DNA of 28,945 bases, from the IMG/VR virus record IMGVR_UViG_3300044614_000124, positions 1-28,945 of that record. The stretch is one strand, 5' to 3'. Numbering within the stretch: the first letter of the stretch is position 1; every line of letters begins with the position of its first letter. Below the pieces are notes generated by a model. It was not told where the DNA came from. It saw only the letters and a list, made by a program, of their open reading frames with translations, and ran no database searches. This DNA is from a virus. Below are positions 1 through 28,945 of this stretch, piece by piece. A program made the position numbers and the translations under genes.

Positions 1-20
1 TCTCTGGGCGGTTGGGGCAG

Positions 21-114
21 AGATATCTGCCATAGATGGAAATGTAGAGATATCTTTTAGGCTTGTCAACTCCCCAATAGTATGTGTTGCAAAAAAGATA
101 TCTACTGCGATATC
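21..114. promoter_or_regulatory. Cluster of AGATATCT palindromes (operator-like)
   Basis: Three exact copies of the 8-bp palindrome AGATATCT lie at 21-28, 48-55 and 96-103, and a shorter GATATC lies at 109-114, all upstream of the first gene. The same 8-mer occurs twice more in the control region after the large terminase gene (5486-5493, 5497-5504). I found only two other exact copies in the window, both in coding sequence (17933-17940 and 28870-28877). About 0.4 copies would be expected by chance in a window this long, so the clustering suggests binding sites for a dimeric regulator. The ribbon-helix-helix protein encoded just downstream is an obvious but untested candidate binder. Confidence 0.5.
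63..90 (+). promoter_or_regulatory. Promoter-like conserved motif, copy 1
   Basis: The sequence GTCAACTCCCCAATAGTAT (65-83) matches motifs at 5520-5538 and 9871-9889 with identical spacing between the GTCAA block and the TAGwAT block. TAGTAT resembles a sigma-70 -10 box, but no -35 box sits at a consistent 16-18 bp distance in the three copies; instead GTCAA is fixed close upstream. This suits a phage-specific polymerase or activator better than plain sigma-70. It would drive the replication-side genes starting at 146. Confidence 0.5.
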
Positions 115-145
115 CTTTCAACCGTACCTTTTGGAGATTGTACGA

Positions 146-340
146 ATGCCAGACAAATACACCCCTTTTTTCGTCCGCTTGCGCCCAAAGGCGCGAGAGC
201 TTTTGGACAAGGCTGCTGAGATTGAGCTCAAAAGCCGTGCCGCCCTCATCGATGAAGCGGTGGTGGCCCATCTCGAGAACAAATACACCGACATTACCAG
301 CCGGCTGGATCAAATGTTGAGCCAGGGTGCGGCTAAGTGA
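146..340 (+). CDS. Small ribbon-helix-helix-like DNA-binding protein
   Basis: The product is 64 aa. ATG at 146 is chosen over the in-frame TTG at 131 because GGAG at 133-136 sits 9 bases before it. After a short N-terminal strand (FFVRL, about residues 7-11) come two helices, roughly PKARELLDKAAEIELKS and RAALIDEAVVAHLENKY. This is the strand-helix-helix layout of Arc/CopG-type regulators, which dimerise and read operators through the strand. It is the first gene after the AGATATCT cluster and could autoregulate through it, which is inference. Its stop overlaps the GTG start of the next gene (GTGA), implying coupled translation. An accessory role unrelated to DNA binding cannot be excluded. 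Confidence 0.6.
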   Translation: MPDKYTPFFVRLRPKARELLDKAAEIELKSRAALIDEAVVAHLENKYTDITSRLDQMLSQGAAK

Positions 341-780
341 ATGGCCGCGGTAAGCGTAACAAGGGCGCCAATGGTGAGCGTGAGCTGGCCGGGATTCTTT
401 CGGATGAGCTCGGGTTTGTGGTGAAGCGAAAGCTTGGCCAGGCCCGTGATGGTGGCCATGACATCGAGGTTGGCCATTTTCTGATTGAAGTAAAGCGCCA
501 GGAGCGCCTAGCTATCGAGGAGTGGTGCAGGCAGATTGAGTGCGCCTGCACGACCTATTCGCAGATCAATGAGACCGGTGCGCTCGAGCCGCCGGTGCCG
601 GTGGTGGTGTTTAGGCGCAATGCCCAGCCCTGGCGGGCCGTGGTGCCGTTGGATTTTTTAATCAAGGCAATGAGAGAGGACTTGAGTGCCAAACAAGGAA
701 TACGACCACGTCAGGCAGATGGCCACATCGATCACGGGGAAGAGGTTTTGCACCAATTGCCGGATGAATCAGCGAGCTGA
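337..780 (+). CDS. PD-(D/E)XK nuclease, Holliday-junction-resolvase-like
   Basis: The product is 147 aa, starting with GTG in a GTGA overlap with the gene before it. The N-terminal half carries the signature of a small PD-(D/E)XK nuclease: GERELAGIL (residues 13-21) with the helix-1 Glu, then RDGGHDIEV (about 37-45) with the metal-binding Asp, then FLIEVKRQE (about 48-56) with the E-x-K pair, followed by a Trp and Gln in EEWCRQ. Phage proteins of this type are annotated as resolvases or recombination nucleases, cleaving branched DNA during replication or before packaging. The last 95 bases overlap the following Cys-rich gene, so the C-terminal 30 or so residues are less certain. The nuclease fold is well supported; the exact substrate is not. 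Confidence 0.72.
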   Translation: MNGRGKRNKGANGERELAGILSDELGFVVKRKLGQARDGGHDIEVGHFLIEVKRQERLAIEEWCRQIECACTTYSQINETGALEPPVPVVVFRRNAQPWRAVVPLDFLIKAMREDLSAKQGIRPRQADGHIDHGEEVLHQLPDESAS

Positions 781-985
781 TGGTGGCGCATGGAAGGTGA
801 TCAACAACGGAAAGAATCGCAGGTGGAGATGCCAGCTGTGCGTGGAGAAGAAAAACCAGCCAGCGGTGCAGAGCTGGGCGATGGGCGAGAGGACGGCCGC
901 AGCTGCTATGACTGCCGCGAATTCAAATGGAAGCACGGATTTCCACATTGCAACGCCTACGACAAGCCGACCAGCGGCCGAGTGA
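686..985 (+). CDS. Small zinc-ribbon-like protein
   Basis: The product is 99 aa, with a GTG start and AGGA at 677-680 five bases upstream. Residues about 19-53 contain FCTNC and RCQLC, two CxxC pairs about 25 residues apart with GG, W and RW between them, a typical zinc-ribbon arrangement. The sequence is convincing to about residue 58. Beyond that it becomes Ala/Thr/Ser-rich and overlaps a different frame that encodes another Cys-rich segment (CYDC...). The true C-terminus may therefore be shorter in meaning, or a frame change may join the two segments (see findings). It begins inside the 3' end of the nuclease gene. The role is unknown; a nucleic-acid-binding helper is a reasonable guess. 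Confidence 0.55.
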   Translation: MPNKEYDHVRQMATSITGKRFCTNCRMNQRADGGAWKVINNGKNRRWRCQLCVEKKNQPAVQSWAMGERTAAAAMTAANSNGSTDFHIATPTTSRPAAE

Positions 986-1011
986 ATGGATGCAGTTCCT
1001 ACGCCGAATGA
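838..1011 (+). CDS. Short Cys-rich protein, unknown function
   Basis: This frame encodes CYDC (about residues 23-26), then a Cys near 36 and a GCSSY ending: a Cys/His-rich segment with CYDCREFKWKHG, FPHCNAYDKPTSG and RVNGC that looks like a small metal-binding knuckle. The GTG at 838 is preferred (57 aa) because GGAG at 825-828 is nine bases upstream; the in-frame ATG at 790 would give 73 aa but has only a weak ribosome site. The gene overlaps the preceding zinc-ribbon frame through position 985 and the next gene by 26 bases. It may be a separate coupled gene, or the downstream part of a frameshifted product with the 686 frame. Confidence 0.45.
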   Translation: MRGEEKPASGAELGDGREDGRSCYDCREFKWKHGFPHCNAYDKPTSGRVNGCSSYAE

Positions 1012-1267
1012 TCCGCGCCTGGTTTGCTATTCCTGCGGTGCTGTGCATCGCTGGGCTCGCCTGGTTGATTTGCCTGACGGTCGCGTTGTTGGGAATTATT
1101 CTGAGGATTACCGACGATATTGCGAAGCTGTGGCGGTTCTCAAGAAGTACCGGGTCAAACGCACCCGGCAGGACTATCTGGCCATTGTCGCGGAGAAGCG
1201 CGGCACGCAGGCGATGGTGGAGCTGAGAGAGGAGATGCTGAGGGTATGGCAGAGCCGGCAAGAGTGA
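986..1267 (+). CDS. Small CxxC-containing protein, unknown function
   Basis: The product is 93 aa from an ATG at 986 that lies inside the end of the preceding gene. There is a single CYSCG pair at about residues 14-18 followed by an HRW segment. The C-terminal half is charged and probably helical (EAVAVLKKYRVKRTRQDYLAIVAEKRG and onward). I do not recognise a family. It is the third short Cys-containing product in a row between the nuclease and the replication-type gene, which suggests an accessory role in DNA metabolism, but this is context only. The following gene begins within its 3' end. Confidence 0.55.
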   Translation: MDAVPTPNDPRLVCYSCGAVHRWARLVDLPDGRVVGNYSEDYRRYCEAVAVLKKYRVKRTRQDYLAIVAEKRGTQAMVELREEMLRVWQSRQE

Positions 1268-2223
1268 TCGAGTTTAAGCTGCCCAGGAGGCGGCCAAAGA
1301 TTGTCGAGAAGCAGGCACCGCCTGATCAACGCAGCCTGGCCGTGGTGCCGTTGCGTGCGATCAGAGACCGGAACATCAGCGACAGTCAGTTGCGGTGCCT
1401 GGCGACCATCTGCAGCTACTGCAACCGGGCTGGGATCACCTGGGTTGGCCAGGATCGGGTTGGCAAGGATCTGGGTGTGAGCAAGCAGTCGATCAATAAG
1501 CAAGTGAAGCGCCTGGTCGAGCTCGGATATCTGGAAGTAGTGAGCAAGGGATTCAGAGGCGAGCGTGCCAACACCATGCGGGTGATCTTCGACCCAGAGA
1601 TAAAGACAGAAGATGCCATTGCTATCACCAGCGGCCAGGAAGACACCAGGCCACCGGAGACAAGGCGCAGGGAAAGCAAAGAGATGGCCCAGCAAGGAAA
1701 GGATGTAACCCGGTCGGGATATAACAAGCCATCACAGGCTAACAAAGCACCAGACTTGCCCGCTGAGGAAACTGAGTTTACAGACGAACAGATGGCTGCT
1801 AACAGACAGAGATTGAGAGAGATGCTGTCGGGTATGGCGCCGAAGAATCACACCACTCACGGATTGCAATCGATAGGGGATGTCATGGGAACAACACGCA
1901 AACTGAAGGCTAAGAAGCCATCACATAGTCAACCCAATACGGTTGACAATGACAAGGGCTTACATAGTCAACTTCATAGTCAACCCAATGGAGTTGACGG
2001 AACACGAAAAAACATAGGTTTAGGAGAGGTTATAAGTCTTTATGAAGAGATAATTAAAAGAAGGTTTATGGTTTCTGTTACGACAACCGAAGTTGATTTG
2101 AAAGCTGCGGAAATCTTGTGCGAGGTTGGTGTGACTGCCAGCGAGCTCGATGCCGCGATGTCGGAGCAACTGCCGATGGTGCTGATTGCCGAAAAGATCC
2201 TCAATGCGAGGGTGAGCCGGTGA
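1246..2223 (+). CDS. Winged-helix replication-initiator-like protein
   Basis: The product is 325 aa from the ATG at 1246 (GGAG at 1231-1234). GTG 1264, in a GTGA overlap with the previous stop, is an alternative start. Residues about 25-105 hold a helix-turn-helix/winged-helix module: ISDSQLRCLATI, then GITWVGQDRVGKDLGVSKQSINKQVKRLVELGYLEVVSKG. This is the pattern of HTH_36-type domains found in phage replication proteins that bind the origin. A charged linker follows. Residues about 220-255 contain the repeated HSQPNxVD, encoded by DNA with iteron-like repeats (1924-1998). A conserved-looking helical C-terminus (VISLYEEIIKRRF ... AEKILNARV) ends the protein. As in lambda O, initiator and origin may share the same DNA. 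No helicase loader is visible nearby. A transcriptional regulator is the main alternative. Confidence 0.62.
   Translation: MAEPARVIEFKLPRRRPKIVEKQAPPDQRSLAVVPLRAIRDRNISDSQLRCLATICSYCNRAGITWVGQDRVGKDLGVSKQSINKQVKRLVELGYLEVVSKGFRGERANTMRVIFDPEIKTEDAIAITSGQEDTRPPETRRRESKEMAQQGKDVTRSGYNKPSQANKAPDLPAEETEFTDEQMAANRQRLREMLSGMAPKNHTTHGLQSIGDVMGTTRKLKAKKPSHSQPNTVDNDKGLHSQLHSQPNGVDGTRKNIGLGEVISLYEEIIKRRFMVSVTTTEVDLKAAEILCEVGVTASELDAAMSEQLPMVLIAEKILNARVSR
1924..2075. repeat. Iteron-like repeats plus AT-rich tract (candidate origin)
   Basis: CATAGTCAAC occurs three times (1924-1933, 1963-1972, 1975-1984). The 15-mer CATAGTCAACCCAAT is exact at 1924 and 1975. Inverted partners GGTTGAC (1941-1947) and GTTGAC (1993-1998) form two dyads with the GTCAAC cores at 1928 and 1979. 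Immediately downstream, about 2005-2075 is rich in A and T. Direct repeats beside an AT-rich tract inside a replication-initiator gene is the layout of lambdoid origins. Function is inferred. Confidence 0.5.
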
Positions 2224-2545
2224 TAGCAATACCGTTTAAAAGCGTTTTAAGGTACCTACAAGCTGCTGCTGTAGGTGGGTGGCTACCCTTGCCTAGGTCG
2301 GGTAGTAGCAAGCCCTCTGAAAGCCTCTATTCCATTCTGTCCAATCTCCAATCGTTCGTCTGGATTATTGACAGGGCAGGCAGAGGGTGGTGTCATCTGG
2401 CTGGTGGCAGGCAGATCCAAGTGCCTGGCGTGGGGATTGGGCGTTGGACGGCTGCCGGCAGAGGCGACCCTTTCCCCTCCCCCCTCCGGCCTATAGGCGT
2501 GGGGGACTCTCCGAAATTTTCCTTACTTTTCCTTGGAGGAGTTTT
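2224..2545. other. Non-coding, GC-rich, hairpin-rich region
   Basis: These 322 bases hold no convincing gene; the frames crossing them read as low-complexity sequence. Several inverted repeats are visible: ACCTACA/TGTAGGT (2254-2260 with 2270-2276), CTACCC/GGGTAG (2283-2288 with 2300-2305), CAGGCA/TGCCTG (2408-2413 with 2422-2427), the palindrome CTGCCGGCAG (2452-2461), and CCCCC/GGGGG (2480-2484 with 2501-2505) enclosing GCCTATAGGC. None is followed by a T-run, so these are not obvious terminators. A TTGACA (2368-2373) and a degenerate match to the phage motif (2338-2358) could serve transcription of the next genes. Lying between the candidate origin and the small terminase gene, the region could hold the packaging site, a structured RNA or more origin elements. 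Confidence 0.45.
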
Positions 2546-2704
2546 ATGACTGTTGAAGACATTTTGCACGACTTTGTTTTGCAGCTGCTGAGGCGTGGCT
2601 TTACGACCGGCCAGATAGCGCAGGCGTTGGCCTCGCAGAAGGTCAAGATCATGCAGGCCGATGAGTATTTGTCTGCTTTCAAAGAATCAAAACTATCACC
2701 CTGA
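2546..2704 (+). CDS. Small protein of unknown function
   Basis: The product is 52 aa. ATG 2546 is chosen because a strong GGAGGA lies at 2535-2540, five bases upstream; the frame is open further upstream but reads as non-coding. It is mostly helical by appearance (EDILHDFVLQLLRRGF, then TGQIAQALASQKVKI). The TTGQIAQALAS stretch resembles a helix-turn-helix recognition pattern, but the protein is too short to be sure. It opens the run of genes leading to the terminase, 11 bases before the SSB-tailed gene. Confidence 0.55.
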   Translation: MTVEDILHDFVLQLLRRGFTTGQIAQALASQKVKIMQADEYLSAFKESKLSP

Positions 2705-2715
2705 AAGGCATCGAG

Positions 2716-3018
2716 ATGGCATACGAACACAAACCAGGTCAAGGCACGCTTGGCAAGGCAAAGACCAAAACTAAAGACACCAGCCCTGACATGACCGGCA
2801 AGATCAAGCTCATGGACGGACGCGAATACTGGCTCTCGGGCTGGATCAAGAAGGCTGGCAACGGTGGTGAGTTCTACTCGCTCTCGCTTGGCCAGGAAGT
2901 GCAGGCCATGGGTGGGAATAACTACTCAGCTGCTCACTCACCCTTCCCTGCCCAGAGCGCACACAACCAGGCGAAGGCCAACGGCTTTCAAGAACTAGAC
3001 GACGACGTACCGTTCTGA
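2716..3018 (+). CDS. Small OB-fold-like protein with an SSB-type acidic tail
   Basis: The product is 100 aa. A basic, Gly/Lys-rich N-terminus leads to a compact beta-looking core at about residues 27-62 (GKIKLMDGREYWLSGWIKKAG, then GEFYSLSLG). A flexible Gln/Ala/Asn/Gly-rich linker follows, and the last residues are ELDDDVPF. A DDD(I/V)PF tip is the protein-interaction tail of bacterial single-stranded DNA-binding proteins, which recruits exonucleases, primase and repair factors. Small phage proteins with a YWLSxW core and this tip are common. The protein probably binds single-stranded DNA or competes for SSB partners. Its stop overlaps the start of the small terminase gene by one base. Confidence 0.6.
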   Translation: MAYEHKPGQGTLGKAKTKTKDTSPDMTGKIKLMDGREYWLSGWIKKAGNGGEFYSLSLGQEVQAMGGNNYSAAHSPFPAQSAHNQAKANGFQELDDDVPF

Positions 3019-3455
3019 TGACGGCAAAGAGCATCAAGCAACAGATCCCTAGTCTGAAAAACTGGGGCGGGGTTCGGTCGATCCAGCGCCGGCTTGAGCG
3101 GTCTGCCACGATCGTGGAAAACCGAGAGGCGGTCGCCTATTCGCTGCTGTCTATGGCCAATACCAAGATCACCGACATTCTCACCTGGGACGAAGACGGC
3201 AACGTGAAGGTCAAAGCTGCCTCTGCTATCCCTGACCACGCCCTGCAGGCGATTAAGAACATCAAGGTCACAAAAGGCAAGGACGGCGCCCAGACACTCG
3301 ACATCGAGCTCTACGACAAGATCGGCGTGCTACGCCTCCTGGCTAAAGCATCGGGGCTCTTGGACAACCCAGACGATGGAGACAAACCATCGGTGATCGG
3401 AATCAACGTACAAGCACCAGACATTCAAGACGCGGAGGTGAAAGATGACGTTTGA
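3018..3455 (+). CDS. terS: Probable terminase small subunit
   Basis: The product is 145 aa. The central and C-terminal parts match what I know of small terminase subunits: ANTKITDILTWDEDG, then a KVKAASAIPDHALQAIKNIKVTK segment, then TLDIELYDKIGVLRLLAKASGLLD. In TerS proteins the last stretch (xLxDKxxALxxLAKxxG) follows the DNA-binding helices and contributes to the oligomer. The N-terminal region (SIKQQIPSLKNWGGVRSIQRRLERS) is shorter than usual and shows no clear helix-turn-helix. TerS selects the packaging site and stimulates the TerL ATPase. The position four genes before terL and just after the hairpin-rich region supports the call. The overlap TGATG with the previous gene suggests coupling. 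Confidence 0.65.
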   Translation: MTAKSIKQQIPSLKNWGGVRSIQRRLERSATIVENREAVAYSLLSMANTKITDILTWDEDGNVKVKAASAIPDHALQAIKNIKVTKGKDGAQTLDIELYDKIGVLRLLAKASGLLDNPDDGDKPSVIGINVQAPDIQDAEVKDDV

Positions 3456-3675
3456 AGAGTGGATATCTCTGCGCCAGGATGCGCGAACCTGGTCAGAAGA
3501 TGAAAAAGCTATTGCCGAGCTCACCTGGCGTGAGGCGGTCAAGATGGTTAACGGCCAATGGGATTTGGCCAATCAAATTTCCAAAAGCCGCGTTTCAGAT
3601 CTTGAACGAGAAATCTCATGGCTCAGTCATGAGAATTGGAATTTGAAAAACATCAAAGGAGGAGCTGACGAATGA
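3445..3675 (+). CDS. Unknown protein with a coiled-coil-like C-terminus
   Basis: The product is 76 aa, overlapping the terS end by 11 bases. The N-terminus (MTFEEWISLRQDARTWSEDE) is acidic and Trp-rich. Residues about 45-70 (ISKSRVSDLEREISWLSHENWNLK) have a heptad-like pattern suggesting a short coiled coil. I do not recognise a family. Placed between the two terminase subunits it could be a packaging accessory, but there is no direct evidence. Confidence 0.55.
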   Translation: MTFEEWISLRQDARTWSEDEKAIAELTWREAVKMVNGQWDLANQISKSRVSDLEREISWLSHENWNLKNIKGGADE

Positions 3676-3788
3676 TGCCAACACCCGTATTGATTCATCC
3701 GCACGCCGAAGGCCCAGGCGTTTTTCTGTTGTGGATGGTGGCGCTGATCGTCGTAACTATCTGGCGAGCTATCCGGAGCGAGCGCTGA
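3672..3788 (+). CDS. Tiny single-pass membrane protein
   Basis: This ORF of 38 aa begins at ATGATG, overlapping the previous stop (ATGA) and preceded by GGAGG at 3659-3663. Residues about 14-32 (PGVFLLWMVALIVVTIW) form one strongly hydrophobic segment followed by a basic end (RAIRSER), giving a likely N-out/C-in orientation. It overlaps the next membrane protein gene by one base (TGATG). Such miniature membrane proteins in phages often belong to lysis or membrane remodelling, but no family is recognised. Correct spacing on both sides supports it as a real gene. Confidence 0.5.
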   Translation: MMPTPVLIHPHAEGPGVFLLWMVALIVVTIWRAIRSER

Positions 3789-3931
3789 TGGCCAGCTGGT
3801 TGATAGGTGGCATAGGTTTGGTCTACATGGCGGTGAGCGTGCAGCTGCTGCTCGATGGAAAAATCGGTCTAAGTATCGCATTTTTGGGATATTCGATCGG
3901 CAATGTTGGCCTCTACATGGCAGCGAAATAA
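3788..3931 (+). CDS. Small two-pass membrane protein
   Basis: The product is 47 aa from ATG 3788, overlapping the previous stop by one base and sharing its own last base with the terL start (TAATG). Two hydrophobic segments are evident, about residues 4-22 (WLIGGIGLVYMAVSVQLLL) and 27-45 (GLSIAFLGYSIGNVGLYM), separated by DGK. The upstream in-frame TTG at 3731 would give 66 aa but lacks a ribosome site. Proteins with a LGYSIGNVGL-like segment directly before terL recur in phages and remain uncharacterised. Holin-like activity is possible but unproven. Confidence 0.6.
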   Translation: MASWLIGGIGLVYMAVSVQLLLDGKIGLSIAFLGYSIGNVGLYMAAK

Positions 3932-5487
3932 TGGCTAGAACTAAAGAAAAATCTTCTAAAGAATTGCCGATTACAGGTCTTAATCTCAACTTTTCAACAA
4001 GCCCCGAGGTCTACAAGTTCATCCAAAGTAACAAATTTGTTCAAGGGCTCATGGGGCCGGTGGGATCAGGCAAGAGCTACGCCTGCGCAGCCAAGATCAT
4101 GATCAAGGCCGTGCAGCAGAAACCCTCGCCAATCGACGGCATCCGGTATTCGCGCTGGGCAATCGTCCGAAATAGCTATCCAATGCTGAAGACCACGACG
4201 ATAAAAACCTGGCTCGACCTGTTTCCCGAGAACACCTTCGGCCCGATGTTGTGGACGCCGCCAATTACGCACCACATACGGCTCCCATCCAGGGGAGATG
4301 CAGCCGGAATCGACTGCGAGGTCATATTTCTGGCGCTTGACCAACCAAAAGACGTCAGAAAGCTGCTCTCTCTCGAGCTCACCGGCGCCTGGGTAAACGA
4401 AGCACGCGAATTACCCAAGGCAGTCATCGATGGTCTCACACACCGTGTTGGCCGATATCCCACAAAGCGCGACGGTGGCGCGTCCTGGCACGGTATCTGG
4501 ATGGATACAAACCCAATGGATGACGACCATTGGTGGCACCGCCTGGCCGAGAAAGAAAAGCTCGATGGCCAATACGGGTGGGAGTTTTTTAAGCAGCCTG
4601 GTGGCGTGATCGAGGTCGATCCCGTCGATCTTCCAGAAAACCCAGAGGCAAATGACCACATATTTGCGGCCGGCAAGTGGTGGAAAATCAACTCTAAGGC
4701 CGAGAACCTGGGCAACCTACCGGCCGGTTACTACCCACAGATGTTGTTGGGGAAAAACCTTGATTGGATTCGCTGCTATGCCGAGGGTAAGTACACCTAT
4801 GTGCAGGAAGGCAAGCCCGTCTGGCAGGAATACGACGACAACCTGATGACGGGTGATGTTGAATACGACCCATCGGTGCCGCTGCAAGTGGGCTTAGACT
4901 TTGGTTTAACGCCAGCTGCGGTGGTGGGCCAGCGGCTAAGTAACGGCCGCTGGGTAATCCTGCATGAGATCGTAACCTTCGACATGGGCCTTGAGCGCTT
5001 TGGCCAGCAGCTGCTCGCAGATCTCAATGCTCGCTTTCCAAAAGCTCAAATAATGATCTGGGGTGACCCGGCTGGTATGGCCAGGGATGCAATCTATGAG
5101 GTGACCGCGTTTGATCACCTCCGAACCTTGGGGCTCAGAGCTCAACCAGCTCCAAGCAATGATTTCAAAGTGCGACGTGAAGCAGCTGCTATGCCTATGC
5201 AAAGACTGATCGTGGGAAAGCCTGGCCTCATTGTGAACCGGCAATGCAATCTCCTCCGGAAATCGTTAGCCGGTGGCTATCATTTTAAGAGGATCGCAAT
5301 TGGTGCCGGGCAGGAGCGATATCGGGATATGCCCAACAAGAACGAGCACTCGCACGTCGGCGACGCATTTGGGTATCTGCTGCTTGGTGGTGGTGAACAC
5401 CGGCGCATGACCAAGACGCCGCTTGGCGTTGGTGGCCAACCAACCACACCGGTCACCGTGTCGATGGACTTCAATGTCTTTGAGTAG
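3931..5487 (+). CDS. terL: Terminase large subunit
   Basis: The product is 518 aa. The N-terminal ATPase shows Walker A GPVGSGKS at residues 42-49 and a Walker B-type strand GAWVNEARE at 152-160 with catalytic Glu157. The position before it is Asn rather than the usual Asp, a variant seen in some podoviral terminases. The C-terminal RNase H-like nuclease carries three acidic sites: D323 in GLDFG, D379 in WGDPAG and D478 in HVGDAFGY. TerL docks on the portal, pumps DNA into the prohead with ATP and cuts the concatemer. Length is normal for the family. The stop codon lies within an AGATATCT palindrome at the start of the next control region. Confidence 0.95.
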   Translation: MARTKEKSSKELPITGLNLNFSTSPEVYKFIQSNKFVQGLMGPVGSGKSYACAAKIMIKAVQQKPSPIDGIRYSRWAIVRNSYPMLKTTTIKTWLDLFPENTFGPMLWTPPITHHIRLPSRGDAAGIDCEVIFLALDQPKDVRKLLSLELTGAWVNEARELPKAVIDGLTHRVGRYPTKRDGGASWHGIWMDTNPMDDDHWWHRLAEKEKLDGQYGWEFFKQPGGVIEVDPVDLPENPEANDHIFAAGKWWKINSKAENLGNLPAGYYPQMLLGKNLDWIRCYAEGKYTYVQEGKPVWQEYDDNLMTGDVEYDPSVPLQVGLDFGLTPAAVVGQRLSNGRWVILHEIVTFDMGLERFGQQLLADLNARFPKAQIMIWGDPAGMARDAIYEVTAFDHLRTLGLRAQPAPSNDFKVRREAAAMPMQRLIVGKPGLIVNRQCNLLRKSLAGGYHFKRIAIGAGQERYRDMPNKNEHSHVGDAFGYLLLGGGEHRRMTKTPLGVGGQPTTPVTVSMDFNVFE

Positions 5488-5504
5488 ATATCTCTGAGAT
5501 ATCT
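5486..5504. promoter_or_regulatory. Two tandem AGATATCT palindromes (operator-like)
   Basis: Exact AGATATCT palindromes at 5486-5493 and 5497-5504 are separated by three bases, so their centres are 11 bp apart, about one helical turn. They lie directly upstream of the promoter-like motif at 5520-5546, mirroring the arrangement at the left end of the window. A dimeric regulator could bind both sites cooperatively. Confidence 0.5.
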
Positions 5505-5517
5505 GTTGCACATATTG

Positions 5518-5546
5518 CAGTCAAATGCCCAATAGAATCCATTGAA
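5518..5546 (+). promoter_or_regulatory. Promoter-like conserved motif, copy 2
   Basis: GTCAAATGCCCAATAGAAT (5520-5538), then ATTGAA (5541-5546), matches the copies at 65-83 and 9871-9898. It precedes the head-gene block starting at 5571 by 25 bases. TAGAAT could act as a -10 box, but TTGCAC and TTGCAG upstream are spaced 21 and 12 bp away, neither optimal for sigma-70. Confidence 0.55.
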
Positions 5547-5570
5547 ACTGATATTTCTTGGAGAGTTTTT

Positions 5571-5978
5571 ATGCCTTGGCTCGCATTAGCGGTATTTGCT
5601 GGTTCTGCATACCAGGCTAACCAACAGCGCAAAGCCGCGGATTCTGCGCGTGCTGATGCCGCTCGAGAATCTACCAAGGCCGCGCAGATGGCAGAACAAC
5701 AGCTTGCTGTTCAGCGTGAGCAGGCAGGTATTGCCCGTGAGCGATTAAACGCAGAGGTTGGCAAGAACGCCGAAGAGCGTGCGCGTCTGGACACCCAGGC
5801 AAAAAAGATGGCCGATGATCTTGAAGCGCAGCAGCGTGAATATGCCGAACAGGAATCTCAACGACTGAAGATCGCACGCCGCGGCGGTCGGCGTTCACTT
5901 CTTTCTGATCAGCGTCTGAATTCAGAGCTAGGTATTGGTGGTGCTGATAATCAGCTCGGCACCGGTTTGATGGTTTAA
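5571..5978 (+). CDS. Coiled-coil protein of the head module, unknown function
   Basis: The product is 135 aa with GGAGAG upstream. A hydrophobic N-terminus (MPWLALAVFAGSAY) could be a signal-like or membrane-inserting segment. Residues about 18-100 are Ala/Gln/Glu/Arg-rich and look like one long alpha-helical coiled coil. The C-terminus has a basic RRGGRRSLLS followed by a glycine-rich end (GIGGADNQLGTGLMV). I have seen similar layouts among small virion-associated proteins of podoviruses but cannot name the family. It is the first gene after the second control region, so it should be expressed late with portal and scaffold. Confidence 0.6.
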   Translation: MPWLALAVFAGSAYQANQQRKAADSARADAARESTKAAQMAEQQLAVQREQAGIARERLNAEVGKNAEERARLDTQAKKMADDLEAQQREYAEQESQRLKIARRGGRRSLLSDQRLNSELGIGGADNQLGTGLMV

Positions 5979-5988
5979 GGAGACCGCG

Positions 5989-6681
5989 ATGGCAACTCCA
6001 AAAACAATGTACCAACGCAACAAGGGCAAGGTTGATCGGCCAATGCTTGCACTACAGCAACAATTTAATCAAGCACGCGATCAATACAACAAGGATTACA
6101 CATCGGCGCTTGGTGACTACCAGACCAAGCTCTCTGCGTATGAACAGCAGTCAAAAGCATACGAAAGCAAGTTTTCGGAATACAAGCAGCGTGCTGACGC
6201 CTACAACACAGCTGTAGCGAAATACAACGAAAAAACGCCGTTCAATTACCGCGTTACCAAGTTGTACGGAAGCAATAGTTTTTATATGCCTGACCTGGCA
6301 AACGAAAAGTGGGGCAGCGGCCGCGCAGCTTCGGCTCGCCAGCAGATGCTTGCGTTTGGTTTGAGCCCGCTAACCGGTGGCCCCTACGACACAAGATTTT
6401 GGGATCCTGGGCCTTCATATTCGTTTGATGCTGATCAGTTTGGCGGTGCCGCTGAAAGCGGAAAAATATCAAAGAGAGGCGGCCCAGACCCAGGCGTGTT
6501 TAAAGAAACATTTAACGAGCCAGCCCCTGCCGCTCCGGCAGAGCCAGACACGGCGGCTGCAAAAACAAAGCTTGCAGAAGCAGAGACAACTTACAACCGC
6601 GAAGTTGCGGAGCGCAAGGCCGGCAAAGTTCGAGCCCGTATGCGCACAGCACAGCGTCCAATGCTTGGCGGTGTGTCATGA
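5989..6681 (+). CDS. Unknown head-module protein, helical
   Basis: The product is 230 aa, with AAGGAG ten bases upstream. Residues about 20-80 are Gln/Tyr/Lys-rich and helical (DYQTKLSAYEQQSKAYESKF and similar). The middle is Gly/Pro/aromatic-rich (GPYDTRFWDPGPSYSFD). Residues about 174-185 are Pro/Ala-rich, and a final helical segment ends in the basic KVRARMRTAQRPMLGG. The basic C-terminal end followed by Gly recalls the preceding protein (RRGGRRSLLS). This may mean the two share a partner, but that is speculative. The stop overlaps the next ATG by four bases (ATGA). Confidence 0.6.
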   Translation: MATPKTMYQRNKGKVDRPMLALQQQFNQARDQYNKDYTSALGDYQTKLSAYEQQSKAYESKFSEYKQRADAYNTAVAKYNEKTPFNYRVTKLYGSNSFYMPDLANEKWGSGRAASARQQMLAFGLSPLTGGPYDTRFWDPGPSYSFDADQFGGAAESGKISKRGGPDPGVFKETFNEPAPAAPAEPDTAAAKTKLAEAETTYNREVAERKAGKVRARMRTAQRPMLGGVS

Positions 6682-6833
6682 AGCCCGGCCTTTACGCCAA
6701 CATCCACAAAAAGCGCGAACGCATAAGCGAGGGCTCAGGCGAGAAGATGCGTAAGCCTGGCACGCCTGGTGCGCCGACCGCTGATGCGTTTAAGAAAGCG
6801 GCCAAGACCGCAATGCGGAAGAAAAATGGCTGA
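6678..6833 (+). CDS. Small basic phage protein with the GLYANIHKKRxRI signature
   Basis: This ORF of 51 aa begins in an ATGA overlap and ends inside the portal start (8-base overlap). The sequence runs GLYANIHKKRERISEGSGEK, then MRKPGTPGAPTADAFKKAAK, then TAMRKKNG. Short, very basic proteins with this GLYANIHxKRxRIxxGSGExMRKPGxxGAPT pattern recur in many tailed phages, often near head genes, and have no assigned function. Conservation of the pattern makes this a real gene despite its length. DNA or RNA contact in the head is plausible from the charge alone. Confidence 0.75.
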   Translation: MKPGLYANIHKKRERISEGSGEKMRKPGTPGAPTADAFKKAAKTAMRKKNG

Positions 6834-8460
6834 GATCTACGAGAAAAGCAACAAGTACCAAGGCAACCGTTTAAAGGTTGAAGAGATCATTAAGCGTGCG
6901 GAAACTGCGCAGCGCAAGAAGGATCTCTTTGAGGATCTCTATCGCGATGCCTATGAATTCGCCCTGCCACAGCGCCAGCTCTATGGCTATTGGGAAGGCA
7001 ATTCTGTTGGCAACAAGAAGATGGCGCGAGTGTTTGATTCGACCGCAATCAATTCAACACAGCGGTTTGCCAACCGCCTGCAATCCGGCATTTTCCCGCC
7101 GCAGCGCAAGTGGGCTCGCCTCGAACCAGGCACCGACATTCCGGGTGAAAAGAAAGCCCAAGCTCAGGCGATCCTTGACGTTTACGCCGAGAAGATGTTT
7201 GCCGTGCTCAAGCAGTCAAACTTCGACATTGCTATCGGTGAGTTTATCCTTGATCTGTCGGTAGGCACGGCCTGCATGATGGTGCAGCCGGGCGACGACA
7301 TACAGCCGCTTAATTTCATTCCGGTGCCAATGTTCCTGGTCTGCTACGAGGAAGGCGCCAACGGCCAGATCGACAAGGTTTACCGCAAGATGCGTATGAA
7401 GGGTGAGTCGATCACCCAGCAATGGAAGGATGCCGAGCTGCCAATCTCTGTCAAGCAGCGCATCGACACCAAGCCTACCGATGAGGTTGAACTCCTCGAG
7501 GCAACGGTCTATGACCCAGAGCGCGGCGATTGGTGTTACCACGTCATCGACAAGGCAAGCAAGGAAGAGATTGTCTACCGCCGCATGAATAGCTCGCCCT
7601 GGGTGATTAGCCGCTACATGAAGGTGGCCGGCGAGATCTATGGACGCGGCCCGTTACTAACCGCCCTGCCCGATATTAAAACTCTCAATAAAACACTTGA
7701 GCTCTTATTAAAGAATGCTTCACTAGCGATTGCTGGTGTCTACACCGCAGCTGACGACGGTGTGCTTAACCCTAACACCGTCAAGATTGCGCCAGGCGTG
7801 ATCATCCCGGTCGCACGCAATGGTGGGCCTCAAGGTGAATCGCTCAAGCCCTTACCCAGAGCTGGAGACTTCAACGTGTCGCAGATCGTGATCAACGACT
7901 TGCGTCAGAACATCAAGCGCATCCTGCTTGATGAGAGCCTGCCGCCAGACAACATGAGCGCCCGGTCGGCAACCGAAGTGGTCGAGCGCATGAAGGAATT
8001 GGCTCAAAACCTGGGCTCGGCCTTTGGTCGCCTGATCAACGAAACCATGGTGCCGCTGGTCGCACGCATCCTGCAGGTGATGGATGAGCGCGGCCTCATC
8101 GACCTGCCGCTGCAGGTCAACGGCCTCGAGGTCAAGGTTGCGCCGGTCGCACCGCTTGCCATGGCGCAGAACATGGAAGAGGTCAACTCGATCATGCAGT
8201 TTATGCAGATCACCGCGTCTATGGGTAATGAGGGTGCAATGGCCGTAAAAACCGGTGAGCTTATTGACTACCTGGGAGACAAGCTTGGCGTGCCAATTGC
8301 GGTGCGCACTACAGCTGCGGAGCGTGCGTATCTGATTGAACAGCAACGTGTGCTTGCACAGCAAGACCAGGCAATGATGGCGATGGCCGGCAATCAAGAG
8401 GCCGTCATGACTAACCAAGAGGCGGCAGTCACACCCGATGCAACCTTTAATCAAACATAA
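6826..8460 (+). CDS. Portal / head-to-tail connector protein (T7 gp8-like)
   Basis: The product is 544 aa. The start at 6826 (MAEIYEKSNKY) is chosen because the upstream extension to 6769 reads as the shadow of the preceding basic protein, and GGAAG stands a few bases before it. Features of podoviral connectors include an N-terminal helical part, DSTAINSTQRFANRLQSGIF (71-90) with PPQRKWARLEPG following, a central region ending YGRGPLLTALPDIKTLNK, and RSATEVVERMKELAQNLG in the C-terminal third. The dodecameric ring forms the DNA channel at the capsid vertex, docks TerL during packaging and later joins the tail tubes. The last part is Gln/Met-rich. It overlaps the cupin gene by 23 bases. Confidence 0.93.
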   Translation: MAEIYEKSNKYQGNRLKVEEIIKRAETAQRKKDLFEDLYRDAYEFALPQRQLYGYWEGNSVGNKKMARVFDSTAINSTQRFANRLQSGIFPPQRKWARLEPGTDIPGEKKAQAQAILDVYAEKMFAVLKQSNFDIAIGEFILDLSVGTACMMVQPGDDIQPLNFIPVPMFLVCYEEGANGQIDKVYRKMRMKGESITQQWKDAELPISVKQRIDTKPTDEVELLEATVYDPERGDWCYHVIDKASKEEIVYRRMNSSPWVISRYMKVAGEIYGRGPLLTALPDIKTLNKTLELLLKNASLAIAGVYTAADDGVLNPNTVKIAPGVIIPVARNGGPQGESLKPLPRAGDFNVSQIVINDLRQNIKRILLDESLPPDNMSARSATEVVERMKELAQNLGSAFGRLINETMVPLVARILQVMDERGLIDLPLQVNGLEVKVAPVAPLAMAQNMEEVNSIMQFMQITASMGNEGAMAVKTGELIDYLGDKLGVPIAVRTTAAERAYLIEQQRVLAQQDQAMMAMAGNQEAVMTNQEAAVTPDATFNQT

Positions 8461-8746
8461 CTTTGCAGATGGTCTCTACGCTAAAGAAACTTTTATCCCT
8501 GCTGGTCTCCAGCTGGCGAAGCACACCCACACCTTCACCCATCTCAGCATCCTTGCCGCAGGCAGCGTGCTCATCAGAGCCGGGGACAAAACCAAAATCT
8601 ACGAAGCGCCAACCTGCATTGAAATTAAAGCCGGCATCGAGCACGAAATCCAAGCGCTCACAGACTCGGTCTGGTACTGCATCCACGCGGTTAACGAAAC
8701 CGACGAAACAAAAGTAGACGAAGTAATCATAACTAAGGGGGCGTAA
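8438..8746 (+). CDS. Single-domain cupin protein
   Basis: The product is 102 aa. Cupin motif 1 is visible as G23-x5-H29-x-H31-x3-H35-x6-G42; His35 takes the place of the usual Glu. In motif 2, KAGIEHEI provides His69. Four His in these positions would form a metal site inside a small beta-barrel. Phage cupins of this size occur among structural genes, but their substrate is unknown; candidates are a carbohydrate or oxygenase-type reaction, or a purely structural fold. It starts 23 bases before the portal stop and shares its last base with the following ATG (TAATG), so it is co-expressed with head proteins. No oxygenase partner gene is nearby. Confidence 0.7.
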   Translation: MQPLIKHNFADGLYAKETFIPAGLQLAKHTHTFTHLSILAAGSVLIRAGDKTKIYEAPTCIEIKAGIEHEIQALTDSVWYCIHAVNETDETKVDEVIITKGA

Positions 8747-9003
8747 TGGCCGGATGGGAAGACCTGGAAGCGATCCAGCAGTCGCTGGAGCCGCCGCCTC
8801 ATCGCGAAGAAGATTTGCTGTGCCTGCGAGTCTTTGGCACGGAAGAAGGACAGAGGCTGTTGAAATGGCTGCGCGAGCAAACCGTTGAGCAGCCCTGTTG
8901 GGGGCCAGGCTCAGACCCGAGCTATGGCTATTTTTTAGAGGGCCGCTGCTCGCTAGTTAAGGAGCTCGAGGCCCGAATTAAACGAGCAAGGAACCTGAAA
9001 TGA
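8746..9003 (+). CDS. Bbp19-like small phage protein
   Basis: The product is 85 aa. The pattern LCLRVFGTEEGQRLLKWLRE (about residues 25-44), then a variable stretch with PCWGPGSDPS, then YFLEGRCSLVKELEARI, follows the layout of the Bbp19 family from Bordetella phage BPP-1. That family carries an F-xT-x-EGQR-xL-xxL helix and a later EGxxSLV helix. In those phages the gene also lies between portal and scaffold. The function is unknown; it is thought to be a head-assembly or minor virion component. The TAATG and ATGA overlaps on both sides indicate tight coupling. Confidence 0.65.
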   Translation: MAGWEDLEAIQQSLEPPPHREEDLLCLRVFGTEEGQRLLKWLREQTVEQPCWGPGSDPSYGYFLEGRCSLVKELEARIKRARNLK

Positions 9004-9776
9004 GCGACGAGCAACAAGTCGAGCCCAGCGAATCTGCTGGCCTACTCGACGGTGTGGAAGCATCGGACGGTGGCCAGGAAGATTCCAAGGCTCAAGAAAA
9101 GACGATCGAGCACCGCAGCGCGGAATCGATCCCCGAGGACGAGCCTCTAGATCGGCCAGAGTTTTGGCCAGAAAACTTCTGGAATAAGGAGAAAAACGAA
9201 CCAGACCTGGAAGGCATAGCCAAGAGCTGGACAGATCTTCGCAAGATGATTTCCAAGGGAGCGCACAAGGCGCCGCCCGAAGGCAAGTATGACCTGGCAG
9301 CTTTTGGCCCAGACGCTGAGAACCAGCCCATGGTGCCGGTGTTTAAGGAGTGGGCAGCCAAGAATGGCGTAAGCCAGGCGGCCTTTGACGAGATCGCCGG
9401 TCAGCTCACAAGCATGGTCAACGACATTAACCAGCAACCAGCAATCGACGCTGCAGCTGAAAAGAAATCTCTAGGCAAAAACGCTGACGCCGTGATCAAT
9501 GGAATGGTCAGCTGGGCGCGTGGCTTAGTTAATAAAGGCGTTTGGTCATCTGAAGACTTTGAAGAATTTAAAGTCATGGGTGGCACGGCTCGCGGTCTAC
9601 GAGCTTTGATGAAGATCCGCGAATCATATGAGGGCCGCATCCCGGTTGAGTCAGTTCCGATTGAGGGCTCCGCGTCAGATGATGAGCTGCAACAGATGGT
9701 GGGCGACCCACGGTATACGACCGACCCCTCCTACCGCAAAAAGGTCGAGCGGCTCTTTGAGCAGCGTTACAACTAA
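9000..9776 (+). CDS. Capsid scaffolding / assembly protein
   Basis: The product is 258 aa and acidic, with an ATGA overlap at its start. The N-terminal 45 residues are Glu/Ser/Asp-rich and disordered-looking. Then come DRPEFWPENFWNKEKNEPDL and IAKSWTDLRKMISKGAHKAP, a hallmark segment of podoviral scaffold proteins, and PEGKYDLAAFGPD. The helical C-terminus ends DPRYTTDPSYRKKVERLFEQ, a typical scaffold C-terminal helix that contacts the capsid protein. The scaffold directs prohead assembly and leaves before DNA packaging. A rho-independent terminator follows within 40 bases, so this gene probably closes its transcription unit. Confidence 0.85.
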   Translation: MSDEQQVEPSESAGLLDGVEASDGGQEDSKAQEKTIEHRSAESIPEDEPLDRPEFWPENFWNKEKNEPDLEGIAKSWTDLRKMISKGAHKAPPEGKYDLAAFGPDAENQPMVPVFKEWAAKNGVSQAAFDEIAGQLTSMVNDINQQPAIDAAAEKKSLGKNADAVINGMVSWARGLVNKGVWSSEDFEEFKVMGGTARGLRALMKIRESYEGRIPVESVPIEGSASDDELQQMVGDPRYTTDPSYRKKVERLFEQRYN

Positions 9777-9812
9777 TTTTACTGTCTCCTCCCCTCCTTC
9801 AAGCGAGGACTT

Positions 9813-9839
9813 AGCCCGGCCAAGCGCCGGGCTTTTTTT
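9813..9839 (+). terminator. Rho-independent terminator after the scaffold gene
   Basis: A perfect 8-bp stem AGCCCGGC (9813-9820) / GCCGGGCT (9826-9833) with a five-base loop is followed by a run of seven T (9833-9839). It separates the scaffold gene from the capsid promoter region. Confidence 0.92.
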
Positions 9840-9861
9840 GTACAAAAATCAATTGTATCTA

Positions 9862-9898
9862 TTGCATTTTGTCAACTAACTAATAGAATCACATTGAA
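9862..9898 (+). promoter_or_regulatory. Promoter-like conserved motif, copy 3 (capsid promoter)
   Basis: GTCAACTAACTAATAGAAT (9871-9889) followed by ATTGAA (9893-9898) matches the copies at 65 and 5520. Here TTGCAT (9862-9867) also lies 16 bp before TAGAAT, so sigma-70 use is possible for this copy. It sits 23 bases after the terminator and 132 bases before the capsid ATG. Confidence 0.6.
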
Positions 9899-10030
9899 GG
9901 CTTATTCCGCAAGGAACCCTTTGATGGTTGTGCTCAACCGGCTGGCACCCTACTGCAAGCAAACGGCCCACGTCTGTGGCTTACCGATGGCGAGAGAGAT
10001 TTTTCTTAACCCAATCGAAAGGATTTTCAA
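9899..10030 (+). other. Capsid mRNA leader with hairpins and a short ORF
   Basis: The 132-base leader is unusually long for this compact genome. GGTTG-TGCT-CAACC forms a clear hairpin at about 9926-9939, and CCCAC with GTGG a second weak one near 9978-9993. An ORF of 45 codons starts at ATG 9924 behind AAGGAA and ends at 10061, inside the capsid gene. Its product is basic and resembles nothing I know. It could be a real small gene, a translational coupling leader or chance. The capsid ATG has AAAGGA at 10018-10023, its own ribosome site. Confidence 0.35.
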
Positions 10031-10870
10031 ATGGCTATCAATCTATCGACCGCCTTTGTAACCCTGTTCGACGCGGAGGTTAAGCAGGCATATCAGGCAT
10101 CAGCCGTTCTCCGTCCTGCCATCCGTGTTCGCTCAGGTGTTGAAGGCTCTACTTACAAGTTCCCCAAGATCGGCAAGGGCGTTGCGCAAATTCGCGTTCC
10201 CCAGACCGATGTATCCCCACTTAACGTAACCTACGGACAAGTTACCGTTACTTTGGCTGACTACATTGCAGCCGAGTACAGCGATATCTTTATGCAAGCC
10301 AAAGTCAACTTTGACGAGCGCCGTGAGTTGGTTCAGGTTGTGTCCAATGCTATTGGCCGTCGTCAAGACCAGCTGATCCTCGATTCGCTCTCTGCTTCGA
10401 GCACATCGCTTACCGTGGCTAACAGCGTCGGTGGTTCCAACACCAACATGAATGTGGCCAAGTTGCGCGATGCCAAGCAAAAGCTCGACGCCGGCAACGT
10501 GCCGATGGAAGGCCGTCACATCATCATCCACGCATCCAGCTTGTCTTCGTTGCTGTCGGAAACGTCTGTTACCAGCTCTGACTTCAACACGGTCAAAGCA
10601 TTGGTGCAGGGCGACATCAACACGTTCCTCGGTTTCACCTTCCATGTATTGGGTGACCGCAGCGAGGGTGGCCTGCCCAAGGACGCTAACAACGACCGCA
10701 CCTGCTACGCATTCCACAAGGATGCCGTTGGTATGGCCGAAGGGATTGCTCCGAAGACCGAAGTCAACTACATACCTGAGAAGACGTCATTCCTGGTTGC
10801 GTCGATGTTCTCGGCCGGCGCCGTTGCAATCGACGACGAGGGTATTGTCAAGATCACCTGCCGCGAATAA
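10031..10870 (+). CDS. Major capsid protein
   Basis: The product is 279 aa. It starts MAINLSTAFVTLFDAEVKQAYQ, with DAEVKQAYQ and a following GSTYKFPKIGKG strand typical of one lineage of HK97-fold capsid proteins in podoviruses. Further along are YIAAEYSDIFMQAKVNFDER, the helix with AIGRRQDQLILDSL, the GRHIIIHASSLSSLL strand-helix and INTFLGFTFHVLGDR. It ends with an AGAVAIDDEGIVKITCR strand. The protein builds the icosahedral shell with the upstream scaffold. It has its own promoter-like motif and is bracketed by a terminator on the left and a hairpin after the next gene, fitting strong separate expression. Confidence 0.9.
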   Translation: MAINLSTAFVTLFDAEVKQAYQASAVLRPAIRVRSGVEGSTYKFPKIGKGVAQIRVPQTDVSPLNVTYGQVTVTLADYIAAEYSDIFMQAKVNFDERRELVQVVSNAIGRRQDQLILDSLSASSTSLTVANSVGGSNTNMNVAKLRDAKQKLDAGNVPMEGRHIIIHASSLSSLLSETSVTSSDFNTVKALVQGDINTFLGFTFHVLGDRSEGGLPKDANNDRTCYAFHKDAVGMAEGIAPKTEVNYIPEKTSFLVASMFSAGAVAIDDEGIVKITCRE

Positions 10871-10881
10871 GGAGATAGACG

Positions 10882-11160
10882 ATGGCATTTTCAGCAACTG
10901 GTTGGGCAACCGTAGCGGCCTCTAAGCGTGGCCAAGCCCCTTCAATTTTCGCTTACAAGACGACCGACTCGATAGCAGATGTAAACACGGCCGGCTATTT
11001 CAACGCATTAACCAACACGCTCGAAGTTGGCGATCTGATTTACTGCGTAACTTCGACGGGTTCAACCGCTGTCTGCACGTTGACACAGGTTCTCAGCAAC
11101 GCCTCTGGCGTCGTTGACGTAGCCGACGGCACAACGCTGTCCGCAACCGACACCGACTAA
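10882..11160 (+). CDS. Putative capsid decoration / head fibre protein
   Basis: The product is 92 aa, with AAGGAGAT about nine bases upstream. It is Thr/Ser/Ala-rich and beta-looking: IFAYKTTDSIADVNTAGYFN, ALTNTLEVGDLIYCVTSTGS, and a C-terminal VVDVADGTTLSATDTD. Small proteins with a TTDSxADVNTAGYFN segment directly follow the capsid gene in many podoviruses and are taken as decoration or head-fibre proteins; this assignment rests on position and pattern. It shares the short capsid transcription unit and precedes a strong hairpin. Confidence 0.6.
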   Translation: MAFSATGWATVAASKRGQAPSIFAYKTTDSIADVNTAGYFNALTNTLEVGDLIYCVTSTGSTAVCTLTQVLSNASGVVDVADGTTLSATDTD

Positions 11161-11178
11161 ACGGTAAGGTAGCAAATG

Positions 11179-11216
11179 AGGGCTGACAACTGTGATCCAG
11201 GGGTCAGCCCTTTCTT
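11179..11216 (+). terminator. Hairpin terminator after the capsid unit
   Basis: A perfect 9-bp stem AGGGCTGAC (11179-11187) / GTCAGCCCT (11203-11211) with a 15-base loop is followed by TTTCTT. The T-run is imperfect, so this may be a leaky terminator or an mRNA-stabilising or processing hairpin. It lies between the decoration gene and the tail-tube gene. Confidence 0.7.
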
Positions 11217-11232
11217 ACATTGAGAGGGTGAA

Positions 11233-11847
11233 ATGGCTGCAGGTGATACCGGAATTTCAATCTGTTCTGATGCGCTAATTTTGCTTGGCGCAAAAACCAT
11301 TTCATCTTTTAACGATGGTACAGATGAGGCCAACACAGCCGACCGCCTGTACCCAAATGTTAGAGACAGTACGCTGATGCTGTACCCGTGGAGCTTTGCG
11401 TACAAAAAAACCCAGCTTGCACGGTTAATTACTACTCCAACCACAGAGTGGAAATACGAATTTCAATTGCCAGGCGATAGGCTTGGAAATCCAAGGGCGG
11501 CGTATACAACTAATAGTCCTAGTGCTAGACCACTTAAAGATTGGGAAATTCAAGGCGACAAACTGTTAACCAACGAAACCACAATCTACATTGATTATCC
11601 GTATCAAACGCCTGAGTATTCAATGCCGCAATACTTTGTTCAGCTAATGAAATACATGATGGCTTGGCACATGGCGTATCCCGTGACCGAACAGCAAGAC
11701 AAGGCTGCTTATTGGCAGAATGTTGCTATTGGAACGGCAGCGGAAAACGGCCGCGGCGGGTATTTTCGGCAAGCTGTCAACATGGATAGTTACGGACAAC
11801 CGCCGCAGCAAATTGATGACTTTTCTCTGGTTGCTGTGAGGTTTTAA
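11233..11847 (+). CDS. Tail tubular protein A (T7 gp11-like)
   Basis: The product is 204 aa, with GAGAGGG upstream. It shows the usual adaptor pattern: SICSDALILLGAKTISSFNDGTDEANTADRLYPNVRDSTL in the N-terminal third, then YPWSFAYKKTQLARL with the conserved aromatic run, and WEIQGDKLLTNETTIYIDY in the middle, with an ALA/Gln-rich helical end. In T7, twelve copies form the ring that joins portal to nozzle. The gene order portal-capsid-gp11-gp12 agrees. Its last base is shared with the next start (TAATG). Confidence 0.9.
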   Translation: MAAGDTGISICSDALILLGAKTISSFNDGTDEANTADRLYPNVRDSTLMLYPWSFAYKKTQLARLITTPTTEWKYEFQLPGDRLGNPRAAYTTNSPSARPLKDWEIQGDKLLTNETTIYIDYPYQTPEYSMPQYFVQLMKYMMAWHMAYPVTEQQDKAAYWQNVAIGTAAENGRGGYFRQAVNMDSYGQPPQQIDDFSLVAVRF

Positions 11848-13838
11848 TGGCCAGGTTTGTTGACTTTCAAACTAACTTTAGCACCGGTGAGCTTGACCCG
11901 TTGTTGAGGTCTAGGGTTGATTTGCAGCAATACAACAATGCGTTGGCTAAAGCAACAAACATAGTCATCCAGCCACAGGGTGGAGCCAAACGCCGACCCG
12001 GAACAAAACACATTTTTGAATTACCAAATAGCTCTACACCTTCTGCGGCTAACGGTGTGCGTCTGGTTCCGTTTGAGTTTTCAGTAACAGACAGCTATAT
12101 GCTTTGCTTTACGCATCAGCGTATGTATGTGGTGAAAAATGGTGCGCTAATAACCGCTATCAATGCTGGCGCCAATGACTATCTGTCGGTCAGCTCGTTG
12201 ACAAGCTCAATGCTTGGACAAATTAACTGGACGCAATCGGCCGACACGCTAATTATTGTGCATCCAGACCTGCAGCCAATCAAGATTGTGCGTGGCGCAA
12301 ATGACGCGGCTTGGACGGCAACATCGATCACGTTTGATTCGATTCCGCAGTATGCTTTCTCAATTACAGCTAGCACTCCTGCCGCAACGCTGACGCCATC
12401 TGCGGTGTCAGGCAACATTACTCTGACAGCAGGCTCATCTGTTTTTTCGAGCACGCACGTCAATCAATACATCAACGTCACGCCACAGGGCCGGCTGCGC
12501 ATCGTCAAATACACTAGCGGCACATCGGTGGACGCAATCGCTGAGTTCCCCTTGTTTAACACAACGGCAGTCGCATCCGGCTCCTGGGAGCTCGAAACAG
12601 GATACGAGGAAGTCTGGAGCTCGGGCCGGGGGTGGCCACGCTCGGTGACGTTCCATGAGGGCCGGCTGTTTTTCGGTGGATCCAAGTCTCGGCCGTCAAC
12701 CATCTGGGGCTCAAAGATCAGCCTCTTTTTTGATTTCAAAATTACGGAAGCGCTTGATGACGACGCGGTTGAAGCTACTCTAGACACAAATCAGCTTAAC
12801 GTAATTGTTGACATTGTCTCTGGTCGGGATTTGCAGGTGTTTACAACAGGTGGAGAATTTTATGTTCCGCAAGTTGGAACAGACCCTATTACGCCAACTA
12901 CCTTTACCTTCAAGGGTATTTCAAAAAATGGCATGAAGCCCGGCACTCGGGTCGAATCGCTCGAAAGCGGATCTGTGTATATCCAGCGCCAGGGCAAAGC
13001 ATTAAATGAATTCTTGTTCTCTGACACACAACTCACATACATTACACAACGTATTTCTTTGTTGTCTGGACACTTATTGAAAACACCAACTCGCATGGCG
13101 CTGCGCAGAGCGACAGCTACTGACGAGGGAGATTTGTTGCTAATTGCAAACGATTTAGACGGATCAATGGCTGTATTTTCAATTATGCGATCTCAACAGG
13201 TTGTAGCCCCTAGTGAGTTTACAACAGATGGATACTTCTTAGATGTCGGCGTAGATGTTACTAAAATTTACACAGTAACAAAGCGTACGTTTAATGGTAC
13301 TAATCGATATTTTGTTGAGCTTTTTGGCCCCGAATACTACACAGATTGCGGGTTTGTCGGTGGGGCTGCAAGTGGCATTGGCTCTGGACTGCCTCATATT
13401 GGTAAAAGCTTAAACGTAATCTGTGACGGAGTTCCGCAAAGCAACGAAACTGTTTCTGCTGGTGGGGCCATAACTTTTGACAGAGTAAGCACAACCTCTT
13501 ACGAGGCTGGCCTTCCAATAGGTGTTTACTTGAAAACTATGCCCGTTGAAATTCAGTTGCAATCAGGCAGCCGGGTTGCGTTTAAAAAACGCATTGTCCA
13601 AGTTAATGCAATCGTTGACGATACGCAGCACCTGAATATCAACAGCCAACCAGTTCCGTTTCAAAATTTCGATAATCCTCTATTAGACGATCCAATCGAT
13701 GAGTTCACCGGAGTTAAAAGATTAGACGGTGTGCTTGGGTATTCACGCGACGCGGCAATAGAAGTCACTCAGAACCTGCCTCTCAAGATGACCCTGTTGG
13801 GGATTGAGTACAAGGTTGCGGTGCATCAGGGGACATAA
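11847..13838 (+). CDS. Tail tubular protein B / nozzle (T7 gp12-like)
   Basis: The product is 663 aa. The N-terminus VDFQTNFSTGELDPLLRSRVDLQQY and NALAKATNIVIQPQGGAKRRPGTKHI is the hallmark of tail nozzle proteins. Later come VTFHEGRLFFGGSKSRPSTIWGSK and a long beta-rich body that folds into propeller-like domains in T7. Six copies make the nozzle through which DNA leaves and to which fibres attach. Length is slightly below T7 gp12. The gene follows tail tube A with a one-base overlap. Confidence 0.9.
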   Translation: MARFVDFQTNFSTGELDPLLRSRVDLQQYNNALAKATNIVIQPQGGAKRRPGTKHIFELPNSSTPSAANGVRLVPFEFSVTDSYMLCFTHQRMYVVKNGALITAINAGANDYLSVSSLTSSMLGQINWTQSADTLIIVHPDLQPIKIVRGANDAAWTATSITFDSIPQYAFSITASTPAATLTPSAVSGNITLTAGSSVFSSTHVNQYINVTPQGRLRIVKYTSGTSVDAIAEFPLFNTTAVASGSWELETGYEEVWSSGRGWPRSVTFHEGRLFFGGSKSRPSTIWGSKISLFFDFKITEALDDDAVEATLDTNQLNVIVDIVSGRDLQVFTTGGEFYVPQVGTDPITPTTFTFKGISKNGMKPGTRVESLESGSVYIQRQGKALNEFLFSDTQLTYITQRISLLSGHLLKTPTRMALRRATATDEGDLLLIANDLDGSMAVFSIMRSQQVVAPSEFTTDGYFLDVGVDVTKIYTVTKRTFNGTNRYFVELFGPEYYTDCGFVGGAASGIGSGLPHIGKSLNVICDGVPQSNETVSAGGAITFDRVSTTSYEAGLPIGVYLKTMPVEIQLQSGSRVAFKKRIVQVNAIVDDTQHLNINSQPVPFQNFDNPLLDDPIDEFTGVKRLDGVLGYSRDAAIEVTQNLPLKMTLLGIEYKVAVHQGT

Positions 13839-13840
13839 CT

Positions 13841-14467
13841 ATGGCAGTCAATCCAACAACTTTTAGCGCAGGGCTCAATGCCGGAGCCGGTCTATTTTCA
13901 AGCATTGCTGCCGGGTACGCATCCAAGGCAGACGGATATCTGCGCCAGGCTGGATATGCCGTCCAGGCTCAAGAAGCGCTGCGCTTATCTGGCCTGCGAG
14001 CCGACAAGGCAATCGAATACGCCGAACTGCAGTCTGACCGTCGTCGGTTTCAAATGGACATTGAGCAGCTTAACTACAAAGCGCAGGCTAACAGTTTGCT
14101 TGATAACCTAGCGCGAAACAATGCAGCGGCTCGGGCAAGAGCGGCGGCCAATGGCGTTGATATTGGCAGCGGTTCAGCCTACGCCGTGCAGCGCGAAAAC
14201 GTGCGCAACACTTATCAAGACGTTGGCATGGTGAATCTGTCTGCCCTGGTGGCCAGAGTGTTTGGTATGGAAGACGCAACTAACATCTTGAAGGCAGGCT
14301 ATGACAACGCCTTCTATGAGCGCGAATCTGCAATATCTAACGCTCGCACGCTAGCCACATCCGGCACCTATGCTGCCAAGTCTGGCGGGCTGTTGGCCGA
14401 TGCCAAGATGCTCGAGGGCGCAACACAGTTTGCGAAGACCGTGCCAACCAAAGGCTATTTCACTTAG
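13841..14467 (+). CDS. Internal virion protein (T7 gp14-like position)
   Basis: The product is 208 aa, starting two bases after the previous stop. An N-terminal Gly/Ala-rich segment (SAGLNAGAGLFSSIAAGYASK) resembles a membrane-active stretch. It is followed by a long helical part (YAVQAQEALRLSGLRADKAI, DIEQLNYKAQANSLLDNLAR) and ARAAANGVDIGSGSAYAV, typical of small ejection proteins of podoviruses. In T7, gp14 is released first and forms a pore in the outer membrane. Similarity is by pattern and gene order, not by alignment. Confidence 0.75.
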   Translation: MAVNPTTFSAGLNAGAGLFSSIAAGYASKADGYLRQAGYAVQAQEALRLSGLRADKAIEYAELQSDRRRFQMDIEQLNYKAQANSLLDNLARNNAAARARAAANGVDIGSGSAYAVQRENVRNTYQDVGMVNLSALVARVFGMEDATNILKAGYDNAFYERESAISNARTLATSGTYAAKSGGLLADAKMLEGATQFAKTVPTKGYFT

Positions 14468-14476
14468 GACTGAAAA

Positions 14477-16219
14477 ATGGCACAGCTTCCCCAGACCCAA
14501 TCATTCAGAGCTCAGGTCAACCAGGCGCCGTCTGCCGTCGCGCCTGGCGTGAGCTTTGGCCAGCAGCGTCCAGAGCTAGCCTATGAGGCGCAGGCCCAAT
14601 ATCAAGGAACCGTGTCCAAGGTGCTCGACCGCCTGACAAGTACGATTTTTGGTGTAGCTCAAGATCAGAGCCAGCGTGCTGGCCTCCAATTTTCAGCTGA
14701 GAATCCGCTCACGGCAACGCAGCTCAAGGCAATGGCCACGGGTGACGTTAGCGAGCTCGATCTTGGCAACCCACTCAATGTGTTCAACAACGCGGTGCGC
14801 AAGGCGCGTGCAATTGAGCTTTCAGCCCACGCTGAGATTGAGGGCCGTGACAAGCTGGTCGAGTTGCTTAAGAAAGCTGAAAGCGGCGAGATCGACACAG
14901 GTGCCATCCGCGACCATGTGGCTGCAATCACCAACGGGTATGGCGAAGCACTTGCTCAGATCGAACCAGAGGCGTCCTATAAGTATCGGGCAACGATGGC
15001 CACGATCGGGTCTAAGGTCATCGACAAGGTGGCCGAGCTTGAGGGCAAGAAGCGTCTGATTGCAAACCGCACCAAGCTCGATCGCCTCTACCAGAATATG
15101 CAAAAAGAGGTTTCGCTTTATGCAAGCTCAGAGCCGCCGCTTGATCCAAAAACCGGGCAGCCGATGCCACTCGACATGGTGACCGATTCGCTCAAGCAAA
15201 ACTTTCTGAACAACGCGCAGACGCTAGGCGGCCTCAACGCAGTTGACGTCTACATTGCAAGAATCGACAAGGACATCACAGACGCCAAGATCAACTCTGT
15301 GACGCAGGTCTTAATCACAGACGAAAACTTTGGCAAGCCGGGAACACTCGACGCATTGCGCGTGGGCAACGCCGGCAAAGCGACCGCTGCATATATGTCG
15401 CTGTTGCCAGAGGATCGCGCTAAGGTCATGGCTAATTACATGACAGCCATATCCAACCGGCGCAATGAAATGGAAACCGTCAAAGCCGCCGATAAGCTGG
15501 CCGCAGAAGGCACAGCCAACAATCTGCTTATTGAATTCTACAACCCGTCAACCAACCAGACGCGCCGCCGCCAGATCGGTAACGAGCTTGCCGGCCTCAA
15601 GGTGTTGAGCGTAGATCAGATGGAGCGGTTTCTTAATCCGAAGGTCGAGGGCGACGCATATGCATACGCAGACCTTGAGACCGCAATTGTCACAAACCAG
15701 ATTACCGATTCTGCTGAATTGCGAAAGCTGGCCGCACGCTCCGGCATGAACGGCGAGCAATACGCACGCCTTAACACCAAGCTTCTCAGCGGACTCTCCA
15801 AAGACGAGACCTTCGCATTTAAAATCATGCAAAACGCCGCAGGATTGCCAGACGTCATCGGCGTGCGCACCAAAGACGACCAGCATATGTTTGATAAACG
15901 CCGCGTGCTTAACCAGCGTTTTGAGCTAGCCAAAAGTGACAAGCTTAAAAAAGGTGAGGCGTTTGACCCTGTTGCGCTTGCTTATGAGGTAATTGACAAC
16001 TATAACAAGGTGGACGGCGCTAACGTCAAAAAGAATCAAGCGCAAAGAAAACTTGACAATGTTGTAAAAGATATTCGCGCTCGCAAGAATATGCCTGATA
16101 GCTTTACGATTGATTCCACTACTAATTTAGACGACTTGCTTTCGCGCAAAATTATTGACAACGACCAATACGAGTATCTAAAAACCCAGCAGCGCATCTT
16201 GCGTGAGGTGACGCAATGA
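14477..16219 (+). CDS. Internal virion / ejection protein (T7 gp15-like position)
   Basis: The product is 580 aa, predominantly helical and hydrophilic. The start (AQLPQTQSFRAQVNQAPSAV) and the segment LAYEAQAQYQGTVSKVLDRL followed by ATQLKAMATGDVSELDLGNP resemble large podoviral internal core proteins. So does the Lys/Glu-rich C-terminal part. No enzymatic motif is visible. In T7 the equivalent protein forms the periplasmic tunnel for DNA entry. It ends in an ATGA overlap with the next gene. Confidence 0.75.
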   Translation: MAQLPQTQSFRAQVNQAPSAVAPGVSFGQQRPELAYEAQAQYQGTVSKVLDRLTSTIFGVAQDQSQRAGLQFSAENPLTATQLKAMATGDVSELDLGNPLNVFNNAVRKARAIELSAHAEIEGRDKLVELLKKAESGEIDTGAIRDHVAAITNGYGEALAQIEPEASYKYRATMATIGSKVIDKVAELEGKKRLIANRTKLDRLYQNMQKEVSLYASSEPPLDPKTGQPMPLDMVTDSLKQNFLNNAQTLGGLNAVDVYIARIDKDITDAKINSVTQVLITDENFGKPGTLDALRVGNAGKATAAYMSLLPEDRAKVMANYMTAISNRRNEMETVKAADKLAAEGTANNLLIEFYNPSTNQTRRRQIGNELAGLKVLSVDQMERFLNPKVEGDAYAYADLETAIVTNQITDSAELRKLAARSGMNGEQYARLNTKLLSGLSKDETFAFKIMQNAAGLPDVIGVRTKDDQHMFDKRRVLNQRFELAKSDKLKKGEAFDPVALAYEVIDNYNKVDGANVKKNQAQRKLDNVVKDIRARKNMPDSFTIDSTTNLDDLLSRKIIDNDQYEYLKTQQRILREVTQ

Positions 16220-18183
16220 AGACTTTTGAAGATTCCTACACGCAGGTGTACATGGACTCCATGTATCCGCAGCCCGAGCCTATCCAGCTTGCTGCCGGGC
16301 CGTCGGCAACCATGTCAGATGCGCCCTCGCCGGCCGCCGGATCAATGTCTGCAATTCCACAAACTGGGTTTGAAAAGATTCTTGAGCAGACCGGGCTCAC
16401 GCTTGAGCAGGTAGGCATGGAACTTGACAAGCTGGGCAAGGTAAGCATCGGTGGGTTTGAAATTGGCATAAGGGATTTTCTGCCGTTTGTTGGTAGTTCA
16501 GAAAAAGAAATTGACCCGGCAACTGGCAAAGAGACTGTTAAGCAAGTCGGCACACCGCAGGCGCTGCAAAAGCTTGGCACCGGTGTTGGCCCAATGTTAG
16601 ATCGAGTAAGCCGCGGCACCGGGTTCGCCCGGCAGCTGGATCAAGACGCCAAGCTAGCAATGTTTGATCTTCCAACCGTGGGCGCGGCTATTAAGCCAGC
16701 GGCAAAATTGGGCAAAACAGCTGTCAATGCAACAAAAGAACTCCCTGTTGGCTTAAGTATTAAGCCAGTTGGTCAAATTCCAACCGGGGCTCCAGCGCCA
16801 AATGTGGTGAGTACCAGGCTTCCAACAGCGAAAAAAGCAACAGAAGACCCAATTGCCAACAAGTTAGTAATTGATTTGCCAACTATGAAAGCAGATCCAA
16901 ACGCTTTTACAGAAAACATAAACCTAATTCGCGAGTATCCAAACTTTGTATCTAACGCTGCCAATACAGACCAGGCCGCAGAAGATTTTATTGGTCAGGT
17001 CAAAGACAATTTGCTCTGGCTATATGACCAGGTTCCAGACCAAACTCGAAACCGTTCCCGGCTTTGGTATGACGGAGCGCGAAATATAGTTGACCAATGG
17101 GGCGGTGAGTTTGGAAAACCAGACCAAGCAATATCTGGGGTGCTTGCCGTGCTATCCCCGCAAAAAGATTGGTTTATGAATGTCTCGCTAGGAAACCGAG
17201 TGCTTGATATTGCACTTAATAAAAACAGCTTTGGCTGGGATAGCGCAATGGACGATACAGCCGGCCGTATTTGGGCAAAGGAAAAATACGCGCCAGTTTT
17301 AAATTTGGTTCGGGGAAAATCCTACAATGAGTTGACATCTCCTGCCGAAAAAGCTTTGTGGTTGCGCACCTATGATGAAACATTTAATGACCGCGCTCAT
17401 CAGATTGTCACTCCAGAAGGAACCTTTGCCGGCGTGCGCTTGAAGATGGATGGCACGCCGTTTGGCACCGGATGGGGGTCTTTAAATGAAATTGGCAAAG
17501 CTGTTGCCATTCTCGAAAACCCATCTTTGGAAAACATCAGCTTAATGCTTGGCCAACAACATAAGGTGCGCAATTTCTACAACAACATTTATGCGCCAAA
17601 CGACCAAGCCGGCCATGTAACAATCGACACCCACGCGGTTGCTGCTGGCCTTTTGCGACCATTATCTGGAAACAGCAGAGAGGTGGCCCACAATTTTGGA
17701 AGCAACATAAAAGGCGAACGCGGCCCGGTTAACAGCTCTGTCTCTGGAGCCCAAGGAACTTATGGGCTATACGCAGAGGCATATCGCCGAGCAGCTGCAG
17801 ATCGCGGAGTGCTTCCGCGTGAAATGCAATCCATTACCTGGGAAGCTGTTCGTGGGCTGTTTCCAGACCGCTGGAAAACTGAAAAAAATTCTCAACTAAT
17901 TGATAACATTTGGGTAGAATATCGAAAGGGAAAGATATCTCTTGAAGAGGCGAGAAATGAAGTTATCAGAACAGCAGGTGGAATCAATGCCCCAGAGTGG
18001 GAAGGAACAGGACTTCGTGGTGGAGCTGCTGGCCAAAGCGAAAATGCCGTTGACCAGGGACAATTATCTGGGTCTAGCTTATCCGGACGGAGTGCCGAAA
18101 GATCTAGACGAAACAAGTCTGCCGCCGGAAATTCGACAAGCGTAATTGGGGGCCAGGCGGCTCCCGCAATGGGAGCTGAGTAA
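16216..18183 (+). CDS. Ejection-module protein with an HhH-GPD-glycosylase-like domain
   Basis: The product is 655 aa. Residues 1-210 are low-complexity with Pro/Ala/Gly stretches and a GFEKILEQTGLTLEQVG helix. Residues about 300-560 form a globular domain with ISGVLAVLSPQKDWFMNVSL (307-326), LGQQHKVRNFYNNI (445-458), HVTIDTHAVAAGLL (467-480) and MQSITWEAVRGLF (537-549). Endonuclease III carries AVLLSAQATD, a helix-hairpin-helix with catalytic Lys120, then AVDTH with Asp138, in the same order. Here Lys450 and Asp471 would correspond. This suggests a DNA glycosylase/AP-lyase fold, possibly carried in the virion; it is inference. I recall this domain being labelled as of unknown function in phages (DUF7178, unverified). 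The C-terminal 70 residues are Gly/Ser/Ala/Arg-rich and overlap a second gene in another frame. Confidence 0.7.
   Translation: MKTFEDSYTQVYMDSMYPQPEPIQLAAGPSATMSDAPSPAAGSMSAIPQTGFEKILEQTGLTLEQVGMELDKLGKVSIGGFEIGIRDFLPFVGSSEKEIDPATGKETVKQVGTPQALQKLGTGVGPMLDRVSRGTGFARQLDQDAKLAMFDLPTVGAAIKPAAKLGKTAVNATKELPVGLSIKPVGQIPTGAPAPNVVSTRLPTAKKATEDPIANKLVIDLPTMKADPNAFTENINLIREYPNFVSNAANTDQAAEDFIGQVKDNLLWLYDQVPDQTRNRSRLWYDGARNIVDQWGGEFGKPDQAISGVLAVLSPQKDWFMNVSLGNRVLDIALNKNSFGWDSAMDDTAGRIWAKEKYAPVLNLVRGKSYNELTSPAEKALWLRTYDETFNDRAHQIVTPEGTFAGVRLKMDGTPFGTGWGSLNEIGKAVAILENPSLENISLMLGQQHKVRNFYNNIYAPNDQAGHVTIDTHAVAAGLLRPLSGNSREVAHNFGSNIKGERGPVNSSVSGAQGTYGLYAEAYRRAAADRGVLPREMQSITWEAVRGLFPDRWKTEKNSQLIDNIWVEYRKGKISLEEARNEVIRTAGGINAPEWEGTGLRGGAAGQSENAVDQGQLSGSSLSGRSAERSRRNKSAAGNSTSVIGGQAAPAMGAE
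17957..18145 (+). CDS. Small protein fully nested in another frame
   Basis: This ORF of 62 aa lies wholly within the 3' end of the preceding large gene, in a different frame. ATG 17957 has AAGAGG at 17945-17950, six bases upstream. The product includes FVVELLAKAKMPLTRDNYLG, then LAYPDGVPKDLDE and LPPEIRQ. The pattern MPLTRxNYLxLAYPDGxP with a following Leu-Pro-x-Glu-(I/L) is one I recognise from widespread small bacterial and phage proteins of unknown function. The host-frame sequence over the same stretch is low-complexity, as expected when one frame is constrained by another. It is probably translated from its own ribosome site. Confidence 0.72.
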   Translation: MKLSEQQVESMPQSGKEQDFVVELLAKAKMPLTRDNYLGLAYPDGVPKDLDETSLPPEIRQA

Positions 18184-21149
18184 TGGCCATAAAACCGCTC
18201 GAGCAACGGCTCGATTCAATCCTTCCAGAAGCAACACCGCCAGAGGTCGAGCAGACCCTAGCCGAAGAAAACCCAATCACCCTTGAAGTAGATGCGGTAG
18301 ATGCTACGGATGCCGAGCCGGTGCAGGTTGCCGGCCTTGGCAACCTTGGAAAGATGTTCACCAAGCAAGCCGTCGAATCTGCTGTTAAAAAGGCAGACCA
18401 AGCGTTGCAAGGCCCGCCTACACCGCCAACCCCAACACCGCGCAAGATTCCCAAGGCCAAACCGGCCAAGGCTCAAGACCTGCAAAAGACAGAGCAGCAG
18501 CTTGAGGCTTTTGAAGGTGCCATCGATACCGCACCGACCGCCGGCACGCCGCCGGAAACAATGGTCAATCTAAACCGCATTGACGGGCCTGATGACTTCA
18601 AGCAGGCCGTTGAATCGCTGGTGACGTCCTCCGGTATCGAGATCAAGCGCATGACGTTTGAGCAGACCTTGGAGGCCGCCAAAGCCAAAGGTTTTGACTA
18701 CCGGATGATCAGCGAGCTCGAGGCGCTCAAGAAGCAATATGGCGACCTGCCGCCCGACATGGTGCGGTTGCGCTTGGCTGCGTATCAAAACAATCGTGAG
18801 TTCTACGACCTAGCCCGTCGCGCTTATACCGAGACAGACAACCAGGAGCTCATGGCCCAGCTGTTGCATAAGCTCAACCTGCAGACATCTATCAACGATG
18901 CCTACATGACGGTGCGCACCAGGGCTGCCCAAGGCACAGCGGTCGGCAACTTACAGATCACCGAAGGCATGGCCAAGGGTTTTCTGGATGAGGCAGGCAA
19001 CGTCAAGATCCCTGCCATCAACGACGCCGAGATGAAAAAAATGCTGGCCGATCCAACGGTCAGCGAAAACCTCAAGCTGCTGGTCGAGAAGTTTGTGCAG
19101 CTCACAGACGAAGCCGGCCGTGAGGAGCTGATCAACAAGGTCAGTAAAGTCGGCCTTATGCGCGACTTGTGGGATCGCACCTGGAAAAATGGCTTACTGT
19201 CAGCAACTGGCACACACATTGTCAACCTGACATCAAACACCACATTTCTGGCCAGCACCGTGGCAACCCGTCAGCTGGCTGGTCTCGCCGGTGTATTAAA
19301 GCGCGGTGTTGGAATGCAGGCCGAGGTCGAGGCTGGTGAAGCAGCTGCAATGGTTGCCGGCATGGTTCACACCTGGCGCGAAGCAATGAGCTTGGGCTGG
19401 ACGGCGCTGAAGACCGGCACAACTCGCGAAATGCGCGAAGGCAGCGATCTATTATCAGACGCCGGCCAAAGGCTTGAGGGTCAGTATCAGATCTTTGACG
19501 CCAAAAATTACGGCATTGAAAACGAAACTATCGTTAAAGGTATGAACGGCTACGCCAATTTTGTGACTCTGCTTGGCGGTAGGCCCATCATGGCCATGGA
19601 CGAAGTGTTTAAGCTCATGGGCTACCGAGCCGAGTTATACGCTCAAGCATACCGAGCTCAGGCGCAGGCTAAACGTGCCGCCTTATCTACCGGCAAAACT
19701 GCTGACGAAGCCGAAGAGATTGGCCTACTTAAGATGGGTGAGATCCTTGGAAACCCGCCAAGCGAGATTGATGAGGTAGCCAAAGACTTTGGCCACATGA
19801 TTACCTTTTCACGAAAGCTGACCGGGTCTTCTAAGAGTATCCAGGACTTTGCCCAAGAAAACCTAGTTGGTCGCATCATGCTGCCGTTTGTAAAAACTCC
19901 GGTGTGGGTGACATCTGAATCGATGCAGCACAGTATGCTCGCCCCTCTTTCCAAACAATGGAGAACTGATATTGCTGCAGGCGGTGCCAAGCGCGAGCTT
20001 GCCCTGGCTAAGTGGGGAATGGGGTCGGGCATTATGATCGGTGTTGGATCCTATGTGGCAGACGGCCGGATCACAGGCGGCGGCCCCGGCAACCAGGCGC
20101 TCAAGCAGACCTATATGGCCAGCGGCTGGCGCCCCTACTCTTTTGTTTTCCAAACCGGAGAGTGGGATCAGGAATTTGTTGACTACTTAAAGACTGTCAA
20201 AATCGACGCAAGCATTGGCAAGGACGGTCGGTTGTATGTGCCTTTTCGCGGGATCGACCCAATTGCTGGCCCGCTATCCATGGTTGCCGACGCGGTGGAA
20301 TATGCCCGCTATGAAGACGACCAAGACAAGGTTGGGCAGGTAGTGCTAGGGGCCGTTTGGGGTTTGTACTCCTATGTTGGCCAACTGCCGGTTATGACCG
20401 CGTTGTCGGGCGTTACAGGCGCTTTCTCTCAGACCATACCAAACCCAAAGGCGGCATTTAAGAACGCCATTGACGCCTTTGTAAAGCAGTCTGCGGGCTA
20501 TGCCGTAGAGGGATCTCCGGCCGGCATCTTCAGCTCGGCTCGGGGCATGGTGGCTAGGGGCTTAGACCCGGTCAGGCGCGATGTGAGCGGTGACCCAAAC
20601 GCCCAAACCGGCGTCAAGGGCTGGGGCGAATTCTGGAATTACTACGTTTCCCGCACGCCCGTCCTATCTGAAGACATATCGGAAAGCCACGACTACCTGG
20701 GCGAAGTGGAGTACCGCGGCGACCCAGCCAATCCGTGGCTGTCATCCATGTCTGGGATTCGGTATTCCGAAAGCAAGCAACGCCAGACCGACAAGATCAT
20801 CATTGCCTTGGGTGTGCCAGTTAAAAAGCCGGACGCCAACATAGAGGTCAACGTGGGCGGGGAAACCGTGCGGGTAAAGCTAGATGCAAAAGAACGCCAA
20901 TTCATGCTGCGGCAGCTGGCGCTGGTAACCAACGGCAAGGGAGAAAGCATCCAAGAGGCAATTGTCAACACGGCCGCAACCCCTGGTTTTGAGCTGGCCG
21001 ACAAGAACGTCAAGCAAGACATGATCAAGGATACCTATGCCGAATTTGTCCGTCTGGCCAAGGATGCCCTGATTGAGCAAAAACCTGGGGTGATGATGCG
21101 AGCAGAAAAGGCTGCGTCAAGGCTGCCTATCTATGGTAATCCTAAATGA
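18183..21149 (+). CDS. Large internal virion / ejection protein (T7 gp16-like position)
   Basis: The product is 988 aa, the largest in the window. The N-terminal 130 residues are Pro/Ala/Lys-rich and flexible. The rest is helical, with a conserved-looking block LWDRTWKNGLLSATGTHIVN, LTSNTTFLASTVATRQLAGL at about 329-370. Hydrophobic stretches such as WGMGSGIMIGVGSYV occur near residue 615. No lytic transglycosylase motif like that at the N-terminus of T7 gp16 is visible, so peptidoglycan cutting is not supported. Such proteins are packaged in the core and ejected to carry DNA across the inner membrane. Position as the last gene before the fibre supports this role. Confidence 0.75.
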   Translation: MAIKPLEQRLDSILPEATPPEVEQTLAEENPITLEVDAVDATDAEPVQVAGLGNLGKMFTKQAVESAVKKADQALQGPPTPPTPTPRKIPKAKPAKAQDLQKTEQQLEAFEGAIDTAPTAGTPPETMVNLNRIDGPDDFKQAVESLVTSSGIEIKRMTFEQTLEAAKAKGFDYRMISELEALKKQYGDLPPDMVRLRLAAYQNNREFYDLARRAYTETDNQELMAQLLHKLNLQTSINDAYMTVRTRAAQGTAVGNLQITEGMAKGFLDEAGNVKIPAINDAEMKKMLADPTVSENLKLLVEKFVQLTDEAGREELINKVSKVGLMRDLWDRTWKNGLLSATGTHIVNLTSNTTFLASTVATRQLAGLAGVLKRGVGMQAEVEAGEAAAMVAGMVHTWREAMSLGWTALKTGTTREMREGSDLLSDAGQRLEGQYQIFDAKNYGIENETIVKGMNGYANFVTLLGGRPIMAMDEVFKLMGYRAELYAQAYRAQAQAKRAALSTGKTADEAEEIGLLKMGEILGNPPSEIDEVAKDFGHMITFSRKLTGSSKSIQDFAQENLVGRIMLPFVKTPVWVTSESMQHSMLAPLSKQWRTDIAAGGAKRELALAKWGMGSGIMIGVGSYVADGRITGGGPGNQALKQTYMASGWRPYSFVFQTGEWDQEFVDYLKTVKIDASIGKDGRLYVPFRGIDPIAGPLSMVADAVEYARYEDDQDKVGQVVLGAVWGLYSYVGQLPVMTALSGVTGAFSQTIPNPKAAFKNAIDAFVKQSAGYAVEGSPAGIFSSARGMVARGLDPVRRDVSGDPNAQTGVKGWGEFWNYYVSRTPVLSEDISESHDYLGEVEYRGDPANPWLSSMSGIRYSESKQRQTDKIIIALGVPVKKPDANIEVNVGGETVRVKLDAKERQFMLRQLALVTNGKGESIQEAIVNTAATPGFELADKNVKQDMIKDTYAEFVRLAKDALIEQKPGVMMRAEKAASRLPIYGNPK

Positions 21150-21154
21150 ACCCC

Positions 21155-21180
21155 AATAAAATTCCCAATAGGAGCAAATG
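21155..21180 (+). promoter_or_regulatory. Weak fourth match to the promoter-like motif
   Basis: ATAAAATTCCCAATAG (21156-21171) matches 12 of 16 positions of copy 2 (GTCAAATGCCCAATAG), but the downstream TAGAAT block is degraded to TAGGAG, which also serves as ribosome site AGGAG (21170-21174) for the fibre gene. It could be a weak promoter or chance. Confidence 0.25.
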
Positions 21181-21184
21181 ATAA

Positions 21185-23197
21185 ATGTCCATTCTAATCT
21201 CTAATGTACCGCGCCGCGTGGTCTTTGCCGCATCAGGCACAGGCCCGTATGCGTTTACTTTTGAGATTCTTGATCAGGACGACGTCGCGGTATATGACGG
21301 CAGCACATTGCTGGCCCTCACCACAAACTACACCGTAGCGATAAATGCAAATGGAACCGGGTCGATAACCCTTGTCAGCGCCCCCTCCGGAGCGACCATA
21401 ACAATTGTTGGAAACCGAACCGTGGAGCGTATTACAGACTTCACAACTGGTGGAGATCTGTTTGCCAACGTGCTGAACCAAGAGCTTGATAGCTTAACTA
21501 TTTTTGACCAGCAAAATGCCGAAGCAATTGAAAGGTCTATTCGAGCTCCGCAAACAGACCCAACGACCATTGATATGGTTCTGCCGGGTGCGACCACCAG
21601 GGCCAACAAGGTGTTGTCATTTGATGCGGACGGAAATCCTGAGACAGTCAACAGCGTAACAAATATAAATCAGATTTCTCAAATCGTATCTCAAATTATT
21701 CAAGTCTCCGGAATTGCGTCGGCAATTGAAGAAATAGATGACATTAAGCAAGACATTGAGGATCTAAATTCAATTGGAAGTGACATCTCAACTCTTGCTG
21801 CAAAGTTTACAGAGATTGGTGTTATTGGCGATGACCTGGCCGGTACTGGATGGTCTTATGACCTCGGTTCCATCAATGACGTTGCCAACCCGGCCCCAGG
21901 CGCGTCGCCGGACGGATACCTGGTTACTGTATACAACAACTTAGCTGACATCATAACGGTCGCTGACGACCTCAATGAGGCAACTTCTGAGATTGACACG
22001 GTTGCGGGGAGCATAGCAAACGTCAATGCCGTCGGGACAAACATTGCCAACGTATCTACCGTTGCCACAAACCTTGGCGGCTCTAACACCATTGGCACGG
22101 TGGCAGGATCAATTGCTAATGTAAATGCAGTTGGAGGATCAATTGCCAATGTCAACACAGTTGCAACAAATATTGCCAATGTCAATACAGTTGCAGGAGA
22201 TATTGCAGATGTCACTACAGTCGCAACAGACATTGCCGATGTCAGCGCCGTTGCTGCAGACATTGCAGATGTCAGCACAGTTGCTGGAATCTCAGGCAAT
22301 GTCACTACAGTCGCGGGCATATCCGCAAATGTCACCACCGTTGCCGGAGTGTCAGCAAATGTCACAACAGTCGCTGGCATATCTGGAAATGTCACGACAG
22401 TCGCTGGAATTGCAGCAAATGTCACGACAGTTGCAGCGGATGGAGCAGATATTGGGGCGGTTGCTGGGAGCATAGCAAGTGTCAACACGGTGGCAACGAA
22501 CATTGCCAGCGTCAATACCTGCGCTACCGACATTGCTCAGATTATCACCACGGCCAATGATCTCAATGAGGCTGTATCTGAGATTGAGGTCTGCGCCAAT
22601 AACATTGCCAACATCAATACTGTTGGCACGAACATCGCCAATGTAAACACGGTTGCCGGGATCAGCGCCAATGTCACCACGGTGGCAGGCATATCGTCAG
22701 CCGTTAGTACGGTGTCTGGCATTTCATCTAGTGTGTCAACGGTTTCAGGCATTGCAGCCAATGTCACTACGGTGGCAGGCATATCAAGCAATGTGACTAC
22801 CGTTGCAGGTATTAGCAGCAATGTCACTACTGTTGCCGGTATTTCTAGCAATGTGACCACGGTGGCCGGTGTGTCTGCTGGTGTCTCGACACTTGCGCCG
22901 ATTTCTGCTGACATCACTACGGTAGCCAATAACATTGGCGCGTTAAATACCAAGGCCAATGCCGGGGCCAACAGCGACATCACTTCTCTGTCTGGGCTGA
23001 CCACGGCGTTATCGATTGCCCAGGGTGGTACAAGCGCCACGACAGCGGCTGCGGCCAGGGCTGCGCTGCTGCCAGCATTTGCTACTAACGGCGGCAAGTA
23101 TGTGCGGGTAAATAGTGGTGCGACAGATGTTGAGTATGTAACTTTAGACGCTGACCCGGCAGGTACTGCTGTGGCCTTGGCAATTGCATTGGGATAA
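21185..23197 (+). CDS. Long tail fibre with T7 gp17-type N-terminus
   Basis: The product is 670 aa. Residues about 1-145 form the fibre-attachment domain known from T7 gp17: VPRRVVFAASGTGPYAFTFE, then GSTLLALTTNYTVAINANGT, then TDFTTGGDLFANVLNQELDS, where the fibre docks to the tail. Residues about 255-595 form a shaft of some thirty 10-residue repeats, consensus NVTTVAGISA, with hydrophobics at fixed positions suggesting a trimeric fibrous fold. The C-terminus (about 600-670) holds LSIAQGGTSATTAAAARAAL and FATNGGKYVRVNSGATDVEY, a module shared with the fibre at 27609. No receptor-binding head domain is evident, so the downstream proteins may supply it. ATG 21185 is used because AGGAG lies ten bases upstream. 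Confidence 0.88.
   Translation: MSILISNVPRRVVFAASGTGPYAFTFEILDQDDVAVYDGSTLLALTTNYTVAINANGTGSITLVSAPSGATITIVGNRTVERITDFTTGGDLFANVLNQELDSLTIFDQQNAEAIERSIRAPQTDPTTIDMVLPGATTRANKVLSFDADGNPETVNSVTNINQISQIVSQIIQVSGIASAIEEIDDIKQDIEDLNSIGSDISTLAAKFTEIGVIGDDLAGTGWSYDLGSINDVANPAPGASPDGYLVTVYNNLADIITVADDLNEATSEIDTVAGSIANVNAVGTNIANVSTVATNLGGSNTIGTVAGSIANVNAVGGSIANVNTVATNIANVNTVAGDIADVTTVATDIADVSAVAADIADVSTVAGISGNVTTVAGISANVTTVAGVSANVTTVAGISGNVTTVAGIAANVTTVAADGADIGAVAGSIASVNTVATNIASVNTCATDIAQIITTANDLNEAVSEIEVCANNIANINTVGTNIANVNTVAGISANVTTVAGISSAVSTVSGISSSVSTVSGIAANVTTVAGISSNVTTVAGISSNVTTVAGISSNVTTVAGVSAGVSTLAPISADITTVANNIGALNTKANAGANSDITSLSGLTTALSIAQGGTSATTAAAARAALLPAFATNGGKYVRVNSGATDVEYVTLDADPAGTAVALAIALG
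21938..22958 (+). repeat. 30-bp repeats in the fibre gene, with a 591-bp offset duplication
   Basis: The DNA is built of imperfect 30-bp units, for example AATGTCACAACAGTCGCTGG followed by ten more bases, encoding NVTTVAGISA-type repeats. A larger duplication is visible: CTCAATGAGG begins at 21971 and again at 22562, 591 bases (197 codons) apart. Each is preceded by an (I/D)I-x-T-x-A-(D/N)-DLNEA segment and followed by SEI and NNIAN/GSIAN repeats. This is consistent with growth of the shaft by unequal recombination. Confidence 0.8.
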
Positions 23198-23200
23198 AAC

Positions 23201-23521
23201 ATGGCAAATACTTTTAAAAATTATGTGTCCGCTGCTGTTGGTACATCTGCAGCGACCATTGTAACGGCATCAGCGGCCACCACGGTGATCGGTATGACCG
23301 TTGCTAACATCACAGCATCGACTATCAATGTGGATGTCTACACCACAATTGGCGGCACTAACTACTACATTGTTAAGGGCGCGGTGATACCAAGCGGCGG
23401 TTCATTAGTACCAATTGGCGGTGATCAAAAACTGGTGCTGGAATCAGGTGATGCGCTTAAGGTCTTATCGTCAGCAGCATCATCCGCTGATGTCATCGCA
23501 TCTGTTCTGGAGATTACCTAA
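23201..23521 (+). CDS. Small fibre-associated protein, beta-rich
   Basis: The product is 106 aa, starting three bases after the fibre stop. It is Thr/Ser/Ala/Val-rich and appears all-beta (TINVDVYTTIGGTNYYIVKG, then VIPSGGSLVPIGG). Its layout, with a late LESGDALKVLSSAAS segment, parallels the 119-aa protein at 26378 (LEEGDKITALASAAGDLE), so the two are probably distant paralogues. Such small jelly-roll-like proteins lie in tail-fibre clusters of several marine phages. A role as fibre cap, trimerisation aid or virion component is inferred from context. The last base is shared with the following ATG. Confidence 0.6.
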   Translation: MANTFKNYVSAAVGTSAATIVTASAATTVIGMTVANITASTINVDVYTTIGGTNYYIVKGAVIPSGGSLVPIGGDQKLVLESGDALKVLSSAASSADVIASVLEIT

Positions 23522-24588
23522 TGTCGTACATTGGATCGCCCCCAGCACCGAACATTGCAGGCGTTGAAGTAACGCCTACTGAGGTATCTGACCAGGCTAA
23601 CAATAGCACCGGGTATTTTGATCTACCTGCTGGAACGACAGCCGAGCGTCCTGGCACTCCAACAACAGGGATGATGCGGTACAACACCACAGAATCTCAA
23701 TATGAGGTTTATAACGGCACAGATTGGCAATACTTTGCTCAAATTAGTTATTTATATTCAGTAGAGTTTTTGGTTGTTGCTGGTGGTGGTGGCGGTGGCG
23801 GTGATATTGCTGGAGGTGGTGGCGCTGGTGGAGCAATTGATTCAACATTAACTGTTACAAAATCTTCAAATTACACCGTAACCGTTGGTGCTGGCGGCGC
23901 AGCAAGTGGAACTACAAGAGAATCAAATACAACAGGAAATAACGGATCTAATTCTGTTTTTAATTCTACAACTGCAACAGGTGGCGGTGGTGGTGGCGCA
24001 TATTGGAGTGGTAATTCTACATATGAAACAGGAAAATCTGGAGGATCTGGAGGTGGCGGCGCCGCTGGAATTACAACAACAACTGGTGCTGGTGGGTCAG
24101 GAACATCAGGGCAAGGTAATGCTGGTGGACGAGCCTATGGAAGTTCTCCTTATTGGGGTGCAGGCGGCGGCGGAAAAAATGCGGCTGGCAGCAATGCTAC
24201 AAGTACAGCCGCAGGCGCTGGAGGCGCTGGTATAAACTGGAAATCACTTGGCACTTTTTACGCTGGCGGCGGTGGTGGTTCTGGTTACGGAACCAGCGGA
24301 ACTGGAACTGTTGGCGGCGCTGGCGGATCAGGCGGCGGCGGAAATGGTGGATATGGACAAGTCGAACCCGCTTCAATAGGAAGCAATGCAACTGCAAATA
24401 CTGGTGGAGGCGGAGGTGGTGGCGCTTATTCTTCCTCTCCCACTAGACCATCAGCCGGAGGTGCTGGTGGTTCTGGCGTTGTAATTCTTCGCTATGCTGG
24501 GTTACCACAAGGATCAGGCGGAACAATTACACAATCTGGTGGTTATACCTATCACACATTTACATCATCTGGAACATTTACAGCATAG
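23521..24588 (+). CDS. Glycine-rich adhesin-like tail protein 1
   Basis: The product is 355 aa. Residues 1-75 are an anchor region (EVSDQANNSTGYFDLPAGTT and RPGTPTTGMMRYNTTESQYE) shared with the protein at 24978. From VEFLVVAGGGGGGG (about 81) to about 330 the protein is dominated by Gly runs broken by Ser/Thr/Ala/aromatic segments (TVTVGAGG, NGSNSVF, TATGGGGGG, GAGGSG, GGAGGSGVVILRYAG). It ends SGGYTYHTFTSSGTFTA. Stacked polyglycine-II helices in the gp38 adhesin of phage S16 have this composition and bind receptors through variable loops. By analogy this could be the receptor-binding tip. The repeated GGT/GGC codons make the DNA prone to recombination. Confidence 0.75.
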   Translation: MSYIGSPPAPNIAGVEVTPTEVSDQANNSTGYFDLPAGTTAERPGTPTTGMMRYNTTESQYEVYNGTDWQYFAQISYLYSVEFLVVAGGGGGGGDIAGGGGAGGAIDSTLTVTKSSNYTVTVGAGGAASGTTRESNTTGNNGSNSVFNSTTATGGGGGGAYWSGNSTYETGKSGGSGGGGAAGITTTTGAGGSGTSGQGNAGGRAYGSSPYWGAGGGGKNAAGSNATSTAAGAGGAGINWKSLGTFYAGGGGGSGYGTSGTGTVGGAGGSGGGGNGGYGQVEPASIGSNATANTGGGGGGGAYSSSPTRPSAGGAGGSGVVILRYAGLPQGSGGTITQSGGYTYHTFTSSGTFTA

Positions 24589-24597
24589 GAGATATAC

Positions 24598-24978
24598 ATG
24601 GCGCATTACGCAAAAGTAAACAATGGAATCGTGGAACAAGTCATCGTTGCCGAACCAGAATTTTTTCAGACATTTGTAGACACTTCACCTGGTGCATGGA
24701 TTCAGACATCCTATAACACTCGCGGTGGGGTTCACTACAATCCAGAGACTAACGAACCGTCTGCCGATCAGACCAAAGCGCTGCGTAAGAACTATGCTGG
24801 CATTGGCTTTTCTTATGACGCACAGCGTGATGCGTTTATTCCTCCAAAGCCGTATGCGTCTTGGAATCTTAACGAGACATCGTGCTTGTGGGAATCGCCA
24901 GTACCTTATCCTACCGATGGAAATATGTATCGCTGGGATGAGGCAACGACATCCTGGGTACAAGTAGAGCAGCCATAA
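24598..24978 (+). CDS. Tail-fibre-cluster protein, possible assembly helper
   Basis: The product is 126 aa, with AGGAGAT upstream. It starts MAHYAKVNNGIVEQVIVAEP and contains WIQTSYNTRGGVHYNPETNE, then ALRKNYAGIGFSYDAQRDAF, then IPPKPYASWNLNETSCLWES and MYRWDEATTSWVQV. This (A/V)xxxGIVxxVIVAE ... WIQTSYNTRGGVHY ... RKNYAGIGxxYD ... FIPPKP pattern is frequent near tail or fibre genes of marine myo- and podoviruses, especially cyanophages. Its function is not established; a fibre chaperone or small virion protein is likely. It shares its last base with the next gene's ATG. Confidence 0.65.
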   Translation: MAHYAKVNNGIVEQVIVAEPEFFQTFVDTSPGAWIQTSYNTRGGVHYNPETNEPSADQTKALRKNYAGIGFSYDAQRDAFIPPKPYASWNLNETSCLWESPVPYPTDGNMYRWDEATTSWVQVEQP

Positions 24979-26072
24979 TGGGACGCGCACGCACCCTTGC
25001 TACATACGGTGCTGGCATAGCGCCAGCCACGGTGTCGGACACGGCTAATACCAGTACGGGTTATCTTGACTTGCCTGCGGGTACTACTGCCCAGCGGCCA
25101 GGATCTCCTGCTAATGGTATGGCGAGATACAACACAGACAATGACCAATATGAGTTGTATGTTGAAACAGATTGGAAAGCCGTTAGTGTAACTAATATCC
25201 CATATTCTGTTGAGTATTTAGTAATTGCAGGTGGTGGAGGCGGCGGTTCTAATCGCGGTGCTTCTGGTGGCGGCGCTGGTGGTTATCGTTCCTCTGTGTC
25301 TGGTGAATCATCCGGTGGGGGTTCATCTGCTGAAAGCACCGCAACGGTTGCTGTTGGAACTTCTTATACCGTTACTGTTGGCGCTGGTGGTGTTGCTGCT
25401 AACTTTTATTCTGGGAATACCCCGTCTACCGCAGGTTCTAATTCTGTTTTTGGAGGAGTAACTTCTGTTGGTGGTGGCAGGGGGGTATCAAATGGAGATT
25501 CTCTTGCACCTTTTAACGGCGGTTCTGGTGGCTCTGGTGCTGGTGGAGGAAGTGCAACTAATGGTGGAGGTTCTGGTGGTGCTGGCACATCGGGCCAAGG
25601 TTACGCCGGTGGAAATACATCTGGCGGCGCAACAACATCTGAAAATGAGGGTGGTGCGGGTGGTGGTGGCGCTGGTGCTGTTGGTGGTAGCACTTCAACT
25701 ATAAGAACTGGCGGTGCTGGAGGCAACGGTGTTTCATCAAGTATTACCGGGTCTGCTGTAACACGCGCCGGTGGCGGTGGTGGCGGCGCAAACGGTTCTG
25801 GTTCTACCCCTGGCGCTGGTGGTAGTGGCGGTGGCGGCGCTGGTGTCGCTGGTGTTGGTGCTAATTCAACTCCAACTGGAGTGCCTGGAACTGCAAATAC
25901 TGGAGGCGGTGGGGGCGGCGGTGGTTATAACGCTGTACCAGGAGGCGCTGGTGGCTCAGGCATAGTTATTCTTCGTTACCTTGGCTCTCAAAAAGGTACA
26001 GGTGGAACGGTAACCAGCAGCGGCGGGTACACCATTCATACATTCACATCAAGCGGGACATTCACAGCATGA
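24978..26072 (+). CDS. Glycine-rich adhesin-like tail protein 2
   Basis: The product is 364 aa and is a paralogue of the protein at 23521. The anchor region aligns as VSDTANTSTGYLDLPAGTTA, RPGSPANGMARYNTDNDQYE, and the glycine-rich part starts with VEYLVIAGGGGGGS near residue 78. It shares TVTVGAGG, AGSNSVFGG, GGAGTSGQGYAGG and GGAGGSGIVILRYLG, and ends SGGYTIHTFTSSGTFTA. The loops between Gly runs differ from paralogue 1, as expected if these determine receptor choice. Tandem duplication followed by divergence is the simplest origin. Its end overlaps the next start (ATGA). Confidence 0.75.
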   Translation: MGRARTLATYGAGIAPATVSDTANTSTGYLDLPAGTTAQRPGSPANGMARYNTDNDQYELYVETDWKAVSVTNIPYSVEYLVIAGGGGGGSNRGASGGGAGGYRSSVSGESSGGGSSAESTATVAVGTSYTVTVGAGGVAANFYSGNTPSTAGSNSVFGGVTSVGGGRGVSNGDSLAPFNGGSGGSGAGGGSATNGGGSGGAGTSGQGYAGGNTSGGATTSENEGGAGGGGAGAVGGSTSTIRTGGAGGNGVSSSITGSAVTRAGGGGGGANGSGSTPGAGGSGGGGAGVAGVGANSTPTGVPGTANTGGGGGGGGYNAVPGGAGGSGIVILRYLGSQKGTGGTVTSSGGYTIHTFTSSGTFTA

Positions 26073-26374
26073 GTTATCTTGGCGTTCCCCCATTTGGTAA
26101 TACGATCCGCACGGTGACTAATGTCACAGCCACTAGCGGCCAGACAACATTCAACATTACTGGCGGGTATGTGGTTGGCTATGTCGATGTGTTTCTTAAC
26201 GGCGTACTGTTGACACCATCAGACTACACGGCATCGGATGGATTGACCGTGGTGCTGACATCTGCTGCTGCACTTAATGACGAATTTCAAGCGCTGTCAT
26301 ATCAGCCGGTGACCCTGGCTAATACAGCATCAACAGGCAAGGCCATTGCGATGGCCGTGGTTTTCGGAGGATAA
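26069..26374 (+). CDS. Small tail-fibre domain protein
   Basis: The product is 101 aa, starting in an ATGA overlap. MSYLGVPPFGNTIRTVTNVT, then ATSGQTTFNITGGYVVGYVD, then VFLNGVLLTPSDYTASDG and VVLTSAAALNDEFQALSY form a compact beta domain. I know this domain as a recurring N-terminal or free-standing module in fibre proteins of aquatic phages; VDVFLNGVLL and the DYTASDG turn are its hallmarks. The N-terminal MSY(L/I)GxPP is also found in adhesin-like protein 1. Here it stands alone, possibly as a connector for the neighbouring glycine-rich proteins. Confidence 0.65.
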   Translation: MSYLGVPPFGNTIRTVTNVTATSGQTTFNITGGYVVGYVDVFLNGVLLTPSDYTASDGLTVVLTSAAALNDEFQALSYQPVTLANTASTGKAIAMAVVFGG

Positions 26375-26377
26375 AAC

Positions 26378-26737
26378 ATGGCAGCACCTAATATCGTCAA
26401 TGTGGCAACTATTACAGGCAGAACCGTTGGCGCTGCTTTAACTACTTCAAGCGCAGACATTGTGACCAATTCTGCAGGCAGCGGTAAGGTGTTCAAGGTC
26501 AATTCAATTTTGGTAGCCAATGTGGATAGCCTTGCTAACGCAGATGTGACCGTTGGTTTTTACAATGCAGATAACACGACAACATATAAAATTGCACACA
26601 CGATCACAGTACCGTTTGACGCGACACTTGATGTATTAAGTAAGGCGCTTTATCTTGAAGAGGGTGACAAAATCACAGCGCTTGCTTCTGCTGCAGGTGA
26701 TCTTGAAATCATTGTTTCTTACGAGGAAATTTCGTAA
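26378..26737 (+). CDS. Small beta-rich fibre-cluster protein
   Basis: The product is 119 aa, three bases after the previous stop. It is a beta-sandwich-like sequence: IVNVATITGRTVGAALTTSS, KVFKVNSILVANVDSLANAD, VTVGFYNADNTTTYKIAHTI, then LYLEEGDKITALASAAGDLE and VSYEEIS. It resembles the 106-aa protein at 23201 in layout. Proteins with the L-EEGDKI-ALAS segment are common in phage virions of marine habitats, with unassigned roles. It shares its last base with the next glycine-rich gene. Confidence 0.6.
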   Translation: MAAPNIVNVATITGRTVGAALTTSSADIVTNSAGSGKVFKVNSILVANVDSLANADVTVGFYNADNTTTYKIAHTITVPFDATLDVLSKALYLEEGDKITALASAAGDLEIIVSYEEIS

Positions 26738-27582
26738 TGAGCCTTAGACATAATGGCGGTGTTTTTGGTGTTCGTAACACAACAACATCTTCATCTGCCA
26801 AAGGCCGTTTCTCTCTTAATGAGGTATTAGAAGCGCTCAAAGGATCTATTTGGCCTTTGCAACAAATTGATATTGAATATCTTATAGTCGCTGGTGGAGG
26901 TGGGGGTGGTGCAGGTAGTTCGGGTTCTCACTACGGCGGTGGTGGTGGGGCTGGAGGTTTTTTAACTTCTACATTAACCAATGCTACTCTTGGAACCTCA
27001 TATACCGTTACCGTTGGTGCTGGTGGTGCGTATACTAATACAACAAGTACAGCCGGTACTAACGGAAGTAATTCTGTATTTTCGTCATTTACTGCAACAG
27101 GTGGTGGTGGTGGCGCTGGTGGTAATGGAGTTGGAGCAGGATCAGGTGGATCAGGTGGCGGTGGCGCATACAACGCTGGAACCGGTGGATCTGGAACAAC
27201 AGGCCAAGGATTTCGTGGCGGTAATTACTATACAGGAGGACAAGGTGCGCCAGGAGGAAGTTCTTCTGCTGCCGGTTCTGATAGTTCAACAGCAGCAAGT
27301 GCTGGAACATCAAGTTCAATTACCGGAAGTTCAGTAACTTATGCTCGCGGAGGTGATGGCAATCCAGGTGGTACTGGTGGTTCAGGCTCAAATAATGGTA
27401 ATGGTGGAAAAGGTGGTAGACCAGTAACAAATGAAAATGGCAATAGTGGAGTAAGTGGTGTTGTAATACTAAAATTACTAACATCTCGTTATTCTGGAAC
27501 AACTACTGGTTCTCCTACTGTAACTACTTCTGGTAATTATACGATTCTTACTTACACATCATCTGGAACATATACAGCATAA
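26737..27582 (+). CDS. Glycine-rich adhesin-like tail protein 3
   Basis: The product is 281 aa. The glycine-rich part starts with IEYLIVAGGGGGGAG near residue 45 and shares TVTVGAGG, GTNGSNSVF, TATGGGGGAGG, GTGGSGTTGQG and a C-terminal TTSGNYTILTYTSSGTYTA with paralogues 1 and 2. The N-terminus is different and short (SLRHNGGVFGVRNTTTSSSA, then RFSLNEVLEALKGSIWP), so its attachment must differ. It may be an alternative receptor binder mounted by a different route. DNA is lower in GC than the other two paralogues, consistent with separate acquisition. Confidence 0.7.
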   Translation: MSLRHNGGVFGVRNTTTSSSAKGRFSLNEVLEALKGSIWPLQQIDIEYLIVAGGGGGGAGSSGSHYGGGGGAGGFLTSTLTNATLGTSYTVTVGAGGAYTNTTSTAGTNGSNSVFSSFTATGGGGGAGGNGVGAGSGGSGGGGAYNAGTGGSGTTGQGFRGGNYYTGGQGAPGGSSSAAGSDSSTAASAGTSSSITGSSVTYARGGDGNPGGTGGSGSNNGNGGKGGRPVTNENGNSGVSGVVILKLLTSRYSGTTTGSPTVTTSGNYTILTYTSSGTYTA

Positions 27583-27608
27583 GCAATTTTTGGATAGAGG
27601 AATAAACT

Positions 27609-28514
27609 ATGGCAATTGCACTTCAACTAAGGCGAGGAACGACTGTTCAGCATTCGTCATTTGCTGGCGCTCTTGGCGAAGTGACTGTTGACACTACAAA
27701 AGACACAGCCGTTGTCCATGATGGATCGACTGCCGGTGGATTTCCCCTTGCCAAAGAGAATGGATCGACACTTACCAATGTCACGATCAGCAGCGGCGCT
27801 ATTACTGGAATTACAGATTTGGCCGTGGCAGACGGTGGCACGGGCGCAAGTACGGCTGCCGGTGCGCGTACCAATCTTTTGCCAGCATTTGCCACTAATG
27901 GAAACAAGGCGTTGTTTGTAAACTCTGGCGCAACAGACATTGAGTACCGCACCATTGTTGGCGTGACCGATGGTGACAAAGGTGACATTGTTGTGTCATC
28001 GAGCGGTGCTACCTGGACGATTGACAATGCTTCTGTGACACCGGCCAAGTTAAGTAACCCGATGACAAGAACCACAAGTCAGAATGCGGCCAGCACTTCG
28101 TTCGTTACGTTTACTGACGTTCCAGCTTGGGTAAAAAAAATTACGGTTTGTATTGGAGCTCTTAACACTACATCAGCTGCAAACTTATTGATAAGAATTG
28201 GAGATAGTACAGGCGTCGCCGCAACTGGATATGTTTCTGGGTCTTCTAGAATTGGAACGTCTGCGGCCTCCTCTTCAACGGCAACAAATTGCTTTCTAAT
28301 AAATTCCGGAAGTTCCGGATATGTTTTAAATGGAATTGTGACAATTGCTAATGTTGCCGGGGATACATGGCTTGCTTCTGGCTCTGTTTCATTTACGGAC
28401 GGAACTATTACTTGCGCCGGAACAAAAACACTATCAAGCGTCCTTACCGCCGTAAGTTTTGTGCCAAGCACCGGAACATTTAATGCCGGAACCTTGAACA
28501 TAATTTACGAATAG
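27609..28514 (+). CDS. Second tail fibre protein
   Basis: The product is 301 aa, with GAGG upstream (27597-27600). The first 55 residues (IALQLRRGTTVQHSSFAGAL, GEVTVDTTKDTAVVHDGSTA) resemble the small N-terminal domain of fibre and tropism proteins such as Mtd (LRRGTT ... GEL ... DT ... VGDGST). Residues about 74-118 (VADGGTGASTAAGARTNLLP, then AFATNGNKALFVNSGATDIE) repeat the C-terminal module of the long fibre at 21185. The C-terminal 150 residues are beta-rich and Ser/Thr/Gly-rich, ending as a probable jelly-roll-like tip; there is no C-type lectin or diversity-generating signature. It may form a side fibre or the distal part of the main fibre. Confidence 0.7.
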   Translation: MAIALQLRRGTTVQHSSFAGALGEVTVDTTKDTAVVHDGSTAGGFPLAKENGSTLTNVTISSGAITGITDLAVADGGTGASTAAGARTNLLPAFATNGNKALFVNSGATDIEYRTIVGVTDGDKGDIVVSSSGATWTIDNASVTPAKLSNPMTRTTSQNAASTSFVTFTDVPAWVKKITVCIGALNTTSAANLLIRIGDSTGVAATGYVSGSSRIGTSAASSSTATNCFLINSGSSGYVLNGIVTIANVAGDTWLASGSVSFTDGTITCAGTKTLSSVLTAVSFVPSTGTFNAGTLNIIYE

Positions 28515-28526
28515 CACAGGAGCGGC

Positions 28527-28733
28527 ATGAACGAAATTGATCCTAAAGAATTTGGCGCGTTGCAAGCAGACGTTAAAACTCTGACAACCGAGATTCACCT
28601 ATTGCGCCAAGAGATGAGCCAAGTCAATGCCATGATTAACCAAGGCAAGGGCGGGCTATATGTAATCATGATTGCAGCTGGCGCTATAGGATCAGGAATT
28701 ACTTTATTCGTCAAAAAGCTTTTTAGTAGCTAG
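28527..28733 (+). CDS. Holin-like protein (XhlA-type layout)
   Basis: The product is 68 aa, with AGGAG at 28518-28522. An N-terminal coiled coil (FGALQADVKTLTTEIHLLRQ, EMSQVNAM) is followed by one transmembrane segment (about residues 42-62, GLYVIMIAAGAIGSGITLFV) and a short basic end (KKLFSS). This coiled coil plus C-terminal membrane helix is the layout of haemolysin XhlA-like phage proteins, which cooperate with holins in lysis. Position after the fibres fits the start of a lysis cassette; no endolysin is within the window. Confidence 0.6.
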   Translation: MNEIDPKEFGALQADVKTLTTEIHLLRQEMSQVNAMINQGKGGLYVIMIAAGAIGSGITLFVKKLFSS

Positions 28734-28754
28734 TCCAATTTCCAAAGGGTTGAC

Positions 28755-28931
28755 ATGGTGACGAAAAAACAAACGCCTGTGCCAACTGTGCGCATCATTG
28801 GCAAATCTTACAAGCTGCTAGAAGTTGAAGGGCTAGATGTATTTGGATTGTGCGAAGACGATAAGCAGCAGATATCTGTCCGCAAAGATATGCCTATCGA
28901 AAGCTGGGCAGACACCGTCATTCACGAATGA
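28755..28931 (+). CDS. ImmA/IrrE-like metallopeptidase start, cut by TGA inside HExxH
   Basis: This ORF encodes 58 aa and ends at TGA 28929-28931. ATG 28755 has AAAGGG at 28744-28749. The sequence IIGKSYKLLEVEGLDVFGLC followed by DKQQISVRKDMPIESWADTV and IHE follows small ImmA/IrrE- or SprT-like phage peptidases. In these a GxxD-xxKQxIxIxxxxP segment leads to DTxxHExxHAI. After the TGA the same frame continues T-H-A-I-(D/E) to the window edge, exactly completing HE-x-T-H-A-I. The zinc motif is therefore split by the stop. This may be a nonsense mutation, a sequence error, readthrough, or a real 58-aa end. Other genes here end in TGA, so the code is not reassigned. The window edge hides the rest. 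Confidence 0.55.
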   Translation: MVTKKQTPVPTVRIIGKSYKLLEVEGLDVFGLCEDDKQQISVRKDMPIESWADTVIHE

Positions 28932-28945
28932 ACTCACGCAATTGA

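Follow-up and report, generated by a model that had tools for sequence, protein, structure and literature searches.

A predicted HhH-GPD-fold enzyme of the DUF7178 family encoded among the ejection genes of a T7-like podophage

Polyvalent proteins of phages often carry nucleotide-targeting enzymes and are inferred to be injected (PMC5512222). In the 8-oxoguanine glycosylases (OGG), base-contacting roles are ascribed to a pair of residues, D194/W198 in MjOgg and Q315/F319 in hOGG1, and OGG2 enzymes carry a strictly conserved C-terminal Lys that is the 8-oxoG sensor (PMC3397491). The phage family DUF7178 (Pfam PF23802) and PHROG 3842 are both filed as being of unknown function; we found no literature on DUF7178, and our search for literature on injected or virion glycosylases returned nothing relevant. 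Here we analyse a DUF7178 gene, the cargo gene, within a window of 28,945 nucleotides from an IMG/VR virus record. The gene probably specifies an accessory component of the ejection machinery of a T7-like podophage, in which a docking head is joined to an OGG-like HhH-GPD-fold enzyme carried into the cell together with the genome.

The cargo ORF is unbroken and overlaps its upstream neighbour at ATGA and its downstream neighbour at TAATG (Table 1). Its product consists of an N-terminal head, a DUF7178/OGG-like glycosylase domain and a low-complexity C-terminal tail, and is a clear family member by both Pfam DUF7178 (83.9 bits against a curated cut-off of 27) and PHROG 3842 (E 8.3e-22). PADLOC and NCBIfam gave no match, and a PDB sequence search with the protein retrieved 0 relatives. 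More than 500 DUF7178 relatives were found in IMG/VR contigs, and dN/dS across the domain is 0.08.

Table 1. Positions in the window of the cargo gene, its parts and its neighbours.
Feature	Position	Strand	Basis
gp14-like internal virion protein (weak)	13841..14467	+	phrog_418 internal virion protein, E 0.023
Ejection gene at the gp15 position, 580 aa; conserved neighbour, upstream	14477..16219	+	MEP301 homologue, same place; conserved L001-L067
Cargo gene, 655 aa	16216..18183	+	ORF and translation; Pfam DUF7178 E 1.9e-23
N-terminal head, residues 1-195	16216..16800	+	Head HMM matches to slot proteins
Exchanged cassette, 1519 bp	16724..18242	+	94.6% identical to L001, flanks ~45-57%; blastn, sliding identity
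DUF7178/HhH-GPD-fold domain (predicted), residues 198-600	16807..18015	+	AlphaFold model, pLDDT 94.7; VIA rows 1-26
Motif 1, VLAVLSPQKDW, residues 309-319	17140..17172	+	Counterpart of EndoIII LLSAQATD/OGG loop
Helix-hairpin-helix (predicted), helices 438-445 and 449-459	17527..17592	+	DSSP of model: H241-248, turn, H252-262, offset 197
Lys450, predicted Schiff-base nucleophile	17563..17565	+	Invariant; MjOgg K129, hOGG1 K249
Asp471, predicted catalytic Asp	17626..17628	+	Invariant; MjOgg D147, hOGG1 D268
Q538-x3-W542	17827..17841	+	MjOgg-like spacing; counterpart of MjOgg D194/W198 and hOGG1 Q315/F319 pair
gp16-like internal virion protein, 988 aa; conserved neighbour, downstream	18183..21149	+	phrog_6651 internal virion protein, E 1.5e-16

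A sequence-only reading of this DNA had likened the protein to endonuclease III (EndoIII). The motifs that it named, VLAVLSPQKDW, LGQQHKVRNFYNNI and HVTIDTHA, are all found at the residues claimed, as are Lys450 and Asp471, but the likeness alone is not significant: PF00730 was not matched up to E 1, and the profile-profile probability was ~0. The latter held for EndoIII/MutY in both local and global hhalign modes and with two alignments, and kinship by sequence with these enzymes was rejected. Against OGG2 the hhalign probability was 10-17%, compared with 91% for the positive control of EndoIII against OGG2; the match is weak but in register (P 0.0015-0.003), and none of 100 block-shuffled decoys reached it. 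The fold assignment rests on structure prediction and on this weak match, not on likeness to the EndoIII sequence.

AlphaFold models of the embedded domain and of a standalone form (pLDDT 94.7 and 93.7) show an HhH-GPD glycosylase fold, with the helix-hairpin-helix (HhH) whose absence would have counted against the earlier proposal. Lys450 starts the second HhH helix of the model and Asp471 lies at the N-terminus of the helix that follows. For the standalone form, Foldseek ranked the archaeal 8-oxoguanine glycosylase/lyase MjOgg first (probability 1.00, TM 0.63); VIA aligned 181/198 residues with it at Z 13.0, and the best 50 PDB entries were all HhH-GPD glycosylases. For the embedded form, VIA rows 1-26 were all HhH-fold glycosidases (Z 8.7-4.9), with unrelated rows below 3. 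VIA only realigns Foldseek's own list, in which E-values against the PDB were all >0.001 (best 6.5e-3). As modelled, the cargo domain meets the HhH-GPD superfamily criteria tested here (fold, catalytic Asp and Lys nucleophile); base excision activity is inferred.

In EndoIII the corresponding Lys and Asp are 18 residues apart. The earlier reading had set this against a spacing of 21 in the cargo protein; that figure holds for the embedded form, and standalone members share the spacing of 18 with MjOgg. Standalone residues K119/D137/Q184/W188 correspond to MjOgg K129/D147/D194/W198 at a constant offset of 10, and only 58 of 100000 shuffles reproduced this spacing pattern. Variation of Lys450 or Asp471 among homologues would have counted against the proposal and was not seen. 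Both are kept in 63/63 close relatives, are invariant in 50 sequences of 29-77% identity, and are among only 13 invariant columns in a set of 33 sequences that includes standalone forms of 198-208 aa. In this last set, Lys, Asp, Gln and Trp are strictly kept across 22-65% identity, which makes an enzyme-like pattern; S314, P315 and W319 of motif 1 are also invariant, while the positions of Q316 and K317 are variable among standalone forms. Given the MjOgg alignment and the matching spacing of the four residues, the models place the nearest kin among the 8-oxoguanine glycosylases OGG2/AGOG/OGG1, not EndoIII/MutY. Of the proposed EndoIII-type HhH-GPD enzyme, the fold, Lys and Asp thus stand, but not the closeness to EndoIII.

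In the mechanism that we infer, the head would probably dock the cargo into the internal core together with the gp15- and gp16-like proteins, and the cargo, a divergent HhH-GPD-fold enzyme nearest to 8-oxoguanine glycosylase/lyases, would enter the cell alongside the genome. The HhH would hold the DNA backbone, motif 1 (SPQKDW) would fill the space of a flipped-out base, probably of purine type and damaged or modified, and Gln538 and Trp542 would grip that base. Asp471 would activate and Lys450 attack C1', releasing the base and nicking the strand by beta-elimination; DNA as the substrate and the lyase step are both inferences. The target is likewise inferred: the enzyme would most likely act on DNA in the first minutes of infection, either ridding the entering genome of oxidised bases or cutting host or rival-element DNA that is modified or damaged.

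The fold could also serve another chemistry, that of a nucleotide/nucleoside N-glycosidase (DUF2419/Qng1-like) or of a PUGT-like transferase on hypermodified bases, with small molecules or modified bases as substrates. In VIA the embedded form scores highest with DUF2419, a queuosine-5'-phosphate glycosidase (7u07, Z 8.7), level with AGOG (8.1), which leaves room for a nucleotide substrate; PUGT (8z2n) reaches Z 3.5, and nucleotide-targeting enzymes are frequent in polyvalent proteins (PMC5512222). We nevertheless consider this unlikely, as the best 50 rows of the standalone form are all DNA glycosylases with OGG2 best, the domain resembles the OGGs in its Lys nucleophile, its Asp and its Q/D-x3-W pair, the HhH is a DNA-backbone-binding motif, and hypermodification genes were not seen in the window, which is a partial genome.

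The placement in an ejection module, also claimed by the sequence-only reading, is borne out by tblastn matches between the gp16-like protein encoded downstream and genes annotated 'internal virion protein D', by a conserved gene order around the cargo gene (L001-L067) and by L153, where DUF7178 is fused to a gp16-like protein in one polypeptide. A candidate identification of the gp16-like neighbour (P0003) as an LPD38 protein was unsupported. This context, read from sequence, favours injection without proving it, and packaging and presence in the virion are inferred. It is quite unlikely, but conceivable, that the protein is made late, remains unpackaged and acts in the producing cell, with its location in the ejection operon serving expression only: virion proteomics is absent for the lineage, and a standalone homologue of 198 aa, S-CBP42 gp36, is encoded outside the structural module, so the chemistry needs no virion. 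The head that slot proteins of differing cargo have in common, the single polypeptide of L153 and the repeated residence of DUF7178 in polyvalent proteins inferred to be injected (PMC5512222) all speak for an injected protein instead.

What is new here is that, judged from the sequences, the slot is polymorphic among related phages. The same N-terminal head precedes divergent DUF7178, an ADP-ribosyltransferase (ART), other cargo or nothing, and matches of the head HMM to slot proteins (L287, with the ART, and L265, L266, L268, L252 and L269, as well as the empty L253 and L258) span E 5e-42 to 1e-6. The identity profile of the exchanged cassette indicates that the domain block was swapped between diverged phages. 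The idea that MEP301 gp25 is the window head without its cargo found no significant support (E 0.26; HMM 0.0057), and the term empty is therefore restricted to L253 and L258. An HhH kinship of other cargo is at most hinted at: L252-type cargo gave P 0.0019 against standalone DUF7178 and L265-type a best P of 0.01. It is very improbable that the HhH-fold domain is catalytically idle and serves the ejection channel merely by binding DNA or as a structural component, although its structural flanking genes and the silence of a shared fold on function would allow this: Lys, Asp, Gln and Trp are strictly kept at 22-65% identity, and the domain is optional and exchangeable with an ADP-ribosyltransferase, hence not a required structural part.

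We put forward only tentatively, and would not yet rely on, the wider reading that this lineage of T7-like podophages reserves a slot for cargo between its gp15- and gp16-like ejection genes, from which a conserved head delivers interchangeable enzymes with the genome, one widespread cargo being a base-excision enzyme acting on modified or damaged host, rival or phage DNA. If true, it would make this enzyme the first DNA glycosylase described as injected, to judge from the literature searched, and base excision would be added to the activities of proteins thought to be phage-injected. DUF7178, a phage family without known function, gains a testable enzymatic function. Since natural empty, ADP-ribosyltransferase and glycosylase versions of the slot exist with an apparently common delivery head, enzyme loading and delivery by podophages are directly testable, for example in the isolate MEP301, which possesses the slot.

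The protein is a member of Pfam DUF7178 and PHROG 3842, for which we propose a fold, an active site and a role as cargo. It resembles OGG2 (MjOgg 3KNT/3FHF, SsOgg 3FHG, TmOgg 3N0U) in its predicted fold and in Lys, Asp and D/Q-x3-W at identical spacing; it differs in an identity of only 7-9%, in a Gln where OGG2 has Asp194, in the C-terminal Lys, which is not conserved in DUF7178 (33-sequence set), and in two features of the embedded form, extra N-terminal helices and a long stretch inserted between motif 1 and the HhH. AGOG (Pa-AGOG 1XQO) and hOGG1 share the HhH fold (Z 10.2 and 9.4 for the standalone form, 8.1 and 7.4 for the embedded), the catalytic Lys/Asp and a helix bearing the base-stacking aromatic, but sequence similarity to them is undetectable and DUF7178 lacks the OGG1 A-domain. 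EndoIII/MutY (PF00730) share the HhH fold (EndoIII Z 10.6) and, with the standalone form, the Lys-Asp spacing of 18; they are remoter than OGG2 and show no profile similarity, and EndoIII has C-terminal [4Fe-4S] cysteines, whereas the translated cargo protein has 0 cysteines and so no FeS cluster. As in phage polyvalent proteins (Iyer et al. 2017, PMC5512222), DUF7178 is fused to ART-PolyVal, LPD22, LPD23, LPD38, RadC, PBECR5, GNAT and methyltransferase domains; GGDEF and nuclease domains also accompany it in giant polyvalent proteins, the isolates CRP-738 and LS06-2018-MD07 have it within larger proteins, and the polyvalent criterion of several disparate enzymatic domains is met in L084, L144, L147, L151, L165, L167 and L178. 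The window protein, a small one in which DUF7178 is the sole, enzymatic domain found, does not meet it, and that work names neither a glycosylase nor a base-excision domain. The Brig1-3 DNA glycosylases (PMC13160076) likewise bring base excision into phage-host conflict, but are host enzymes of the uracil-DNA-glycosylase superfamily, aimed against the phage.

Judged from its sequence, the virus record of 28,945 bases belongs to a T7-like podophage, encoding a head-tail connector (PF12236, E 6.6e-99), a T7 capsid assembly protein, a capsid protein and a tail protein. By portal protein comparison the closest isolate is Methylophilales phage MEP301 (72.7% identity). The ORF under study is intact, lies within a compact row of late genes and is joined to its neighbours by ATGA and TAATG overlaps. 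Its product matches DUF7178 in Pfam (E 1.9e-23) and PHROG 3842 (E 8.3e-22), both catalogued as of unknown function. Solved structures searched by sequence gave no relative, NCBIfam and PADLOC gave no match, and a literature search found no paper naming DUF7178. Relatives occur in more than 500 IMG/VR stretches, in 21 loci on genome contigs and in 3 phage records (E <= 1e-5). DUF7178 was not found in 14 control genomes, and of 299 genomes from a single bacterial phylum just 2, the seed genome included, had it, so the family is mainly one of phages. A standalone form of 198 aa, S-CBP42 gp36, was retrieved with the Pfam profile. Two contigs filed under an uncultured archaeon (L174 and L179), which may be viral or misbinned, carry DUF7178 inside ORFs of 2331 and 1716 aa.

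Coordinates of features in the window and in related loci (L-numbers)
Sequence	Position	Feature	Remark
Window	16216-18183	ORF under study (+)	655 aa; head 1-195, DUF7178 198-600
Window	16724-18242	block covering the domain, compared with L001	94.6% identity; about 45-57% on either side
Window	23521-27582	three consecutive Gly_rich_2 (glycine-rich domain) genes, small genes in between	70 bp repeat common to two of the three
Window	27609-28514	protein with Major tropism determinant N-terminal domain	Mtd_N, E 2.9e-13
L251 (MEP301)	14031-17130	gp24 and gp23, annotated as overlapping genes	jointly match the window's single gp16-like protein; split gene or sequencing frameshift
L252	3542-5998	Lys...Asp...Q-x3-W order, by eye	KIADF, VVDIHTARD, QAIGW
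L265	4118-5998	Lys...Asp...Q-x3-W order, by eye	TTADKW, QAVLW
L266	3800-5998	common head and unidentified cargo of ~500 aa	contains EEVQSDWHQAG
L169	870-16271	single 5134 aa ORF with DUF7178, beta-proteobacterial MAG	possible second DUF7178 ~2000 residues further on

The sequence-only reading had proposed a glycosylase/AP-lyase of the HhH-GPD type, which would be refuted by a predicted fold lacking a helix-hairpin-helix or by loss of Lys450/Asp471 among homologues. The three motifs (residues 309-319, 445-458 and 467-474) and both residues were located as described, and the proposal withstood both checks. Lys450 and Asp471 are kept in 63/63 close relatives and are invariant in 50 sequences of 29-77% identity. 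Alignment of standalone and embedded forms leaves just 13 invariant columns (W26, Y27, A53, S56, P57, W61, N64, K119, F123, D137, A173, Q184 and W188 in standalone numbering), among them the counterparts of Lys450, Asp471, Gln538 and Trp542. The model of the embedded domain (mean pLDDT 94.7) contains a predicted helix-hairpin-helix, in which Lys450 would begin the second helix, with Asp471 placed immediately before the following helix. Foldseek was uninformative on this larger model; VIA-align 2 gave 26 rows at Z 8.7-4.9, every one an HhH-fold enzyme (including the DUF2419 queuosine-phosphate glycosidase, Pa-AGOG, hOGG1, EndoIII-3 and MutY), and unrelated rows at Z < 3. For the standalone model (pLDDT 93.7), Foldseek ranked MjOgg first (E 6.5e-3, probability 1.00, TM 0.63). 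VIA aligned 181/198 residues to MjOgg (Z 13.0, rmsd 3.6), followed by SsOgg (12.8), TmOgg (12.4), EndoIII (10.6) and AGOG (10.2), and all 50 entries listed were HhH-GPD glycosylases. VIA only re-aligns Foldseek's list, and middling Z values come easily with helical folds.

Placement of the gene in the ejection module, also proposed earlier, is borne out by its surroundings. The product of the downstream gene is gp16-like and matches the internal virion protein family PHROG 6651 (E 1.5e-16); tblastn finds counterparts in 4 phages under the annotations 'internal virion protein' or 'internal virion protein D'. The upstream gene has its sole phage-record homologue at the corresponding place in MEP301. 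Both neighbours are retained in all close relatives (L001-L067) with a contig long enough. In one locus (L153) a 1418 aa ORF unites DUF7178 (57-499) with a gp16-like-homologous region (819-1319, E 1.7e-18).

Slot occupants were surveyed in loci retaining both neighbours. Slot proteins and the window protein have a common N-terminal head (HMM E 5e-42 to 1e-6), followed by a very divergent DUF7178 in L268-L270 (hhalign 91%; Pfam E 3.5e-8 in L268 and 1.8e-7 in L269), an ART-PolyVal-type ADP-ribosyltransferase in L287 (HMM built from ART-PolyVal regions, E 9.6e-21), or other cargoes in L252, L265 and L266; L253 and L258 hold only a short protein with this head. In MEP301 the slot is occupied by a different small gene. 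The heads of L252 and L253 are 85% identical, with a cargo of ~600 aa in the former and none in the latter; those of L252 and L269 are 74% identical and their cargoes differ. Residue order, judged by eye, suggests that the L252 and L265 cargoes are HhH-type enzymes of still greater divergence, without clear backing from profile comparisons (L252, P 0.0019 against standalone DUF7178; L265, best P 0.01). Compared with L001, the window has a dS of 0.18 in the domain and of 1.76 in the head; dN/dS of the domain is 0.08. Together with the conserved block between diverged flanks, these values indicate that the enzyme domain is under purifying selection and mobile as a cassette.

What computation shows is the conservation, a predicted fold, the order of the genes, the fusions and the swapping; the mechanism is inferred. 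The head would take the protein into the virion core, from which it would enter the cell together with the genome. DNA would be engaged by the helix-hairpin-helix and the first motif, a flipped base held by Gln538/Trp542, and the chemistry carried out by Asp471 and Lys450, with beta-elimination like that of bifunctional OGGs. Early action on DNA is the favoured use. Repairing an oxidised incoming genome and attacking modified DNA of the host or a rival appear about equally likely: the OGG-like pocket leans towards repair, and the optional, swappable cargo found beside ART domains leans towards conflict.

More distant relatives carry DUF7178 within giant proteins, alongside ART-PolyVal, LPD22, LPD23, LPD38, RadC, GGDEF, GNAT, PBECR5 and methyltransferase domains. 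These are hallmark partners of polyvalent proteins, which have been inferred to enter with the injected genome in a study that mentions neither glycosylase nor base excision (PMC5512222). As to the enzyme, the EndoIII kinship first suggested did not hold, the profile comparison with EndoIII/MutY being null. Features that define the PF00730 sequence family, EndoIII and OGG2 were looked for and are lacking, which places the protein outside the first two and not strictly within OGG2. The glycosylase-type interpretation stands, with OGG-type kinship instead and with activity inferred, and the family is classed as an OGG-like one within the HhH-GPD structural superfamily, probably used as injected cargo. 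An independent profile comparison of DUF7178 with 19 OGG2 sequences reached a probability of only 10-17%, but in the same register as the residue correspondence (P 0.0015-0.003; 0/100 block-shuffled decoys scored as high). The C-terminal Lys with which OGG2 senses 8-oxoG is not conserved in DUF7178 proteins; the sequence therefore does not reveal the substrate. In OGGs these Asp and Lys residues carry out catalysis, and the base is contacted or stacked by D194/W198 (OGG2), D218/W222 (AGOG) or Q315/F319 (OGG1) (PMC3397491). In the standalone form, K119, D137, Q184 and W188 stand at a constant offset of 10 from K129, D147, D194 and W198 of MjOgg, an OGG2, a spacing pattern that arose in 58 of 100,000 shuffled versions of the standalone sequence.
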